Under the pieces are notes generated by a model. That model made no database searches. It was not told the DNA's origin and was given only the letters and a program-made list of their open reading frames with translations. Of a stretch of 64,000 bases of DNA, positions 1 to 64,000 are shown piece after piece. The stretch spans positions 124,001-188,000 of the forward strand of contig NZ_JAGSYD010000002.1 in assembly GCF_025685575.1 (NCBI RefSeq), given 5' to 3'. Each line of letters opens with the position of its first letter. The stretch's first letter is position 1. The translations under genes were made by a program, and so were the position numbers. The DNA comes from Granulicella cerasi (GTDB lineage Bacteria; Acidobacteriota; Terriglobia; Terriglobales; Acidobacteriaceae).

Positions 1-432
1 GTCATCATCCCCGCAGGTTCGGCCGTCTCCGGCCGCGTGGTGGAGGCGAAGGACGCTGGCCACTTCAAAGGCAACTCGCTGCTCGCGATCCAGCTCACGG
101 CAGTGCGTCGGCACGGTCAGTTGATCCAGATCGCCACGGACACCTACTCGGTTGAGGGCAAGGGCCGCGGCAAGAATACCGCACTCAAGATCGGTGGCGG
201 CGCGGCGGCAGGTGCACTTCTCGGCGGCCTCTTCGGCGGCGGCAAGGGCGCAGGCATCGGCGCACTCGCTGGCGGCGGCGCAGGCACCGCTTACCAGGGC
301 ATGACACGTGGACAGCAGGTGACCATCTCTTCCGAAACCCTCATCCGCTTCCGCACCACCGCTCCCATCACCGTGCAGACCACCGAAGCCGCCTCTGACG
401 AAGAGCCGACCTCCGGTCTGCAGACGCGTTAA
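1..432 (+). CDS. Exported glycine-zipper protein, C-terminal part (5' end outside window)
   Basis: The reading frame is open from base 1, so the gene starts upstream. The visible part begins VIIPAGSAVSGRV, a beta-strand motif that recurs as VLIPAGSVVRGRI in the protein at 61863-62834, so the two are paralogues. A glycine/alanine-rich segment follows (GGGAAAGALLGGLFGGG, then a second Gly run), which is a glycine-zipper type membrane-associated segment. The tail is polar. The paralogue has a signal peptide, so an envelope location is likely. No enzymatic function is suggested; the role is unknown. A strong terminator follows directly. Confidence 0.75.
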   Translation, partial: VIIPAGSAVSGRVVEAKDAGHFKGNSLLAIQLTAVRRHGQLIQIATDTYSVEGKGRGKNTALKIGGGAAAGALLGGLFGGGKGAGIGALAGGGAGTAYQGMTRGQQVTISSETLIRFRTTAPITVQTTEAASDEEPTSGLQTR

Positions 433-456
433 TCACCGCTCTAACCGCAGCTCAGG

Positions 457-486
457 AAAGCGTCGGCAACCAGCCGACGCTTTTTT
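457..486 (+). terminator. Rho-independent terminator of the glycine-zipper gene
   Basis: An 11-bp perfect stem, AAAGCGTCGGC with GCCGACGCTTT, closes a 5-nt loop and runs straight into six T residues. Confidence 0.9.
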
Positions 487-592
487 GCGTCCATTCAACG
501 TGGTCACCGTCTCATGAATATCTGCTGCCGCTTCTTTCGCGGCCTTGCTCCCTCTTCCCTCTGTACGCTAACAAGAAGGACGTTGAGTCGCC

Positions 593-2329
593 TTGAACAA
601 AGATAAGAACGCCGCGAACACATCCAAAGGCTTCCTGAGCTTCACCCTGCACGCGCATCTCCCTTTCGTGGTGAATCACGGCACGTGGCCGCACGGTCTT
701 GAGTGGCTGCTCGAAGCCGCCGCAGAAACCTATCTCCCGCTGCTTCGCGTCCTCACGCGCCTTGAGACGGACAGCGTTCCGCTCCACTGCAATCTGAACC
801 TCTCCCCGGTACTGCTTGAGCAGCTCTCGCACCCTGCCTTCAAGGCCGAACTCCCTCGCTACATCGAGCGCAAGATCACCGCTGCGCGCGAGGATGAAGG
901 CTATTTCCTCTCCACCAACGAGCAGCACTACGCCTACCTCGCGCGTCTCTGGCAGCAGAGTTTCACCCAGGCCCTCGAAGACTTCCAGCGGCTCAACGGG
1001 GACATCGTTGCAGCGTTTCGCGGCTTCGAGGAGCGCGGCCAAATCGAGATTCTGACCACCGGAGCAAGCCACGGCTACCTGCCGCTGCTCGGCACTGACG
1101 AAAGCGTTCGCGCGCAGGTGCGCCTCGCGCTCGACACCCATGAGCGACACCTTGGTCGCAAGCCGCGCGGCATCTGGATCCCCGAGTGCGGCTACCGCCC
1201 CGCCGGTGAGTGGAGCTACCCCGTCCGCCGTGCTGACGGCAGCGAACTTGCGCCGGCTTTCAACCGCATCGGCATCGAGCAGGCCATCTCTGAAGCGGGC
1301 ATCGACTACTTCTTCGTCGACACCCACATGGTCGAAGGCGCCACTACCGTCGAGCCCAATGACGCTCGCCGCGCGTATCAGCCGTACTTCGTCGAAGGCC
1401 CCTACACAACCGATCCCGCGAAGAAGTACGCAGCCACGGTCTTCCCGCGCGATCCTCACACCGGCGCACAGGTCTGGTCCGGCGAAAAAGGCTACCCCGG
1501 CGACCCGAACTACCTCGACTTCCACAAGAAGCGCTGGCCCGGCGGCCATCGCTACTGGAGCGTAACGGGCTGGAACGTGCCGATGGACAACAAGCAGCCC
1601 TACGTGCCCGAGCATGCCGCCGAGCGCGTTCGCTCGCACGCCGAGCATTTCGTCGGGCTCGTCCTCGAGACCCTGCAGCAAGCCGGTGTTGACGGTGCAC
1701 CGCCGCCCATTGTCTCCGCACCGTTCGACGCGGAGCTCTTCGGCCACTGGTGGTACGAGGGTCCGCAGTGGCTGGAAGCGGTCGCGCGCCTTGTCCACCA
1801 GCGCAGCGGCGAGCTCGCGCTCTGCACCGCATCGCAATACCTCGACCAGGCTCCGCGCGCCGGCTTCATCTCGCTGCCCGAAGGGTCCTGGGGCGCGCAT
1901 GGCAACAACGACATGTGGCTGAACGACAAGACCACCTGGACCTACTCGGAGCTATATGCGGCCGAGCTCGCCGTGCGCGAATTCGCCTCCGCGAAGGACT
2001 GGCAGAAGAACGAAGCCGCCACGCGCGTATTACGCCAACTCTGCCGCGAGCTTCTGCTGCTCGAAAGCTCCGACTGGCAGTTCAACATCACCACCGAAGC
2101 CGCGCAGGACTACGCCTCCGCCCGCTTCCGCACACACGCCGACACCTTCGCAGAGCTTCGCGGCTTTTACGACGCAGCGCTCGCAGGCTCGCTCACCGAG
2201 CCACAGCTCCAACGCCTCTCGCAGATCGAAACGCGCGACTCGATCTTCGCCAACATCGACCCCACCCTGTGGGCGACCGGCGCACACGCCAACCGCACCG
2301 GCAAGCCGACCGTAACCGCGAAAGAGTAA
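593..2329 (+). CDS. Glycoside hydrolase family 57, 1,4-alpha-glucan branching enzyme type
   Basis: 578 residues from a TTG start; no ATG lies early in the frame, and AAGGA sits about 15 nt upstream. GH57 signatures are present in order: HAHLPFV near residue 22 (region 1), GIWIPECGY near residue 195 (region 3, with the Glu expected to be the nucleophile), and PFDAELFGHWW near residue 379 (region 4, with the Asp acid/base). Length and the DUF1957-type helical C-terminus match bacterial GH57 branching enzymes, which transfer alpha-glucan chains to form 1,6 branches in cytoplasmic glycogen. An amylase or 4-alpha-glucanotransferase activity cannot be excluded from sequence alone. The next gene begins 9 bases after the stop, suggesting co-transcription. 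Confidence 0.88.
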   Translation: MNKDKNAANTSKGFLSFTLHAHLPFVVNHGTWPHGLEWLLEAAAETYLPLLRVLTRLETDSVPLHCNLNLSPVLLEQLSHPAFKAELPRYIERKITAAREDEGYFLSTNEQHYAYLARLWQQSFTQALEDFQRLNGDIVAAFRGFEERGQIEILTTGASHGYLPLLGTDESVRAQVRLALDTHERHLGRKPRGIWIPECGYRPAGEWSYPVRRADGSELAPAFNRIGIEQAISEAGIDYFFVDTHMVEGATTVEPNDARRAYQPYFVEGPYTTDPAKKYAATVFPRDPHTGAQVWSGEKGYPGDPNYLDFHKKRWPGGHRYWSVTGWNVPMDNKQPYVPEHAAERVRSHAEHFVGLVLETLQQAGVDGAPPPIVSAPFDAELFGHWWYEGPQWLEAVARLVHQRSGELALCTASQYLDQAPRAGFISLPEGSWGAHGNNDMWLNDKTTWTYSELYAAELAVREFASAKDWQKNEAATRVLRQLCRELLLLESSDWQFNITTEAAQDYASARFRTHADTFAELRGFYDAALAGSLTEPQLQRLSQIETRDSIFANIDPTLWATGAHANRTGKPTVTAKE

Positions 2330-2338
2330 GCTGGAAAT

Positions 2339-3205
2339 ATGCAGAACACCGCGAAAAAGCAGGAACTCGATGTCCGGCGCGGGCTTCGCCTCGTTCCAGC
2401 GCCACCCCAGCGACAGAACTCGCTGACGCTCTGGCACCTGCTCTCGCTCGACGCTCCCAGCGTCGCCGCGGTGTGGACGGTGCTCGTCGCGCGCGCCACC
2501 GGGGTGCATCTCGCGTGGCCTGTCCCTGCAGCGATGTTCGTCGCCGTCTGGCTCGTCTACGTGGCGGACCGCCTGCTCGACCGCCACGACCTCGAAGAGC
2601 GTCACCGCTTTCACCAGCGCCATCGCGCACGCTTCGTGATCGCGACCGCCTGGGCCGTCCCAGTGCTCGCAGCCCTCGTCTTCCACTTCGACGAACGCAC
2701 CTTGCGCCTGAACCTGCTGCTCGCCAGCCTGCTCGTGGCGTGGTTTGTCATCATTCACGCCAGCGCTGCTTCGCGACGCCTCCCCAAAGAACTCGCCGTG
2801 GGCATCTTCTTCCCCGCCGCCGTCTTCCTGCCCACGGTCGCGTTGCGCCCGGACCTGCGCCTCGAGCTCATCGCCCCAGCGATCCTCTTCGCGATGCTCT
2901 GCACCCTGAACTGCCTCTTCGTCTATGCGTGGGAGCATCCGCACGACCGCACACAGGCGCATGCCACCACGCGCTGGGCGCTTGAGCATCTCGACGCGCT
3001 TTCGTTCGCACTGATGGCGCTGGCTGCTGTCTTCACGCTCGTCTATCGCGAAGACTTGCGCGTGCTGCCGGTCTGCATCGGCCTCGGCGCAGGGTTCCTG
3101 CTCCTGCTTGATCGCCTCCGCGCCACGCAGCGTCCCACGGTGCAACGCGCGCTGGCGGACGCCGCCCTGCTCACACCACTGCTCTTCCTTCCGTTCCTGC
3201 GCTAA
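2339..3205 (+). CDS. Polytopic membrane protein, possibly UbiA-prenyltransferase-like
   Basis: 288 residues with about seven hydrophobic segments. The segment VWLVYVADRLLDRHDLEERH resembles the first Asp-rich motif of UbiA-family prenyltransferases (NxxxDxxxD), but the Asn is absent and the second Asp motif is not clear. Assignment as a UbiA-like protein is therefore tentative and catalytic activity is doubtful. It lies between the GH57 gene and a methyltransferase, overlapping the latter by one base (TAATG), so the three form one likely operon. Substrate unknown. Confidence 0.6.
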   Translation: MQNTAKKQELDVRRGLRLVPAPPQRQNSLTLWHLLSLDAPSVAAVWTVLVARATGVHLAWPVPAAMFVAVWLVYVADRLLDRHDLEERHRFHQRHRARFVIATAWAVPVLAALVFHFDERTLRLNLLLASLLVAWFVIIHASAASRRLPKELAVGIFFPAAVFLPTVALRPDLRLELIAPAILFAMLCTLNCLFVYAWEHPHDRTQAHATTRWALEHLDALSFALMALAAVFTLVYREDLRVLPVCIGLGAGFLLLLDRLRATQRPTVQRALADAALLTPLLFLPFLR

Positions 3206-3831
3206 TGCCCGGCTTCGACCGCGTCGCTCGCCTCTATCGATGGGCTGAATTCCTGGCCCTCGGCCGACAGCTGGAGCGCATCCGCAACCATTGGCTGCCG
3301 CAGCTGCCGCCGCTCCGACAAGCCACGCTTTTCGGCGACGGTGACGGCCGCTTCCTCGCCGCACTGTTGCGTTCGCAGCCGCAACTCCACGCACTCTCGC
3401 TCGATGGCAGTGAACGTATGCTCGCGCTGCAACGCGAGCGTTGCGCCTTCGCGGCCGATCGTCTCATTACCGCGCGCGCACTTCTGCCTGCGTTCCCCGA
3501 CCCATCGAGCGAGCTGCTCGTCACGCACTTCGTCCTCGATTGCCTCACGCAACAGCAGGTCGAAGCATTCGCCGATACCTGCTTTCGCACCACCGCTCCC
3601 GGCACGATCTGGGTCGTCTCCGACTTCGCGCCCATGCAAAACGCTATGCTGCGTCCACTCTCGCGCGTGTACATCCGCGCGCTCTACCTCGCATTCCGCA
3701 TGCTTACCGGACTTCGTGTGCAGCATCTGCCTGATCCGCAGACCGCACTGACGCGAGCCGGCTTCGAGCGCCTCGAGCGTCATCAAAGATTCAACGGCCT
3801 GCTCTACACCGAGCTATGGCGCCGCCCTTAG
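3205..3831 (+). CDS. Class I SAM-dependent methyltransferase
   Basis: 208 residues. A Rossmann motif I, LFGDGDGRFLAALL, lies near residues 43-56, followed by the acidic loop LDGSERML that normally ends strand 2 and binds the SAM ribose. The middle strand LLVTHFVLDCL matches motif IV of the family. The start codon overlaps the stop of the preceding membrane protein gene (TAATG), implying translational coupling. The substrate cannot be read from sequence; coupling to a UbiA-like protein could suggest a lipid or quinone-type acceptor, but that is speculation. Confidence 0.8.
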   Translation: MPGFDRVARLYRWAEFLALGRQLERIRNHWLPQLPPLRQATLFGDGDGRFLAALLRSQPQLHALSLDGSERMLALQRERCAFAADRLITARALLPAFPDPSSELLVTHFVLDCLTQQQVEAFADTCFRTTAPGTIWVVSDFAPMQNAMLRPLSRVYIRALYLAFRMLTGLRVQHLPDPQTALTRAGFERLERHQRFNGLLYTELWRRP

Positions 3832-3876
3832 AATGGAGAGGCAGACGCTTCACGCGTCTCAAGGATCGACCGTCGT

Positions 3877-4425
3877 ATGAACCTGTACATTCTTCGCCAT
3901 GCCTCTGCCGGAACACGCCGCGTCAATCCGCTGCTCGACACGCGTCGCCCGCTCGATAAAGACGGCAAGAAACACTCGCTCTACCTCGCGCATGTGCTCA
4001 ACGCCATGCAGTTGAACTTCGATCTCGTTATCTCCAGCCCGCTCAAGCGTTCGCTGCAGACCGCGCAACTGGTCGCCACCGAGACCGGTTACGAGCAAAA
4101 CGTGCTCATCTCGCACGCGCTTTCGCCCACCGCAACCTTCGCGCAGTTTCAGCGCCTTCTCCGCGAGTGCGAAGGCCACGAAAACGTGCTCGTCGTCGGA
4201 CACAATCCGAACATCACCGCGTTTCTCGGCTACCTGATCGCGCCCGCAGCGACGCCCAGCGACAGCCCCGACAACGCGCGCGTTCGCCTGCGCAAGGGAT
4301 CCCTCGCTCGCCTCAGCTATCAGAGAGGGCCGGCCACCCTACAGTGGCTGCTTGATCCTCGCGTCGTGCGCAGTCTCTATACGACTTCGATGAAGAGTTC
4401 GCGCCGGAAGATCTCGCGGAAGTAA
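3877..4425 (+). CDS. sixA: SixA-type phosphohistidine phosphatase
   Basis: 182 residues. The N-terminus MNLYILRHASAG carries the RHG/RHA catalytic motif of the histidine phosphatase superfamily, and VVGHNPNI near residue 107 supplies the second catalytic His. Members of the short SixA branch remove phosphate from phosphohistidine proteins such as HPt domains. The last 49 bases overlap the 3' end of the convergent Ppx/GppA gene, so both coding ends constrain one another. The C-terminus is basic (KSSRRKISRK). Confidence 0.85.
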   Translation: MNLYILRHASAGTRRVNPLLDTRRPLDKDGKKHSLYLAHVLNAMQLNFDLVISSPLKRSLQTAQLVATETGYEQNVLISHALSPTATFAQFQRLLRECEGHENVLVVGHNPNITAFLGYLIAPAATPSDSPDNARVRLRKGSLARLSYQRGPATLQWLLDPRVVRSLYTTSMKSSRRKISRK

Positions 4426-5951
4426 ACCGCTTCCTTCTTCAACGCCCACAACTCCAGCTCCGCCCCGCCGCGCGTCGGCATCAGTTCGATCAGGACTCGT
4501 TTCGGCAAGACCTTGATCCGCAGCTTGATCGCCGCGGCGGCGCGGTCCTGCCTGAGTGCCTGAGCCAGTCGCAGCAACACGACCGCGCGCGTCACGTGCC
4601 CGTGCTCTTCTACCGGCACCGACCGCATCGTGCGGTCCATCGCGTCGGGTCGGCTCTTGCCGAGATACCGCGCGATCGCCGCGACGATTGCGCGCTGTTC
4701 CGGCGAAACGCCAAAGATTTCAGAGTTCGCAATGATGTACTGCGTGTGCCGGTGGTGCCCCTGATGGTTGAGGAACTTGCCGACATCCTGCATCATCGCC
4801 GCGGCCTGCAGCCATAGGCGGTAATCCTGCGGCAACTCATGCACGCGCAACAGCCCATCGAAAAGCTGCTCGGCATACACGCGCTCCGGCTCCGCACGAC
4901 GCATGTCCACGCCGTAGCGCTCGCACACGGCCAGCACACCTTCCCAACGCTCGGCCTCGATCGTCTGGTGCGCGGAGGTCTTCACGTCCACGTCCGCCAA
5001 CATCGCGGCGAGGATGCCGTCACGCAGCCCCAGCGGAGAGTACCGGAAGCCCGGAAGCCCCATCCGCTCCAGCAGCGACGCATACACGAGCGCGCCGCCC
5101 GCAATAATGTCCGCGCGACGAACGCCGATGCCCGGCAGAGCCGCTCGCTCCTCGTTATTCATCTTCAGCAGCTTGTCGGCAAGCCGACGAACGCTCGGGG
5201 TCTCCGCCTGCATGAGCTTGCCCAGCGTTTTGGAAGCTGTCGCCGCCACACGCTTACCCTTCGCGGCTACGCCATGCTGCGCCGCGAACGCATTGCTGGC
5301 CTCGGCCAGCGCGCTCGCCGTCCCCGACGTCGCGATCACCAGGTCGATCTTCGGCGTTCCCAGCTTGCGGCCACCGCGCGTCAGTTCGCGTTCGACGAAC
5401 TTGCGCAGACGACCGATGTCTTCCTTCGCTGGCGGATCGTTGCGCAGAAATTCCTGCTGCAAGCGCACCGCTCCGAGCGGCAAGCTCACCATCTCGCGGA
5501 TGCGTCCGCCTTCGCTCACCGTGATCTCGCAGCTTCCGCCGCCGAGGTCGATCATCAGGCAGCGTCCTCGCGCGCCGACCTCGTGCGTCACCACGCCGAG
5601 ATGGATCAGCCGCCCCTCTTCCAGCCCCGAGATCACCTCAAGGTTCCAGCCGGTCGCCGATCGTACCCACTCCTGGAACGCCGCCGCATTGCGCGCGTCA
5701 CGCGTCGCGCTCGTCGCCACCACGCGCACACGGTCCACCGCATGGGCCTGCACAGCCTTGTGAAAGCGCTTCAGCGCCTTCACCGTAACGGCCATCGCTT
5801 CCGGCGAGATCACGCCCGCCTCGAAGACGCTCTCGCCCAGGCGCGTAACCTCGCGGTCTTCATGCAGCGTCCGCAGATGATGCCCCACCACTTCTGCGAT
5901 CGCAAGACGACAGGAGTTCGATCCGATATCTATCGCTGCAAATGTAGGCAA
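4377..5951 (-). CDS. ppx: Ppx/GppA family phosphatase with C-terminal HD domain
   Basis: The N-terminal actin/HSP70-fold domain shows FAAIDIGSNSCRL and MIDLGGGSCEI, the phosphate-binding loops of exopolyphosphatase / pppGpp phosphatase. The C-terminal third has the HD-type helix LQAAAMMQDVGKFLNHQGHH. It hydrolyses terminal phosphates of polyphosphate and/or pppGpp in the cytoplasm; sequence does not separate the two. Start chosen at a TTG (MPTFAAIDIG) because GGAGG lies 8 nt upstream. GTG codons at 5957 and 5993 are alternatives, giving 526 and 538 residues. The 3' end overlaps sixA by 49 bases. Confidence 0.88.
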   Translation of the reverse strand: MPTFAAIDIGSNSCRLAIAEVVGHHLRTLHEDREVTRLGESVFEAGVISPEAMAVTVKALKRFHKAVQAHAVDRVRVVATSATRDARNAAAFQEWVRSATGWNLEVISGLEEGRLIHLGVVTHEVGARGRCLMIDLGGGSCEITVSEGGRIREMVSLPLGAVRLQQEFLRNDPPAKEDIGRLRKFVERELTRGGRKLGTPKIDLVIATSGTASALAEASNAFAAQHGVAAKGKRVAATASKTLGKLMQAETPSVRRLADKLLKMNNEERAALPGIGVRRADIIAGGALVYASLLERMGLPGFRYSPLGLRDGILAAMLADVDVKTSAHQTIEAERWEGVLAVCERYGVDMRRAEPERVYAEQLFDGLLRVHELPQDYRLWLQAAAMMQDVGKFLNHQGHHRHTQYIIANSEIFGVSPEQRAIVAAIARYLGKSRPDAMDRTMRSVPVEEHGHVTRAVVLLRLAQALRQDRAAAAIKLRIKVLPKRVLIELMPTRGGAELELWALKKEAVYFREIFRRELFIEVV

Positions 5952-6060
5952 ACGCACGTCCTCCGCAAAAGTTTCGACACAAGCAAGATACACGGCGACG
6001 CTGTGCTAATCGCCGCATGCAGCAAGCAGCCGCCGATCCGCGTAAGCTAACCATAGACCG

Positions 6061-7836
6061 ATGCCGCGCCCAGTTTCACGCTCAGTACGCCTGCTTCTGC
6101 TCCTCAGCCTCTGGGCCGCCGCCTTTCTTGCCTCGTCCATCAGCCCTCCGCTGCTCGACGACGCCGACGCCACACACAGCCAGGCCGCGCAATACATGCT
6201 CCACCACGGCGACTGGGTCACGCTCCACGTCGATGGCATTCGCTATCTTGAGAAAGCGCCGCTGCCGTACTGGATCGTCGCCGTCAGCATGAAGCTCTTC
6301 GGCGAGAACGCCTTCGCCGCGCATCTTCCGCTCGCGCTGACGGTGCTTGGCCTCGCGCTGCTCGCATGGCGCTGGGCCGCACGCGCCTTTGACGAGGACA
6401 CAGCCTTCCTCGCCGCGCTCATGACGCTCACCTCCACCGGCGTCTTCCTCTTCACGCGCGTCTTCATCCCCGACGTCCTGCTCGCGCTGCTGCTCTGCCT
6501 TTCGCTCTATGCAGCTTTGCGTGCGCTCGAAGGCGACTCCCCACGCCACGCCTATCTCTTCTGGATCGCACTCGCGCTCGCCGTGCTCACCAAAGGCCTC
6601 GTCGCGCTTGTCTTCGCATTCGCAGCGATTGGTCTCTTCCTGCTCTTCACGCGTCGCCTGCGCGAACTCAGCAAACTGCGCCCCGTCACCGGCACGTTGC
6701 TCATGCTCGCCATCGCCGCGCCATGGCACATCCTCGCAGGCCTGCGCAACACCGGCGGAGCCAATGGCCACGGCTTCTTCTGGTTTTACTTCGTCAACGA
6801 GCACATCCTGCGGTTCCTCGGCCGACGCCTGCCGCGCGACTACAACAAGATGCCCGCAGCCGCTTACTGGCTCGCGCATCTCGTCTGGCTGTTTCCGTGG
6901 AGCCTCTTCCTTCCCGCAGCCTTCTCGCGCAGGCAAGCCGAGCCGCGCTCAACGTTCGGCCGCGACACTCTAACGCTGCTCGCGCTCTACTCCGCTTTCG
7001 TTCTTCTGTTCTTTTCGCTCTCGACGAACCAGGAGTACTACACGCTCCCCGCCTACCTGCCGCTGCTGATGCTGCTCGCCTCGCGGCTCACACAGAGCGA
7101 CAGCAGCAAGCGCATCACGCTCGCCCTTGCGAGTTTTACGGTGCTCGGCGCTGCCATCGCCATCACGCTCTTCGTCGGCCTCTGGCAGTCGCGCGCGCTG
7201 CCTTTCAACCCCGACATCGGCTCGGCGCTCGCCCGTCGTGCCGTCGGTAACTACACGCTCTCGATGTCGCACTTCTTTGACCTCACCGGGCCATCCTTCG
7301 CGGCTCTGCGTTTGCCCGCGATCATTGCGATGATCACTTTCGCCATCGGCCCGGCCATCGCGCTCACGCAGTGGACGAAGCAACGCCGCCTGATTCCCGC
7401 CGCAACCACCGTCGCGATCACGACGACCGTCTTCTTCGTCGCCGCCCACATCGCGCTCGTGCGCTTCGCGCCGATGCTCTCCTCCGAAGCCTTCGCCACA
7501 TGCATCCGCACCCTCGAGCAGCGCGACCCCACGGCACAAACCGCACTTTACGGCGATCAGGCTTACGGCTCCTCCATCCCCTTCTATCTCGGCCAGGAAG
7601 TCGCGCTCGTTGATGGCCGCTCCACCTCCATGCTCTTCGGCAGCACCTTCCCCGACGCCCCGCCGATCTTCCTCACGCCCTCGCAATACGCCGCACAATG
7701 GGGCATCGGCCCGCGCAAACTCCTCTTCGTTCCCGACGAGAAACGCCAGGTCGTCGACCAGCTTCTCGGCACACGCAGCATCCTCGTCATGACGCAATCC
7801 GGCAAGGCCCTGCTCACCGACCGGCCCCTCCCGTAA
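6061..7836 (+). CDS. PMT/ArnT-like membrane glycosyltransferase (GT39/GT83 type)
   Basis: 591 residues with about eleven hydrophobic segments. After the first transmembrane helix comes LLDDADATHSQ, the acidic first-loop motif where ArnT/PMT enzymes hold their catalytic Asp, then GIRYLEKAPLPYWIV, which is typical of bacterial ArnT homologues. These enzymes move a sugar from a polyprenyl-phosphate donor to lipid or protein on the periplasmic face. The C-terminal 100 residues form a soluble domain. It is followed 30 bases later by a paralogue of the same layout, so the pair is a tandem duplication. Acceptor unknown. Confidence 0.82.
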   Translation: MPRPVSRSVRLLLLLSLWAAAFLASSISPPLLDDADATHSQAAQYMLHHGDWVTLHVDGIRYLEKAPLPYWIVAVSMKLFGENAFAAHLPLALTVLGLALLAWRWAARAFDEDTAFLAALMTLTSTGVFLFTRVFIPDVLLALLLCLSLYAALRALEGDSPRHAYLFWIALALAVLTKGLVALVFAFAAIGLFLLFTRRLRELSKLRPVTGTLLMLAIAAPWHILAGLRNTGGANGHGFFWFYFVNEHILRFLGRRLPRDYNKMPAAAYWLAHLVWLFPWSLFLPAAFSRRQAEPRSTFGRDTLTLLALYSAFVLLFFSLSTNQEYYTLPAYLPLLMLLASRLTQSDSSKRITLALASFTVLGAAIAITLFVGLWQSRALPFNPDIGSALARRAVGNYTLSMSHFFDLTGPSFAALRLPAIIAMITFAIGPAIALTQWTKQRRLIPAATTVAITTTVFFVAAHIALVRFAPMLSSEAFATCIRTLEQRDPTAQTALYGDQAYGSSIPFYLGQEVALVDGRSTSMLFGSTFPDAPPIFLTPSQYAAQWGIGPRKLLFVPDEKRQVVDQLLGTRSILVMTQSGKALLTDRPLP

Positions 7837-7866
7837 CCTCGAAACGATATCCTGAATAAACCCAAC

Positions 7867-9828
7867 GTGACCCAACGCCCTTACCCAATCCGCAAGCGCT
7901 CTCTCGCGCTCATTACGCTCTTCTGGCTCGTGCTGCAACTCGGCGGCATGTTCTCGCCCGGCCTGCTCGACGATGTCGACTCCGTCTACATTCGTATCGC
8001 GCGCGAAATGCTTTCGCGCCACGATTTCGTCACGCCCACCATCGACGGCATCCGCTTCTTCGACAAGCCGCCGCTGATGTACTGGCTTGCCGCCGGCTCC
8101 ATGCGCCTCTTCGGTATCCACGACTGGGCCGCTCGCCTGCCGCTCACCCTCGGTGTCCTGGCGCTCTTCTTCGCAGCCTACGCACTCGGCAACCGCTTCT
8201 TCCGTGCTCTCTCGCCCGTCGAAGCCCCCGACCGCGCCGGACTCTACGCCGCGCTCGCACTCGCGACCTCCATCGGGCCGTATCTCTACACGCGTTTCTT
8301 CATCCCCGACATCCTCGTCATGCTCTTCATGGTGCTGTCGGTGCACCTTTTTCTCTTCGCCGTCGAGCGCGCTCGCGAACTTCGCCGCGCCCCCTCAGCG
8401 CTTCTGCCGATGGTCGGCTTCGGCGTCGTGCTGGCGCTTTCGCTGCTCACCAAGGGCCTCATCGGCATCGTCTTCCCCGTGGGCTTTGCGCTGCTCTACC
8501 TCGTCTTCACGCGTGAGCTGCGCCTGCTCGCCCGCCTCAAGCTGCTGCCTTCGCTGCTCGCGTTCATCGTCGTTGCGCTGCCGTGGCATGTGCTCGCGGC
8601 GCTGCGTAACCCGGCGATCGCCATGCCCGCCGGCACAGGCCTGCCGCCACGCGCAGGCTGGGCGTGGTTCTACCTCTACAACGAACACATCGCGCGCTTC
8701 CTCTCCAAGCGCATTCCGCACGACTACGGCAATGTCCCGGTGCCGCTCTTCTGGCTGCTGCTTTTCATCTGGCTCGTGCCGTGGGCGGCGTTTCTGCCGT
8801 CGGCAATCATCGATGCCGTGCGCACCCTGCGCCGCGATGACGCCGCGAACCTGCGCCTTGATTCCGATCCGCACCTGAACCCGCTCGCGATCAACGCGGC
8901 GCCCGACCGCACCCGCGAAGCCATGCTCGCGCTGCTGCTATGGGCCGGTATTGTGCTCGGCTTCTTCAGCATCTCCGCGCGCCAGGAGTATTACCACCTG
9001 CCCGCGCTGCCCGCGCTCGCCATCCTCGTCGGCGGCCTGCTCGCCGTCGCCGATCGACGCGTCACCAGCCACGAAGAAGCTCCGCTCCTCGGCTTCGACA
9101 ACCCCGCTCGCGCCCGCCTGCAGGCCCTGCGCGGCGCGCGCTGGTTCCTGCTTCCGCTTGGCACGCTGATCGCCGTCCTCTGCGGCTACTTCGCGATCAC
9201 CGCGCCCACGCCGAGGCCTGGCGTCACGCTCAGCGATGCACTCTCGCAAAACCCGGACATGTACACGCTTTCGCTGGGCCACATCTTCGACCTCACCGGC
9301 ACAGCGATGGGCTTCTTCCGCGGCCCGTTAGTGCTCGTCGTGCTCGGCATGTTGGTGCTCGGCCCCGTCGCTTACTTCGTGCGGAAACGCGGCGCTACGT
9401 TCGCGGCGAACCTCACCGTCGCTGGCGGCATGACGCTCGTGCTGCTCGCTGCACACGGCGGCCTCGTGCGCTTCAACCCGATCCTCGGCTCCAAGGGACT
9501 CGCCGACGCCATCAACACCGCCAAGCAGCCCGGCGACCAGATCGTGCTCGACGGCGAACTCACCTCGGGCTCTACGCTGCTCTTCTACTGCGACCAACCC
9601 GTGCTGCTCGTCAACGGCCACGTGAACGGCCCCTGGTTCGGCAGCTTCTGGCCCGACGCCCCTCACGTCTTCCTCGACGACGATGCCCTGCGCGCCCACT
9701 GGGCAAGCTCCGGTCGCCTTTTCCTGATGACCTATCACCCGAAGGAGCGCATCGCCGACCTCTCCCACTTCGGCCCTGTCAAAGTCATCGCCGAGGCGGG
9801 TGGAAAGACCGTGCTGAGCAATCGCTGA
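7867..9828 (+). CDS. PMT/ArnT-like membrane glycosyltransferase, tandem paralogue
   Basis: 653 residues from a GTG start. Order and motifs mirror the upstream gene: LLDDVDSVYIRIAR in the first periplasmic loop, GIRFFDKPPLMYWL, a hydrophobic core, YNEHIARFLSKRIPHDYG and a soluble C-terminus. Both copies share FDLTGTAMGFF/FDLTGPSFAAL, confirming duplication. The longer middle loop (about residues 315-350) is absent from the first copy. Predicted to transfer a sugar from a polyprenyl-phosphate carrier; substrate unknown. Confidence 0.82.
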   Translation: MTQRPYPIRKRSLALITLFWLVLQLGGMFSPGLLDDVDSVYIRIAREMLSRHDFVTPTIDGIRFFDKPPLMYWLAAGSMRLFGIHDWAARLPLTLGVLALFFAAYALGNRFFRALSPVEAPDRAGLYAALALATSIGPYLYTRFFIPDILVMLFMVLSVHLFLFAVERARELRRAPSALLPMVGFGVVLALSLLTKGLIGIVFPVGFALLYLVFTRELRLLARLKLLPSLLAFIVVALPWHVLAALRNPAIAMPAGTGLPPRAGWAWFYLYNEHIARFLSKRIPHDYGNVPVPLFWLLLFIWLVPWAAFLPSAIIDAVRTLRRDDAANLRLDSDPHLNPLAINAAPDRTREAMLALLLWAGIVLGFFSISARQEYYHLPALPALAILVGGLLAVADRRVTSHEEAPLLGFDNPARARLQALRGARWFLLPLGTLIAVLCGYFAITAPTPRPGVTLSDALSQNPDMYTLSLGHIFDLTGTAMGFFRGPLVLVVLGMLVLGPVAYFVRKRGATFAANLTVAGGMTLVLLAAHGGLVRFNPILGSKGLADAINTAKQPGDQIVLDGELTSGSTLLFYCDQPVLLVNGHVNGPWFGSFWPDAPHVFLDDDALRAHWASSGRLFLMTYHPKERIADLSHFGPVKVIAEAGGKTVLSNR

Positions 9829-9840
9829 TGGAGGCCGTTA

Positions 9841-10022
9841 TAAGTTGTACGTTCTAGGTTGTAAGTAGTACGTGGTGAGTGCATTTTGATTGGTCGTTCC
9901 CGAAGGGACTCTGCGTTCCCTCATGCAGCCAACACAACCAGGGACGCCAGAACCACATCCCGTCGAAACAAAGGCCGCGCACCCGCGCGGCCTTTCCCTT
10001 ACAACGAAGAACGTACAACTTA
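9841..10022. repeat. 182-bp segment bounded by 15-bp perfect inverted repeats
   Basis: TAAGTTGTACGTTCT at 9841-9855 is the exact reverse complement of 10008-10022, and further GTTGTA/TACAAC words lie just inside each end. The right end overlaps the stop codon of hpnI. No coding capacity is apparent inside; a terminator occupies 9970-9995. It could be a small non-autonomous element or an extended hairpin between convergent genes. Confidence 0.5.
9970..9995. terminator. Bidirectional terminator between convergent genes
   Basis: An 11-bp perfect stem AAAGGCCGCGC / GCGCGGCCTTT encloses a 4-nt loop. It lies between the stops of the second PMT-like gene and hpnI, with A-rich sequence before it and a pyrimidine run after it. 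Confidence 0.7.
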
Positions 10023-11219
10023 CAACGACCCTTCGTCCTCCGGCGCTTCCACCTTGCCACCATCCTTGAGCTTGTAGATCTTCCCGCGATAGTAGAAATT
10101 CTCTCCACCATAGCTGCCCAGCCAAAGAATGCTGCCCAGCAAATCTCGCAGCGGATACATCAGCGTGTTCGGTAGCCAATCCTCATCGCCCATCACACCG
10201 AGCACCATTCCCGCCTGTAGCCAGCGATTCAACACCATGCCCAGCAGCCACAGCAGGCCGACCGCAGCATGTCCGCTGCAAAGGCCCCACAGCAGCCCGA
10301 GCACGCCGAACGGCATCGCAAACGTGAGCCCCGTGCCAAGATGTCCCCACGGACGCGAGCGGCGCGTGCTCTGCATCCAACGCAGCTGGTTGCGGAAGCT
10401 CAACCAGAACGGCGAGTCCTGCACCATCAGCCGGATCACGTGTGTGGCCATCTTCACGCCCTTGCCCTGCTCCGCCAGACGGTTGCCGATCACGAAGTCA
10501 TCCGCGTAGAACTGCCCCAGCTCATCGAAGCCGCCCACGTCCTGAAAGCTCTGCCGACGCGTCACCATCGTCGCGCCCAGCGCAAACTTCGTGCCCTCGA
10601 GCATGATCGCGACCATGACGCCGCTCGTCATCTCTACGCTCTTGCCCACCGCATCCAGCCGCGACGAGAGCCCGGCATCCTCATGCGGTGTGCCGAGGTA
10701 CACGCAGCTTGCCAGCGCCAGCTTCGGGTCCTTCAGGTTCTGCACGAGACGCAGCAGGTAGTCCTTCTTCACGCGCACATCGGCGTCGGCCGTGATGTAG
10801 TTGTCGTACCGCGCCACCGAGTCCAGCTTCGCCAGCGAGTACACCTTCGCGTTGTGAAACTTCGGCTGCGGCTCACCGCACGTAACGAAGCGCGCATTTA
10901 CCTGCGGGTAGCGCTTGCCGACCTCGCGCGCCAGCATCAGGCCTTCGTCCGTCTCCTGCCGCGCGCAGAACAAAAGCTCCCACTCTCCGGGATACTCCTG
11001 CTCGAAGAACGTCTCGAGGTTCCGCTCCATGCCCTCTTCGGTGCCATGTAGCGGCTTCAGCACGCTCACCGGCGGCGTGAACGTCGGCGGCTCTGCGGAG
11101 TCCTTGCGGCGACGCGCGCCAAACAACCCCGCAGCGATGAGGACCATCACGCAATAGATGGACGAGGTGACCGTGCCCAGCATCGCCACCCAAAACAGAA
11201 TTCGCAGAAGAATGTGCAT
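10020..11219 (-). CDS. hpnI: HpnI-type (ceramide-glucosyltransferase-like) glycosyltransferase
   Basis: 399 residues. An N-terminal transmembrane helix is followed by a GT2/GT21 fold: PPVSVLKPLHG, LLFCARQETDEG, ITADADVRVKKDYL (the DxD metal site), DDFVIGNRL and QLRWMQSTRRSRPWG (the Q/RxxRW-type motif), then C-terminal membrane helices. This layout matches HpnI, which adds N-acetylglucosamine to bacteriohopanetetrol; HpnK deacetylates that product, and an HpnK-family gene lies at 59618. Ceramide glucosyltransferase homologues share the fold, so HpnI is a family-level call. The neighbours are not hopanoid genes. Confidence 0.75.
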   Translation of the reverse strand: MHILLRILFWVAMLGTVTSSIYCVMVLIAAGLFGARRRKDSAEPPTFTPPVSVLKPLHGTEEGMERNLETFFEQEYPGEWELLFCARQETDEGLMLAREVGKRYPQVNARFVTCGEPQPKFHNAKVYSLAKLDSVARYDNYITADADVRVKKDYLLRLVQNLKDPKLALASCVYLGTPHEDAGLSSRLDAVGKSVEMTSGVMVAIMLEGTKFALGATMVTRRQSFQDVGGFDELGQFYADDFVIGNRLAEQGKGVKMATHVIRLMVQDSPFWLSFRNQLRWMQSTRRSRPWGHLGTGLTFAMPFGVLGLLWGLCSGHAAVGLLWLLGMVLNRWLQAGMVLGVMGDEDWLPNTLMYPLRDLLGSILWLGSYGGENFYYRGKIYKLKDGGKVEAPEDEGSL

Positions 11220-11310
11220 GTAAATAAAGGTCGCAGCTCACAACAAATCCGTTGCAACAGCGTCTCTCCAGTGTAATCTCTGGATCGACTTCAGTCGGGG
11301 TCCAAACACC

Positions 11311-12369
11311 ATGCGTTCGCCGCTCCTCGCCCTCAGCCTCGCCGCCCTCACACTTCCAGCCTTCGCCGCCAGCTTCGACTGCAAGCTCGCCAAAACGCCC
11401 CGCGAGAAGACCATCTGCGCTTCTTCCGAGCTTTCGAAAGCCGACTCCGACCTCGCAGCCAAGTACAAAGCGCTGCGAGCCGAGCTCAGCCCGGCCGCCG
11501 CCATGGGGGTGCAGTCCGACCAGCGCGCATGGCTCGCCTACCTCGACAAAGCCTGCTCCCCCACGCTGCGCGCCGAGCGCAGGAACACCACCGACTGTCT
11601 CGTCGGCGAGTACAACACCCGCAACGACGACCTCGGCGCTATAAAACTCTCGAGTGGCCAATTGATCTACACGCGCGCCACCAATCTCGCACTGCCCAGC
11701 AAGGACGCCGACGATCCCTTCCATGTCGACCCCGGAGTGGGCATCGGCAACTATGCGTGGCCACAGATCGATAAACCCGACACCTCGCAAGCAGCCTTCA
11801 ACAGTGCTGCCACCACCTACGTCATCGCGGGCAACGACACCAGCGATCATCCTCATCCGAAGACGCTCCGCGAAGGCACCGACCTACACGTGTCGCAGCA
11901 AGTGACCTGGGCGCTTGGCCCCACGAACGATCACTGGACGACCATTTACTTCGAACGTTTCTTCATGGCTTACGGCGGCGCACACCCCGAGACCTTCGAC
12001 ACCAGTTTCATCTGGAACAACGAAGCAGGACGCCAGTTGCAATCGAGCGATGTCTTCGACGACGCCAAAGGCTGGAAGACGAAACTCCCCGCAGCGATCA
12101 ACGCGAAGCTCCACGCCGACTCCGACCGCGGTCCCTACCTCTCCGATAAAGAGTGGCTCGCCAAGGGCATCGTCTCCGGCCTCGCGAATACGCACGAGTG
12201 GACGCTCGACTCGCACGGCTTGACGATCACCTTTGGTCAGTATGAAGTCGCCGCTTACGCCGCGGGAATGCCCGAAGTGCACTTCACCTGGCAGGAACTC
12301 AAACCCTACCTCAGCGCTAACTTCGACCGGACCAAGCTTCCCGCTCCATACCCACGCGCGAACGACTAG
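11311..12369 (+). CDS. Secreted protein with LprI-like (DUF1311) and DUF3298 domains
   Basis: 352 residues. The signal peptide MRSPLLALSLAALTLPAFAAS is followed by a lysozyme-inhibitor LprI-like domain (CKLAKTPREKTICASSELSKA... DKACS), whose paired cysteines probably form disulfides. From about residue 110 a DUF3298/RsiV-type domain follows, with YGGAHPETFDTSFIWN as its signature. Such proteins are exported to the periplasm; binding of lysozyme-like enzymes or sensing is known for some relatives, but here the function is inferred only from domains. Monocistronic by context. Confidence 0.75.
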   Translation: MRSPLLALSLAALTLPAFAASFDCKLAKTPREKTICASSELSKADSDLAAKYKALRAELSPAAAMGVQSDQRAWLAYLDKACSPTLRAERRNTTDCLVGEYNTRNDDLGAIKLSSGQLIYTRATNLALPSKDADDPFHVDPGVGIGNYAWPQIDKPDTSQAAFNSAATTYVIAGNDTSDHPHPKTLREGTDLHVSQQVTWALGPTNDHWTTIYFERFFMAYGGAHPETFDTSFIWNNEAGRQLQSSDVFDDAKGWKTKLPAAINAKLHADSDRGPYLSDKEWLAKGIVSGLANTHEWTLDSHGLTITFGQYEVAAYAAGMPEVHFTWQELKPYLSANFDRTKLPAPYPRAND

Positions 12370-12376
12370 CGTCCAC

Positions 12377-12412
12377 CCAGCGGGTGCCCCATGTCTCGCT
12401 GAGACGTGGGGC
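12377..12412. repeat. Dispersed palindrome copy 1
   Basis: GCCCCATGTCTC (12386-12397) pairs with GAGACGTGGGGC (12401-12412) around a 3-nt loop, with one G-T pair. The flank CGGGTGCCCC is the reverse complement of the GGGGCACCCG flank of the copies at 37.6-37.8 and 41.4 kb, so this copy is in the opposite orientation. It lies between two convergent genes. Confidence 0.7.
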
Positions 12413-12489
12413 AGCAGGTGCTCAACGGGAAGTATCGGGATCTCAGAAACTCCATCTTGCGCCTTAGCGGACGGATGGGAAGCGACGCT

Positions 12490-12915
12490 CTAAACGGACT
12501 TCTTCTTCGCCGACTTCACAGCCACCACCTTCGGCGGCTGCGGCACCGCCACCACACGACGCACCGGCACCAACCCCGCCTGTGCATTCGCGCTCTGCTG
12601 CATGCGAGTCATCATTTCCGTGCGCACAAAGCCGACGAACTCCTGCATCTGCCGGTTCATTTCTTCCATGCGCTCGCGCATCTGCAACACCACGCCGATA
12701 CCCGCGATGTTCACGCCTAAATCGCGCGCCAGGTTCAGGATGAACTCCAGCCGCACAAGATCTTCGTCGGTGTAGAGGCGCGTGTTACCGTCCGAACGCG
12801 AAGGCCGCAACAGCCCCTCGCGCTCATACAGGCGCAGGGTCTGCGGGTGAATGTCGTACATCTCGCTAACCGCCGAGATCATATACGCGCCTTTGGCTTT
12901 GCGACGTGTTGCCAT
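12490..12915 (-). CDS. hspR: HspR-like MerR-family heat-shock repressor
   Basis: 141 residues from the ATG of MATRRKAKG; an upstream extension exists but is not conserved-looking. The winged-helix MerR domain reads YMISAVSEMYDIHPQTLRLYEREGLLRPSRSDGNTRLYTDEDL, matching HspR, which lacks the metal-binding cysteines of other MerR proteins. A coiled-coil (about residues 75-105) and a basic tail KSAKKKS follow. HspR proteins repress dnaK-type operons at HAIR inverted repeats, with DnaK as co-repressor. Here dnaJ lies 1.6 kb and dnaK 5.5 kb away rather than in one operon. It is divergent from the next gene with 47 bases between starts. Confidence 0.85.
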   Translation of the reverse strand: MATRRKAKGAYMISAVSEMYDIHPQTLRLYEREGLLRPSRSDGNTRLYTDEDLVRLEFILNLARDLGVNIAGIGVVLQMRERMEEMNRQMQEFVGFVRTEMMTRMQQSANAQAGLVPVRRVVAVPQPPKVVAVKSAKKKSV

Positions 12916-12962
12916 CGACGCAAGGATACCGCGTCCCGCGCCAAACGTGCATCCAAAGGAAC

Positions 12963-13937
12963 ATGTCCGGATTCCCGAAGAACGCCTGCAGCAGTCTTTG
13001 CCAGACCACCGGCTTCGTCGTCGGAGCCGCAGCCGCACTCGCAGCCACGTGCTTTGCCGTCGGCAAACTCACCGAAGAGCCCGTGCCAGACAACGCCGTA
13101 GTCGTCGTCACCGGAGGCTCACGCGGCCTGGGCTACGCCATCGCTTCGCGCTTCGCACAGAAGCCCGTCCGGCTCGTGCTGGCTTCGCGCAAACGTGATG
13201 AGCTTGAAGAGGCGCAGAACAAACTGCTCGCCGCGCACCCTCACCTGCAACCCGCAGACTTCTACCTGGTCGACGTCGATCTGTCTGAGCGCGCGGGATG
13301 CGAGCGGCTAGTCGACGAAACCATTGCTCGCTTTGGGCGTATCGACGTGCTCGTGAACAACGCCGGCATCATCGAGGTCGGTCCCGTCGAGGCGCTCACG
13401 CTCGAGAGCTTCGAGCAAGCCATGAGCGTCAACTTTTTCGCCGCGCTTTACACCACCTGGGCGGCGCTTCCACACATGATGCGCCAGCAGCCCATTTCCG
13501 GCAAACGCCGCGCCGCGATCGTGAACATTGCCTCGATCGGCGGCAAATTCGCTGTGCCGCACATGCTGCCTTACTCGGCGGCGAAGTTTGCGCTCGTCGG
13601 TTTCTCAGAGGGTCTGCACGCAGAGCTCCGCGCGAAAGGCGTCCGCGTCACCACCGTCTGCCCCGGCCTCATGCGCACGGGCGGCGAAGCTCATGCCAAG
13701 TTCGTTGGCAATGTGGACGCAGAGAAGAAGTGGTTTGACTTTGCCGCGAAAACACCCGGCGTCGCTACCACCGCAGAGCACGCCGCACGCAGGATCTACT
13801 CGGCCGTAGTCAGCGGACGCGCTGAGATCACCATCACTCCGCAAGCCTGGCTTGGGGCCCGCTTCGCCGGCGTCTTCCCCGAGACCCTGCAATGGATGAA
13901 CGCGCTTGCGAATGAGTACGCTCTACCGCAGTATTAG
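12963..13937 (+). CDS. Short-chain dehydrogenase/reductase, membrane-anchored N-terminus
   Basis: 324 residues; ATG chosen because AAAGGA precedes it closely. Residues about 15-35 (FVVGAAAALAATCFAVGKL) form a hydrophobic segment, probably a membrane anchor. The Rossmann domain has TGGSRGLG (cofactor binding), NNAG, and the catalytic YSAAK. It is a classical SDR oxidoreductase using NAD(P)(H); the substrate is not evident. The shared short divergent region with hspR may mean heat-shock-linked expression, but no operator was recognised there. Confidence 0.85.
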   Translation: MSGFPKNACSSLCQTTGFVVGAAAALAATCFAVGKLTEEPVPDNAVVVVTGGSRGLGYAIASRFAQKPVRLVLASRKRDELEEAQNKLLAAHPHLQPADFYLVDVDLSERAGCERLVDETIARFGRIDVLVNNAGIIEVGPVEALTLESFEQAMSVNFFAALYTTWAALPHMMRQQPISGKRRAAIVNIASIGGKFAVPHMLPYSAAKFALVGFSEGLHAELRAKGVRVTTVCPGLMRTGGEAHAKFVGNVDAEKKWFDFAAKTPGVATTAEHAARRIYSAVVSGRAEITITPQAWLGARFAGVFPETLQWMNALANEYALPQY

Positions 13938-13947
13938 TGGACGGCGA

Positions 13948-13982
13948 CAAAGAGGGGAGGCCACGGTGGCCGCCCCTCTTTG
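13948..13982. terminator. Terminator between the SDR and the antitoxin genes
   Basis: 16-nt arms (CAAAGAGGGGAGGCCA and TGGCCGCCCCTCTTTG) with one mismatch and a 3-nt loop lie between convergent stops. The T-run is short, so a bidirectional hairpin role is likely. Confidence 0.75.
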
Positions 13983-13994
13983 TTTGCAGTACTT

Positions 13995-14213
13995 TTAACT
14001 CGCTTTCGGAAGATCGACCTTTTTCTCTGCGATGATCTTCCGCAGCGCATCGTTGACCGCCTTCGAGTCCGAGAAAACCTTCTTCACGTCGTCATCTAGC
14101 GATACAAGGTTCATCTCGGAGAACTCCTGCACGAAAGGGTTCTTGACCCACTTCCGTTCCGAAAGATCGATATGATCTGGAACTTCATAATCATCTTCCC
14201 AACTGCCGTTCAT
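13995..14213 (-). CDS. BrnA-like antitoxin, ribbon-helix-helix type (putative)
   Basis: 72 residues from an ATG preceded by GGAGA at ideal spacing; that ribosome site lies inside the upstream toxin gene. The C-terminal half, LVSLDDDVKKVFSDSKAVNDALRKII, fits the strand-helix-helix DNA-binding pattern of BrnA (VSLRLDxDV...INAxLR) although identity is low. The N-terminal part (DDYEVPDHIDLSERKW) would bind the toxin. It overlaps the toxin 3' end by 23 bases, giving the toxin-first order usual for brnTA. Antitoxin identity rests mainly on position. Confidence 0.65.
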   Translation of the reverse strand: MNGSWEDDYEVPDHIDLSERKWVKNPFVQEFSEMNLVSLDDDVKKVFSDSKAVNDALRKIIAEKKVDLPKAS

Positions 14214-14505
14214 AGGCTCTCCTTTCGTCCGGTTCCGCGCGACGCGCACTCACGATCCGAATTTTATCGCCGCGGACAACATGGACGACGAACAGCGTCC
14301 GCTGCTGCAGCGAATAACCAACGACAGTGTACCGCTCCTCGTCGATGGAGTGGTCTCCATCCGCAGAGAACAGAGCCTCATGATCGAAGAAGACCGTCGC
14401 AGCTTCCGTAAAGCGCACGCCGTGTTTGATCGCGTTCCGTAAAGCTTTCAGCCGGTCCCATTCGAACGTCTGCCCTAGCCACTCGTAGAGTTCATCATCC
14501 CTCAT
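14191..14505 (-). CDS. brnT: BrnT-family ribonuclease toxin
   Basis: 104 residues. The family pattern is clear: FEWDRLKALRNAIKHGVRFTEAATVFFD, DEERYTVVGYS, VVHVVRGDKIRIVSARRAEPDERRAYE. BrnT is a small RelE-fold RNase that inhibits translation and is neutralised by BrnA. Its ATG overlaps the dnaJ stop codon (ATGA), so its translation is likely coupled to dnaJ, an unusual arrangement. The antitoxin gene overlaps its 3' end. It could be a domesticated module; activity is untested. Confidence 0.85.
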   Translation of the reverse strand: MRDDELYEWLGQTFEWDRLKALRNAIKHGVRFTEAATVFFDHEALFSADGDHSIDEERYTVVGYSLQQRTLFVVHVVRGDKIRIVSARRAEPDERRAYERQLGR

Positions 14506-15737
14506 GCTCCCGCGAAGATCTCCTCGCGCGGGTCCTGCGGGTTCAGCTTCTCCAGCTCCCGCAGAATCTCCTTCGAGCGCTCGTCCTGCACCTTCGGCAC
14601 GACGACCTTGATCTCCACGATCTGGTCTCCGCGTTGACCTTCGCGCGTGGCGCTCGGCACACCTTTTTCGCGCATCCGGAGCTTCTGTCCGGTCTGCGTT
14701 CCCTGTGGAATCTTCAGCGTCGACCGTCCCGGCTGATGGCCTTCGCCATCAATCGTCGGCACATCAATCTTCGCGCCAAGAGCCGCTTCCGTCACCGTCA
14801 CCGGAACCACAATGTGCAGGTCATCGCCTGCGCGCTGGAACAGCTTGTGCGCGCCTACGCGGATGATCAGATACAGATCGCCCGCTGGCGCTCCCTCCGT
14901 GCCTGCGTTGCCCTTGCCTGCCAGACGAATGCGCTGACCATCGCGCGTGCCCGCCTTGATGCGGAACTCCAGCGGCTGCTTGCGCGTCACCACCCCCGCG
15001 CCCGAGCACGTCGAGCACTGGTGCTGCACCTTGCCCGATCCGCCGCAACGCGGGCACTGGATGTTGAACTTCATCCGTCCGCCCATCTGCGTCACCTGAC
15101 CGGAGCCGTGGCACTCACCGCACTCACGCGCACCGCCTGTCACGGCGCGACCCTTGCACGTCGGGCACTGCTCCTGTCGCTGAATCTCCAGCTTCGTCAC
15201 GCCGCCGCGAATCGCCGTCCAAAAGTCGACCTCGACCTGATACTCGAGGTCCGTTCCGGGCTGCGGGCCACGCGGAGAACGTCCGCCGCCACCGCCGTTG
15301 AACATGCCGCTGAAGATATCGCGGAAGCTCCCGCCGAACCCCTCACCACCGCGCTGCTGCTGCGCTCCGCCGCCGCCAAAGCCCGAGAAATCAAAGCCGC
15401 CGAAATCAAACGGCACGCCCTGCCCCTGCGCTCCGCCACCAAAACCGCTCGCGCCCGGAGCACCGCCACCGCGCGCATACGCTTCCGCAGCAGCCGGGTC
15501 GATGTTGTCCGAGTAAAAGCCAAGCTGATCGTAGATCTTGCGCTTCTTGTCATCGCTCAGAACGTCGTTCGCCTCAGCGATCTCCTTGAACTTCTCCTCG
15601 GAGACCTTGTCGCCAGGATTCACGTCCGGGTGATATTTGCGCGCCAGCTTCTTGAACGCTTTGCGAATCTCATCCGCGCTTGCCGTCTTCTTTACGCCCA
15701 GCGCGCCGTAATAGTCCTTCTGTTGTGTCGTTGCCAT
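14502..15737 (-). CDS. dnaJ: Chaperone DnaJ (Hsp40), type I
   Basis: 411 residues. J domain with HPD at 36-38, a long Gly/Phe-rich linker (about 85-165), then four zinc-binding repeats CPTCKGRA, CGECHGSG, CPRCGGSG and CSTCSGAG, and the C-terminal substrate-binding domain. It delivers unfolded clients to DnaK and stimulates its ATPase in the cytoplasm. The gene is separated from dnaK (18397) by four genes. Its stop overlaps the start of brnT. Only 40 bases separate it from the nei stop upstream, so read-through from nei is possible. Confidence 0.95.
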   Translation of the reverse strand: MATTQQKDYYGALGVKKTASADEIRKAFKKLARKYHPDVNPGDKVSEEKFKEIAEANDVLSDDKKRKIYDQLGFYSDNIDPAAAEAYARGGGAPGASGFGGGAQGQGVPFDFGGFDFSGFGGGGAQQQRGGEGFGGSFRDIFSGMFNGGGGGRSPRGPQPGTDLEYQVEVDFWTAIRGGVTKLEIQRQEQCPTCKGRAVTGGARECGECHGSGQVTQMGGRMKFNIQCPRCGGSGKVQHQCSTCSGAGVVTRKQPLEFRIKAGTRDGQRIRLAGKGNAGTEGAPAGDLYLIIRVGAHKLFQRAGDDLHIVVPVTVTEAALGAKIDVPTIDGEGHQPGRSTLKIPQGTQTGQKLRMREKGVPSATREGQRGDQIVEIKVVVPKVQDERSKEILRELEKLNPQDPREEIFAGA

Positions 15738-15777
15738 GGTCTCTGTCCAACTTACTCTACAAATCTATCGGCTTGCG

Positions 15778-16680
15778 CTACGCTTTGTTCTCTTCCGCCT
15801 GACATACAGGACACCAGAAGAGATTTCGCCCCGCAAAGCCCTCCATCTTCATGACCTTCGTGCCACAGATCCGGCACGGCAGCCCGTTGCGCCGATACAC
15901 ATAGTGCGCGTCCTCGGCGGCGATCACGCCACCTCCGCGCCTCGGCCTGTCCTTCGCCAGCGTCGTCACGATGCGGCGATCCACCATGCCCGCCTGCATC
16001 AGCGGACCGGCGTCCTTCCACATCTTCCTCAGCACCGCGTCGGAAACATCCTTGCCCGCAGTGAAAGGACTCTGCCGCGCGCGAAACAGCAACTCCGCGC
16101 GATAGATGTTGCCGATGCCCGCAAACACGTCCTGCTCCATCAGCAACTGCCCGATCGCCTTCTTGCTCTTCCTCACCTTCGCAAAGCCGCGCTCGGGATC
16201 ATCCTGGTTCAACGGATCCGGCCCCAGCCGCTCGGTCAACTGCTGCCACTTCTCGTTCGTGTAGACCGAGCAATCCGTAGGCCCACGCAGCTCCACCCAC
16301 GCCACCTGCTCCGGATCGAGATGCCCGGTCCCATCATCGGACGAATACCAACCATGCCGCTTGCTCGCGCCCGGCACGGCAGGCTGCTTCACCTTCGCCG
16401 CACTCCACATCCTCATGCGCAACGCGCCGCGCACCGCCGGCAATGGCCCCGAGCCTTCGGTGAAGTCTCCCTGCAACCCAAGATGCACATGCAGAATGCG
16501 GTCCTTGCCGAAGTCATAGCCGAGGTGCTTGCCTACCGCGAGCACTCGCTCCAGCTTGCGTCCATCAAAGACGTCCGAGTCTGTGAACCGACCCTGCGGG
16601 CCGTCCATCCGTACAGGCTTACCCGCAAACGCCGCCTCGTGCCTTGCGGCCCAGCGGTGTATTCCATTTCCTTCAGGCAT
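15778..16680 (-). CDS. Fpg/Nei-family DNA glycosylase (endonuclease VIII-like)
   Basis: 300 residues. The mature N-terminus would be PEGN, with Pro2 as nucleophile and Glu3 as acid, as in actinobacterial-type Nei. The H2TH helix region reads LLMEQDVFAGIGNIYRAELLF, and a zinc finger CRIC...CPVC closes the protein. It excises oxidised bases and nicks abasic sites in base excision repair. The upstream gene is divergent; dnaJ follows 40 bases downstream on the same strand. Confidence 0.9.
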   Translation of the reverse strand: MPEGNGIHRWAARHEAAFAGKPVRMDGPQGRFTDSDVFDGRKLERVLAVGKHLGYDFGKDRILHVHLGLQGDFTEGSGPLPAVRGALRMRMWSAAKVKQPAVPGASKRHGWYSSDDGTGHLDPEQVAWVELRGPTDCSVYTNEKWQQLTERLGPDPLNQDDPERGFAKVRKSKKAIGQLLMEQDVFAGIGNIYRAELLFRARQSPFTAGKDVSDAVLRKMWKDAGPLMQAGMVDRRIVTTLAKDRPRRGGGVIAAEDAHYVYRRNGLPCRICGTKVMKMEGFAGRNLFWCPVCQAEENKA

Positions 16681-16745
16681 CGTGATCCTTCACTTGTCTT
16701 CTGAAACACTGCGCGTTGGACATCATGCTAGTCTGGTTTCTCATT

Positions 16746-17951
16746 ATGCGCAGAATCCCAGAGTTAGATGGCCTTCGCGCCATTGCGATCCTTCTCGTGA
16801 TCGGCTGCCACTACGCTCCTATCGCCAACTCGCTAGGACGGTGGCCAGCATTCGGTTGGGTCGGCGTCGACCTCTTCTTCGCGCTTTCGGGATACCTCAT
16901 CACCACCATCCTCCTCGGTATGCGCCACAAGCCGCAGCCCTACCGTACGTTCTATGCGCGACGTTTCGCGCGCATCTTCCCACCGTACTTCGCCGTCATC
17001 GCGTTCATCACAGCCCTTTCCGTCGGGCGTCACCTTGACGTGCTGAACCTGCGAGAAGTATTCAAGCAAGTCTTCTTCCTCGAAGCCTTCTCGCCCTCGC
17101 GTGACCTGCCTCTGCTCGCATCGCTGCTACATCCCGTCCGTACCATTCAGCAACTGCCGCCGCTCATGACGGGGGCTCATCATCTGCACGCAGCCATCCC
17201 CGGACTACCGCCTGCAATGGGAGCGGTGCCAGGCATCTTCTGGTCGCTCTCCATCGAAGAGTATTTCTACGTCGTATGGGCGCCCATCGCACTACGCTTC
17301 CGTCGCAGCGGCATCGTGATCGCAGGCATCTGCATCTGCCTGCTCTCCATCTTCTTCCGCTGGCAACACCCCGCCGTAAGCTCGTACTTCGGCATGTTCA
17401 CACACTTCGATGGACTCATCTACGGCTCGTTTCTCGCGCTTCTGCTGGAGCACTGGCGTAAGCAGGACCTGCTGCAAAAGAAGCAGGTCGCACTCAGTCT
17501 CATCGGCGTTGCGGCAGTTGCAGTGCTTGCCGTCGTGCTTTACCTCATCCATCCCATCGCAGGTATGGAAGTCCGCGAATCACCACTCTTTCTCGTCTTC
17601 GGACTCACCGCTCTGGATATCGCCTGCGCCGCGCTCGTGGGGGTGCTCGTCGTGAAAGCCGAGTCGCCGTGGTGGTTGAGCCGTGTGCTCAACTCGTATC
17701 CATTCCAGTACCTCGGTACCATCAGCTACACGCTGTATCTCGTGCACATCATCGCGGCCTGGTTCATCTACGAAGGACTCTCCCGCTCCCTGCACATTCA
17801 CCACTATGGCTGGCTGGAAGTCATCGCATCCTTCGTGCTGGCCGTCGCGCTCGCGCGCGCCTCCTGGCACTTCGTGGAAAAGCCGGTCCTGCGTTGGAAG
17901 GACCGACGGTTCCCCTCGGCGCCTCATCCGAGGGAGCCCGCCCTCAACTAG
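16746..17951 (+). CDS. Acyltransferase family 3 membrane protein (OafA/YrhL type)
   Basis: 401 residues from MRRIPELDGLRAIAIL; a TTG at 16716 and an ATG at 16725 are other possible starts. The opening ELDGLRAIAILLVIGCHY contains the His of the acyltransferase-3 family, WVGVDLFFALSGYLIT follows, and about ten transmembrane segments span the protein (YTLYLVHIIAAWFIYE in the last third). Such enzymes O-acetylate surface polysaccharides or lipids across the inner membrane. Acceptor unknown. No gene partner is evident. Confidence 0.88.
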   Translation: MRRIPELDGLRAIAILLVIGCHYAPIANSLGRWPAFGWVGVDLFFALSGYLITTILLGMRHKPQPYRTFYARRFARIFPPYFAVIAFITALSVGRHLDVLNLREVFKQVFFLEAFSPSRDLPLLASLLHPVRTIQQLPPLMTGAHHLHAAIPGLPPAMGAVPGIFWSLSIEEYFYVVWAPIALRFRRSGIVIAGICICLLSIFFRWQHPAVSSYFGMFTHFDGLIYGSFLALLLEHWRKQDLLQKKQVALSLIGVAAVAVLAVVLYLIHPIAGMEVRESPLFLVFGLTALDIACAALVGVLVVKAESPWWLSRVLNSYPFQYLGTISYTLYLVHIIAAWFIYEGLSRSLHIHHYGWLEVIASFVLAVALARASWHFVEKPVLRWKDRRFPSAPHPREPALN

Positions 17952-17956
17952 AGGGA

Positions 17957-17986
17957 CGAGCGTCGTCTAATTCCAGACGGCGCTCG
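17957..17986. terminator. Hairpin overlapping the end of the small gene at 17967
   Basis: A 12-bp stem with one G-T pair (CGAGCGTCGTCT / AGACGGCGCTCG) surrounds the 6-nt loop AATTCC. It sits 6 bases after the acyltransferase stop and contains the last codons of the convergent small gene, so one hairpin can serve both. Confidence 0.55.
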
Positions 17987-18221
17987 CCTTGATGGCTTCC
18001 ACACTGAACATCTGGTCCGGCTCTGCCTGCTTCATCTTTTCGGCGAACGCCTCAGCCTCCTGCTGCGTGCCGAAAAGCGTGCGGTTGTAGAGCAGACCCG
18101 CGCGCGTTGCGTCGCAGCGCCACAGCAATTCGCTGAAATGCGAGTGAGCGTTACCGAACTCCCAGCGCAAAGTGCTCTCCAGAACCTCGTCCCTACCGTT
18201 GTTGTTCTCCTGCGTGTTCAT
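17967..18221 (-). CDS. Small hypothetical protein
   Basis: 84 residues from the ATG of MNTQENNNGRD, or 109 from a GTG at 18296. Not recognised. The sequence is soluble, charged and mixed alpha/beta-like, with conserved-looking LLWRCDATRAGLLYNRTLFGT and a Met/Glu-rich helix EAEAFAEKMKQAEPDQMFSVE. It is convergent with the acyltransferase gene, and downstream of dnaK on the same strand beyond a strong terminator, so it is probably separately transcribed. Coding is supported by length in frame and by codon bias resembling neighbours. Confidence 0.5.
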   Translation of the reverse strand: MNTQENNNGRDEVLESTLRWEFGNAHSHFSELLWRCDATRAGLLYNRTLFGTQQEAEAFAEKMKQAEPDQMFSVEAIKASAVWN

Positions 18222-18330
18222 CGCGACCCAGCCTTTCTGCACCTCGTCCGCTCTCCACAAGCGGACCCGTTCCGGTACTACTTTCTTCAGACCCACTTCC
18301 TGCGTAAACGATGCGTCACCGCTGACGACA

Positions 18331-18363
18331 AGAGGAGAGCTTCACCGTACGAAGCTCTCCTCT
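18331..18363 (-). terminator. dnaK terminator hairpin
   Basis: A 13-bp perfect stem AGAGGAGAGCTTC / GAAGCTCTCCTCT with a 7-nt loop lies 34 bases beyond the dnaK stop. It lacks a long T-run on the minus strand. Confidence 0.7.
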
Positions 18364-18396
18364 CACCTATACGCAGTCCTGCTGTAGACAGTTCCC

Positions 18397-20301
18397 TTAC
18401 TTCTGGTCGTTGTCCACATACTCTGCGTCGATGACGCCTTCGTCCTTCTTCGGCTCTTCCGCCGGAGCAGCCGCTCCAGCTTCGTTCGCCGCAGCTCCGG
18501 CCTTATACACGGCCTCGGCCAGCTTGTGGCTTGCGGTCGTCAGGCGTTCGCGGGCAGCGTCCATTTCGGTCGCGCTTGCGCTCTCGTTTGCGAGCGTGGA
18601 CTTCGCGTCCGCGAGGGCAGTTTCTACCTCGCTCTTGTCCGCTGCCGCTACCTTGTCGCCAGACTCGTTCAGCATCTTCTCGACGTTGTAGACCATCGAA
18701 TCGAGCTGGTTCTTCGCCTCGATCTTGTCCTTCGCTTCCTTGTCCTCGGCAGCGTGAGCTTCGGCTTCCTTCGCCATGCGCTCGACCTCTTCCTTCGACA
18801 AGCCCGAAGAGCTCGTGATCGTGATCTTAGCGTCCTTACCCGTAGCGTTGTCCTTCGCGCTTACGTTCAGGATGCCGTTCGCGTCGATGTCAAACGTCAC
18901 CTCGATCTGCGGCACGCCACGCGGAGCCGGCATGATGCCGCCCAGCTTGAACTTGCCCAGCGTACGGTTGCCGTTTGCCATCGGGCGCTCGCCCTGCATC
19001 ACGTGAACCTCAACTTCGGTCTGGCTATCAGCCGCCGTCGAGAACGTCTCCGACTTCTTCGTCGGGATCGTCGTGTTGCGCGGGATCATCGCCGTAGCCA
19101 CGCCGCCCATCGTTTCAATCGACAGCGTCAGCGGGGTCACGTCGAGCAGCAGCAGGTCCTTCACATCGCCAGCAAGTACGCCAGCCTGAACCGCTGCACC
19201 GATCGCCACCACCTCATCCGGGTTCACACCCTTATGCGGTTCCTTGCCGAACAGGTCCTTCACAAGCTTCTGGATCGCCGGCATACGCGTCTGGCCGCCC
19301 ACGAGAACGACTTCGTCAATCTTCGAAGCGTCCACGCCTGCATCCTTCAGCGCCTGCTTGCACGGTCCAACCGACTTCTCGAGCAGATCAGCTACGAGCT
19401 GCTCCAGCTTCGCGCGGCTCAGCGTGCGAACCAGGTGCTTCGGACCCGAAGCGTCTGCCGTAATGAACGGCAGGTTGATCTCGGTCTCCTGCGCGGTCGA
19501 AAGCTCGATCTTGGCGCGCTCCGCAGCATCCTTCAGGCGCTGCAGTGCCATCTCGTTGCCCTTCGAACCGAGGTCGAGACCCGACTCGTTCTTGAACTCC
19601 GAAATCAGCCACTCCACGATGCGCTGGTCGAGGTTGTCGCCGCCCAGGTGCGTGTCACCGTTGGTCGCTTTCACTTCGATCACGCCTTCGCCCACTTCGA
19701 GCACCGAGACGTCGAACGTACCGCCACCGAAGTCATACACCACGATGGTTTCGTCCTTACCCTTGTCAAGACCGTAAGCCAGAGCAGCAGCCGTCGGCTC
19801 GTTCACGATGCGCTTCACATCGAGACCAGCGATCTTGCCCGCATCCTTGGTCGCCTGACGCTGCGCGTCGTTGAAGTACGCCGGAACCGTGATGACAGCT
19901 TCCGTCACCGACTGGCCAAGGTAGTCCTCAGCGGCCTTCTTCAACTTCTGCAGAATCATCGCCGAAACTTCGGGCGCGGTGTACTCCTTACCCTGCGCGA
20001 CGATCGCGACGTTGTCGCCCGACGGCACCACCTTGTAGGGCACCATCTTCATTTCATCGTTCACTTCGTTCTGGCGACGGCCCATGAAGCGCTTCACGGA
20101 GTAAATCGTGTTCTCCGGGTTCGTGATCGCCTGACGCTTTGCCACCTGGCCCACCAGACGCTCGCCGCCCTTGGTGAATGCCACGATCGACGGCGTAGTA
20201 CGACCGCCTTCTTCGTTCGCGATCACCTTCGGCTCGCCGCCTTCCATCACGGCGACGCAGCTGTTCGTGGTTCCCAGATCGATACCAATAATCTTTGCCA
20301 T
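18397..20301 (-). CDS. dnaK: Molecular chaperone DnaK (Hsp70)
   Basis: 634 residues, normal for the family. [19 protein letters not shown] opens the ATPase domain, followed by [15 protein letters not shown] and [14 protein letters not shown]; the substrate-binding domain begins near [11 protein letters not shown], and the C-terminal lid ends [10 protein letters not shown]. It binds unfolded proteins in an ATP cycle with DnaJ and GrpE. The gene stands alone here, without grpE or hspR adjacent. Its upstream region holds a GAGTT-AACTC inverted repeat on a TTGACA hexamer. Confidence 0.98.
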
Positions 20302-20369
20302 TTGTCGTTATCCCCTGCTGGCCGCTTCCCGAAGCCAGCTATATGACCTCTCCAGTCTCACATGTGAGT

Positions 20370-20385
20370 GAGTTACTGTCAACTC
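20370..20385 (-). promoter_or_regulatory. Candidate dnaK operator overlapping a -35 hexamer
   Basis: GAGTT and AACTC form an inverted repeat with a 6-nt centre, 69 bases upstream of dnaK. On the minus strand the centre contains TTGACA (20377-20382), a consensus -35. The half-sites resemble the GAGT...ACTC core of HspR HAIR operators, though here the spacing is 8 rather than 7. A second palindrome, CTCACATGTGAG, lies just downstream at 20358-20369. The -10 is weak. Confidence 0.4.
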
Positions 20386-20470
20386 TTTTGATGTACTAGA
20401 TCACTAAAGGTTGCAGGCCCGGTCCTTATTGTCTTTCGATGACTCCTGTGGCAACCTGAAGCCCACCTCC

Positions 20471-21299
20471 ATGCGCCTATTTCTCAGGTTTTCAGTGGCA
20501 TCGTTTCTCTGCGCCGCGCTTTCCGCAGCCCACGCACAAACGCCTGACGCCCGCGAACTACTCAAGCAGGCCAGCGTCCACGCCGCAGACTCCACCGCGC
20601 CGGAGCAATCATTCACCTACACGATCCTGCATCGCGACCTGAACTATATCAAAGGCAAGCTCACCGCCGACCACACCTATACGAGCGAGCAGATTTTCAT
20701 CGGCGGCCTGCCCTACATCCGACGACTGGAAATCGACGGCCAGCCGCTCATCGGCAAAGCGCTCGAACGCGAAAACGCTCTCTACGATCAGGCCGTAAAG
20801 GAGCGCACCGGCCTGAACGAGGCAGAACGTAGTCGTCGCAATCCACCCAAACACAGCGCGAGCGTTCAGTCGCTTAGCCTTGAGGAAGAACTCACAAACT
20901 TCAAGATCGAGATCGCCGGCCATGAGCAAGTCAGCGGCACGGAGTGCACAGTCCTCGACCTCACCCCGCTCCTCGGCGACGGCTCCGGCCAATCTCCAAC
21001 GTCACATCCGGCTCTCAGTCGACGCCAACCACCACATTCTTCGTAACTGGACACAGTTCCTCGCCGACATCGGACCCTTCAGCAAAGACACGATCTCCGC
21101 AATGCGATTCGCGCCGATAGAAGGAACGCTCCTCCCCGTCGAATCCACCTTTGACACAACCGTGACCGCGCACACGACGTTTCGCACCTTCGTCGTCCAC
21201 CTCATCGGCACGGACACCTACTCCAACTACCGCCGCTTCCGCTCCAGCGCGAAGATCGTGGACACCACAGACCTGCCCGCCCCCGAGAAGCACCCATGA
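20471..21299 (+). pseudogene. Secreted hypothetical protein interrupted by a frameshift
   Basis: The first part has a signal peptide (MRLFLRFSVASFLCAALSAAHAQ) and about 170 residues of soluble sequence (SFTYTILHRDLNYIKGKL... VSGTECTVLDLTPLLG). Near 20985-21005 the coding signal moves to the next frame (LQRHIRLSVDANHHILRNWT... RFRSSAKIVDTT) and continues to 21299. Neither frame alone gives a full protein, so a single-base indel, or a sequencing error, is likely. The intact protein would be about 275 residues. Family not recognised; a LolA-like outer-membrane lipid-binding fold is possible but unproven. Confidence 0.65.
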
Positions 21300-21349
21300 A
21301 ACTGGCCTTGACAGAAGACTCCGAGGGCTACGGTATACTTCGGCCACCC

Positions 21350-22210
21350 ATGAGAGTTGCCCGAGCTTTGCTCCAAGCTTCAGCTTGCCTATGGATCGCA
21401 ATATCTGTAGGGTGCGGCCAGGGCCGCGTCCCGCCTGACGGCGGCCCGGTGACCTATGAGTCATCTCCAAACCTGCCCGGCGGGGCCTGGTCGATCGAAG
21501 GCCGCGACGCCAATGGCGGCTACAACGTCGCGCCCATCGGCGGCTTCTACGGCGCGCTCAGCGCCAACGGCACCACCGTTCGCGGCAGCTTCGACATCGC
21601 CAGCAGTGATCTGACAAATCCTTATGGAACCGCAGCCTGCCTGAATAACGTTCCCGGTAACCTCGGCGGTGCGCTCGTCGACATGACCGGCACCTCCTCC
21701 AACGGAACCCTCACGCTCGACGGCGACTTCGCCTCCAGCCACGTCCACATCGTCGGCACGCTCTCGGCAGACCGGCAATCCATCACCAACGGCTCCTTCG
21801 TCGTCACCGGCAAATGCGCGACCACCTCGCCCGGGCTATGGGGCCAGTGGAATGCTCCTCTCACCGGCACTTACGCGGGAAGCTTTATCGACGCCAACGG
21901 AGCCACGCACGAGGTCTCTGCTCAGATAGCACAGGCCAACTACTACATCCACGGCGGCTTCATCCCGTTGTCCGGCACCCTTACCTTCAAAGTCGCCGGT
22001 TGCCAATCCACCGGCCCACTCGATGGCGAATTGGCTGGCTATCTCAGCACGATCCAAGGCATCTTCAGTAGCGACTACATCCATCAGGCGCTCCTTCTCG
22101 CTGATGACAGTCAGGATGGAAAGATCATCGACGACATCGATTGGAGCTACAGCTCGTCTTCGTGCGGCACCTTTAGCGGCTCCCCGCCAGCACAGCTTGT
22201 GAAGCAGTAG
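21350..22210 (+). CDS. Putative lipoprotein, beta-rich
   Basis: 286 residues from MRVARALLQASACLWIAISVGCG, where AISVGC is a lipobox, so lipidation at that Cys is predicted. An ATG at 21296 overlapping the previous stop would add 18 residues but bury the signal peptide. The mature part is rich in Gly/Ser/Thr with repeated TGTYxGxFxD and GTLSADRQSITNGSFVVTG strand patterns. The same patterns appear in the next gene, so the two are paralogues. TTGACA (21308) and TATACT (21334) lie upstream but 20 nt apart. Function unknown; outer-membrane or surface location likely. Confidence 0.75.
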   Translation: MRVARALLQASACLWIAISVGCGQGRVPPDGGPVTYESSPNLPGGAWSIEGRDANGGYNVAPIGGFYGALSANGTTVRGSFDIASSDLTNPYGTAACLNNVPGNLGGALVDMTGTSSNGTLTLDGDFASSHVHIVGTLSADRQSITNGSFVVTGKCATTSPGLWGQWNAPLTGTYAGSFIDANGATHEVSAQIAQANYYIHGGFIPLSGTLTFKVAGCQSTGPLDGELAGYLSTIQGIFSSDYIHQALLLADDSQDGKIIDDIDWSYSSSSCGTFSGSPPAQLVKQ

Positions 22211-22393
22211 CGACCTGACCTCCATCCGAGAAACAGCTCTGAAGTTTTCTTTCGATCCTGCCGAAGAAGACTCCAGCCGGGGGCATGGATGACCCCGCGC
22301 GGGGGATGCCATCCCCTATCCGTAACTGCCATGATGACCTCGTTCCACCAAACATCTCGGACCTGACAAGGTCCCTCGGGCCCCGGAGCTTCC

Positions 22394-23206
22394 ATGCGTC
22401 TCAGCAACCTCTCGTCCTGCGCGAAAGCCTGCGCTACCCTCCTTGCATCCACCGCCATCCTGTTCGCCGGTTGCAACGGCGCCATGACCTCCACCGCGAC
22501 CAACGCCAAGGCGATCACGGTCACCGGCAACTGGCAGATCACCGCCGCAACATCGAACGCCACGCTCCCCGCACTCTCGGGCGAGCTCACCGGCACCTCG
22601 ACCTCGATGACCGGCATCTTCCACTCGAACGCCGCCTCGGCCTGCGTATCGCCGAAGGACGCCTTCACGGTCAGCGGCTCGGCCGACGCCGACAACAAGG
22701 TCACGCTGACCGGCGCTGTCGCTGGCGGCACCCTGACCATCACCGGCGCGCTCGCCGCCGATGGCAAGTCGATCACCAACGCCGCCTACAGCGTCTCTGG
22801 CGGAAGCTGCTCGCTGGCCTCCGTCAGCGCAACAGCGCAGAGCTACGCCTCGGTCACCGGCACCTACACCGGTAAGTTCTACGACAAGGACTCGGCCACG
22901 CTCCCCGTCCTGCAGATGACCGCGACGCTCACGCAGTCGCCAGCCTCCGACACCAACGGCAACTTCACGCTCACCGGCTCGGCAAACCTCGGTCAGAACC
23001 CCTGCTTCACCTCACCGACCGCTGTCTCGAGCGCCATCGTCACCGGCGGCAGCTTCACCATGACCTACACAGACCTCATCATCGGTAACTCTGTCACGGC
23101 CAGCGGTACCTTCTCCACCGACGGCAAGACGCTCACCATCACCAACTGGGTGCTCAATGGCACCTGCGGCACCGACTCCGGCACCGGCGTCATGACCCAG
23201 CAGTAA
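22394..23206 (+). CDS. Putative lipoprotein, paralogue of the preceding gene
   Basis: 270 residues. Signal peptide with lipobox LFAGC near residue 27, and GGAG 5 nt before the ATG. The mature protein repeats short beta-strand units (GTLTITGALAADGKSITNAAYSVSGGSC, later GTYTGKFYDKDS and FSTDGKTLTITNWVLNGTC), closely matching the previous gene (TLSADRQSITNGSFVVTGKC, GTYAGSFIDANG). Paired cysteines may form disulfides. No enzymatic motif is seen. Probably a surface-exposed lipoprotein of a lineage-restricted family. Confidence 0.78.
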   Translation: MRLSNLSSCAKACATLLASTAILFAGCNGAMTSTATNAKAITVTGNWQITAATSNATLPALSGELTGTSTSMTGIFHSNAASACVSPKDAFTVSGSADADNKVTLTGAVAGGTLTITGALAADGKSITNAAYSVSGGSCSLASVSATAQSYASVTGTYTGKFYDKDSATLPVLQMTATLTQSPASDTNGNFTLTGSANLGQNPCFTSPTAVSSAIVTGGSFTMTYTDLIIGNSVTASGTFSTDGKTLTITNWVLNGTCGTDSGTGVMTQQ

Positions 23207-23301
23207 AAACTTCACCCCACTCAGGAGGATCGCCGCGGAGCATCTTGCTTCGCGGCGTTCGCTTTTCCGCCCCAACCCTTGTTACCCTTGTTCCACAATC
23301 T

Positions 23302-23384
23302 GCGGGAGTGGTGAAATGGCAGACACGCAGGTCTTAGAAGCCTGTGCCCTAGGCGTGAGGGTTCGAGTCCCTCCTCCCGCACCA
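23302..23384 (+). tRNA. tRNA-Leu (anticodon TAG)
   Basis: Acceptor GCGGGAG pairs with CTCCCGC, and CCA is encoded. The anticodon loop CTTAGAA places TAG at 23335-23337. A long variable arm (class II) and the T-loop GGTTCGAGTCC are present, as expected for leucine. Confidence 0.97.
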
Positions 23385-23419
23385 AGAGTTTCCTCAGCAG
23401 ATCAGCAGAAAGAAGTCTC

Positions 23420-23737
23420 ATGAGCCAGACCATCACGCAGCCGGACAACACCCGCATCGTTCTCGACAAGACCCCCGACTACCGCGACTCCTACGCCAAC
23501 AGCGTGCAGGTGCGCCTCTCCATCTGGGACTTCCGTTTGATCTTCGGCACGCTCGACCAGACCGCCGCCGACGAAGTCAACATCGAGAACTTCCAGGGCA
23601 TCTACCTCAGCCCGCAGCAGGCCAAGGCCCTGCACTCGATCCTCGGCCAGAACATCCAGCAGTACGAGCAGAGCTTCGGCGAAATCTCGCTGGACGCCCC
23701 GCAGGCTCCGCGCCCGAACACCTCGAACTTCAACTAA
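23420..23737 (+). CDS. DUF3467 family protein
   Basis: 105 residues. YANSVQVRLSIWDFRLIFGTL followed by IYLSPQQAKALHSILGQNIQQYEQSFG matches the DUF3467 family of short cytoplasmic proteins. No biochemical role is established for the family. The gene follows tRNA-Leu by 35 bases and ends at a GC-rich hairpin. Confidence 0.85.
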   Translation: MSQTITQPDNTRIVLDKTPDYRDSYANSVQVRLSIWDFRLIFGTLDQTAADEVNIENFQGIYLSPQQAKALHSILGQNIQQYEQSFGEISLDAPQAPRPNTSNFN

Positions 23738-23751
23738 ACCCCACCCAGCCG

Positions 23752-23781
23752 AGCCCGGGTCTGCGTCCAGCAGCCCGGGCT
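23752..23781 (+). terminator. Hairpin after the DUF3467 gene
   Basis: AGCCCGGG pairs with CCCGGGCT around a 14-nt loop, followed by a short T-containing tail. Confidence 0.6.
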
Positions 23782-23786
23782 TCGCT

Positions 23787-23893
23787 CTACCCGCAACTCA
23801 AAACTCGAAACCCACAACTCGAATCAAACTCACAGCTGACAGCTCGAAGCTCGATCCAAACTTGAAGCTGATAGCTGTAAGCTGATCCTCCAA
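23787..23893. repeat. Degenerate short-word repeat spacer
   Basis: The stretch is built from variants of AACTCGAA and AGCTGA/AGCTCGA (for example ACAGCTGACAGCTCGAAGC, then GAAGCTGATAGCTGTAAGC). It has no coding capacity. Similar word-repeat spacers occur near 9841 and 33878 with different words. Confidence 0.55.
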
Positions 23894-23915
23894 ACACCCG
23901 CCCGAAATCAAAACC

Positions 23916-25514
23916 TTGACCACCGACCTCGCCCCCAGCCAAGCCCCTTTCCGCGCCTTCACCCCAGTCCGCCGGGCTTGTGACCGGCTCGCGCAGCTTC
24001 CAAGCTGGGCAATCTGGCTCTTCCTCTGGGCGATCGTCGCCGTCAGTCATCTGACGCTGCTCCACCTGCCGTACTACTGGGACGAGGGCGGCTACTACGT
24101 CCCCGCCGCGCTGGACTTCTTCCACCGCTGGACGCTCATCCCCGAGTTCACCAACGCGCACCCGCCGCTGCCGAACGTCGTCCTCGGCCTGCTCTGGCAC
24201 CTCACCGGCTATCACATCCTCGCAACCCGGCTCTGCGCCGCGGCCTTCGCCGCCGCCGGACTCACCGCCGTCTTTCGCATCGGCCAACGCCTCCTCAGTC
24301 CCTCTGCAGGAGTCGCCCTTACAGCCCTTGTCGCGGTCTACCCCATCTGGTTCGCGCAATCGACGCTCGCGCACGCCGACATCTTCGCCGCCGCGTTCAC
24401 CCTCTGGGCTTTCGCCTTCTACTTCGAGACCATCGGGTGCCAGCCGCTCCCGAAGCTCCTCGCCATCGCCGCGCTTTTCTCGCTCGCCGCGCTCAGCAAG
24501 GAAACCGCGATCGTCGAACCCGCTGCCCTCGCCGCGCTGGAACTCTACCTGCTCGCCCGGACCAACCGCGGTTGCCCCCGCCGCTTCGGCGCCCTCAGTT
24601 TTCCGGTCATCCCTCTGCTCGGCTGGTACGCCTACCACCACCACAAGACAGGCTTCACCTTCGGCAACCCCGAATACCTGCGCTACAACGCCACCGCGAA
24701 CTTCACTCTGCAGCACGTCTCCGAGGCGCTCCGCTACCGCTTCGTCCACCTGACCTGGCAGCGCAATCTGTGGATCCCGCTCGTCTTCGCCGTGGCAGCC
24801 TTCCTGCTCACGCGCGCCGTCGCCCCAAAGCGCACGCTCACCCAACCGATCTTCGTCACGATCGGCGTCCTGTACATCGCAAACTGGCTCGCATTCTCCA
24901 TCCTTGGCGGAGCGCTGCTTACGCGCTACCTCCTGCCCGTCTATCCGCTTATCCTGCTGGTCTGCATCGACTGCTGGCGCCGCCGTACGGAATGGTGGCC
25001 CCTGCTGGCCGGGCTGGTCTTCGCAGCCTTTGCTTCTGCGCTTTGGATAAACCCTGCAGTATCATTCGCTCCCGAGGATAACCTCACGTATCGGGACATG
25101 ATTCGCGTTCACGAAGATGCGGCACATTTCGTCGAGCAGCATTACCCCAACGCCACTGTGCTGACCGCCTGGCCGGTGGCCGCAGATCTCTTCCGCCCCG
25201 ACCTCGGCTACGTTTCCCAACGCATCAAGGTGACCTCGGTCGAGAACTTCTCGCGGCCGGAGATCCAGAAGGCCGCACAACGTCCGGGCGATTTCGATAC
25301 CGCCGTCGTCTTCACCACGCACTTCATGTCGCCCGCCCTGCAACGATATCTGGCAGAACATCCCGGCAGCTCTCGTGGACGTGAGTTCGACCAGGACCGC
25401 GACCTGACCCCACAGGAAATTGCTCGTATGCTGGGCGGCGAGATTGTGTGGCAGGAAGAGATGGACGGCGAGTGGGCCGTGGTTCTGCGCTTCGCGCGCC
25501 GCTACGACGCCTGA
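23916..25514 (+). CDS. PMT-like membrane glycosyltransferase (GT39 type)
   Basis: 532 residues from a TTG start; no ATG is available near the N-terminus. LPYYWDEGGYYVPAALDF in the first periplasmic loop carries the acidic catalytic motif, and TNAHPPLPNVVLGLLWHLTG follows. About ten membrane segments precede a soluble C-terminal domain (from about residue 390). It is the third enzyme of this superfamily in the window but is not close to the tandem pair at 6-10 kb. Donor is presumably polyprenyl-phosphate sugar; acceptor unknown. Its 3' end overlaps the convergent GNAT gene by 13 bases. Confidence 0.8.
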   Translation: MTTDLAPSQAPFRAFTPVRRACDRLAQLPSWAIWLFLWAIVAVSHLTLLHLPYYWDEGGYYVPAALDFFHRWTLIPEFTNAHPPLPNVVLGLLWHLTGYHILATRLCAAAFAAAGLTAVFRIGQRLLSPSAGVALTALVAVYPIWFAQSTLAHADIFAAAFTLWAFAFYFETIGCQPLPKLLAIAALFSLAALSKETAIVEPAALAALELYLLARTNRGCPRRFGALSFPVIPLLGWYAYHHHKTGFTFGNPEYLRYNATANFTLQHVSEALRYRFVHLTWQRNLWIPLVFAVAAFLLTRAVAPKRTLTQPIFVTIGVLYIANWLAFSILGGALLTRYLLPVYPLILLVCIDCWRRRTEWWPLLAGLVFAAFASALWINPAVSFAPEDNLTYRDMIRVHEDAAHFVEQHYPNATVLTAWPVAADLFRPDLGYVSQRIKVTSVENFSRPEIQKAAQRPGDFDTAVVFTTHFMSPALQRYLAEHPGSSRGREFDQDRDLTPQEIARMLGGEIVWQEEMDGEWAVVLRFARRYDA

Positions 25515-25963
25515 GCCGGATCGAGCCGCTTGCGGTAGACGAAGGCATCGAGCCCCTCGCCGTAAAACGCCTCTTCCGTATGGGAGCGCTCGAATCCAAG
25601 CCGCTCATAAAACCGGATCGCGTCCTCGTTTCCCGTGAAGACATGGAGCAGCATCGCGGCGCAGCCTGTCGAGGCGAGCTCCGCCTCGTGCATGAGCCGT
25701 GCTGCCAGCCCTAGCCGACGCCAGTCCGGCGCGACATCGAGCGTTACGACATAGCTGACGTTCGTCCCGCCCATCTTTTCGAGATGCACGATAACGAACC
25801 CAGCCAGGACGCCTTCCGCCTCCGCGATCACGACCCGGGCACGGCGGGCCTCGGCGAAACGACGCATCGACGACCGCGAAAAGCGGAACTCCGGCGTAAA
25901 GCAGACCTCATCCAAAGCAAACATTGCCTCGAAATCGCCCGGGGCATAGGACCGAAAGCTCAT
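25502..25963 (-). CDS. GNAT-family N-acetyltransferase
   Basis: 153 residues from MSFRSYAPGDFEAM; a TTG at 25987 would add 8. The acetyl-CoA loop is VAPDWRRLGLAARLMHEAE (motif A, R-x-x-G-x-A), and AIRFYERLGFERSH is the usual C-terminal motif B. It is RimI-like in length and order, but no protein substrate can be named. It is convergent with, and overlaps, the PMT-like gene. Confidence 0.85.
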   Translation of the reverse strand: MSFRSYAPGDFEAMFALDEVCFTPEFRFSRSSMRRFAEARRARVVIAEAEGVLAGFVIVHLEKMGGTNVSYVVTLDVAPDWRRLGLAARLMHEAELASTGCAAMLLHVFTGNEDAIRFYERLGFERSHTEEAFYGEGLDAFVYRKRLDPAQAS

Positions 25964-25989
25964 TGAATGGAGCGATTTAAGCGGCAAAG

Positions 25990-26703
25990 CTAAACCGAAG
26001 CATCCACTGCGTCCAGCTCTTCGGACAGCGGGACATCGCTCTCCGCCAAGTGCTGCTCGACGTTCTGTAGATGCCGACGCATCGCCTTGCGTGCGTCGTT
26101 AGGATTGCGTGCCTGGATCGCGGCAAAGATGTCTTCGTGGTCGCGCAGGGCCTCCGCCTGGTAGCCCTCCATACGCGCCCTCTGACTCAGCCGGTGATAC
26201 ATCGGCGAGAACATCCCCGCCCATAGGCCGTCGACGATCGACGCCAACACCGAGTTCTTCGCGGCTTCCCCGATCGCGACATGAAATGCACGGTCATTTG
26301 CTTGTGCGTTGATCTTGCCTGCCACCAGCTCCCGCATCTCGCGCAGCGCCAACTCGACCCGCTCCAGATCCGCAGCAGAGGCGTACAGCGCCGCATCGGC
26401 GGCAATCTCTCCTTCGATCAGGATCCGCGCCCGCAGGAGTTCAAACGGCCCGGGGCCGGAGTCCAGCACCAGGGACATCGGATTTACGTTCTTGCGAACG
26501 TAAGCTCCCGACCCCGATCGAATCTCCAGTTCGCCTGCAATTTCGAGCGCGACCATCGCTTCGCGGATCGTCGGCCGGCTCACGCCACACACCTTCGCCA
26601 AGTCGATCTCGCCGGGCAGTCGGTCCCCCGGCTGAAGCCCGTTTTCCGCGATATAGCGCGAAATGCGCGCGGCGATTTCCTGATATCTACGCTGGGTCTT
26701 CAC
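25990..26703 (-). CDS. FadR-subfamily GntR transcriptional regulator
   Basis: 237 residues. The winged helix-turn-helix reads PGDRLPGEIDLAKVCGVSRPTIREAMVALEIAGELEIRSGSGAYV, and the C-terminal FCD domain (about residues 75-215) carries DRAFHVAIGEAAKN, the metal/ligand-binding helix pattern. Many FadR-type regulators with FCD domains respond to hexuronates or organic acids. A link to the pectin locus 20 kb away is possible but not shown. It lies 26 bases after the GNAT start on the same strand. Confidence 0.87.
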   Translation of the reverse strand: MKTQRRYQEIAARISRYIAENGLQPGDRLPGEIDLAKVCGVSRPTIREAMVALEIAGELEIRSGSGAYVRKNVNPMSLVLDSGPGPFELLRARILIEGEIAADAALYASAADLERVELALREMRELVAGKINAQANDRAFHVAIGEAAKNSVLASIVDGLWAGMFSPMYHRLSQRARMEGYQAEALRDHEDIFAAIQARNPNDARKAMRRHLQNVEQHLAESDVPLSEELDAVDASV

Positions 26704-26976
26704 TTCCGTGCTCGGCTCCTGTGCAGCCTATCCTACAGCGTTCCGCACTTTCCGCGCGAGCTTCCTGTAAGGCAGGTCCGTTCACCAAGGTCCGCTTCAA
26801 TCTCGCTCTGTGGAAAAACCTACCACTGCGAGGAAAGAGAAGCAGAGCTATCGACGGTAAATGTCAACGAATGAAGTTTATACGCCTGAAACCTCAACCA
26901 CAACAGCAAGTGGATCATGCTTCCACAATGAGCGGAAATCACGACCAGAGACTGCCAGATTTGTATTTGGAGAGGA

Positions 26977-27051
<75 letters not shown>

Positions 27052-27161
27052 TCGCGCTTGGAACGCTGCAACCGGTCGGTTGCTCCTTCATTTTTATAAC
27101 ACAAACTGCTTTCCACAGTGAGGCCTGCGGCGCATTTTCCGGTGGAGATTCTTCACCGGCG

Positions 27162-27926
27162 CTAAGGGTACAGGAGCACGGCCACTTGAAACGCCGTAAA
27201 TGCGCCATTTCCCCTCGCTGCGCACGCACCGATTGCTGCCTGCTTATACTTGCCGGTCTTCAGCTTGCTGGTGAGCTGCTCCGGCAGCTGCGTGAGGTTT
27301 GAGGACGTAAAGCGCATCACGAACCACGGCATCCGGTCGCCGACGTAGCCGCTCTCCCGGGCGCAGGTCGCACGCGCGTCGGTCGCGTCATCCGCCATGA
27401 GCATCCCCGGCGCCCAGTGATGTACAAGCGCGCCTACCTGCTGTTCCTGCTCGTCCAGCGACAAGCCCGCGACGGAACGGTCGAAGTCTTCCACTGCGTA
27501 CAGCTCGCCGTCGCGCGCGAGCACGCGGATCGCCACCGAGTCCACCGTGCGGTCGAGGATGTTGTCGCGATGATGCGGCGAATTCATCCAGGCGTCATGG
27601 ATGCGGACGGCGGTCGGTGCCATCGCGACGTTCTCGGCGATGGTCGAAAAGTGCGCTCCGACAAGCTGCCCGCGAGCGGCCAGGTCGGACTCGCCGGTAA
27701 ATTGATGCGAGATCGCACGATGCTCGGCCATCTGGCGCGCATGCATCTCGGCAGCGCGATACAGCTGGTCGTCCCACCGCAGTTCGGGCAGCCCACGCTG
27801 GATGCGCTCAGCGTTCACCGCGGCGAAGAGGTAGCGCTCAGAGACCGTTCCCTGCGCCGCACAGACCGACGCCCAGCTCATGACTGCCGCAAGTACAACC
27901 AGACCCCACGCACCGCATCGCTTCAT
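27162..27926 (-). CDS. Secreted CAP/SCP-domain protein
   Basis: 254 residues with a signal peptide (LVVLAAVMSWASVCAAQ). The CAP domain shows LRWDDQLYRAAEMHARQMAEH, ISHQF, FSTIAENVAMAP and AWMNSPHHRDNILD, the CAP1/CAP2-like signatures with the His/Glu pocket. Bacterial CAP proteins are secreted and mostly of unknown function. The C-terminal ~100 residues are unrecognised. It follows the GDP-fucose synthase gene by 34 bases and may share its transcript. Confidence 0.83.
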   Translation of the reverse strand: MKRCGAWGLVVLAAVMSWASVCAAQGTVSERYLFAAVNAERIQRGLPELRWDDQLYRAAEMHARQMAEHRAISHQFTGESDLAARGQLVGAHFSTIAENVAMAPTAVRIHDAWMNSPHHRDNILDRTVDSVAIRVLARDGELYAVEDFDRSVAGLSLDEQEQQVGALVHHWAPGMLMADDATDARATCARESGYVGDRMPWFVMRFTSSNLTQLPEQLTSKLKTGKYKQAAIGACAARGNGAFTAFQVAVLLYP

Positions 27927-27960
27927 ATCCGTAAAGACCCGGCCCCTCGCAAAAAGCTGC

Positions 27961-28896
27961 TCACGCCGTGAGACGCGTTTTCATGGCGCGATAGGTTCGA
28001 GCCAATCCATCCTCCAACGTCGTTCGCGGATGCCAGCCTGTCGCATTGAGGCGGCTGGAGTCCAGCAACTTGCGCAACGCGCCTTCAGGCTTGGAAGCAT
28101 CGAACCGCAGTTCGCCCGCGAATCCTGCCGCGCGACAAGCGGCGATAGCCAGCTCGCGAATCGAGTGATCGTGCCCCGCCCCGACGTTCACCAGAGGCGT
28201 CAGCCCCGCGAACTCCTCCTCGGGCAGGCAGAGCAAATGCAGGCAGGCCTCCGCCAAATCATCGGCAAAGAGCAGTTCGCGCCGCGCGTTCCCTGTTCCC
28301 CAAACTTCGATGTGCCCTTGCCCCGCGAGACGGGCTTCATGCGCCTTGCGCAGCAGGCTGGCGAGCACCTGCGCGCGGCCGGGCTCGAAGTGGTCCTGCT
28401 CGCCGTAGAGATTGCACGGCGCCACGGCGAGGAACCGCGGTCCGAGCCGCCGACACTCTTCGATCCCGGCGATCTTCGCCAGCGCATACGGCTCGACGGA
28501 GGGCTCTAAAGGTCCGGAACCGAGCGCGGCCTCGGCGATGGGGTTCTCCGCATCGCGCGGATAGATCGCCGCGGACGCCAGAAAGATCAGCCGCTCAATG
28601 CCCACGGCCTCAGCCGCAGAAAGGACCGAACGCTGTATCGCCACATTGGTTTCGTAGAACTCTGCAGGCGAGGCCAGCATCGCTCCGATGCCGCCAACCC
28701 TGGCCGCCGCCAGCAGAACAATCTCAGGCCGTTCAGTCGCGAAGAACCGTCTCGTAGCTTCGGCATCGCAGAGGTCCAGCTCCGCATGAGTCCGCGTGAT
28801 CAGACATCGGCAGCCGGCAGACGCAAGGATTCGCAGGAGCGCCGAGCCAACCAGCCCCTGGTGTCCTGCAATGTAGATGCGTTTGTGTTCGAGCAA
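27961..28896 (-). CDS. fcl: GDP-L-fucose synthase
   Basis: 311 residues from a TTG start. The NADP-binding motif GHQGLVGSA, LLAAARVGGIGAML, the Ser region FLASAAIYPRD and YALAKIAG (the YxxxK catalytic pair) mark the epimerase/reductase that turns GDP-4-keto-6-deoxymannose into GDP-L-fucose. The family usually has FLGSSCIYP; here it is FLASAAIYP, which keeps one Ser. The partner GDP-mannose dehydratase is not in the window. It sits 16 bases after the WecG-type gene, suggesting an envelope-polysaccharide role. Confidence 0.88.
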   Translation of the reverse strand: MLEHKRIYIAGHQGLVGSALLRILASAGCRCLITRTHAELDLCDAEATRRFFATERPEIVLLAAARVGGIGAMLASPAEFYETNVAIQRSVLSAAEAVGIERLIFLASAAIYPRDAENPIAEAALGSGPLEPSVEPYALAKIAGIEECRRLGPRFLAVAPCNLYGEQDHFEPGRAQVLASLLRKAHEARLAGQGHIEVWGTGNARRELLFADDLAEACLHLLCLPEEEFAGLTPLVNVGAGHDHSIRELAIAACRAAGFAGELRFDASKPEGALRKLLDSSRLNATGWHPRTTLEDGLARTYRAMKTRLTA

Positions 28897-28912
28897 GCGG
28901 CGTCCGGCGAGA

Positions 28913-29686
28913 CTACTGCGGCTCGGGGAGCCGGTCGCGGTAGCGCAGCATCAGGCCGAAGAGCTTCCGCGCGGCCCAGTAGCGCGGAACGAAGCGCTTC
29001 GGGTTGTCGAGCGAGCGGAAAAGCCAGCCCATGTAGAACTTATCCGCCCACATGGGAATGTGGACCTGATCGCCGCTGAGGAACGCGATCGCTGCACCGA
29101 TGCAGTGGATGCTCGGCAGATAGCTGAGGTTCTGCTTCAGGTACAGTCCGAGCCGCTCCTGCGTTCCGCCGCCCACGGCGATCACGATGTGCTTCGGCTT
29201 CGTGCGTTCGATCAGCTCCAGCAGGGGCTTGTCTTCGATCTCTTTGCCGTACATCGGCGCGAGGACAACGTGCTCGTCCGGAATATGAATGCCACGCTCG
29301 CGCAGGTAAGCAAGGTTGCGGTCGGCGCTTTCACGACCGGGCATGATCCACATCATGTTGCCAGGGCGTGAGGCTTCGCGACGATCCAGCAACTGCACCA
29401 GATATTCAAGCCCCGAGACCCGGTGGATCTTACGCCCGCGGCCGACGAGGTTCCAAACGAGCACCATGAATGCCGAGTCGGTGATCGCGAGGTCCGCACC
29501 GAGCAGTGCTTCGCGATAGCCGGGATTCGACTGAATGTCTTTGAGGGCCGGAGCTGCAGGAACGACCAGCAAGCCGCCACGGCTGCTGATGTAATTCACC
29601 GCTTCATTCGCTGTGCCATGAAAGAAGTCCACGCCTAAGATCGTGGTGAACTTCGCCTTATCCGATTCACGCTGCCATTTGACCAC
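28913..29686 (-). CDS. WecG/TagA/CpsF-family glycosyltransferase
   Basis: 257 residues from a GTG preceded by AGGAG. The family's core is visible: LLGADLAITDSAFMVL, HIVIAVGGGTQERLGLYLKQNL, IHCIGAAIAFLSGDQVHIPMW, and the C-terminal WLFRSLDNPKRFVPRYW. These GT26 enzymes add ManNAc-type sugars to undecaprenyl-linked intermediates during polysaccharide or teichoic acid assembly. It leads the likely operon WecG-type, fcl, CAP. Confidence 0.88.
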   Translation of the reverse strand: MVKWQRESDKAKFTTILGVDFFHGTANEAVNYISSRGGLLVVPAAPALKDIQSNPGYREALLGADLAITDSAFMVLVWNLVGRGRKIHRVSGLEYLVQLLDRREASRPGNMMWIMPGRESADRNLAYLRERGIHIPDEHVVLAPMYGKEIEDKPLLELIERTKPKHIVIAVGGGTQERLGLYLKQNLSYLPSIHCIGAAIAFLSGDQVHIPMWADKFYMGWLFRSLDNPKRFVPRYWAARKLFGLMLRYRDRLPEPQ

Positions 29687-30070
29687 GACTCGACGCTCCT
29701 AATTTCCGCTGCGAGCGCCAAAGGCCATCTCGTGTTTCACGCGGAAGTTGGTAGTCTCGAGTCCGTTCGTAAGGGACGGAGTGGAACTCAGGCAATCGAG
29801 AGTGACATGGTACGGACGCGAGCCTGCTGAGAGCCTCGTGAGTTGCTGACGCCGCGCCGGATGTCTATACCATCTAACACCAAGCGACGGCTCACTGCCA
29901 ATCCCAATCTGCTCACGCGCCTGCCCCATTCATGCTCCACACTGTTCAGTTTCAGGCCCGGTTGATCTTTTTACTAATAACTGCAGCGTAGAGGCGGCAT
30001 TTGGGTGCGTCAACACACGAAAGGTTGTAGACCCGGCATCATCGCTCGCTATGATGAAGCCAAGGCATTC
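29687..30070. other. Intergenic region, no gene recognised
   Basis: 384 bases between divergent genes. No convincing coding, RNA or repeat signal was seen. Only short unsupported frames occur, and the region must hold promoters for both flanks. A relatively AT-rich patch lies at about 29960-29995 (TTTTTACTAATAACTGCAGC). Confidence 0.5.
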
Positions 30071-30931
30071 ATGCAACACGATTCGAACAACAAACTCGTA
30101 AGCTGGCTTTTGAGATATCCATTAGCGTTAATAGGTTGCCTGTTACTGGCGATCATCTCGCTGGCTGCGCTGGTCGGCCCTCTCCTCGTACACCATGATC
30201 CTGCGCAGATTGACCTCGTCGCGCGGCTGCAGACGCCCTCCGCCCTCCACTGGTTCGGCACCGACGAGCTCGGTCGTGATGTGCTCTCCCGAACCCTGTG
30301 GGGCGCGCGAATCTCGCTCTGCGTGGCAACGGCCGTCGTGCTGCTCTCGCTGGCCGTCGGGATCGTCATGGGTTCCATCGCAGGCTTTTACGGTGGCATC
30401 GCTGACACCGCGATCAACCTCTACCTGTCGAACGCCTTTCTCGCATTGCCGGGTATCTTGCTCGCCGTGGCGTTTGTGGCTTTCCTCGGGCCGTCGCTCG
30501 TGAACGTTGTCCTCGCGCTCGCGCTGTCGGGATGGGTGAACTACGCGCGCCTCGTCCGCGCGCAGGTGCTGCACATGAAAGACCGCGAGTTCGTGCAGGC
30601 CGCGCGCTCGCTGGGCGCGTCGGACGCGCGTCTTCTGCTGCGCCACATCCTGCCCAACATCGCCCAACCGCTCATCGTGCAGGCCGCAGTTGGCATGGCC
30701 GGAGCCATCCTCGCGGAAGCGACGCTCAGCTTCCTTGGCCTCGGTGTGCAGCCACCCACGGCTACCTGGGGCGCAATGCTCAACGACGCCCGCTCGCACC
30801 TCTTTGAGTCGCCGTATCTGGTCGCCTTCCCTGCGGCGGCGGTCGCGCTCTGCGTTCTCAGCTTCAACCTCATCGGCGATGGACTCCGCGATGCGCTTGA
30901 CCCGCGCTCGCGCCTTCGCGAAGGGCTCTAG
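30071..30931 (+). CDS. Oligopeptide/dipeptide ABC transporter permease (DppC/OppC type)
   Basis: 286 residues from MQHDSNNKL, with AAGG just upstream. FGTDELGRDVLSRTLWGARISL is the DppC N-terminal signature, and the EAA loop EFVQAARSLGASDARLLLRHILPN contacts the ATPase. It has six transmembrane helices in the inner membrane. The cognate DppB-type permease is at 31535 on the opposite strand, and no binding protein or ATPases lie nearby. Substrate not determined. Confidence 0.9.
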   Translation: MQHDSNNKLVSWLLRYPLALIGCLLLAIISLAALVGPLLVHHDPAQIDLVARLQTPSALHWFGTDELGRDVLSRTLWGARISLCVATAVVLLSLAVGIVMGSIAGFYGGIADTAINLYLSNAFLALPGILLAVAFVAFLGPSLVNVVLALALSGWVNYARLVRAQVLHMKDREFVQAARSLGASDARLLLRHILPNIAQPLIVQAAVGMAGAILAEATLSFLGLGVQPPTATWGAMLNDARSHLFESPYLVAFPAAAVALCVLSFNLIGDGLRDALDPRSRLREGL

Positions 30932-30934
30932 CTT

Positions 30935-31396
30935 ATGCGCATCGCGGTCGTCTCCGACACCCATGGTCTACAGCGCGAAGAGCTCCTGCCGGCCCTTGCT
31001 GGCGCCGAGTACATCCTGCACGCGGGCGACGTCGGCGACAACCGTATCCTTGACGCGCTGCGGAAGATCGCGCCGGTCACAGCGATCCGCGGCAACGTAG
31101 ACCTCTACGGCGATATGGCACTGCTGCCCGCGACCGAAGCCCTTGAGCTTGGCGGTCACTTCATCTACATGCTGCACTCGGTGCATGACCTCGACCTGAA
31201 GCCGGAGGCAGCAGGCTTCTCTGTCGTGCTCAGCGGCCACTCGCACAAACCCGGCGTCGAAACGCGCAACGGCGTGATGTACCTGAATCCCGGCTCCTGC
31301 GGCCCGCGCCGTTTCTCACTGCCGGTCACCTTCGCGTGGCTCGTCCTCGAACCCGGGCAATCCCCACACGCCGAGATCGTAGACCTTCTGAAATAG
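30935..31396 (+). CDS. YfcE/MJ0936-type metallophosphoesterase
   Basis: 153 residues. Metal-binding motifs are intact: SDTHG, HAGDVGD, GNVD, and SGHSHKPG near residue 101. The short length matches YfcE-type phosphodiesterases. It begins 3 bases after the permease stop, so it is co-transcribed, but no functional link to peptide uptake is known. A copy of the dispersed palindrome follows. Confidence 0.9.
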   Translation: MRIAVVSDTHGLQREELLPALAGAEYILHAGDVGDNRILDALRKIAPVTAIRGNVDLYGDMALLPATEALELGGHFIYMLHSVHDLDLKPEAAGFSVVLSGHSHKPGVETRNGVMYLNPGSCGPRRFSLPVTFAWLVLEPGQSPHAEIVDLLK

Positions 31397-31401
31397 CAGG
31401 A

Positions 31402-31437
31402 ACCGGTTGCCCCATGTCTCGCTGCTGAGGCGTGGGT
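31402..31437. repeat. Dispersed palindrome copy 2
   Basis: CCCATGTCTC (31411-31420) pairs with GAGGCGTGGG (31427-31436) over the loop GCTGCT, with two G-T pairs. The flank CCGGTTGCCCC matches the copy at 37567. It lies between the convergent metallophosphoesterase and DppB-type genes. Confidence 0.65.
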
Positions 31438-31534
31438 CCGCTTTCATGCGCCCAGGTAGTTGGAGCCGTTGTCCTCCCGCACACATCTGCGCATGAGAGC
31501 AGCGCGGTGGGACAGACGGCGCGGGTGGAGCGCT

Positions 31535-32479
31535 CTACTTCCGCATCCGCGGATCGGCCAGCGCGTACACAGCATCCGTCAGCAGATTCACGAGCACATA
31601 CGTTAGCCCGATCGCCAGTATGCAACCCTGCACCAGCGCGTAATCGCGGTTCGAGATCGCCGACAGCGTCAGGCGCCCCAGTCCCGGCCAGCCAAAGATC
31701 GTCTCCGTGACAATCGCGCCCGCGAGCAGCGAGCCGAACTGCAGGCCCATCACCGTCAGCACCGGGTTCAGCGCATTGCGCAGCGCGTGGCGATACACCA
31801 CCGCGCTTTCGCTCAACCCCTTCGCGCGCGCTGTGCGGATGTAGTCCTGGCTCAGTTCCTCGAGCATCGACGTCCGCACCATACGCATGAGGATCGCCGC
31901 CAACCCCAGCCCGAGCGTCACCGCGGGCAGCACCAGGTGCGCGAGGAAACTTCCTACACCTACGCCCGCGCCCGACACCGGCAACCATCCCAGCCCGATC
32001 GAAAACACCAGGATCAGCACCGGCCCCAGCGCAAAGTTCGGAAAGCTCAAGCCAAACAAACTCGCTACACCGAGCGAGCGATCCGTCCACGTATTCTTGC
32101 GCCGTGCCGCTGCCACACCCGCAGGAATCGCCACCAATGCGCCAAGAATCATCGCCGCCACCGTCAGCGCGAGCGTATACGGATAGCGTTGCAGGATCAG
32201 GTGTAACACCGAGTCATGCAAGCGGAGCGATTGCCCGAAGTCTGCGCGCGCCACTCCGCGCCAGTAATGCGTGTACTGCAGCCACAACGGCTGATCAAAG
32301 CCATACTGATGACGCAGATGATCGATATCACTCGCCGTCGCACCGTCGCCCAGCATCTGCGCGATGGGATCACCCGGCACGAGGTGGATCAGCAGAAACA
32401 CCACCGACACCACCACCCACAACACAGGCAACGTCACCACTACACGCTTCAACGCCAACCAACCAGCACTACGCTTCAC
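31535..32479 (-). CDS. Oligopeptide/dipeptide ABC transporter permease (DppB/OppB type)
   Basis: 314 residues. The N-terminal helix is followed by LIHLVPGDPIAQMLG and the loop HLRHQYGFDQPLWLQYTHYW typical of DppB. The EAA motif is SQDYIRTARAKGLSESAVVYRHALRNALNPV. Its ATG overlaps the stop of the CNNM-like gene by 4 bases (ATGA). The DppC-type partner lies on the opposite strand, converging, which is unusual because these genes normally sit side by side. Confidence 0.9.
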   Translation of the reverse strand: MKRSAGWLALKRVVVTLPVLWVVVSVVFLLIHLVPGDPIAQMLGDGATASDIDHLRHQYGFDQPLWLQYTHYWRGVARADFGQSLRLHDSVLHLILQRYPYTLALTVAAMILGALVAIPAGVAAARRKNTWTDRSLGVASLFGLSFPNFALGPVLILVFSIGLGWLPVSGAGVGVGSFLAHLVLPAVTLGLGLAAILMRMVRTSMLEELSQDYIRTARAKGLSESAVVYRHALRNALNPVLTVMGLQFGSLLAGAIVTETIFGWPGLGRLTLSAISNRDYALVQGCILAIGLTYVLVNLLTDAVYALADPRMRK

Positions 32480-33858
32480 TCAGCAACAACCTCTTCCGTC
32501 GCGTTGGCCTCGTCCACAGGCTGCGCCACCGGCACCACTCGCACATGCGCAATGCGGTTGCCATCCATCTCCGTCACAATGAAGCGCCGCCCTTCGGCCA
32601 CGGCACTCTCGCCTACCTCGGGAATGTGTCCGAGCTGCATCAGGATCAAGCCGGCGACCGTCTCCACACCCGCCGCACGCGGCAGCTTCCAGCGGAGCTG
32701 CGTCACGAGATCCCGCAGGCTCACCGAGCCTTCCAGATCGATCGTCGCACCCTCCGGCAGCGGAGAAAGCTGACGCCCCACATCGAACTCGTCCTCGAGC
32801 TCCCCGACGATCTGCTCAAGCACATCTTCGGCTGTCACCAGTCCGAGCGTGGAGCCAAACTCATCCACCACGATCGCCATCTGCCGACGGCGTTCGCGGA
32901 ACTCCTCGAGCATCTCCACAGCGAGCTTCGTCTCCGGCACCACCAGCGCCTCGCGCATCACCTGGCGGAGCGTCATGCCGCTCGCGCTGCGCGTTCCGGC
33001 GAGCGCGCGGAAGTGCATCAGTCGCGCCACATCCTTCTCATGCACGATGCCAATGATGTGGTCGCGGCCCTCGGTGGGGTCATAGACCGGCACGCGCGAG
33101 TGCTGCTCGTCCACCATACGGCTGCTCGCCGCTTCGAGCGGCATATCCGCGGGCAGCGAGAAGATCTTGCCGCGCGGCGTCATGATCTCGCTCACGGCCA
33201 CATGATTCAGCTCGATCGCGCGATGAATCATCGCCTCCTGCACCTCGGGCAACTGACCGCTGCGGCGGCTCGCCGAAGCCATCAGCTTCAGCTCCTCCGG
33301 CGAATGCGCGGCGGACTCACCTTGCAGCGGCGCACGGAAGATCTTCAGCACACCCGCAGCCGAGGCGTTCATCACCTTCACCGCCGGGCGCGTCATGCGG
33401 ATGAAGACCTCCATCGGCCCGGCCACGGCGAGCGCGATGCGCTCTGCACGCTGCAGCGCCAGCGACTTCGGCACCAGTTCGCCCAGCAGCACTTCGAAGT
33501 ACGTGATGATCGCAAACGCGACGACGGCGGCCAGCGAATGCGCATAAAGCAAGGTGTGATGGCTTGCAAAGCCCCAGCGATGCATCACCGCGACGAGCGC
33601 GTCGGCGATCGCAGGCTCGCCCAGGCCACCCAGCGCCAGGCTCGCCAGCGTAACGCCGAACTGCACGGCGGGCAGAAACTCGTCGATGTTGTGTTTGAGC
33701 GCAAGAACGGTGCGCGCGCCGGGCCGGTTTTGCGCAATCATCTGCTCAATGCGCGTCTCGCGCACGCTGATCAACGCAAACTCCGCAGCCACAAAGAAGC
33801 TGTTCGCCAAAATGAAGAAGGCGATCAGGCTCCCGTGAACAAGCATCCACTCCAGCAT
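32476..33858 (-). CDS. CNNM/CorC-like membrane protein with CBS pair (hemolysin-C family)
   Basis: 460 residues. DUF21 transmembrane domain (HGSLIAFFILANSFFVAAEFALISVRETRIEQM, about 1-200), two CBS domains (VSEIMTPRGKIFSLP... and the region with FRERRRQMAIVVDEFGSTLGLVTAEDVLEQIVG) and a C-terminal CorC/HlyC transporter-associated domain. Family members are linked to magnesium or cobalt efflux; the hemolysin name is historical. Translationally coupled to the downstream DppB-type gene. Confidence 0.9.
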   Translation of the reverse strand: MLEWMLVHGSLIAFFILANSFFVAAEFALISVRETRIEQMIAQNRPGARTVLALKHNIDEFLPAVQFGVTLASLALGGLGEPAIADALVAVMHRWGFASHHTLLYAHSLAAVVAFAIITYFEVLLGELVPKSLALQRAERIALAVAGPMEVFIRMTRPAVKVMNASAAGVLKIFRAPLQGESAAHSPEELKLMASASRRSGQLPEVQEAMIHRAIELNHVAVSEIMTPRGKIFSLPADMPLEAASSRMVDEQHSRVPVYDPTEGRDHIIGIVHEKDVARLMHFRALAGTRSASGMTLRQVMREALVVPETKLAVEMLEEFRERRRQMAIVVDEFGSTLGLVTAEDVLEQIVGELEDEFDVGRQLSPLPEGATIDLEGSVSLRDLVTQLRWKLPRAAGVETVAGLILMQLGHIPEVGESAVAEGRRFIVTEMDGNRIAHVRVVPVAQPVDEANATEEVVAE

Positions 33859-33877
33859 CGGTATCTAAGCCTAGCAA

Positions 33878-33940
33878 AGATAGAGATCAGAAATCAGAGA
33901 TTAGAGATCATCACCCGCCAATCTCTTATCTCTGGTCTCC
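33878..33940. repeat. Degenerate GAGATCA/AATCAGAGATTAGA word repeats
   Basis: Direct repeats of AGAGATCA/GAAATCA/GAGATTA are followed by inverted versions AATCTCTTATCTCTGGTCTC, so the segment can fold back on itself. It lies between trxA and the CNNM-like gene and has no coding capacity. Confidence 0.55.
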
Positions 33941-33952
33941 CGCACTTCAAGC

Positions 33953-33980
33953 AAAAAGGCCCCGCCGCAGCGAGGCCTCT
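33953..33980 (-). terminator. trxA terminator
   Basis: On the minus strand AGGCCTCGCTGC with imperfect GGCGGGGCCT forms a stem followed by five T residues, 18 bases after the trxA stop. Confidence 0.75.
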
Positions 33981-33997
33981 TGCAACGTCAAACCGAC

Positions 33998-34330
33998 TTA
34001 CGCGATCACGCGTCCGAGGGCCTGGTCGATGGTGTCCTTGGGAACGTAGCCCACAACCTGCTCCGCTACCTTGCCGTCTTTGAAGATCAGCAGCGCGGGA
34101 ATGCCGCGGATGCCATAACGGCCGGGCGTCTGGTTGTTCTTGTCGACGTCCATCTTCATCACCTTCAGCTTGCCCTGGTTCTCAGCAGCAACCTGGTCCA
34201 CCACCGGAGCCAGTGCACGGCAAGGACCGCACCATGCAGCCCAGAAGTCCACCAGAACCGGAGTCGACGACTGCAGTACCTGCGACTCAAACTCCGCGTC
34301 GGTTACATCGTGAACAAACTCGTTTGCCAT
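33998..34330 (-). CDS. trxA: Thioredoxin
   Basis: 110 residues. The active site FWAAWCGPCRAL (Cys34, Cys37) and the downstream GIRGIPALLIFKDG with cis-Pro are canonical for cytoplasmic thioredoxin 1, the general dithiol reductant recycled by thioredoxin reductase. GAAGGG precedes the ATG. Monocistronic with its own terminator. It coexists with bacillithiol-type genes elsewhere in the window. Confidence 0.96.
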   Translation of the reverse strand: MANEFVHDVTDAEFESQVLQSSTPVLVDFWAAWCGPCRALAPVVDQVAAENQGKLKVMKMDVDKNNQTPGRYGIRGIPALLIFKDGKVAEQVVGYVPKDTIDQALGRVIA

Positions 34331-34456
34331 TGCCCTTCATCTCCTCGCCGGCGGCCTTTGCCGCGGGCTCTAAATCAAAACCACATCAGGATAGATGCCG
34401 CTTCCGTGGAAAACGGTTCATCTCACCGTGCACGGAATCTTCGATCGCCGTCGAAG

Positions 34457-35362
34457 TTACGCCAGCTCTTGCACTTCCGCGCCACCAGCGATCGACACCG
34501 GAATTAGCTCGACATCGGCTCCGGCCAACGCCGTCACCACCGTCTGGGCTTCCAGCAAGGTCGTCTCCGGCTCCAGCACCATGAGCACCGAAGGCCCAGC
34601 GCCGCTCAGCGCCACCCCCGCAAACTTCTGGTCCTGCGCCAGCGGCAGCAACGCCTTCAGCAGCGGACACGCGTCCTGCCGGTACGGCTGGTGAATGCGG
34701 TCCTCCGTACCTGCGCGCAGCAGGTCGCGGCGTCCGCCAGCGAATGCCGCGGTCAGCAGAGCCATGCGCTGCACATTGAACACCGCATCGGCCTTGGAGT
34801 AAGTCTCGGGCAGCAGCGCGCGCGCTTTCTTCGTGGCAAGTGAAGTCGCCTGCACCGCCAGCAGCAACTGCCACGGCAGTTCTGTACCGAAGGTCGCCGT
34901 CTCCACGCCGCGCTCGGTGTCGGCCGACACCGTAAATCCACCGAGCCAGCAAGCGGCCACATTGTCGGGGTGGCCTTCGCGACGCGATGCCTCCGTCACG
35001 ATGCCCGCATCGCCCATCTTCAGTTCACCGAAGAAGTCAGCGAGCGCCACCCCCGCGCAGAGCGCAGCCGCCGACGAGCCGCAACCCATACCCAGCGGAA
35101 TCTCGTTGTGGATCGTCAACCGCAGCGGCGAAGCCTTCTTGCCCGCGTCCTGCAGCACGCTGGTGAAGGTGTCGATGATGAGATTCTTTTCGAGCGAGCC
35201 CACCAGTTCAGGATCGCGGCCCGTGGCGTGAATCTGCCATGTCGGTGCAGGCTCCGCTTCCACCGTCAGATGCATGGACATCGCCAGCGCAGCCGCGTCG
35301 AACCCCGGTCCGAGGTTCGCCGAGGTTGCAGGCAGCTTGATGCGAACGCGCTTCGTCTGCAT
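34457..35362 (-). CDS. thrB: Homoserine kinase
   Basis: 301 residues of the GHMP kinase family. LPATSANLGPGFDAAALAM opens the protein and IPLGMGCGSSAAALCAGVA is the ATP-binding P-loop-like motif (PxxxGLGSSAA); GVALSGAGPSVLMV is motif 3. It phosphorylates homoserine for threonine synthesis. It starts 5 bases after the thrC stop, so thrC and thrB form an operon. Confidence 0.95.
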   Translation of the reverse strand: MQTKRVRIKLPATSANLGPGFDAAALAMSMHLTVEAEPAPTWQIHATGRDPELVGSLEKNLIIDTFTSVLQDAGKKASPLRLTIHNEIPLGMGCGSSAAALCAGVALADFFGELKMGDAGIVTEASRREGHPDNVAACWLGGFTVSADTERGVETATFGTELPWQLLLAVQATSLATKKARALLPETYSKADAVFNVQRMALLTAAFAGGRRDLLRAGTEDRIHQPYRQDACPLLKALLPLAQDQKFAGVALSGAGPSVLMVLEPETTLLEAQTVVTALAGADVELIPVSIAGGAEVQELA

Positions 35363-35367
35363 CCGCC

Positions 35368-36747
35368 CTACGCTCCCCGTTGCAGCGCTTCGAGCGTCCG
35401 CAGCACTTCGTCGGTGTTGGCTTCAAGCACGACCGGCTTCTTCTCGAGCGACTTCATCGCTGCGCGCTCCTCTGCCGGAGCGGTCGCCAACTCGGATTCC
35501 GTCAGCAGCTCGCCGCGGTGATAGTTGATCGTGTACTCCGGGTCCTTCAACGTGTGGCCGGTGAGCAGCAGCACGACGCGCTCTTCCGGAGCTACGCGGC
35601 CATCGGCCACCAGCTTCTTCAGGCCCGCGTACGTTACCGCCGACGCCGGTTCACAACCGATACCCTCGGCACCGATCTCCGCCTTCGCCAGCGCGATCTC
35701 GGCCTCTGAAACCTCTTCCACCCAACCGCCGGTCTCGGCGAGGATGCGAACAGCCTTCCTCCAGCTAGCCGGATTGCCGATGCGAATCGCGCTCGCGCGC
35801 GTCTCCGCGACCACCGGCTCAAGCGTCGCGCCTGCATCCTTCTGCATCGCACGGAAGAGCGGGTTCGCGCCGTGCGCCTGAATCACGCTGATCTTCGGCA
35901 CGCGGTGGATGAAGCCAAGGTGCTTCAACTCTGCAAAGCCCTTGCCCAGCGCCGAGCAATTGGCCAGGTTGCCACCCGGCACGATCAGGTGGTCCGGAAT
36001 ACGCCAATCGAGCTGCTCGAGGATCTCGAACGCCGGGGTCTTCTGGCCCTCCAGGCGATACGGGTTCACCGAGTTCAGCATGTACACCGGCGCGCGCTGT
36101 ACGAGCTCGTTCAACACGCGCACGCAGCCGTCAAAGTCCGTCTTCAGCTGCACCGTCACCGAGCCGTAATCCATCGACTGCGACAGCTTGCCCCAGGCAA
36201 TCTTGCCTTCGGGGATGAGCACCATCGACTTCAGCCCGGCGCGCGCGGCGTAGCCGGCCATCGCGGCGGAGGTGTTGCCCGTCGAAGCCACAGCCACCCA
36301 CTCGAAGCCGCGCGAAGCCGCTACCGACAGCGCGGAGGTCATCCCCGTGTCCTTGAAGCTGCCCGTCGGATTCATGCCCTGGTGCTTGGCCAGCAGGAAG
36401 CTCAGTCCGAGCTTCGCGGCGCACTTCGGCAGCTCATAAAGCGGAGTGTTGCCTTCGCGCAGCGTCACAATCTGGTCGTCGGCTACGATCGGCAGCAGGT
36501 CGCGGAAACGCCACACGCCCGACTGGTCAATCGCCATCGTCGAGGTGCGACGCTCGGCCCAGAGGTGGCGCAGCGCCGAAGGGTTCGGGCCGAAGGCTTC
36601 ATCCGCATTGGGCGCCGATGCGCTCCACGGATACTCGACCTCAAACAAATCACCGCACGACCGACAACGAAAATTGCTCGCGATTTCACTACCGGCGATT
36701 CTTTCGCCACAACCCGTGCATCGAAGACTATGTGTTGAAACATTCAT
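35368..36747 (-). CDS. thrC: Threonine synthase
   Basis: 459 residues. An N-terminal zinc ribbon (CTGCGERIAG... CRSCGDLF) precedes the PLP fold; NPTGSFKDTGMTSAL contains the PLP lysine. It converts O-phosphohomoserine to threonine. The extra zinc ribbon is known in a subset of threonine synthases. Its ATG (36745-36747) overlaps the most likely modA start region on the opposite strand. Confidence 0.95.
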   Translation of the reverse strand: MNVSTHSLRCTGCGERIAGSEIASNFRCRSCGDLFEVEYPWSASAPNADEAFGPNPSALRHLWAERRTSTMAIDQSGVWRFRDLLPIVADDQIVTLREGNTPLYELPKCAAKLGLSFLLAKHQGMNPTGSFKDTGMTSALSVAASRGFEWVAVASTGNTSAAMAGYAARAGLKSMVLIPEGKIAWGKLSQSMDYGSVTVQLKTDFDGCVRVLNELVQRAPVYMLNSVNPYRLEGQKTPAFEILEQLDWRIPDHLIVPGGNLANCSALGKGFAELKHLGFIHRVPKISVIQAHGANPLFRAMQKDAGATLEPVVAETRASAIRIGNPASWRKAVRILAETGGWVEEVSEAEIALAKAEIGAEGIGCEPASAVTYAGLKKLVADGRVAPEERVVLLLTGHTLKDPEYTINYHRGELLTESELATAPAEERAAMKSLEKKPVVLEANTDEVLRTLEALQRGA

Positions 36748-37538
36748 GGGAATCTTTTCTAGGGTATCGCAGGATCGCGCGCATTTCCGCGTGTTTGGCC
36801 GTTCTTCTCACATTGTTATCAGCGCATAAGCTGATCGCACAGGCCAAGGAACTGCACGTGGCCGCCGCCGCCGACCTCGCGCCCGTGCTGCCCATCCTCG
36901 CCGCGCAGTACGAAAAACAGACCGGCGTGAAGGTCATCGCAAGCTTCGGCTCCTCCGCCGCACTCACCACGCAACTGCAGAACGGCGCGCCTTTCGACGT
37001 GTTTCTCTCGGCCGACACCGCGCATCCGCAGCAACTCGCCGACGCCCACCTCTCCGATGGCGCCCTCATGCCCTACGCGCACGGCACGCTGGTGCTCTGG
37101 GCGCGGAAGGACTCCGTCGCCCAGCCGCTTACGCTCGCCTCGCTGCAAAAGCCCGAGGTCACGCGGATCGCGATGGCGAACCCGACGCACGCGCCCTACG
37201 GCCTCGCGGCCAAGCAGTACCTCACGCACGAACATCTGATCGCCGCGCTCGCGACGAAGCTCGTCACCGCCGAGAACATCGCGCAGACCGCACAGTTCGC
37301 CGAGAGCGGCAACGCGCAAGCCGGGCTGATTTCGCTGACCACCGCGAACACGCCGCACTTCCGCGAGATCGGCAGCTACGTCCTCATCCCGCAGGCAGAC
37401 TACGCGCCGCTCGTGCAGGCAGCGGTCGTAATGCACGACGCCAAAGACCGCACCGCCGCACATGCGTTTCTCAAGTGGCTCACCTGCACGAAGACGCAAG
37501 CGCAGCTCAAGCCACTCGGGCTGGAACCTGTTCGCTAG
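36732..37538 (+). CDS. modA: Molybdate ABC transporter substrate-binding protein
   Basis: About 268 residues. The mature domain is clear: ELHVAAAADLAPVLPILAAQYEKQTGVKVIASFGSS, GAPFDVFLSADTAHPQQL, and NPTHAPYGLAAKQYL. A signal peptide (ISACLAVLLTLLSAHKLIAQA) needs a non-ATG start. GTG 36732 and TTG 36735 are the best candidates, both overlapping the divergent thrC start by up to 16 bases. It binds molybdate in the periplasm. modB and modC lie 2.3 kb downstream beyond an oppositely oriented peptidase gene. Confidence 0.88.
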   Translation: MLKHSWESFLGYRRIARISACLAVLLTLLSAHKLIAQAKELHVAAAADLAPVLPILAAQYEKQTGVKVIASFGSSAALTTQLQNGAPFDVFLSADTAHPQQLADAHLSDGALMPYAHGTLVLWARKDSVAQPLTLASLQKPEVTRIAMANPTHAPYGLAAKQYLTHEHLIAALATKLVTAENIAQTAQFAESGNAQAGLISLTTANTPHFREIGSYVLIPQADYAPLVQAAVVMHDAKDRTAAHAFLKWLTCTKTQAQLKPLGLEPVR

Positions 37539-37566
37539 ACACTCCTCACAACGGCCACGCGCGTCG

Positions 37567-37599
37567 GTTGCCCCACATCTGCGCTGTTGCAGATGTGGG
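37567..37599. repeat. Dispersed palindrome copy 3
   Basis: CCCACATCTGC (37572-37582) pairs perfectly with GCAGATGTGGG (37589-37599) over GCTGTT. The left flank GGTTGCC is in the same orientation as the copy at 31402 and opposite to the copy that follows, so copies 3 and 4 form an inverted doublet. Confidence 0.75.
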
Positions 37600-37628
37600 A
37601 GAGCGAGAATCTAGAACCATCCAGAAAC

Positions 37629-37676
37629 ATCCTGCAAACCCACATCTCAAAATCGAGATGTGGGGCACCCGTTCGT
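37629..37676. repeat. Dispersed palindrome copy 4
   Basis: Element order: ATCCTGCAAA, CCCACATCTC (37639-37648), loop AAAATC, GAGATGTGGG (37655-37664), then GCACCCGTTCGT. The stem is perfect over 10 bp. Confidence 0.85.
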
Positions 37677-37763
37677 GTAGTTACTTCACATCCGTTGCCG
37701 GGTGCCCTCCGTACGCGGCCTTATGCGGACGGGTGGGCGGCCACCACCCTCACTACAGCCACC

Positions 37764-37810
37764 ATCCAGCAAACCCACATCTCAAAATCGAGATGTGGGC
37801 ACCCGTTCGT
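37764..37810. repeat. Dispersed palindrome copy 5
   Basis: ATCCAGCAAA, CCCACATCTC (37774-37783), AAAATC, GAGATGTGGG (37790-37799), CACCCGTTCGT. It is nearly identical to the copy at 37629, with one substitution and one deletion in the flanks. A degenerate GGGTGCCCTCCGTACGC partner precedes it near 37700. Confidence 0.85.
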
Positions 37811-37857
37811 GCGGGCGAGACGTCTTCATGCCTCACACGAACCACTAATGACTCGCC

Positions 37858-39846
37858 TCACTTCACATCCATCGCATCGTTCTCGCGATGGCTGTCCGGG
37901 ACCTTGTGCTCGGGGTCCAACACCACCCGCACCGCTTTCGCAGGCGTCACTACCGTAAACGTGTGCGAAGCGTTCTGCATCCACGTCTCCGCAGGCACTT
38001 GCACATCGACGTGCGCGCCGCCCTCGAGTTCCACGCGCAGTATGCATGGCAACACCAGCTTGTCCCGGTTCTCCACCGTCACCTTCACGCCCTTAGCGGG
38101 GGCTGCCGGATCGACATACGCGACCGCCGTCACCGCCACATCCCGCTGCCAGTTTTCGAAGTACCATCCACGCCAGAAGTAGCTGAGGTCTTCTCCGCCC
38201 TCGCTCTCCATCGTGCGGAAGAAGTCCGACGGCGACGGGTGCTTGTACGCCCAGTCCGCGATGTACTTGCGGAACGCACGATCGAAGCGCTCGGGGCCAA
38301 GAATCTGCTCGCGCAGCAACACCAGGCCGAACGCTCCCTTGAAGTACGTCACCGGATGGCGATACTCGTTGCGCACGACGTCCGAACGCATCATCAATGC
38401 CGGAGCGTTCGGGTCAGCAAGCACCTTCTGAATCTGGTCGGCAGGCGTCTGGTCCTTCAACGGAGCGTACTCGCCGTCACGCTTCGGGCCGTACTCGCCA
38501 TGATTGAAGTCGTCGCTCTCGAAGATGTCGATGAAGGTGTTGAAGCCCTCGTCCATCCACGCATGTGTGCGCTCGTTCGAGCCGACGATCATCGGGAACC
38601 ACGTATGCCCGATCTCATGCGCGGCGATGAAGAAGGTCACATCTTTGCGCTCCTGCGGCCCGTCGAAGACGATGCCCGGATACTCCATGCCCTCCGTTGG
38701 CCCGGCTACGTTGATCGCGTTCGGATACGGATACGGGAACCAGCGCGCCGAGAAGCGCTCCACCGAATCCTTCATGTACTCGGTCGAGCGCGACCACGCG
38801 TCCTGTCCGACGGCTTCGACCGGATACACGCTTTGCGCCAGCGCCGTTTTGCCCGCCGGCAAGTTGATCCGCGCCGCGTCCCACACAAACACTGGCGACG
38901 CCGAGAACGCCACATCGCGCGTGTTGTGCATCACGAAGCGCCAGGTCTTCGTGGATGTCGTCGGCTGCGCAGAAGCCGCTGCAGCCTCCTCCGCCGTGCG
39001 AATCATCACGGTCTTGTCGCTCTTGCGAGCTTCTGCCAACCGAGCGAGCTCCCCCTTCGTCAACACCTCGGCGGAGTTCACCAACTCACCCGAGCCGGCC
39101 ACGATGAAGTTCGCCGGAACCGTCACCGAGTAGGTGAAATCGCCGTACTCCAAGAAGAACTCATTCGCGAGATACGGCTCGGTGTTCCAGCCTTTCAGGT
39201 CGTCGTACACACAGAGCCGCGGGTACCACTGCGCGATGTCATAGACCTCGCCGTCTTTGTATTTCCCCCAGGACGTACGTCCGCCCCACTCGCCGGGAAC
39301 CGTGTAGTGGTAGGTCACTCGCAGACGAATCTTCCCGCCCGTCTTCAAGGGCGTCGGCAGCTCCACACGCATGCGCGTGTCGCTCACTACAAACTTCGCC
39401 GCAGCAGGCTTCGCGCCCTTGCCTTCACCCAGCAGCTCAACCACATCGAGCAAGTCGCCGTCCGTGGAACGGCCTTCCGAGCGCGCACGCTTGCCGCCCG
39501 CAAACGCCAACGAACGCGAGTCTGCGCGATAGGTGTTCTGCTCCATGTTCAGCCACAACACATCAAGCGCATCGGGCGAGTGGTTTGTATAGGTGATGAC
39601 CTCGCTCGCGCTCAGCGTCTTCGTCGCCGTGTCGATCTTCGCGTCAATCGCATAGTCCGCGCGGTTCTGCCAATGCTGTGGCCCGGGCGCGCCCGATGCC
39701 GAACGATACGCGTTCACCGACTCCGGCAACGTCAACGGAGCAAACGTCTCCAGCGGCTTGTAGTTGCTCACTGCAGGCGCCTGCGACCACACCGGCAGGC
39801 ACACGACGGCCACAGCCGCCAACGACGCACGCAAAAACAGGTTCAT
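37858..39846 (-). CDS. M1-family metallopeptidase, exported
   Basis: 662 residues with a signal peptide (MNLFLRASLAAVAVVCLPVWSQA). The zinc site HEIGHTWF near residue 409 is followed about 19 residues later by the third ligand Glu in WMDEGFNTF. The usual GAMEN substrate motif is replaced by EGMEYPG (GMEYP), typical of this bacterial branch. It is an aminopeptidase-like periplasmic enzyme degrading peptides. The gene separates modA from modBC, in reverse orientation, with palindromic repeats at its 3' side. Confidence 0.92.
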   Translation of the reverse strand: MNLFLRASLAAVAVVCLPVWSQAPAVSNYKPLETFAPLTLPESVNAYRSASGAPGPQHWQNRADYAIDAKIDTATKTLSASEVITYTNHSPDALDVLWLNMEQNTYRADSRSLAFAGGKRARSEGRSTDGDLLDVVELLGEGKGAKPAAAKFVVSDTRMRVELPTPLKTGGKIRLRVTYHYTVPGEWGGRTSWGKYKDGEVYDIAQWYPRLCVYDDLKGWNTEPYLANEFFLEYGDFTYSVTVPANFIVAGSGELVNSAEVLTKGELARLAEARKSDKTVMIRTAEEAAAASAQPTTSTKTWRFVMHNTRDVAFSASPVFVWDAARINLPAGKTALAQSVYPVEAVGQDAWSRSTEYMKDSVERFSARWFPYPYPNAINVAGPTEGMEYPGIVFDGPQERKDVTFFIAAHEIGHTWFPMIVGSNERTHAWMDEGFNTFIDIFESDDFNHGEYGPKRDGEYAPLKDQTPADQIQKVLADPNAPALMMRSDVVRNEYRHPVTYFKGAFGLVLLREQILGPERFDRAFRKYIADWAYKHPSPSDFFRTMESEGGEDLSYFWRGWYFENWQRDVAVTAVAYVDPAAPAKGVKVTVENRDKLVLPCILRVELEGGAHVDVQVPAETWMQNASHTFTVVTPAKAVRVVLDPEHKVPDSHRENDAMDVK

Positions 39847-39890
39847 GCAGATGATGTTAGCCCACGCGACCCACTACACTAGCCGCACGC

Positions 39891-40556
39891 ATGGACTTCG
39901 CCGCGCTTCGCCTCACGCTCGAGCTTGCCGCCCTCACGACGGCGCTGCTTCTCTGCGTCAGCGTGCCTCTCGCCGCCTGGGTCGCAGGCTCCACGCGCTG
40001 GTACGCACGCGCGGTCGAAGCCGCTATCGCCTTGCCGCTGGTGCTACCACCTACCGTCCTCGGCTTCTACCTGCTCGTCGGCCTTGGCCCACGCACCGCC
40101 GCCGGCCGCGCGATTGCCACGCTACTCGGGCATTCGCTCGCATTCTCGTTCGCCGGGCTCGTCGTCGGGTCGATGCTCTATTCGCTTCCCTTTGCGATGC
40201 AGCCGCTGATCGTAGCCTTCCGCGCGGTGCCTGCATTGCAGCGAGAAGCTGCAAGCATCCTCGGCGCGTCGCCGCTGCAAGTCTTCCGTCGCATTACGCT
40301 GCCACTCGCCAAGCAAGGTTTCCTCGCGGCCGCGGTGCTTGCGTTCGCCCACACCGTCGGCGAGTTCGGCGTCGTGCTGATGCTCGGCGGCGACATCCCC
40401 GGCTCCACGCGCACGCTCTCCATCGCCATCTTCGATCAGGTGCAGGAAGGCAATTACGCTGCGGCAAATACGATGTCGCTCGCTTTGCTGGTGCTGTCGT
40501 TCGTGGCGCTGCTTGCTGTCTACGCACGCCGCTCGCGGAGATCCGCACATGCCTGA
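39891..40556 (+). CDS. modB: Molybdate ABC transporter permease
   Basis: 221 residues with five membrane helices. ALPLVLPPTVLGFYLLVGLG and the EAA loop LQREAASILGASPLQVFRRITLP are typical of ModB, and FAHTVGEFGVVLMLGGDIPG is the family signature. It moves molybdate across the inner membrane with ModA and ModC. It overlaps modC by 8 bases and begins 44 bases from the divergent peptidase start. Confidence 0.95.
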   Translation: MDFAALRLTLELAALTTALLLCVSVPLAAWVAGSTRWYARAVEAAIALPLVLPPTVLGFYLLVGLGPRTAAGRAIATLLGHSLAFSFAGLVVGSMLYSLPFAMQPLIVAFRAVPALQREAASILGASPLQVFRRITLPLAKQGFLAAAVLAFAHTVGEFGVVLMLGGDIPGSTRTLSIAIFDQVQEGNYAAANTMSLALLVLSFVALLAVYARRSRRSAHA

Positions 40557-41253
40557 TCGCGTCCATCATCAACTCACGGTGAAAGGCCGAGCAGGCAGCG
40601 TTGACCTCGACGTGTCGCTCGCGCTTACGGCGCCATGGACCATCCTCTTCGGCCCCTCAGGCAGCGGTAAGAGCTCGCTCCTGCGCGCCGCGGCAGGCGT
40701 TTTACCTGCGCTGGATGTCACGTTCACGCGCAGCAACGAAGCCTTGCACGCACGGCCCACTCATCTACGCCAACTTGCTTACGCGCCGCAGCAGGCAGCG
40801 CTCTTCCCGCACCTCAGTGTGCGCGACAACATTACCTTCCCGCTCACGATCCGCGACGATCGTAAACAGCACGAGACACTCGCCGCACAAGCGATCGACC
40901 TCTTCCGCCTGCGGTCACTGCTCGACGCAAGGCCGCAGGAACTCTCCGGCGGAGAACAGCGTCGCGTAGCTCTCGCCCGCGCACTTACCGTTCCTCACGC
41001 GAAGCTGTTGATGCTCGACGAACCCTTCACGGGCTTCGACCGCAAGCTACGTGATGATCTGATTCCTGCCCTGCAGCAGTGGACGCGCGAGCGCAATCTG
41101 CCCGTGCTTTCCGTAACGCACGATGTGGATGAAGCGTTGCTGCTCAACGCCGAGGTGATCCGTCTTCACGGAGGCTGCGTCACGGCACACGGCCCAGCTC
41201 TCGAAGTCCTCGCCGACGAACGCGAACGCCTGCTCGCCAATCTCCAAAAGTGA
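40549..41253 (+). CDS. modC: Molybdate ABC transporter ATP-binding protein, short form
   Basis: 234 residues. Walker A FGPSGSGKSSLL, Q-loop YAPQQAALFPHLSV, signature LSGGEQRRVALARAL, Walker B LLMLDEPFTGFD and the switch His in VTHDVDEALL are intact. ModC is normally about 350 residues with a C-terminal Mop/TOBE domain; that domain is absent here, so regulation by bound molybdate is probably missing. Start chosen at MPDRVHHQL, overlapping the modB stop. Confidence 0.93.
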   Translation: MPDRVHHQLTVKGRAGSVDLDVSLALTAPWTILFGPSGSGKSSLLRAAAGVLPALDVTFTRSNEALHARPTHLRQLAYAPQQAALFPHLSVRDNITFPLTIRDDRKQHETLAAQAIDLFRLRSLLDARPQELSGGEQRRVALARALTVPHAKLLMLDEPFTGFDRKLRDDLIPALQQWTRERNLPVLSVTHDVDEALLLNAEVIRLHGGCVTAHGPALEVLADERERLLANLQK

Positions 41254-41264
41254 GCAACGCCAGA

Positions 41265-41310
41265 ATCCTGCAAACCCATGTCTCGGTGCTGAGACATGGG
41301 TTTGCAGGAT
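41265..41310. repeat. Dispersed palindrome copy 6, extended 20-bp stem
   Basis: Positions 41265-41284 and 41291-41310 are perfect 20-bp inverted arms around GGTGCT. The outer arm ATCCTGCAAA equals the left flank of the 37629 copy and the inner arm CCCATGTCTC is the family core, so here the flank is present on both sides. It lies between convergent modC and murB. Confidence 0.85.
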
Positions 41311-41375
41311 GCACGAGGAAACCCGAACCCATCTTTTTGGGGGGCTGACTTCGAGGGTCACGAAAACCGCGCGAA

Positions 41376-41413
41376 CCAAAATCTCAAACTCGAGATGTGG
41401 GGCACCCGTTCGT
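41376..41413. repeat. Dispersed palindrome copy 7, degenerate left arm
   Basis: CCAAAATCTC, loop AAACTC, GAGATGTGGG, then GCACCCGTTCGT. The right arm and right flank are identical to the 37629 copy; the left arm carries two changes that reduce the stem to 5 bp plus flanking pairs. Confidence 0.7.
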
Positions 41414-41451
41414 TGAGCGTTCGATCGCTCGTCTTTCTACTTGCGCTTGAA

Positions 41452-42504
41452 TCAGCCGAGCTTCACAGGCTCACGCACAAGCCGCACGCCGAAGAGCGCC
41501 TCCACCTTCGCGACGATCTCTGCCTGCATCTGCTCCACATCCGCAAAACTCGCCTCGCCGCGATTCACCAGCGCCAGCGTGTGTTTCGTCGACACCCCAA
41601 CCCGCCCGCTGCCGAAGCCCTTCACAAACCCCGCGCGCTCCAGCAGCCACGCAGCTGGCAGCTTCACCAGCCCGGCACCCGCAGGCCAGCGCGGCACATT
41701 CTCTGTCGCCACACTCGCTGCCTGAGCGATAGAACCTACGAGCGAATCGCTCACAATCGGGTTCTTGAAGAAGGATCCCGCCGAGCGCGAATCCGCGTCA
41801 TTCGGCGAATGCAACATGCCCTTGCTCGCGCGAATCTCTCGCACTGCCACGGCGACTTCCTGCAGCGAAGGCTTCGCGGCCTCAGGATTCACATCCAACC
41901 CGAAGCGTTTGCGCAGGTCGGCGTACTTCAGGTTCGGCGCGCCACCTTGCTTGAGCTGAAACCGCACGGAGGTCACCACGAACCGCCCCGGCTCGTCGAT
42001 ATTGAAGCGGCTCTCGCGATAGCGGAACCCACAATCCTTGTTGTCGAGCCACACGAAGATCAGCTTCTCGCGGTCGAAGACGCGCACCGCGTCGATCACC
42101 TCGGCGACCTCCTGCCCGTATGCCCCGACGTTCTGCACCGGCGTGCCCCCGACGCTGCCGGGGATTCCCGCCATGCATTCGACGCCCGCGAACCCTGCGC
42201 TAACGACACGCGTCACGAACTCGTCCCACTCGACGCCCGCGCCGACGACGAAACGACCTCCGCCCACGGCCTCGATACCGCCGATCTCCATCCGCAGCAC
42301 CAACCCCTTGAAGCCCTCGTCGGCCACCAGCAGGTTGCTGCCGCCGCCGAGCACAAAGAGCGGCACCCCACGCGCGGCCGCCCAGTTCACAGCCTCGGCG
42401 ACATCGGCTTCGCTCGTCGCGCGAGCAAACCAGCGCGCACGACCGCCCACGCCGAACGTCGTCAACGGGGCCAGCGGAACGTTTTCTTCTACCTGAAAAG
42501 TCAT
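41452..42504 (-). CDS. murB: UDP-N-acetylenolpyruvoylglucosamine reductase
   Basis: 350 residues. LAPLTTFGVGGRARWFARA and FVLGGGSNLLVADEGF are the FAD-binding signatures; GIPGSVGGTPVQNVGAYGQEV and the Ser in SAGSFFKNP complete the type I MurB pattern. It reduces UDP-GlcNAc-enolpyruvate to UDP-MurNAc for peptidoglycan. It stands alone, with no other mur genes near. A palindromic repeat doublet follows its stop. Confidence 0.96.
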   Translation of the reverse strand: MTFQVEENVPLAPLTTFGVGGRARWFARATSEADVAEAVNWAAARGVPLFVLGGGSNLLVADEGFKGLVLRMEIGGIEAVGGGRFVVGAGVEWDEFVTRVVSAGFAGVECMAGIPGSVGGTPVQNVGAYGQEVAEVIDAVRVFDREKLIFVWLDNKDCGFRYRESRFNIDEPGRFVVTSVRFQLKQGGAPNLKYADLRKRFGLDVNPEAAKPSLQEVAVAVREIRASKGMLHSPNDADSRSAGSFFKNPIVSDSLVGSIAQAASVATENVPRWPAGAGLVKLPAAWLLERAGFVKGFGSGRVGVSTKHTLALVNRGEASFADVEQMQAEIVAKVEALFGVRLVREPVKLG

Positions 42505-42602
42505 CTCCCTGAGCCTACCGCGCCCGGGCGCGAATTTCCTGCAACTTCCGCAAAGCCGTACAATCTTATGCAGGTGTAGTACCCCCGAGGAGAACCCGAA
42601 TT

Positions 42603-43028
42603 ATGTACCCAGAGCTGATGATCATCCCCATGCGCGAAGAGCTCACCCGCGCAGGCATCACGGAAGCCCGCACGGCGGAAGACGTAGATAGCGCACTCGC
42701 CAAGTCCGGCACGACCATGGTGGTCGTCAACTCCATCTGCGGTTGCGCAGCTGGCAAGATGCGTCCTGGCGTCCGTCTCGCCTTGCAGCACACCACCAAG
42801 CCCGACCAGTCGGTCACCGTATTCGCTGGCCAGGACCGCGAAGCCACTGAGCGCGCTCGCTCGAACTTTGGCGGCCACCCGCCCACCTCGCCCTCTATCG
42901 CGATCTTCCGCGACGGCCAGCTCGTGTACCTCATGCAGCGCTCGGCCATCGAGAGCTCGACCGCACCGGCGATCGCGCAGGAACTCACTCGCGCGTTTGA
43001 GGCCTACTGCGCAACCCCGGCAGCGTAA
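42603..43028 (+). CDS. Bacilliredoxin, BrxA/BrxB (YphP/YqiW) family
   Basis: 141 residues. The active site is NSICGCAAG with the CGC motif at 46-48, exactly as in YphP/YqiW proteins, and MYPELMIIPMREEL is the family N-terminus. These thiol-disulfide proteins remove bacillithiol from mixed disulfides. The finding fits the bshA gene at 60557. GAGGAG lies about 9 nt before the ATG, and a strong terminator follows. Confidence 0.92.
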   Translation: MYPELMIIPMREELTRAGITEARTAEDVDSALAKSGTTMVVVNSICGCAAGKMRPGVRLALQHTTKPDQSVTVFAGQDREATERARSNFGGHPPTSPSIAIFRDGQLVYLMQRSAIESSTAPAIAQELTRAFEAYCATPAA

Positions 43029-43043
43029 GCTCTACGCACCCGC

Positions 43044-43077
43044 AAACCGCGAGCAGCCTCTGCGCTGCTCGCGGTTT
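43044..43077 (+). terminator. Terminator of the bacilliredoxin gene
   Basis: A 14-bp perfect stem AAACCGCGAGCAGC / GCTGCTCGCGGTTT with a 6-nt loop is followed by CTTTTG. Confidence 0.9.
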
Positions 43078-43112
43078 CTTTTGCACATCAAGTCTTCGCC
43101 CCGTCCGCCGAT

Positions 43113-44045
43113 ATGAGCTTCATGCTCAGGAACGCCAACGTTCTCACCTTCCGTCCCTCGGCGCCGCAGCCGCCGGCCACGCCCGACCTCCTCATCGGCC
43201 CCAGCGAAGCCATCGCGCGCCTCTGGACACAGATTCGCCACGTTGCGCCGTACTTTCGCACCGCCCTGTTGCGGGGCGAGCCCGGCAGCGGCGCCGAAGC
43301 CGTGGCGCACGCTCTGCACTCGCTCTCGCCCTTTCGCGATCTGCCCTTTCAGGTGCTCGACGCGACGGCTGCAGCCGCACAACTCGCCACCACCAGCCCG
43401 TCACGCACGCTACAGGGCACAGTCTTCTTTCCGCACCTGGAAACCTTCGCCCCCGGGGTGCAGTCCGCCGTAACGCGCCTCCAACGCACACGCCGTCCGC
43501 AACAACTCGCCATCATTGCTTCTGTCTCGCGCGACTTACGTCCCCTCGTCTCTACCGGAGCGCTGCAGGCCGGGCTCGCGCAGGCATTCTCTGCGCTGCA
43601 GTTGAACGTTCCGTCGCTCGCTGAGCGCAAGGACGACATTCCCTCCCTGGCGGCGCATTTGCTGGAGTTCGAAACTCGCGGCGCGCCACGCCCGGCGATC
43701 ACGTTCTCCGCCGAGTTCTACGACGCGCTCACCGCCGCTGCGTGGCCCGGCAACCTCGATCAACTCCGCAGCACGCTGCGCATCATCCTGGAGCATTTTC
43801 CAGACGGCGATCCGCCCGTGACTGCGCTCGAAACGCTGCGACAAGCCAACGCTTCCGAAGCGCCGCACCATGCGACGGGTCCACGTGTGCTGAAGCTCGA
43901 CGATGTTGTCCGTGAGCATATTCGCACCGTGCTGCTGGTCTGCAACGGCAACAAGCTCCGCGCCGCGGAGACGCTCGGCATCAGCCGCTCAACGCTTTAC
44001 CGCATGTTGGACAGCTACACCACATCGCTTCCGCTTGCCGGATAA
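43113..44045 (+). CDS. Degenerate sigma-54-activator-like regulator with Fis-type HTH
   Basis: 310 residues. The layout is that of a bacterial enhancer-binding protein, but the Walker A equivalent reads GEPGSGAEAVAHAL, lacking the Lys-Thr that binds ATP. The GAFTGA loop that contacts sigma-54 is absent; the region reads SPSRTLQGTVFFPHLE. The C-terminal subdomain (LAERKDDIPSLAAHLL, AAWPGNLDQLRSTLRIIL) and the Fis-type helix-turn-helix (NKLRAAETLGISRSTLYRML) are intact. It therefore probably binds DNA without ATP-driven activation. Targets unknown; it precedes proC by 37 bases. Confidence 0.8.
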   Translation: MSFMLRNANVLTFRPSAPQPPATPDLLIGPSEAIARLWTQIRHVAPYFRTALLRGEPGSGAEAVAHALHSLSPFRDLPFQVLDATAAAAQLATTSPSRTLQGTVFFPHLETFAPGVQSAVTRLQRTRRPQQLAIIASVSRDLRPLVSTGALQAGLAQAFSALQLNVPSLAERKDDIPSLAAHLLEFETRGAPRPAITFSAEFYDALTAAAWPGNLDQLRSTLRIILEHFPDGDPPVTALETLRQANASEAPHHATGPRVLKLDDVVREHIRTVLLVCNGNKLRAAETLGISRSTLYRMLDSYTTSLPLAG

Positions 44046-44082
44046 GCCGCACAACCGCACGGCGGTTCGCTACACTCGATGC

Positions 44083-44901
44083 ATGTCATCGAACCAGCGC
44101 ATCGCCGTGCTCGGCTTGGGAAAAATGAGCGGCATCCTGCTGCAGGCGTTCCTCAAGCAAGGCCTCTTCCAGCCCGCACAAATCGCCGCCACCGTCGCGC
44201 ATGAAGAGCGCGCCACCACGCTTGCGGCGCAGCTCGGCATCAATGTCAGCACGAACAACGTCGAGGCCGCTCGCGGCGCGGATGTCGTGCTGCTCGGCGT
44301 AAAGCCGACACAGATCGAAGATCTCGCGCGCGAGATCGCACCGGTGCTTCCGCCGCACGCGCTCGTGCTCTCCATCGCCGCGTCCACCAAGCTCGCGCCT
44401 ATCGAGAAGGCGCTCGGCACGGAGAAGCCCGCCGTCGTGCGCGCGATGCCAAACACTCCCGCGAAGGTCGGCGCAGGCATCACCGCGCTTTGCCGCGGAC
44501 ACTGGATCTCCGACGAGCAACTCGCGCTCGCCGAGAAGATCTTCCAGACCGTCGGCCGTACCGTCGTCGTCGATGAGAAGCACATGGACGCCGTCACCGG
44601 CCTTTCAGGCTCCGGCCCTGCGTTTATCTACATCATCCTGGAGGCGCTCGCCGAAGCCGGCGTGAATGTTGGCCTGCCGCGCGACATCGCCACGATGCTC
44701 GCTGCGCAGACGACCTTCGGCGCCGCCAAGATGGTCCTTGAAACGGGCGCGCACCCCGCAGTGCTGAAGGACGAAGTGACCACTCCCGCAGGCTGCACCG
44801 TCGACGGCATCATGGAGCTCGAAGCCGGAGGCGTTCGCCACACGCTCATCAAGACCGTGAAGCGCGCCGCCGAGCGCGCCAAGGAACTCGCCGGCAACTA
44901 A
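44083..44901 (+). CDS. proC: Pyrroline-5-carboxylate reductase
   Basis: 272 residues from MSSNQRIAVLGLGKMSGILLQ. The Rossmann motif GLGKMSG, VVRAMPNTPAKVGAG and DAVTGLSGSGPAFIYIILEALAEAGV are family signatures, and the C-terminal TTPAGCTVDGIMELE completes it. It reduces pyrroline-5-carboxylate to proline with NAD(P)H. Possibly co-transcribed with the preceding regulator. Confidence 0.95.
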   Translation: MSSNQRIAVLGLGKMSGILLQAFLKQGLFQPAQIAATVAHEERATTLAAQLGINVSTNNVEAARGADVVLLGVKPTQIEDLAREIAPVLPPHALVLSIAASTKLAPIEKALGTEKPAVVRAMPNTPAKVGAGITALCRGHWISDEQLALAEKIFQTVGRTVVVDEKHMDAVTGLSGSGPAFIYIILEALAEAGVNVGLPRDIATMLAAQTTFGAAKMVLETGAHPAVLKDEVTTPAGCTVDGIMELEAGGVRHTLIKTVKRAAERAKELAGN

Positions 44902-45069
44902 CTGGCACTCTGGACTCTCAACGCTGGACTGTGTTGTCGTCCTCACATGCTGACAATCGGAAACGCAGACACACTGGAAGAACCATACGCACTCCGGCGT
45001 GTCCGCTTTTCGCCCGCAGCGTGACGCACATCACACCACCACCCACGCCGCCCCACTAGAATCAACTCC

Positions 45070-46035
45070 ATGAGCACAAACGCCCCACGCACCGGCCGAG
45101 CCCTCTCCTTCTTCTCCGCCGCAACGCTTGCGTGGATGGTGCTCGTCATCCTCGAAGGCGCGGTCGTGCGCGCGACCAGCTCTGGCGCTGGCTGCGGTAA
45201 CCACTGGCCGCTTTGCAACGGCGACTTCGTGCCGCATCATCCGCGTCTCGCCACCATTATCGAGTACACGCACCGCTCCATGACCGGCATCTGCACCATG
45301 CTCACCTTCGGCATGATCGCCTGGGTCTACCGAGTCTTCGCCAGCGGTAGCGAACAGCGCCGCGCAGCCGCATGGTCCGGCATTCTGCTCATCACGGAAG
45401 GCGCTCTTGGCGCGGTCCTCGTGAAGGGCGGCTATGTCGAGAGCAACGCCTCCAACATGCGTGTGTTCGTGCAGTGCATCCACTTTACGAACACGATGCT
45501 TCTGGTCGCTGCGCTGACACTCACCTGGTGGCGCGTGCATAAAGCGGCCTACGGAGACGTGAACACCTCGCTCGAGGCTCCAGCATCAGCTCGCCCTATC
45601 GCATGGCTTGCACTGATCGCCACGATGGCTACTGGCGCAACGGGTTCCGTCGCCGCGCTCGCGGATACGCTCTTCCCCGCACCCAGCCTGCGTGCCGGGT
45701 TTGCCGCAGACTTCGATCCGAACTCGCCGCTGCTCATCCACATGCGCTGGATGCATCCGGTGGCCGCGATCCTCAGCGTCGCCTGCGTTGCGTTCTTTGC
45801 CGCACGCTTTCGCCACACCGCCAGCCGTTGGCTCATGGCACTTGCGGCGCTGCAGATCGCTTTCGGCGTCGTCGACATCCTGCTGCTCGCGCCCATCACC
45901 ATGCAGGTGCTGCATTTGCTCGGTGCCGATCTCTACTGGATCGCCATGGTCATCGCATGCAGTGAGGCCCTGCGATCGACCTCCAGCGCATCACGCGCTC
46001 AGGTCGTTTCCACAGGGCCTCTCACCGCTTCTTAG
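45070..46035 (+). CDS. ctaA: COX15/CtaA-family heme A synthase
   Basis: 321 residues with eight membrane segments. EGAVVRATSSGAGCGNHWPLCNG contains the extracytoplasmic cysteine pair and the conserved Glu; HRSMTG and later HMRWMHP and LLGADLYW supply heme-ligand histidines. It converts heme O to heme A for aa3-type cytochrome oxidase. No ctaB or oxidase genes are in view. The 168-base upstream spacer contains short CTGGACT-type repeats and no gene. Confidence 0.92.
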   Translation: MSTNAPRTGRALSFFSAATLAWMVLVILEGAVVRATSSGAGCGNHWPLCNGDFVPHHPRLATIIEYTHRSMTGICTMLTFGMIAWVYRVFASGSEQRRAAAWSGILLITEGALGAVLVKGGYVESNASNMRVFVQCIHFTNTMLLVAALTLTWWRVHKAAYGDVNTSLEAPASARPIAWLALIATMATGATGSVAALADTLFPAPSLRAGFAADFDPNSPLLIHMRWMHPVAAILSVACVAFFAARFRHTASRWLMALAALQIAFGVVDILLLAPITMQVLHLLGADLYWIAMVIACSEALRSTSSASRAQVVSTGPLTAS

Positions 46036-46050
46036 CTGAGAGCTCTCAGC
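46035..46050. repeat. 16-bp perfect palindrome between convergent genes
   Basis: GCTGAGAGCTCTCAGC begins at the ctaA stop and lies 6 bases before the stop of the LEA-like gene. With no loop it is a weak hairpin; a termination or protein-binding role is possible. Confidence 0.4.
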
Positions 46051-46056
46051 CGGAGA

Positions 46057-46527
46057 CTAGTTGTTGGGAACGGTCGGCTTGCCTTCCACGCGACGCCCCA
46101 CGTTGCGCGTCCCGGTTGCCGTCTTCTTCGCGGCTTCCTTGGTCACGTCAGCGGTCTTGTCGGCGGCCTTCACCGTGCCGGTCTTGGTCTTATCCCAAGC
46201 CTTTTCGGTGCCTTCCTTCGTCTTGTCGGCGGCGGTCTTCGTGCCGTCCTTCGTCTTGTCCCAGGTCTTCTCGGTGCCGGACTTCGTCTTGTCGGCAGCC
46301 TTCTCCGTACCAGCCTTGGTCTTGTCCGCGCCTTCCTCGGTCTTGGCCTTGGTCGTGTGGTAAGCCTTCTTCGTTCCGGTCTTGGTCTTGTGGGCCGCGG
46401 TCTTGGTTGCATCGGCGGTCTTGTCGCCGGCTTCCTTCGCGTCCTGCTTTACCTGCGCGGTCACAGCCATCGAACCCATCGCCAGCACCGCAGCCAGAGC
46501 CACGCCAGTCATCTTCAAGTGCTTCAT
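46057..46527 (-). CDS. Exported LEA-like protein of KT-rich 11-residue-type repeats
   Basis: 156 residues from MKHLKMTGVALAA, preceded by GGAGG. After the signal peptide (ending MAVTAQ) almost the whole protein is built of repeats of the form TEKAADKTKSG, EKTWDKTKDG, TKTAADKTKEG, EKAWDKTKTG. Such highly charged Ala/Lys/Thr repeats resemble group 3 LEA proteins and apolipoprotein-like amphipathic helices, which are disordered in water and fold on drying or on membranes. A periplasmic desiccation or envelope-protection role is inferred. The underlying DNA is also repetitive (about 46150-46430). Confidence 0.8.
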   Translation of the reverse strand: MKHLKMTGVALAAVLAMGSMAVTAQVKQDAKEAGDKTADATKTAAHKTKTGTKKAYHTTKAKTEEGADKTKAGTEKAADKTKSGTEKTWDKTKDGTKTAADKTKEGTEKAWDKTKTGTVKAADKTADVTKEAAKKTATGTRNVGRRVEGKPTVPNN

Positions 46528-46650
46528 CGTTCTTCCCTCCAATAGAAACTCTTTGAGCCTGCGAACATAAGATGCAACCGGCTGCGGAAAAGTCACCTGC
46601 CCCATGCAACGTTCTCATGACGTATACTAAGCAAGTTCCAACTCACGTTG

Positions 46651-46727
<77 letters not shown>

Positions 46728-46754
46728 TTCCCCACACCCTTATCGCGACACAGA

Positions 46755-48035
46755 CTACTTCGTCTGCTGAATCTTCGCGCCTGTCGCTTCGACGATGGCT
46801 GGCCCCTTCTGCGCCGTGATGTGAACGCCTTCCATCTTCACCTCGGCATTGCCAACGGTCATGCCCACCTCGGCATCAATGCTCACATCCTTCAGCAGCA
46901 CGTCCTTTACCGGCGACTCAGGCAAGCCGAGGATCACACCAGCAGCCTTGCTGTTCGTCACCTTCACATGCTCAATCTGGATGTCGTGGAAGAACGGAGT
47001 GAGCCGCGTGATCGGCGCCGGGCCGTCCCCCGCCGGCGGGAAAACCTTCGGGTAGTACTCGCTGATGAGGATCGCGTTCTTCACGTTCTTCATCTCGATG
47101 TTCTTCACGCGGATACCCGAGACGTCGTGACCGCGATCACGATTGGCCTTGATACGAATCCCCTGGTCGGTTCCATCGAATTTCACATTCTCAATCGAAA
47201 CGTTTTGAGCGCCACCGGCGATCTCGCTTCCGATCGACAGCCCGTGCCCGTGCAGAAACGTGCAGTCGCGAATCACGATGTTCTTCGACGGCGCGTCAGG
47301 CCCGGGCGAGTTGATGTTGCCCGACTTTATCGCGATGTTATCGTCCCCGACATCAGCCGTCACGCGCTCGATCAAAATGTTCGATGACGAGAAGGGATCG
47401 ATGCCATCAGTGTTCGGCGAATGAGGGTCGGCCAGCACCTTCACGTCCTGAATCTTGATGCCGTCCGTGTAGTACGGCACGATCTGCCACATCGGTGAGT
47501 CCTTCACCGTGACGTGGTCCATGCGGAAGTCTTTGCTGTAACTGATCACAATCAATCGCGGTCGCAAAAACCCCTGTCCCACGATGCCGCTGTTCTTCAC
47601 CTTGCGGGCTTCAACCCACCACTTTTCGCCGCGACCGTCCACCGTGCCGCCGCCAGTAATGGCGATATCTTCAGCATGGTTCGCGCCGATCAGCGGCTTG
47701 CGACCAGGCTCGCCCAACTCCGTAATGTTTGGGTAGTCGTCGAAGTCCTCAGACCCCAGGATCGCAGAGTCCTTCGCGATGTTCAGCGTCACATGGCTGC
47801 GAAGATCGATCGGACCGCTGACGTAGTTGCCGCCAGCCAGCAGCACGGTTCCACCGCCCGCTTTCGCGCACTCGTCGATCGCCTTCTGAATCGCCAAGGT
47901 GTTCTTCGTCGTGCCATCCGGCTTCGCACCGTACGTGCGTACATCGCAGCTCTTCTGGGCGATCGCCACAGGAGCTGCAAGTCCCGCCAGCATTACAGCG
48001 ACAGCGATGAAACGACCACGCTTCACATCATTCAT
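46755..48035 (-). CDS. GH28 polygalacturonase-type glycoside hydrolase, exported
   Basis: 426 residues from MNDVKRGRF, with a signal peptide ending APVAIAQ. The GH28 catalytic set is complete: NTD at 208-210, DD at 231-232, GHG at 263-265 and RIK at 294-296, on a right-handed beta-helix. It hydrolyses alpha-1,4-galacturonan or rhamnogalacturonan. It has its own promoter and operator upstream, separate from the rest of the pectin operon, from which lacI separates it. GAGG precedes the ATG. Confidence 0.93.
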   Translation of the reverse strand: MNDVKRGRFIAVAVMLAGLAAPVAIAQKSCDVRTYGAKPDGTTKNTLAIQKAIDECAKAGGGTVLLAGGNYVSGPIDLRSHVTLNIAKDSAILGSEDFDDYPNITELGEPGRKPLIGANHAEDIAITGGGTVDGRGEKWWVEARKVKNSGIVGQGFLRPRLIVISYSKDFRMDHVTVKDSPMWQIVPYYTDGIKIQDVKVLADPHSPNTDGIDPFSSSNILIERVTADVGDDNIAIKSGNINSPGPDAPSKNIVIRDCTFLHGHGLSIGSEIAGGAQNVSIENVKFDGTDQGIRIKANRDRGHDVSGIRVKNIEMKNVKNAILISEYYPKVFPPAGDGPAPITRLTPFFHDIQIEHVKVTNSKAAGVILGLPESPVKDVLLKDVSIDAEVGMTVGNAEVKMEGVHITAQKGPAIVEATGAKIQQTK

Positions 48036-48068
48036 GACTACACCTCGTTCGGGTATCAAAGCTTCGCC

Positions 48069-48119
48069 AATATACGGAGCCCGTCCGAAGATCGTCAATG
48101 GAAATCGAAACGTTTTACT
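48069..48119 (-). promoter_or_regulatory. Promoter and LacI-type operator of the GH28 gene
   Basis: On the minus strand TTGACG (48093-48098), an 18-nt spacer and TATATT (48069-48074) form a near-consensus sigma-70 promoter. Directly upstream lies AAAACGTTTCGAT (48104-48116), carrying the palindrome AAACGTTT and the ATCGAAACG half-site shared with the TonB receptor promoter at 59334. Confidence 0.75.
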
Positions 48120-48122
48120 AAC

Positions 48123-49193
48123 CTATTTCGTTCGGGGTTTTGCGGTGGATTCACGGATCACGATATCGGCAGGAAGTGCCTGCTCTTCGACGACGTTGTC
48201 GCCATCGATGTAGCCGAACAACATCCGCAAAACCTGCCTGGCGAGGTCTTCGCGAGGGGTCGCCACCGTCGTCAGCGGCGGATGCAAAAACTGACAGAGA
48301 TAGGTGTTGTCAAACCCTACGACAGAAACGTCCTGTGGAATCGAGAGCCCTGCGGCCTGCAACCCGCGAAAAACGCCCAGCGCCACAAGATCGTTGATTG
48401 CAACGACCGCTGTGAACTTGTACTGCTGCAGTGCTTTCTCGATCGCCGTACACCCGGCCGATGCAGGCTCCCCTGGCTCGTCGATGATGTGAACGTCGAT
48501 CTGCTTCGCGCTGTAGCCGTGCAGAGCCTCCTCAAAGCCGAGCTGGCGCTCCATGTGCGAAAGCATCGGCGGAGCCATCACGTCCGGCAGCGAATTCTTG
48601 ATGAGCAGGATGCGTCGATGCCCCAGCTTCAACAGATGCTGCACGGCGACAAACATGCCGTGGCGCTTGTCCACATGCACCGTGCCGATGTTGTCCGAGG
48701 CGTGGTTGTTATCGAGGTAGACCGCAGGCGTTCCGCTCGATTTCAGCAGAAAAAACGCCTCAGGATCGTTCTCGGAGGTCATCATCGCGATGCCCGCGAC
48801 GCGCAGTGAAAGCATCTGTCGCACCGCAGCCGTCTGCTTCTCCGGGATGAAGTCCGTCGAGGTCAAAAACGTTTCGTAACCGTGCTCGCGGGCCTGCGCA
48901 TCGAGCGCCTTCGCAGCTTCTGCAAAGAACGGATTCAGCAAGTCGGAAACGATGATGCCGATGAGCTTCGTGCGGCGTCGGGCAAGGTTGCTGGCGAAGA
49001 GATTCGGCGTGTACCCAAGCTGCGCAATCACGTCCAGCACGCGCAGGCGTGTCTCCGGGCTCACATTGCTCTTCTCGTTCAGGACGCCGGAAACCGTACT
49101 CAGCGAAACCTGAGCCACGCGCGCTACATCCTGAATCTTGATGCGCCCACCGCGTCTCGTGCTCGCCGATTTCGCCTCGCGCTTGCTCGCCAC
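48123..49193 (-). CDS. LacI-family transcriptional regulator of the pectin locus
   Basis: 356 residues from a GTG with AGGAG 7 nt upstream. The HTH and hinge read IKIQDVARVAQVSLSTVSGVLNEKSNVSPETRLRVLDVIAQLGYTPN, and the periplasmic-binding-protein-like effector domain starts near LIGIIVSDLLNPFFAE. It is the last gene of the minus-strand pectin operon, 52 bases after a pectinesterase. Operator-like sites before itself, the GH28 gene and the TonB receptor make it the natural local regulator, probably sensing a uronate or its catabolite. Confidence 0.92.
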   Translation of the reverse strand: MASKREAKSASTRRGGRIKIQDVARVAQVSLSTVSGVLNEKSNVSPETRLRVLDVIAQLGYTPNLFASNLARRRTKLIGIIVSDLLNPFFAEAAKALDAQAREHGYETFLTSTDFIPEKQTAAVRQMLSLRVAGIAMMTSENDPEAFFLLKSSGTPAVYLDNNHASDNIGTVHVDKRHGMFVAVQHLLKLGHRRILLIKNSLPDVMAPPMLSHMERQLGFEEALHGYSAKQIDVHIIDEPGEPASAGCTAIEKALQQYKFTAVVAINDLVALGVFRGLQAAGLSIPQDVSVVGFDNTYLCQFLHPPLTTVATPREDLARQVLRMLFGYIDGDNVVEEQALPADIVIRESTAKPRTK

Positions 49194-49221
49194 CCGTTCT
49201 CTCCTGAAGGAACACCTTCAC

Positions 49222-49248
49222 TGTAAACGATTCAGCGCAAACGCTTCA
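49222..49248 (-). promoter_or_regulatory. Two tandem operator-like sites before lacI
   Basis: On the minus strand TGAAGCGTTTGCG (49236-49248) and TGAATCGTTTACA (49222-49234) repeat a GAAnCGTTT core with a 14-base period, matching the core of the operators at 48104 and 59334. They sit about 30-55 bases before the lacI GTG and reach into the pectinesterase stop, suggesting autoregulation. Confidence 0.55.
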
Positions 49249-50307
49249 GCGACTCCGCAGCGAAGGAACAAGCGAGCGTAAAGCCGCAGCCTCAGCTTCA
49301 GGATCCCAGCGGTCTGTACCTGCCAATAGTCCACGAGGGGTCAACCGTGCCTTTTCACTCGGAGTCAGCTCGGGCGATGAAACGATTCGATGCCCCGCAT
49401 TTGCTCCCGGCCCTGTCGATCCATACTCACGATAGGTGCTCATCTTCAGCCGTCCGCTCCACTCTGACCATCCATCTGCGGTGATCGTCGGCTCGAAGTA
49501 TGTATCCACAAATAAAACCGTGGAATAGTCACGCCACGGTCGTCCCAAGGCAATCTTGCGGCCATGAGTGGCACCTGTCACACGGCAACCGAGGAAGTAG
49601 TAGCCAGAGTCTTCCTCGGGGTACCACTTGCTCTGCGCGGTCAACATCACCTGCGCGTGTTCGCGAGGATGCAGCTCGCAATGATCGAACACGGCCTTCG
49701 CGTCGCCAAAGATGAAGTCCACATGGCCTTCGATATAGCAGTCGCGAAAGTACTGTCGTGAAGCTTCGCAGGCGCGATGTCCATCAGCGTCTGCGTGATC
49801 ACGACAGCGTGCACTGTTGGCATAAAGCGTGTCCTGCGCACCAAGCAGTCGCACACGGTCGAGCACATCGCGATCGCCCGTCACCAGCAAAGCCACCGCC
49901 TGCGCGCCCTGCTCCGCACGCTCATGTGTAAGCTCCCATGAGTTTTCAATGGTGAGATTCTCGGCGGCAAATCCGTCGCCGGTCGCGGTAAGTGTGGCGC
50001 TCTTACTCGTTCCCCCAGCGGTTCCGGCAGAGTCATCCCAGGTCAGCAGCACATCCTGCGCGCGAACCCCTGTACCCACCAGGCGCAGATTCGCCACAGC
50101 GGCGTGCAGTTTCTCGCGATAGATGCCCGGAGCGATCAACACGACCGCTCCCTCCGCAGGAGAGTGGTCGATCGCAGCCTGCACGGACGAGTACGCAGCC
50201 TTGTCATTCGCGTCCACGCGCAACACCGCGGGCTTTTGCGCGTCCATACAGCCTGCGAACGCTACCGCCGCAAGCCATCCCTTCCACTGCATCCAGCGCA
50301 TCAGCAT
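49246..50307 (-). CDS. Pectinesterase (CE8)
   Basis: 353 residues. A short N-terminal signal with AFAGC could be a lipobox. CE8 active-site motifs: GAQDTLY (Asp159, acid/base), YIEGHVDFIFG (Asp197, nucleophile) and LGRPWRDYS (Arg256). It demethylates pectin, exposing galacturonate for GH28 enzymes. An insertion of about 20 residues after GAQDTLYA (CRDHADADGHRAC) is not present in the second pectinesterase. Three bases separate it from the CE12 gene upstream. Confidence 0.93.
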   Translation of the reverse strand: MLMRWMQWKGWLAAVAFAGCMDAQKPAVLRVDANDKAAYSSVQAAIDHSPAEGAVVLIAPGIYREKLHAAVANLRLVGTGVRAQDVLLTWDDSAGTAGGTSKSATLTATGDGFAAENLTIENSWELTHERAEQGAQAVALLVTGDRDVLDRVRLLGAQDTLYANSARCRDHADADGHRACEASRQYFRDCYIEGHVDFIFGDAKAVFDHCELHPREHAQVMLTAQSKWYPEEDSGYYFLGCRVTGATHGRKIALGRPWRDYSTVLFVDTYFEPTITADGWSEWSGRLKMSTYREYGSTGPGANAGHRIVSSPELTPSEKARLTPRGLLAGTDRWDPEAEAAALRSLVPSLRSR

Positions 50308-50310
50308 TCC

Positions 50311-51798
50311 TTAGTGACCATCGGTCGGTGCGGCCTGCGTCGTTGTGGCCTCGGGAACGCCCACGACGTTCGGCCCCAACTCCACTTGTACTCGAATCAC
50401 GTTGTCGGCCACCATGCGACCGAAGATGGATTTGCCCTTATCGTTCAGATGCGTGCGATCCGGCTTCCCTGCGGTCGCGTTCTCTGCCTTCGCATCCGGA
50501 TGCGTCGTTGCATCGAGTTCGTCGGCCTGCTCTTGTGTCAGTCCACTCAGATACTTTCGCGATAGAGCAAAGAGGTCCACAAACGTCACGCGTTCTTGCG
50601 CTGCAACATCTCGCGCCGCGTCCGCATAGGCTGCAAGACCATCCTCCACAAGCTTGCCGTCGGTATAGTTCCGCCGCGACAGCGGACTCAACACCACAGG
50701 AATCGCACCCGCTGCGCGAACTTCACGAATGATGCGCTGCAAGTTCTCGGCGTACCCGGTTTGCGGGTCAGTGTGTCGCGATGCATCGGTCTTCTGATCG
50801 TTATGTCCGAACTGGATGAAGTAATACTGACCATGTAGCGCCAGCGCCTTTGCCCACAGGCCCTCGTCCATGTAGCTCTTCGAGCTGCGACCATTTGCGG
50901 CAACGTCTACGCATGTCACATTCGGAGTAAGCGCGGCACAGAACGCTGGCCCCCATCCACCTGCAGTTGCAACGGTCGAATCACCCACCAGCACAATCTT
51001 GAACGGCTCTCCGCGCAAAACACGCATCGCCAACAGACCCTCCGGTGGCAACGTCGCCGGCTTCGGCAGCACATACGTCGCCAGCGGCGGAACGGCCTTT
51101 GCCAAGTCGACAGCTACGATGCGCCCGAAGACGTAACTGCCCTCCCAGTTAAGGTGCGTCTTGTCAGGCGCGACCTTTCCATCGCGATCTTTCTTCGTGA
51201 TGCCGAGCGCGCTCCCGCTTGCTTCTCCAAGGCCATTGAGATAAGCGATGCTGTCGGTCTGAAGATCGATCAAAGGCACATGCATCGACTCCGCAACGCG
51301 CTTCGTAATGGCACTATGCGTGCCGAGATCGCTGCGGACCTTGCCGTCTTTATCGAAGTACCGACGCGTGAGCGGAGTCACCAACACCGGCTGAATATGA
51401 CGTGCACGCGCCTCGTCCACGAAACGCCGGAGGTTCGCCTCGAACTCTTCAAGAGTCGTCTGCCGTGGAAGCTTCTCCGCAGATGGCTCGTCATTGTGCC
51501 CGAACTGAATCAGCATGTAGTCCGGCTGCGTCGCCAGACTTTTCTCCCACAACCCCATCTCGCGAAAGGTCTTCGTGCTGGCACCGCCGCGCGCCATGTT
51601 CACGCAGTCGACTTGCTGCGTGAGGTTCGCACAAAAGCCGCGGCCATACCCGGCCTGATCGGTCTGCGTGGAGTCACCGATGAGTTCAACTCTCACTGTC
51701 GTGCCAGGCTTGCGATGTGCGTCGACGCTCTGCGCCCTTACGCCGAGAACGGCGAACGCGAGACACACCCCAATGCTCCATCTGTTCATCAGACGCAT
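50311..51798 (-). CDS. Double-domain CE12-type rhamnogalacturonan acetylesterase
   Basis: 495 residues; ATG chosen because AGGAG lies 5-6 nt upstream. After a signal peptide (ending VRAQS) two SGNH hydrolase domains follow. Domain 1 has GDST at 41, GHND at 100-103 and DKTH at 212-215; domain 2 has GDST at 272, GHND at 331-334 and DRTH at 447-450. Both keep the Ser-Asp-His set, so both may be active. CE12 enzymes deacetylate rhamnogalacturonan I. Tandem fusion of two such domains is less usual than a single domain. Confidence 0.88.
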   Translation of the reverse strand: MRLMNRWSIGVCLAFAVLGVRAQSVDAHRKPGTTVRVELIGDSTQTDQAGYGRGFCANLTQQVDCVNMARGGASTKTFREMGLWEKSLATQPDYMLIQFGHNDEPSAEKLPRQTTLEEFEANLRRFVDEARARHIQPVLVTPLTRRYFDKDGKVRSDLGTHSAITKRVAESMHVPLIDLQTDSIAYLNGLGEASGSALGITKKDRDGKVAPDKTHLNWEGSYVFGRIVAVDLAKAVPPLATYVLPKPATLPPEGLLAMRVLRGEPFKIVLVGDSTVATAGGWGPAFCAALTPNVTCVDVAANGRSSKSYMDEGLWAKALALHGQYYFIQFGHNDQKTDASRHTDPQTGYAENLQRIIREVRAAGAIPVVLSPLSRRNYTDGKLVEDGLAAYADAARDVAAQERVTFVDLFALSRKYLSGLTQEQADELDATTHPDAKAENATAGKPDRTHLNDKGKSIFGRMVADNVIRVQVELGPNVVGVPEATTTQAAPTDGH

Positions 51799-51806
51799 GT
51801 AAGCTC

Positions 51807-53192
51807 CTATTCGCGATACGGCAGAAACACGTTCTCGCATGATGCCGTCGACTTATACGCAACGGGCTTGCCAAGCATCTCCACACCTTCGCCGCTGAAC
51901 GAAAGATTCGTTCCCATCGGCCCAACGCTCACCTTCGTGTAGCGCGCTTTGATCTGCTCAGGCTTCACACCGCGCACCACCACACCATCCAAGGTCAACT
52001 CTGTCACATGATCGGCATTGATGCCTGCGATCTGCACGTCGCCGGGAGTTGTGCTCACGACATTCTGCAAGAGGATGCCCTTGTAATCCGGATACATTGT
52101 GCCCTTCATACCATTACCGTTGAGGTCATCGCGGCTCTTGCCCGTGTAAAACGGCGAGATCGATATGGGTGCAGGAACGTCGCGCATACAGATGTTGCGA
52201 TACGTCACGCCGCGCACATCACCGCCCTTCTGCACGTTGCTCTTGATGCGAATGCCAGTGGTCGTGTGGTCCATCGTCAGCGTGTCCACGAGGATGTCCG
52301 CCTCGTCACGTGCCTCCGAGCCGATCGACATTCCGTGGCCGCTGTAGAAGTGATTGTCGATCACGCTCATGCGGTGAACACTTGCCTTGATCGCGATGTT
52401 GTCATCGCCATCGTTGATCCAGCTCTTCGTCACCAGGATGTTCTGCGACGTGCTCGGATCGATGCCATCCGTATTGCGCGCGTCGGTGCCACGCACCGTA
52501 GGCGTCAGAATATGCACGCCCCACGCGGTGAATCCGTCTGTCTGCGCCACCGTTACATGGAAGTTCGGGGAGTTGTGAAGATGAATGCGATACAACACGA
52601 GCCCATCCGCATGGCTTGCCACGATCAGACGCGGCGCGGAGTACCGGAGGTCCTTCGGCTGTGCCGCACGCGACTGCTGCCACCACGTGTAGGGCTTGCC
52701 CATCACCTGCGATCCGCCGCGACCGTCGATCGCACCATCGCCCATCACCGCAACATTCTTCGCATTCTTCACGCTCAGCAGCGGCTTGCATCCACGCACT
52801 TCCGGCCCCGACACACCGCAGCCTCCTGGCTCAATGTCATAGAGCTTCGGGTCGCGCGAGGCGTAGAGCGTTACCCCTCGCTCGACCACCAACGCGACGT
52901 TCTCGCGCAGTTCCAATGGTCCACTCAGAAACGCTTCGTGGCTCGCATCACCGCGCAGCACGACACTCTTGCCCGCCTCGCAGTGATCCAGCGCCTGCTG
53001 AATGCGTTGAGTGTCCAGCTTCGACTCATCTTCCTCGCGGAGTTCACCGTTCATCGCGTGGAGCGTGGCGTTCAGCACAACACATGCTGGCGGAATTACA
53101 GGTTCGCTAACTTTGCGCGTGTCTTGCGCGTGCGATGCCATGCACATCAGTGCGATGCAGAGCGGCAAACTCGCGATGGTTGCAGTCTTCAT
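51807..53192 (-). CDS. GH28 glycoside hydrolase, exported
   Basis: 461 residues with a signal peptide (MKTATIASLPLCIALMCMASHAQ). Catalytic motifs: NTD at 240-242, DD at 263-264, GHG at 285-287, RIK at 315-317. Compared with the GH28 at 46755 it has an insertion rich in Cys and Gly (EPGGCGVSGPEVRGC, about 121-135), probably a disulfide loop, suggesting a different specificity such as rhamnogalacturonan or exo-cleavage. It lies 8 bases before the CE12 gene in the operon. Confidence 0.92.
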   Translation of the reverse strand: MKTATIASLPLCIALMCMASHAQDTRKVSEPVIPPACVVLNATLHAMNGELREEDESKLDTQRIQQALDHCEAGKSVVLRGDASHEAFLSGPLELRENVALVVERGVTLYASRDPKLYDIEPGGCGVSGPEVRGCKPLLSVKNAKNVAVMGDGAIDGRGGSQVMGKPYTWWQQSRAAQPKDLRYSAPRLIVASHADGLVLYRIHLHNSPNFHVTVAQTDGFTAWGVHILTPTVRGTDARNTDGIDPSTSQNILVTKSWINDGDDNIAIKASVHRMSVIDNHFYSGHGMSIGSEARDEADILVDTLTMDHTTTGIRIKSNVQKGGDVRGVTYRNICMRDVPAPISISPFYTGKSRDDLNGNGMKGTMYPDYKGILLQNVVSTTPGDVQIAGINADHVTELTLDGVVVRGVKPEQIKARYTKVSVGPMGTNLSFSGEGVEMLGKPVAYKSTASCENVFLPYRE

Positions 53193-53214
53193 AGGTCCTC
53201 AATTCTCCAGCAAG

Positions 53215-54195
53215 CTAAGGCAGCTTCGCAGCTTCAACCGGTGCATCCCAATGGTCCGCGCCCGCAAGAAACACCTTCGGCTCATAGCCGGCCGCTTCTT
53301 TCGGCGATAAAGAGCGCGTCCAGGAAGCACGGCCTTGCGTGGCTGCGCCCGGCCCCTTGTTTTCAAACTCCGCGAACGATACCTTCGCCAGCTCAGCGGC
53401 GTTTTGCTTCCATTCTGACCATCCACGCGGATCGAGCGAAACGGGAAGTTCCGTCCTCATCACGACGACACGAGCGTAAGCGCGCCAAGGTCGGCCGAGG
53501 AAGAAGCGCTTGCCTTGAAGGTCGCCCGCAGTCACCCGCGAATCCTTGATCACATATCCGGTGGGCTGCTCTGCGTTGGTCCGCGACTGCGCTGTGAGAT
53601 AGCCAGGACGCAGGATGTGAATCTCGTCGCGATCAAAGACCGCTGTCGCATTGCCGAAGATGAAATCAACTCCGCCCTCGATGTAAGAGTCCACGTAATA
53701 CTGCCGACCGTAGTCGGCAAAAAGCGTGTCCTGGTCTCCGAGGAAACGGCAGCGCTTGAAGATCGCGCGATCGGCGCTTACGGCAATCGCAAGCGCCTGC
53801 CCGGTAGGCCCAGCGGTGTTCTCGAAGGTGATGTTATCCGCGGCGAAATCATCGGCGTTGACCTCAACGGTTTCCGTGAAGAAAGTTCCGCCGCTATGAG
53901 CTGCGTTCATCCCCGCGCTGATGACCACATCAGAAGCGGACTTCCCTTCGCCAAGAAGAACCGTGCGCGCTCGTCGCGGAGAAACCCACACGCGCTCCTT
54001 ATAGACGCCAGGGGCGATGTGAAGAAACAGCTTTCCCTGCGGCCCCACATCAGCGGCGTGATCCAGCGCCATCTGGATCGTTGGAAAATGCGTGGCATCG
54101 ACCTTCGCATTCTGTGCAACGTGAACATGCACATCCTGCGCGAACACTGCGGTCGATGCGAGACACAAAGCGGAAAACATGTGGCGCCACAACAT
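53215..54195 (-). CDS. Pectinesterase (CE8)
   Basis: 326 residues from MLWRHMFSAL with GGAG well placed upstream, and a signal peptide ending AVFAQ. Motifs: GDQDTLF (Asp156), YIEGGVDFIFG (Asp177) and LGRPWRAYA (Arg235). It acts on methylated homogalacturonan outside the cytoplasm. It is not a recent duplicate of the other pectinesterase, as loops and signal peptide differ. It begins 55 bases after the uxaE stop. Confidence 0.93.
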   Translation of the reverse strand: MLWRHMFSALCLASTAVFAQDVHVHVAQNAKVDATHFPTIQMALDHAADVGPQGKLFLHIAPGVYKERVWVSPRRARTVLLGEGKSASDVVISAGMNAAHSGGTFFTETVEVNADDFAADNITFENTAGPTGQALAIAVSADRAIFKRCRFLGDQDTLFADYGRQYYVDSYIEGGVDFIFGNATAVFDRDEIHILRPGYLTAQSRTNAEQPTGYVIKDSRVTAGDLQGKRFFLGRPWRAYARVVVMRTELPVSLDPRGWSEWKQNAAELAKVSFAEFENKGPGAATQGRASWTRSLSPKEAAGYEPKVFLAGADHWDAPVEAAKLP

Positions 54196-54250
54196 ACGAA
54201 ACTCCTTGAGCAGCGATGCGCCTCTGCCAAGACAGAGGCGCACACACCAA

Positions 54251-55498
54251 TTACGGAACGAAGATCGGACGGATGTGGCGCTCGTACAAGTTGCGCGTCA
54301 CATTGCGACCTACAACCTCTTCATTCTGCTCGAGAGCATCGGTGTAGCGCTTGCCCATCTTCGCGGCAATCTTGAAACCAACGTGCAGCAATTGACGGAA
54401 GTCCGGGTTGTACTCGGGCAAATCACCTTCGTGACGAAGCGCGTTCACGAACTGCTCACTCGTCCACGCGTTGACCTCCTCAGGCTTCGGCAGGCGCGCA
54501 GGCTGAATGTCGATCACCGTGGCATAGGGAGCACAAAGCTCTTCCGCATGGTCATACGCTTGCGCATAGACCTCCTTCGCCAACACGAGAGCCTCGCCGC
54601 CGGCTTCGGCGAGGCCGATCAACTCTTCAAGCCATGTGGTGCCGGCGGTCTTCAGATGTACGCCAGCGTTGAACTCAGCCAACGCCTCGCGGATCGGCGC
54701 ATAGATCGAATACTTGTCTGACCCCGAGTGAACGCTGAGCTTCAAGGCCTTCGGCAGATCGTAGCGATCCACCGCGTACGCGATCGTCGCGAGATCTTCG
54801 CGGAATTCTTTGCGGAACTGGTCTACATCGCCAACGTAATCCACGCCCTTATTGAAGCGTCCCGTGAACTTCGGCGCGATGGTCTGGATGGGAACCTTCT
54901 CGTCCGCGATCGCGGCGAGGATGATGAGCAACTCCACGGGCGTCTGCGGATCGTCGGTCTCGTCCATCGACACCTCTGCGACGAAATCTTCGTGCCCCTT
55001 CTTCTCTGCCACCGCGCGGTAGATGCGGCCCGCCTCCTGCACAGCAGCGAGGAACTGCTTGGCGACCTTCTCCACGAAAGCACGGTCCGTTTGGAACGGC
55101 TGATCCACATGAGGGATTGCGATTTCGCCGATCAACTCCGGGTGACGCTCGACGAACTTCGCGATCTCTGCTTCGTCGAATTTCTTTCCGATGTTGTCCG
55201 CAACATCGATGGTGAAGAAGTCGCACGGCTGCACAAAGCGCTCGAAGGTCGCGAGGTTGATGTGGTCCGCGTCCACGAAATATGGCTTCGTCCATCCGAG
55301 CTCTCGCACAGCTTCATCAGCCTTCGTACGCGTTGTCGATGGCTCAGAGCCGATGATCATGTGCTCGCGGTTCGACTTGTTCCATACGGGAACAACCTCT
55401 GCGCCAGCTCTCTCCGCGAGAATGCACGCCTGTAGTTGCGCCTTTGCCTGATGCGCAAAACGATCACCAACACCAACAGAGAACTTAGGGAGCTTCAT
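54251..55498 (-). CDS. uxaE: Tagaturonate epimerase (UxaE) family protein
   Basis: 415 residues from MKLPKFSVGVGDRFAHQAKAQLQA. Recognised from the family-like stretches KSNREHMIIGSEPSTTR, FVDADHINLATFERF, FTIDVADNIGK and LSVHSGSDKYSIY; His and Asp residues within these are candidates for metal binding. UxaE converts D-tagaturonate to D-fructuronate, replacing the two-reductase route for galacturonate catabolism in some bacteria. It is the only intracellular uronate enzyme in the locus; uxaC and later steps must be elsewhere. No signal peptide. Confidence 0.8.
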   Translation of the reverse strand: MKLPKFSVGVGDRFAHQAKAQLQACILAERAGAEVVPVWNKSNREHMIIGSEPSTTRTKADEAVRELGWTKPYFVDADHINLATFERFVQPCDFFTIDVADNIGKKFDEAEIAKFVERHPELIGEIAIPHVDQPFQTDRAFVEKVAKQFLAAVQEAGRIYRAVAEKKGHEDFVAEVSMDETDDPQTPVELLIILAAIADEKVPIQTIAPKFTGRFNKGVDYVGDVDQFRKEFREDLATIAYAVDRYDLPKALKLSVHSGSDKYSIYAPIREALAEFNAGVHLKTAGTTWLEELIGLAEAGGEALVLAKEVYAQAYDHAEELCAPYATVIDIQPARLPKPEEVNAWTSEQFVNALRHEGDLPEYNPDFRQLLHVGFKIAAKMGKRYTDALEQNEEVVGRNVTRNLYERHIRPIFVP

Positions 55499-55555
55499 CA
55501 AAACATACCTTTCACAAGAGCTACTTGTTGAAGAGAAACAAGGGTTACAAAGAGC

Positions 55556-55591
55556 GCCTGTCGCCGTGCCATACGGCACACGGCGACAGGC
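55556..55591 (-). terminator. Hairpin between the TonB receptor and uxaE
   Basis: 13-bp perfect arms GCCTGTCGCCGTG / CACGGCGACAGGC enclose a 10-nt loop, 10 bases after the receptor stop. It could attenuate read-through so that the receptor is made in excess of the enzymes downstream. Confidence 0.75.
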
Positions 55592-55600
55592 CCCGATCGT

Positions 55601-58600
55601 CTAGAACCGGAAGAATCCCGAGAACTGGTAGACGCGTGGCTGGTTGGCCTGCGAGCTGATCAAACCGAACGTGGTTGCCGTCGGATCAGTGCTCGGAGCC
55701 GTGTACACCGGGTGGTTGAGTACGTTGATGGCTTCAGCGCGGAACTGCAGGGTGCCGAACTTGTAGACACCAAACTGGCGCTGAAGACCCACGTCCATCT
55801 GGTTGAGGTTGTCTGCACGCAGCGTGTTGTAGCGCAGCGCCGAGGTACGGATCTGGTAGCTGCCCGGGAAGGCCAGCGAACAGATACCCGTCGCAGCGTT
55901 GTAGGTCACTGACGTAGTACTGCACGTAACAGCCTGGTTCTTGGCAGATGTGTTCGAAGCAGACTGCAGCCAGTTCGAGGTGTTGAACCAGTAGCCCTGC
56001 GCGGCATACGAAGCGTTCTTGCCGATGCTGTTCTTGTAGTCCGAACGCGACCAGTGGCTGTTGCCGGGGTTGTCGCCACCATAGTACGGATCGTTGCCCG
56101 TGAAGGTCAGCGGAGCGCCGCTCTGGATCTGGTAGACGCCCTGCACCTGCCATCCACCAACGATCTGCGCGACGATGCCGCGGCTGTCACCCAGCCACTT
56201 GCGTCCGTGGCCCCACGGCAGCATGTAGATGGCGCTCGTCGCCAGGCGCAGGGGACGGTCGTTCGCCGAAACGCCGTACCAGGGCTTCGTATCCGACGTA
56301 TTCAGGAACGTCGTAGCGTCTGTCGTGCGCGACCACGTGAACGCAGCGGTCATTGAAAGCCCCGAGCTGAAGCGCTTCTGCACCATGGCCTGCAGCGAGT
56401 GATACATCGACATGCCGTCGGTCGTGTACGCGTTCACGCTCCCGTACTCCGCAAAGGGGCGAAGGAAGTTGTAGACGTAAGTCGTCGAGCTGCCGAGGTT
56501 GTTCACCGCGCCCGACGGCAGGATCCCGTAGAACGGATTCGTCACCGTCTGTGTGAGCGCCGTGTTATTGCCATAGTCATACGCGTTCTGCACGGTCGAG
56601 AGGTTCTGGCGGTAGACAGCGTTGTACTCGCGACCACCGCTGTTCGTGCCTGAGGACGACTGTCCCACCGGCAGGTGAACACCGTGGTTTCCTACGTAAT
56701 CAATCGACGCAATGAACTGGCCGAACTGACGCTGCACACCGAAGCTCCAACGCTGGTTGTACGGCGTGTGCGGGTTCGACTGCAGGAATTGAACGTTCTG
56801 CCCGAGCGCCGTCGAAGTGCCCAGCGTGTTTCCCGTCACCGCGGTCAGGCCGCCGGGGAACGGGTTGGCAAGCGTTGACGTAATCGTCTGCGTTGCCGTC
56901 TTCGTGTTGTAGCTCGGCGCAGTCACGTTCGTCACCTGCGAGTAGCCTTGCTGCGGCACCAGGAAGGTTGTCGTCGAACCCGTATTACCGCCCGACATGT
57001 AGTAGCTGTTCAGCGAGTCGAAGAAGATGCCGTAACCGCCGCGCAACACCGTCTTCGAGTCTGCCGCGTAAGCAAACCCTACGCGCGGGCTGTACTGGTT
57101 GATCGGTGAGTTATATGGATTCTTACCGTAGCCGTTCGTATTCGCGAAGACGAATCCACCAAGCGGATTGATCGACGCGGGCAGCAGAGCATTCGTGCCG
57201 GCGGTCTTCGTGGCGTAGATCGATGCTGCCGAGGTAGCGGAGTTCGTCGCGGTGGTATTGAAGTACACCGCTTCCTTGCCGTTACGTTCTGCCATCGGCG
57301 TTTCATACTCCCAGCGCAGACCGACGTTCACGGTGAGCTTCGAGGTCAGGCGCCAGTCATCCTGGAGGAAGCCTGCATAGTAATCCGACCTCACGGCGAA
57401 GTCCGAGTTCTGCGTCTGCGAACCGCTCGTAAGCAGACCCTCCTCGAGCATCGCGACCGAGTAACCAAGGCTGCCGACAGAGTTCTTTGTGCTGTAGGTC
57501 TGCGTCATCCAGTTACCGTCGACCTTGTAAGCGCCCTGTTCGCCCGAACTCGAAACACCGTTGGTCAGATAGCGGCGATACTCTCCGCCGTAACGTAACA
57601 GGTGCTTACCCTTCTGCGTCGACACCGATACGTTGCCCATCCAGATGTCGTCCTCCGAGGCCGCGCCTGTAGCAGTGGATGCCGAGGTGTATCCCGTGAG
57701 GTCGATGCGAGGAAGCGACTGCGCCGAGGTCGGCAGGCCGTCTACGAGGTACGAAGGCATGCCGATCGTCGTCGGCGAAACCTGGCCCTGATCGAGCGGT
57801 GCCGAGTTTGTCGTGAAGCGCGTGTACGAAAGGATGGCGCTGATGGCAGTCGCGGGTGTGAGCGCGATGGTATAGCCGAACGCAACACCGCGATTCTCAT
57901 AGTCCAAACTCGTGCCGCTCACGCTGCCGAACCACATGTTCTTCTTCTGCTGACGATGGCTGGTCAAGAGGCGCAGGTACATGTTCTGCCGCTGGTCGAT
58001 CGTGTAGTCGAATCGCCCAAGCACCGCGTAGTAATTGTCCGGCTCTACCCCGGCGTAGTAGTAGTTGTTGACGTCCGAGTTCGCCGATCCCGCGTTCGGA
58101 TTCGGGTAGTACTTGAAGAGCGCCGTGGCGATCGGGCTCACGCTCGCCACCTTGTTGCCTACGAGGCACTTGCGCACGCCCGTCGTACCCGCCGTCGAGA
58201 ACGGATCGAACAACTGATACTTGTTCACCGTGCCCGTCAGCGTGGTCGAAGTCGTACCGCATTGCGTTGCGCCTGCGGTGGTGTCCTGCCCCAGCAGCGC
58301 GGAGAAATCACCACCGCGCTCGGCCAGCGTCGGTACTGAAAGCTGAGTCGGATTCGGCGTGCCCTGACGGCTATGCTCGTAGCCACCGAAGAAGAAAAGC
58401 TTGTCGCGCAACAGTGGACCACCTACGCCAAAGCCTTCACGCACAAACGTCGGCTTGGAGTTGGTCTTGTTCGCATCCGTGACGGGTTGCCAGCTGTTCG
58501 CGTTGATCTTCGGGTTCTGATAGTACGCAAAGAGCGAACCATGCAGACGGTTGGTTCCGGCCTTCGTCTGCGTGTTCACAAAGCCGCCCGAGGAGTGGCC

Positions 58601-59296
58601 CTGCGTCGCGTCGTACGTCGCCGTGCTCACGCGATACTGCGACACGAACTCCGTGGAGGGCGTAAAGGCCGAGTAGCGAACGCGATTGTCCGGCGCGCCA
58701 TCGAGTTTGTAGTCTAGCGAGTTCAACGAAGAGCCGTTGACCGACACCGTTGCCGTGCCGCTGTCATACACGTGGATGTTCGGGTTCACGCCCGAGATCG
58801 TGATGCCCGGCGTGAGGAATTCCAGCGCGAACGGGTTGCCGTAGATCAATGGCAGGTCCGTGATCGACTTCTGCTCGATCGTCATGCCTAGCTCAGCATT
58901 CGTCGTGTTCAACGTCTGCGCGTCCGCCTCGACAGTGACCTCGCTCTTCGCGCTACCAACGAGCAGCGACGCATCCACCTGAATGCGCGTGCCTACGTCC
59001 ACGACAACGTGCTGTGCCTTGAAGCCTTCGAAACCCGGCGCGCTCACCTGCACCGTGTAACGCCCGGCGATCATAGGAGGAACGTTATAGTCGCCCGCAT
59101 CGTTACTCGTCGTGGAAGTCACCACGCCGGTCTCTTCGTTCGTGATCGTCACGGTTGCACCGCTGACGACCGCTCCATTCTTGTCCGTCACGCGTCCCAG
59201 CAGCGCACCACGGTCGCCCTGAGCATGCATCATCGGAACCGCCACTAAACACACACCCAGAACGCTCGCCTGGGTCATTTTTCTAAACATCTTCAT
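55601..59296 (-). CDS. Oar-like TonB-dependent receptor with carboxypeptidase-regulatory domain
   Basis: 1,231 residues. Signal peptide (ending PMMHAQ), then an N-terminal carboxypeptidase-regulatory-like domain (GRVTDKNGAVVSGATVTITNEETG, about 33-125), a plug domain (INVYxSGTATVSVNGSSLNSLDYKLDG-like region near 180-210), and a large beta-barrel ending in FRF with the terminal aromatic needed for outer-membrane insertion. This architecture is typical of the large acidobacterial receptor family. Position at the head of the pectin operon suggests uptake or binding of pectic oligosaccharides; the ligand is inferred from context only. Confidence 0.92.
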   Translation of the reverse strand: MKMFRKMTQASVLGVCLVAVPMMHAQGDRGALLGRVTDKNGAVVSGATVTITNEETGVVTSTTSNDAGDYNVPPMIAGRYTVQVSAPGFEGFKAQHVVVDVGTRIQVDASLLVGSAKSEVTVEADAQTLNTTNAELGMTIEQKSITDLPLIYGNPFALEFLTPGITISGVNPNIHVYDSGTATVSVNGSSLNSLDYKLDGAPDNRVRYSAFTPSTEFVSQYRVSTATYDATQGHSSGGFVNTQTKAGTNRLHGSLFAYYQNPKINANSWQPVTDANKTNSKPTFVREGFGVGGPLLRDKLFFFGGYEHSRQGTPNPTQLSVPTLAERGGDFSALLGQDTTAGATQCGTTSTTLTGTVNKYQLFDPFSTAGTTGVRKCLVGNKVASVSPIATALFKYYPNPNAGSANSDVNNYYYAGVEPDNYYAVLGRFDYTIDQRQNMYLRLLTSHRQQKKNMWFGSVSGTSLDYENRGVAFGYTIALTPATAISAILSYTRFTTNSAPLDQGQVSPTTIGMPSYLVDGLPTSAQSLPRIDLTGYTSASTATGAASEDDIWMGNVSVSTQKGKHLLRYGGEYRRYLTNGVSSSGEQGAYKVDGNWMTQTYSTKNSVGSLGYSVAMLEEGLLTSGSQTQNSDFAVRSDYYAGFLQDDWRLTSKLTVNVGLRWEYETPMAERNGKEAVYFNTTATNSATSAASIYATKTAGTNALLPASINPLGGFVFANTNGYGKNPYNSPINQYSPRVGFAYAADSKTVLRGGYGIFFDSLNSYYMSGGNTGSTTTFLVPQQGYSQVTNVTAPSYNTKTATQTITSTLANPFPGGLTAVTGNTLGTSTALGQNVQFLQSNPHTPYNQRWSFGVQRQFGQFIASIDYVGNHGVHLPVGQSSSGTNSGGREYNAVYRQNLSTVQNAYDYGNNTALTQTVTNPFYGILPSGAVNNLGSSTTYVYNFLRPFAEYGSVNAYTTDGMSMYHSLQAMVQKRFSSGLSMTAAFTWSRTTDATTFLNTSDTKPWYGVSANDRPLRLATSAIYMLPWGHGRKWLGDSRGIVAQIVGGWQVQGVYQIQSGAPLTFTGNDPYYGGDNPGNSHWSRSDYKNSIGKNASYAAQGYWFNTSNWLQSASNTSAKNQAVTCSTTSVTYNAATGICSLAFPGSYQIRTSALRYNTLRADNLNQMDVGLQRQFGVYKFGTLQFRAEAINVLNHPVYTAPSTDPTATTFGLISSQANQPRVYQFSGFFRF

Positions 59297-59333
59297 TTCG
59301 CTGCCAGCCTCATCGGGCTTCTGCGGTCACTTT

Positions 59334-59349
59334 ATCAAAACGTTTCGAT
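59334..59349 (-). promoter_or_regulatory. LacI-type operator before the TonB receptor
   Basis: ATCAAAACGTTTCGAT is a palindrome centred on CG with six of seven pairs matched. It lies 38 bases before the receptor start and about 30 bases downstream of the predicted transcription start, a position suited to repression. Its ATCGAAACG half-site recurs at the GH28 promoter. Confidence 0.75.
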
Positions 59350-59387
59350 AGAGCGACGGCGAAACCACACCTTTGGAACCGCGACAG

Positions 59388-59417
59388 AACATAATCGGCT
59401 CGAAATGCGGTCGTCAA
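59388..59417 (-). promoter_or_regulatory. Promoter of the TonB receptor
   Basis: On the minus strand TTGACG (59412-59417), an 18-nt spacer and TATGTT (59388-59393). Spacing and -35 are identical to the GH28 promoter at 48069-48098. The rest of the 321-base gap to hpnK holds no recognised gene. Confidence 0.6.
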
Positions 59418-59617
59418 GCAAATAATGCAAAGATTTTTTCCACCATGAGATGCTCCAAGAAGACGGCTTCTGCAACGCGCATCGAAGCGTTTTTATGCAA
59501 TCCATTACATGGCTCATTCAAGCGCATGATCCTCTCTTGTTTGCCTGCGCTTATGCCCGCACTCAACGGTACGATACGATCACGAAGGCGTTGCGTCGTC
59601 GCACGTCATGACCCTCT

Positions 59618-60541
59618 ATGTCGAAGCGCCTCATTCTCAATGCCGATGACTTCGGCCTGACTCACGGGATCAATCGCGCCGTGGAAGAGCTGCACCAGGC
59701 AGGCGCGTTGACCTCCGCAACGCTTATGGCCAACGGCCCGGCGTTCGAGGACGCGGTTGAGATCGCCCAGCGTAACCCGGGTCTCGGCATCGGCTGCCAC
59801 GTCGTCCTTACCGACGGCATTCCCGTCTCGCACCCTGCGGACATCCCTACCCTGCTCGGCCCCGACGGCAAGACCTTCCGCTCCTCGTTGGTCGACTTCC
59901 TGCTTGCCGTGCTGCGCGGCCGCGTCTCTGAGCGGGACATCGCCCGTGAAGCCCATGCGCAGATCACCAAGTTGCAACGCGCTGGACTCGACCTCACGCA
60001 TGTCGACACCCACAAGCACACGCATACCCTGCCCGGCGTCGCGCGTCCCCTGCTCTTTGTGGCCGAACGCTGCCGCATCGGCGCGATCCGCAGCCCCTTT
60101 GAGCAGTCGTGGTCGCTTGCGGTCGCTCATGCCGACCCCGTTCGTCGCCTGCAGGTACGCCTGTTGCAGCATCTGCGCAAGCGCTTCGAGGCCCTGCCAC
60201 AGGTTCGCCAAGGCATTGTCGCGACCAGCGACGGAACGCTCGGCATCTCCGCCACAGGCAGGCTCAACCACGAAACGCTGGCGCGCCTGATGGAGACGAT
60301 GCCCGACGGCACCTGGGAACTGGTCTGCCACCCTGGCTACAACGACCGCGACCTCGACGCCGTCACTACGCGTCTGCGGGCCTCGCGCGAAGTGGAGCGG
60401 AACGCCCTGCTCGCCACATTTGCCGACGAGAAGAATCCTCCGCACGCGCATCTCATCCATTACGGAGCGATCGGGCCTTTCGCGCGCTTGCGCGAGGTCA
60501 ACCAGTTTGAGCCGAACAACGGCCACGAAACCTTCGTCTAA
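59618..60541 (+). CDS. ChbG/HpnK (YdjC)-family deacetylase
   Basis: 307 residues. NADDFGLTHGINRAV has the metal-binding Asp of the family, HVDTHKHTH the His ligands, and CHPGYND the later motif. HpnK removes acetyl from N-acetylglucosaminyl-bacteriohopanetetrol; ChbG acts on chitobiose. The hpnI gene at 10020 supports HpnK. However, the gene directly precedes bshA by 15 bases, so a role in deacetylating the BshA product or another GlcNAc conjugate is also conceivable. Confidence 0.82.
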   Translation: MSKRLILNADDFGLTHGINRAVEELHQAGALTSATLMANGPAFEDAVEIAQRNPGLGIGCHVVLTDGIPVSHPADIPTLLGPDGKTFRSSLVDFLLAVLRGRVSERDIAREAHAQITKLQRAGLDLTHVDTHKHTHTLPGVARPLLFVAERCRIGAIRSPFEQSWSLAVAHADPVRRLQVRLLQHLRKRFEALPQVRQGIVATSDGTLGISATGRLNHETLARLMETMPDGTWELVCHPGYNDRDLDAVTTRLRASREVERNALLATFADEKNPPHAHLIHYGAIGPFARLREVNQFEPNNGHETFV

Positions 60542-60556
60542 AAGGACACGACGCCC

Positions 60557-61702
60557 ATGCGCATCGGCATCACCTGCTATCCCACCTACGGCGGCTCCGG
60601 CGTCGTCGCCACCGAACTCGGTATTGAGCTCGCCGCGCGTGGGCATGAGGTGCACTTCATCACCTACTCGCAGCCCTTTCGCCTGACCGGCCGCGAAGCC
60701 AACATCCACTTCCACGAAGTTTCGGTGACGAATTATCCGCTCTTCGAATACCCGCCGTACGATCTGGCGCTTGCAAGCCGCATGGCCGAGGTCGCGGAGT
60801 TCTACCAGCTCGATCTGCTGCACGTGCACTACGCCATCCCGCACTCGGTCTCAGCGCATCTGGCGAAAGAGATGCTGCGCACCCGCGGCATCAACCTCCC
60901 CTTCATCACGACGTTGCACGGCACCGACATCACGCTCGTGGGCCTCGACCGCTCTTACCTGCCGATCACCCGCTTCGGCATCGAGCAGTCGGACGGCGTC
61001 ACGGCGATCTCGCAGCATCTCGCCGACCGCACGCACAAGGCTTTCAACACCGAGAAGCCCATCGAGATCATCCACAACTTCGTGAACTGCGATCTCTATC
61101 GCCGCGATCCTGATAAGTACAAGGCCATGCGTCCGCGCTTCGCCAACGAAGACGAGAAGCTGCTCGTGCATCTCTCGAACTTCCGCCCCGTGAAGCGCGT
61201 CAACGACGTCATCGAGACCTTCGCGCGCATCGCGGCGAAGACGCCTGCGCGCCTGATGATGATCGGCGACGGCCCCGACCGCTCCAGCGCCGAGTCGCTC
61301 GCCATGCAGCTGGGTGTCTTCCGCCAGATCCACTTCCTCGGAAAGCAGGACAACGTCAGCGAGCTCCTTCCGCTTGCCGACCTCATGCTCATGCCCTCCG
61401 AAATGGAGAGCTTTGGCCTCGCCGCACTGGAGGCAATGGCCTGCCGCGTGCCGACCATCGCTACCAGCGTCGGCGGTGTCCCCGAGCTGATTGACCACGA
61501 GGAGAACGGCCTGCTCTATAACGTCGGCGATGTAGACGGCATGGCTGCGGGTGCACTCGACCTGCTCGCCAACCCGCTGAAGCTCGACATGATGGCGCTC
61601 GCCGCGCGCCGCACCGCGCAGGACCGCTTCTGCTCTACGCGCATCATTCCCCGCTATGAAGCTTTCTACGAGCTCATTGCCGACGGACTCGCCAGCGACT
61701 AG
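60557..61702 (+). CDS. bshA: N-acetyl-alpha-D-glucosaminyl L-malate synthase (BshA)
   Basis: 381 residues of GT4. The N-terminus MRIGITCYPTYGGSGVVATELG, the stretch VHYAIPHSVSAHLAKEML, TLHGTDITLVG and NFVNCDLYRR match BshA, and EMESFGLAALEAMACRVPTIATSVGGVPELI is the GT4 nucleotide-sugar motif. It joins GlcNAc from UDP-GlcNAc to malate, the first step of bacillithiol synthesis. bshB and bshC are not in the window. A bacilliredoxin gene lies at 42603. Confidence 0.92.
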   Translation: MRIGITCYPTYGGSGVVATELGIELAARGHEVHFITYSQPFRLTGREANIHFHEVSVTNYPLFEYPPYDLALASRMAEVAEFYQLDLLHVHYAIPHSVSAHLAKEMLRTRGINLPFITTLHGTDITLVGLDRSYLPITRFGIEQSDGVTAISQHLADRTHKAFNTEKPIEIIHNFVNCDLYRRDPDKYKAMRPRFANEDEKLLVHLSNFRPVKRVNDVIETFARIAAKTPARLMMIGDGPDRSSAESLAMQLGVFRQIHFLGKQDNVSELLPLADLMLMPSEMESFGLAALEAMACRVPTIATSVGGVPELIDHEENGLLYNVGDVDGMAAGALDLLANPLKLDMMALAARRTAQDRFCSTRIIPRYEAFYELIADGLASD

Positions 61703-61714
61703 CAGCACTGGGTG

Positions 61715-61740
61715 TCCATGTTTGGCTGCTGAGAGATGGG
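61715..61740. repeat. Possible degenerate copy of the dispersed palindrome
   Basis: TCCATGTTTG, loop GCTGCT, GAGAGATGGG resembles the copy at 31402 (CCCATGTCTC, GCTGCT) but pairing is poor. It follows the bshA stop, in a tandem rather than convergent spacer. Confidence 0.35.
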
Positions 61741-61862
61741 CTCGTGAGATGCGCTCATCGCACGTTACCCCACAGATAACCCCGCGCAGATCGCCAGCCA
61801 TAACGGCTTGCCCCCGCCGTATGCTCGAAAATACGGCGCATCTGCGCCCGGGGTTTCGACCG

Positions 61863-62834
61863 ATGAAGCTGAAGATCACCAGCCTTGCCGCAGCGTCGCT
61901 GTTTACCGTAGCAGCCGCCGCGCACGCGCAAACCACCGGCGTTTCGCACCCGGAAGAGCTCAACGACAACATCACCACGACGACCGCCACCGCGCCCAAG
62001 CCCGCGAAGCCGTCGCCGGCCATTCCCGTCACCACCTCGCCTGCAGCAACCGCCGCCGCGGCAACCTCTGCACCCGCGCAGTCCACTGGCAGCGCCCTTT
62101 ACACGCACAGCGCGCCTGCGACTCCGGAGACGGCAGCCTCGTACTCCGAGCTTCATCATGCCAAGACCGCAGCCCCCGTCGATGACGCGAATGAAGGCGT
62201 CGCCAACGCCGACAAGGGTATGGTCGTTGCTATTTCTTCCAAGCCCAACGAGTTGCCCGAGGGCACGCTGCTACGCGCTGCGCTCGACGAGACGCTCTCC
62301 ACCGGCAAGTCACGCGCTGGCGATCACTTCTCCGCGCGCCTCACGCGAAACGTGGAGCGCAACGGCGTTGTACTCATCCCCGCTGGCTCCGTAGTGCGTG
62401 GACGCATCACCGAAGTTCGCGCTGGACACGGCTTCCGCTCCTCGGCGATGATCCGCCTGCTGCCCGACACAGTGACGCTGCCGGATGGCATCCCCTACCC
62501 GCTCGAAGCACAGATCATTGACCTCGCTCCGTCCGACAACGAAGCCTCTGCCGCTGACGCACACGTTGGCAGCGAAGGCCAGATCGTCGGCAATCAGCAC
62601 GCGAAGGCGAAGGCCGCAGCAGTTGGCCTTTCGACCGGCGGCGCTGCGGCGGCGGGCGCGCTCTTCGGTGGCGTTGGCGCAATCGTTGGCGCAGGCATCG
62701 GTGCAGGCGCGAGCCTCATCGTTCTCTCCAAGCAGGACCACGAAGAGGTCCTGCCCGAAGGCACGGTGCTCGTGCTCAACCTGGGGCGCTCGCTCTTCCT
62801 CAACGAGAACACCCTGCACGCACAGGTTCAGTAA
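61863..62834 (+). CDS. Exported glycine-zipper protein
   Basis: 323 residues from MKLKITSLAAASLFTVAAAAHAQ (signal peptide). A Thr/Ala/Pro-rich linker (about 30-85) is followed by a beta-rich domain (LPEGTLLRAALDETLSTGKSRAGD, VVLIPAGSVVRGRITEV), a glycine-zipper segment (TGGAAAAGALFGGVGAIVGAGIGAG) and LPEGTVLVLNLGRSLF. It is the full-length paralogue of the protein cut at the left window edge. The PEGT/PAGS pattern recalls VirB10/TrbI-type beta-barrels, but only loosely. Function unknown; envelope location likely. Confidence 0.78.
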   Translation: MKLKITSLAAASLFTVAAAAHAQTTGVSHPEELNDNITTTTATAPKPAKPSPAIPVTTSPAATAAAATSAPAQSTGSALYTHSAPATPETAASYSELHHAKTAAPVDDANEGVANADKGMVVAISSKPNELPEGTLLRAALDETLSTGKSRAGDHFSARLTRNVERNGVVLIPAGSVVRGRITEVRAGHGFRSSAMIRLLPDTVTLPDGIPYPLEAQIIDLAPSDNEASAADAHVGSEGQIVGNQHAKAKAAAVGLSTGGAAAAGALFGGVGAIVGAGIGAGASLIVLSKQDHEEVLPEGTVLVLNLGRSLFLNENTLHAQVQ

Positions 62835-62844
62835 GTCATCACTC

Positions 62845-62884
62845 CAAAAGGAAACGGTCGATGCTCGCATCGGCCGTTTCCTTT
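62845..62884. terminator. Strong bidirectional terminator
   Basis: An 18-bp stem with a single G-T pair and the loop CTCG starts with AAAA and ends with TTTT. It serves both the glycine-zipper gene and the convergent TPR gene. Confidence 0.92.
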
Positions 62885-62898
62885 TGCGTTCTCTGCGA

Positions 62899-64000
62899 CT
62901 AGCTCGCGAGCAGGCGCTTCCAGTTCTTCTGGTTCTTCTTGAACACCTTCTTCAGGTCATCGAGCGTGCGCTGGAAATCAGCGTTGCCCGACATCCCGCG
63001 CCAGGCCGGATTGATCGAGAACCACGGATAGTTTTCGTTGCCGAGATAGATCGCGCGACGCAGCCAGTGCAGCGCTTCCGCCACATCGCCTTCCACGGCG
63101 AAGTACGTTGCCAGGCGATACGCCATCTCGGAGTCAGCCTCGGCCGCGGACAGCGTGTCTTCGGTGATGAACTCCTCCGCACGTGCACGATCGCCCAACT
63201 GCACGTAGCACATCGCAATCGTGGGGAAGATAATACGCAGCGAGATGTCGTCGCGCGTCACGCTTTCAAGCGTCTGTACTGCGCTTGAGAGCTGCCCCAG
63301 ACGCATCTGCTGATAGCCCTTCGAGATACGCAGCAGCGGCTGGCGCGGCTCCAGCGTGAGGCCTTTCTCGATCTCATCGCCTGCAAGCTCGAGTTGGTTC
63401 TGATACTGGTACACACGCGCGCGATGGTTATAAATCATCGCGGCGTTGGCGGGGTTCAGGCGCAGCGATGTGTTGAACTGCTCCAACGCTTCCTCGTACA
63501 TGCCGTCGATGCGCAGCGTCATGCCCGCGACGAGATGCACGTTCCAGTCATTGCCTGCCGTCTGCAGCAGATGCCCGATGCCGTGGCGGGCGCTCTCCTT
63601 TTCACCGCGGCTCAGCAGCATGTACACGCGATACAGGTTCGCTTCCACCGAGCTTGGATCGCGTTCCAACGCACGATCAAACGAGCGTCGCGCTTCGAGC
63701 ACATGCATCTGTCCGCCGAGTCCATGACGCACATATTGCAGATGCGTAATGCCGAGTCCTGTCCAGCCAGGAGCATAGTTCGGGTCGCGCTGCACGACTC
63801 CTTCAAAGAGTCCGCGCGCGTGGTCAAGGTCTTCGCGATTGCCCGTACGCTGCATGAACGAGCTCAGCAGTGCACGAGCCTGCAGATACTCTTCGCTGAG
63901 ATTGTGTCCCAGCGCGGACTCTTCGTCGTCGGCATGATGGCGGTTCTGCTTCTGCAGTCCGCCACCGCCCTGAAGCTCCGCAAACACCTCGTTGCAAACT
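62899..64000 (-). CDS. TPR-repeat protein, C-terminal part (5' end outside window)
   Basis: The frame is open through base 64000, so the N-terminus is missing. About 365 residues are visible, dominated by tetratricopeptide repeats (ARGLFEGVVQRDPNYAPGWTGLGITHLQ, ARRSFDRALERDPSSVEANLYRVYML, ALEQFNTSLRLNPANAAMIYNHRARVY). The C-terminus FFKKNQ-like basic tail follows GNADFQRTLDDLKKVF, a common ending of acidobacterial proteins that join a regulatory or kinase N-terminus to TPRs. The missing domain cannot be inferred. Confidence 0.8.
   Translation of the reverse strand, partial: VCNEVFAELQGGGGLQKQNRHHADDEESALGHNLSEEYLQARALLSSFMQRTGNREDLDHARGLFEGVVQRDPNYAPGWTGLGITHLQYVRHGLGGQMHVLEARRSFDRALERDPSSVEANLYRVYMLLSRGEKESARHGIGHLLQTAGNDWNVHLVAGMTLRIDGMYEEALEQFNTSLRLNPANAAMIYNHRARVYQYQNQLELAGDEIEKGLTLEPRQPLLRISKGYQQMRLGQLSSAVQTLESVTRDDISLRIIFPTIAMCYVQLGDRARAEEFITEDTLSAAEADSEMAYRLATYFAVEGDVAEALHWLRRAIYLGNENYPWFSINPAWRGMSGNADFQRTLDDLKKVFKKNQKNWKRLLAS

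Follow-up and report, generated by a model that had tools for sequence, protein, structure and literature searches.

The hairpin cluster at 37.57–37.81 kb of the window, a 64,000-nucleotide stretch of Granulicella cerasi DNA (G000:C2:124001-188000), is very probably part of a REPIN family, i.e. of non-autonomous intergenic hairpins most likely mobilised in trans by the HUH tyrosine transposase RAYT1. A first-pass annotation had proposed REPIN-like palindromes moved by a RAYT enzyme. This interpretation is supported by the many copies in the genome, by their arrangement in inverted doublets, and by a single-copy RAYT1 gene flanked by the same palindrome. Sequence comparison further reveals the folding potential of the doublets, the absence of copies from syntenic sites in two relatives, and a GTGC head around most of the related RAYT genes. 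That head, a second REP class with a RAYT of its own and composite units of both classes go beyond what had been annotated. The genome (4.08 Mb, 7 contigs) is 98.7% complete.

The three palindromes claimed for nt 37567–37810 can be read from the sequence at 37572–37599, 37639–37664 and 37774–37799. The first is CCCACATCTGC-gctgtt-GCAGATGTGGG, and the other two are both CCCACATCTC-aaaatc-GAGATGTGGG. The second and third copies have in common, as had been stated, the left flank ATCC[T/A]GCAAA and the right flank CACCCGTTCGT. The orientation of the head (GGGTGC / GCACCC), degenerate in the first copy, shows this copy to be indeed inverted with respect to the second. In a search with the covariance model R1 with filters off, the three cluster copies have E-values of 1e-17 to 2.5e-9, and the copies listed earlier near 12377, 31402, 41265 and 41376 were all recovered (Table 1). 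R1 was built from 35 rows, 5 of them from the window (the three cluster copies and the two at 41 kb, via loci L002 and L011). Therefore, among the window copies, only the E-values of those at 12374 and 31397 are independent.

Table 1. Hairpins and flanking genes of the window, and RAYT genes of the genome.
Feature	Position	Strand	Evidence and remarks
Class I REP, type b	37558..37613	+	R1 44.0 bits, E 2.5e-9; copy used in R1
Class I REP, type a	37625..37678	-	R1 76.2 bits, E 1e-17; copy used in R1
REPIN, REPs 37558..37613 and 37625..37678, inverted, heads outward	37558..37678	.	Spacing and fold
Class II REP	37700..37737	+	Head GGGTGC, mismatched stem; class of the REPs flanking RAYT2
Class I REP, type a	37760..37812	-	R1 60.6 bits; copy used in R1
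Class I hairpin, tails on both sides, without GGGTGC head	41261..41314	.	R1 E 4e-10; matched on both strands
Class I REP, decayed stem	41362..41415	-	R1 58.8 bits, E 3e-13; copy used in R1
Class I REP, shortened loop	12374..12424	+	R1 34.5 bits, E 7e-7
Degenerate class I REP	31397..31445	+	R1 25.2 bits, E 2e-4
Upstream gene, substrate-binding protein SBP_bac_11	36618..37538	+	Pfam PF13531, E 2.6e-57
Downstream gene, M1-type peptidase	37858..39846	-	Pfam PF01433, E 1e-14; convergent with the SBP_bac_11 gene
RAYT1	G000:C1:280482-280988 (L016:1456-1962)		168 aa; NCBIfam REP_Tyr_transpos
RAYT2	C5:123359-123880		Flanked by two pairs of class II REPs
RAYT3	C3:99552-100007		Two GTAG-headed hairpins beside the gene

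The REP at 37558..37613 has a degenerate head, CGGTTGC, an 11-bp stem (37572–37582/37589–37599) and the tail AGAGCGAGAATC. Its neighbour at 37625..37678 has the head ACGAACGGGTGC, the stem CCCACATCTC, the loop GATTTT and the tail TTTGCAGGATG. The REPIN that they form has a start-to-start distance of 67, within the 61–68 class of the genome, and folds as DNA into one long hairpin (-28.9 kcal/mol, z -4.86). A fourth hairpin, at 37700–37737 between the second and third copies, is absent from the earlier list. Its 5′ arm is one base shorter than in the class II copies beside RAYT2; on its own it folds no better than shuffled sequences (z -1.03), and a stricter hairpin scan missed it. The segment 37700–37812 looks like the right half of a composite unit of class I, class II and class I REPs. 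At 41261..41314 the arrangement is ATCCTGCAAA...TTTGCAGGAT with perfect 20-nt arms, including a symmetric perfect 46-nt copy at 41265–41310. It mirrors the published 'double foot' REPs and looks like an inverted pair that has lost its middle.

The SBP_bac_11 gene stops about 20 bp ahead of the cluster. Between 36618 and 41253, the genes for a substrate-binding protein, a permease and an ATPase are split by the M1-type peptidase gene on the opposite strand, and the same gene order is found in the relatives G006 and G009; our guess is that the transporter genes are a molybdate-type set. Rfam at gathering thresholds reports three tRNAs only over the whole window. With at most one mismatch, CCCACATCTC has 13 matches in the window against 5.3 in shuffles, and 1 of 100 shuffles is as high. 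Such enrichment of a short motif within the window is weak evidence alone; the genome-wide count is decisive.

The exact stem pattern CCCANNTCTC-N4-10-GAGANNTGGG occurs at 102 places in the genome, and the reversed control at 0. The search with R1 returns 150 rows at 149 places or more, a lower bound with 150 of 1301 candidates scored. The genome-wide pattern search suggested in the first-pass annotation thus yields many further copies. Read head first, a class I REP consists of CGGGTGC, a perfect 10–11-bp hairpin CCCANRTCTC / GAGAYNTGGG with a loop of mostly 6–9 nt, and a tail, which is TTTGCAGGAT or TTTCCAGAGA in type a and AGAGCGAGGAT in type b. The base adjoining the stem is C in 31 of the 35 aligned copies and G in 3. 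Tail positions +4/+5 are GC in 24 of these copies and CC in 9; C occupies +5 in 33. The copies are unevenly spread, contig C1 holding 100 of the 149 modelled ones (77 per Mb, vs 20–28 on C2, C3 and C6).

Compensatory changes in the stems, noted earlier from a handful of copies, hold for the larger set. The two positions left free by the pattern are fully complementary in 66 of the 75 listed copies, all of which are on C1 (27 further copies enter the total only); shuffles of these positions give a mean of 23.9 and a maximum of 35 in 2000. The 35-row alignment shows both-sided changes at three pairs, with 98.6% of the cells paired. The count of 66 is the cleaner test of covariation because most rows of the alignment came from palindromic patterns.

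The family is extragenic. Among the 64 placeable copies (of at least 149), 63 lie outside called genes and the 64th lies inside a miscalled antisense ORF; 6 of the 63 are beyond the outermost called gene of their locus. Genes were called with a home-made caller, which picked antisense ORFs at two window genes, and only its coding/non-coding result was used. Gene orientation was used for the four Pfam-supported window loci only, since the strand calls are unreliable.

At all four of these loci the hairpins sit just past a stop codon, between convergent genes. They might then be intrinsic or bidirectional terminators, or mRNA-stabilising hairpins, kept for an RNA function in the host, and the covariation of the stems would suit such a role. 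However, no terminator-like site (a hairpin followed by a T run) is present within 37400–38000, the unpaired head and tail are conserved, and doublets with heads outward recur at preferred spacings. The flanking of a RAYT gene and the absence of copies at orthologous intergenic sites would also be unexpected of terminators. We consider a terminator or stabiliser origin very improbable. A secondary effect of the hairpins on the host may exist.

Doublets dominate the arrangement of the copies. Another copy is found within 400 bp of 75 of the 149 modelled copies, giving 42 neighbouring pairs closer than 400 bp where uniform placement would give about 2. Most of these pairs (31 of 42) are inverted with heads outward and keep to preferred spacings; 9 are tandem and 2 have heads inward. 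The spacing of the 31 is 78–84 in 16, 61–68 in 6, 141–145 in 5 and elsewhere in 4. Alignment of 15 of the 16 units of the 78–84 class gives a mean column identity of 79%, REPs included, and the two REPs within a unit differ in the tail and usually in the stem (types a and b). These units are probably copies of one unit because their spacers also align. Folded as single-stranded DNA, five of five doublets taken from the 31, the window doublet included, form one long hairpin that closes through GGGTGCCCCA/TGGGGCACCC (z -4.86 to -8.12).

Similar doublets are known. In Pseudomonas fluorescens SBW25, REPINs are inverted doublets over-represented at spacings of 71 and 110 bp (Bertels and Rainey 2011, PMC3116915). 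Like those, the present REPINs are extragenic, fold into one hairpin, and have each class linked to its own RAYT. They differ in the GTGC head and in the pairing of types a and b in the 78–84 units. Putative transposition intermediates were seen for the SBW25 REPINs, whereas mobility of those of G. cerasi is a prediction from sequence.

Four of the five doublets at 141–145 bp, one of them degenerate, have a class II REP enclosed by their two class I REPs. The flanks of these composite units are alignable. The exact pattern of class II, with its GGGTGC head and mismatched stem, occurs at 15 places in the genome. Composite two-RAYT units are not a new idea, since hybrid BIMEs whose REPs belong to two RAYTs were reported for some cases in Stenotrophomonas (PMC2817692).

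The genome has four Y1_Tnp matches, RAYT1, RAYT2, RAYT3 and one IS200-like gene. RAYT1 scores 109.2 bits against REP_Tyr_transpos (NF047646, cut-off 80), and its sole match in a PDB search up to E 0.1 is TnpAREP 4er8 (E 2.6e-14). Its translation holds the EHVH (HUH) and YIHRNP (Y) motifs, and its nearest named relatives are from Acidobacteriaceae MAGs. The gene is single-copy, the next best in the genome being 50% and 35% identical. A single-copy RAYT gene flanked by the same palindrome had been named as a check of the proposal, and RAYT1 is such a gene, with one class I REP 24 bp upstream and another 12 bp downstream (L016 1406–1431 and 1975–2000), inverted and heads outward. The GG stem type that they carry is also more frequent than any other in the list of copies (36/75). 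Directly before the intact upstream REP, at L016:1337-1400, lie two tandem half-REPs, each with the head, the 5′ arm and GACATCACC and without the 3′ arm. The GTAG hairpin pattern of RAYT3 is unamplified, with those two places only in the genome at up to 3 mismatches. Within 400 bp of the IS200-like gene (L014) there is no hairpin of the GGGTGC or GGTTGC type.

As in TnpAREP class 2 (PMC6006769), RAYT1 has HUH and Y motifs, the YIHRNP sequence corresponding to the Y---NP signature, and cognate hairpins beside the gene. As for the RAYTs of Stenotrophomonas, Pseudomonas, enterobacteria and others (PMC2817692), the gene lies between inverted REPs, REPs coevolve with their RAYT, stem changes are complementary, and REPs gather in clusters (BIMEs). 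Acidobacteria are represented in TnpAREP class 3, about 600 hairpins being reported for Solibacter (PMC6006769). That class, TnpAY1 class 3, has a CnGA foot and Y----Q; RAYT1, with a GTGC foot and YIHRNP, has neither.

By this likeness, the replicating unit would be two inverted REPs with heads outward. As single-stranded DNA, the doublet could close into a long hairpin via GGGTGCCCCA.TGGGGCACCC, and RAYT1 would be expected to bind the folded strand, by analogy with the studied TnpAREP and IS200 enzymes. GTGC, placed 5′ of the hairpin foot, would act as the guide for choosing the cleavage site, and RAYT1 would cut and rejoin the strand. Class II goes with RAYT2, and some units combine both classes.

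The stem pattern is found in 25 of 28 genomes of the genus (G. cerasi included), in 6 of 21 genomes of the family's other genera and in 0 of 32 outside the family. It has no match in G006, G009 and G021. G006 and G009 are syntenic with the window around the cluster locus. In the window, about 320 bp separate the solute-binding-protein gene from the peptidase gene, compared with about 280 bp in G006 and about 50 bp in G009; the ABC ATPase gene and murB are about 200, 70 and 35 bp apart, respectively. A third gap, 31396–31535, has a similar length in G006; the gene next to it is inverted in G009. Neither 20-kb stretch, from G006 or from G009, gave an R1 match up to E 10 or a GGGTGC-headed hairpin. 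Copies are thus absent at three syntenic sites in G006 and at two comparable ones in G009. This fits a lineage-specific gain, but it could instead be a loss.

Other relatives carry copies without a close RAYT1. G027 (98% complete) has 44 stem-pattern copies, RAYT1 matches of only 30–31% identity, and three RAYT genes with no class I hairpin beside them. G001 and G007 have 14 and 13 copies; neither has a RAYT1 match at E 1e-10, though other RAYTs are found in both with the family profile. Given these three genomes, copies can persist, or be moved, without RAYT1, and REPs can outlive or escape their RAYT. Relatives of RAYT1 with internal stops occur in G003, G008, G010, G023 and G026. Three such stop-bearing genes are L098, L100 and L112, and their genomes (G003, G008 and G023) retain 17, 12 and 10 stem-pattern copies. 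Among 19 hand-sorted genus genomes of at least 90% completeness, the correlation of copy number with the presence of a class-I-flanked RAYT is weak (one-sided p 0.049, 7 vs 12 genomes).

The orphan copies, the weak correlation and the degeneracy of the window copies would all agree with copies that an IS or a lost RAYT had spread, as a classical MITE or relic family, and that RAYT1 does not mobilise today. Against this stands the open RAYT1 gene, whose flanking REPs are intact and have the stem type most often listed. Nor do the other Y1_Tnp genes offer a ready source, as RAYT2 has class II flanks, RAYT3 has GTAG hairpins and the IS200-like gene lacks a hairpin of the GGGTGC or GGTTGC type over 400 bp. 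We regard a MITE or relic family as unlikely, and mobilisation by RAYT1 as the better account of the class I REPs.

The GTGC head extends beyond G. cerasi. After removal of 18 repeats and fragments, 87 RAYT loci were left; 48 RAYT1/2-like genes (at least 42% identity) and 16 RAYT3-like genes were counted, and 23 more distant ones were excluded. The 48 include genes cut by contig ends and the near-identical L033 and L034. When all 256 tetranucleotides were screened in front of hairpins of at least 9 pairs within 300 bp of the 48 RAYT1/2-like genes, GTGC was found at 31, against 1.6 expected from shuffles and 11 for the runner-up. A GGGTGC hairpin lies within 350 bp of 41 of the 48, on both sides in 21; the corresponding counts are 1 of 26 for solute-binding-protein loci of the genus and 1 of 16 for RAYT3-like genes. 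Searched against 30 loci, R1 matched 14 of the 19 RAYT loci and none of the 11 controls. A tree of 72 proteins clusters the GTGC label (9 changes vs 24.3 in shuffles, 0/500 as low), and a few GTGG-headed genes sit among the GTGC-labelled ones. The counts are non-independent because of shared ancestry and near-identical rows. Since the stems behind the head vary widely between genes, head and foot are kept while stems turn over. In L041, a Phycisphaerae MAG locus (Planctomycetota), GTGC hairpins with the stem CACGGACAAGC are found on both sides of the RAYT gene.

Acidobacterial genes of this kind were noticed before. Di Nocera 2013 (PMC3733652) described a 'sharply defined' acidobacterial group of RAYT-like genes with inverted-repeat flanks, and the Koribacter 1552 repeats as forming a family. 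These genes were classed as TIRYTs, whose long terminal repeats are unrelated to GTAG repeats, some of them sharing GGGGWSAS. The consensus here, GGGGCACC, does not fit GGGGWSAS, a motif which the paper gives for some TIRs only. GGGTGC and CACCC were not found in the text of that paper; its Figure 9, with TIR sequences, may show the same hairpins. The acidobacterial TIRYT genes are thus partial prior art for the GTGC-headed family. Following that classification, the RAYT genes here would carry terminal inverted repeats ('TIRtrons'), and the GGGTGC head would be a binding site of another protein and no guide. What is found, however, is local hairpins that carry the head at their foot and are dispersed in doublets, and some RAYTs of the same broad group (L113, L117 and L132) have GTGG at that place, as a variable guide predicts. 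The terminal-repeat interpretation therefore seems quite unlikely, and the head is better taken as a putative guide.

The head sets the family apart from those described. Class I shares with the GTAG and CGTC superfamilies (PMC3733652) a palindrome with an unpaired tag at one end. Its foot is GTGC, where the GTAG superfamily has GTAG or GTGG; the CGTC superfamily has a CGTC tag and no transposase, and here the tag is GTGC and a RAYT is linked. The head given in PMC2817692 is GT(A/G)G, and on our reading GTGC appears in its Table 1 only inside palindromes; acidobacteria are not mentioned in that paper. The survey in PMC6006769 would miss GTGC REPs because its automatic search required GTAG or GTGG. 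A literature search, including papers with GGGTGCCCC or GGGGCACCC and made mostly outside subscription papers, had no GTGC-headed REPs among the matches listed. What appears to be new here is the GTGC-headed (GGGTGC) REPs together with a RAYT; the REPIN/RAYT organisation itself was already known.

In the E. coli enzyme, GTAG is contacted by W94, Q95, E100, H101 and R104 (PMC6006769). This stretch aligns without gaps to the present proteins, which have W L D F L in RAYT1, W Q D F E in RAYT2 and W Q D R R in RAYT3. RAYT1 thus does not have the E. coli-type set, and the RAYT3 set consists of residues reported for other GTAG-type subclasses (PMC6006769). Phe at position 101 (H101 in E. coli) is found in 30 of the 34 readable GTGC-labelled genes (44 labelled in all). 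The exceptions are L059, L133, L114 and L115, and for L059 and L133 the hairpins behind the GTGC label probably arose by chance. Arg is at 101 in all three GTAG-labelled genes. F101 is not confined to GTGC, being present also in 6 of 17 readable unlabelled and in 3 of 4 readable GTGG-type genes. It may go with G at guide position 3, or merely reflect descent, as this is a correlation with a small GTAG group. Residue 104 was considered as a switch for guide base 4 (R with G, another residue with C) and was rejected, since L117 and L132 (GTGG) lack R and L114 and L116 (GTGC-type heads) have it. GTAG was likewise rejected as a general head of RAYT3-like genes; the scripted label was given at L017, L134 and L137 only, L133 has one GTAG and one GTGC, and in the tetranucleotide screen GTAG is not among the top, TGAA leading with 5 of 16.

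In the papers considered here, mutants of GTAG REPs served to test which guide bases a RAYT needs and whether the cut site is set by the guide. REPtrons of E. coli, S. maltophilia and Marinomonas were tested in vitro (PMC8266576), and the perfect (group 3) and mismatched (group 2) stems described there parallel class I and class II. The E. coli enzyme tolerates no change in GTAG, and with the Stenotrophomonas enzyme GTAC abolished cleavage. The Marinomonas enzyme, given GTAC, shifted its cut to GA and GT. GTGC was not found in the text of that paper. A GTGC tag in place of the usual GTAG/GTGG could change the position of the RAYT cut. Applied to GTGC, the Marinomonas guide rule would predict a cut at GC or GA, and the GC at tail +4/+5 is a candidate site, to be taken as a lead only. 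For a GTGG head the rule would give CC or CA.

A wider possibility, which we put forward tentatively and hold to be somewhat less probable than its opposite, is that GTGC-tagged REPs form a third superfamily next to those tagged GTAG and CGTC, with its centre in Acidobacteriota and an extension to at least one Planctomycetota RAYT (L041). Their RAYTs, with a W..R[YF].DFN core, would be guide-shifted at the fourth base and cut GC (or GA) instead of CT/CA, and the GTGG-headed members would be natural intermediates. GTGC and GTAG hairpins accompany different RAYTs of one genome, and GTGC and GTGG heads with many stems occur within a single broad RAYT group. In this natural series, RAYTs can be compared with respect to head, stem, contact residues and predicted cut site.

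Some local arrangements were also observed. The 400–500 kb region of C1 holds 30 modelled copies, and RAYT1 is at 280 kb on the same contig. The GC skew of the sampled loci crosses zero in this dense region, but the sampling is sparse, and its identification as the replication terminus was not adopted. At L001:1582-1824 (G000:C1:838941-839183), four class I REPs lie in tandem with a spacing of 71–73 bp, adjoining an inverted one. In the window itself, near-perfect inverted repeats at 62845–62886 and 13947–13983 (20-nt and 18-nt arms) are unlike the REPIN family described here. The only two heads-in pairs among the 42, L197 (G000:C1:440275-440408) and L198 (442187-442320), are each 80 bp apart, lie 2 kb from each other and are alike in sequence.
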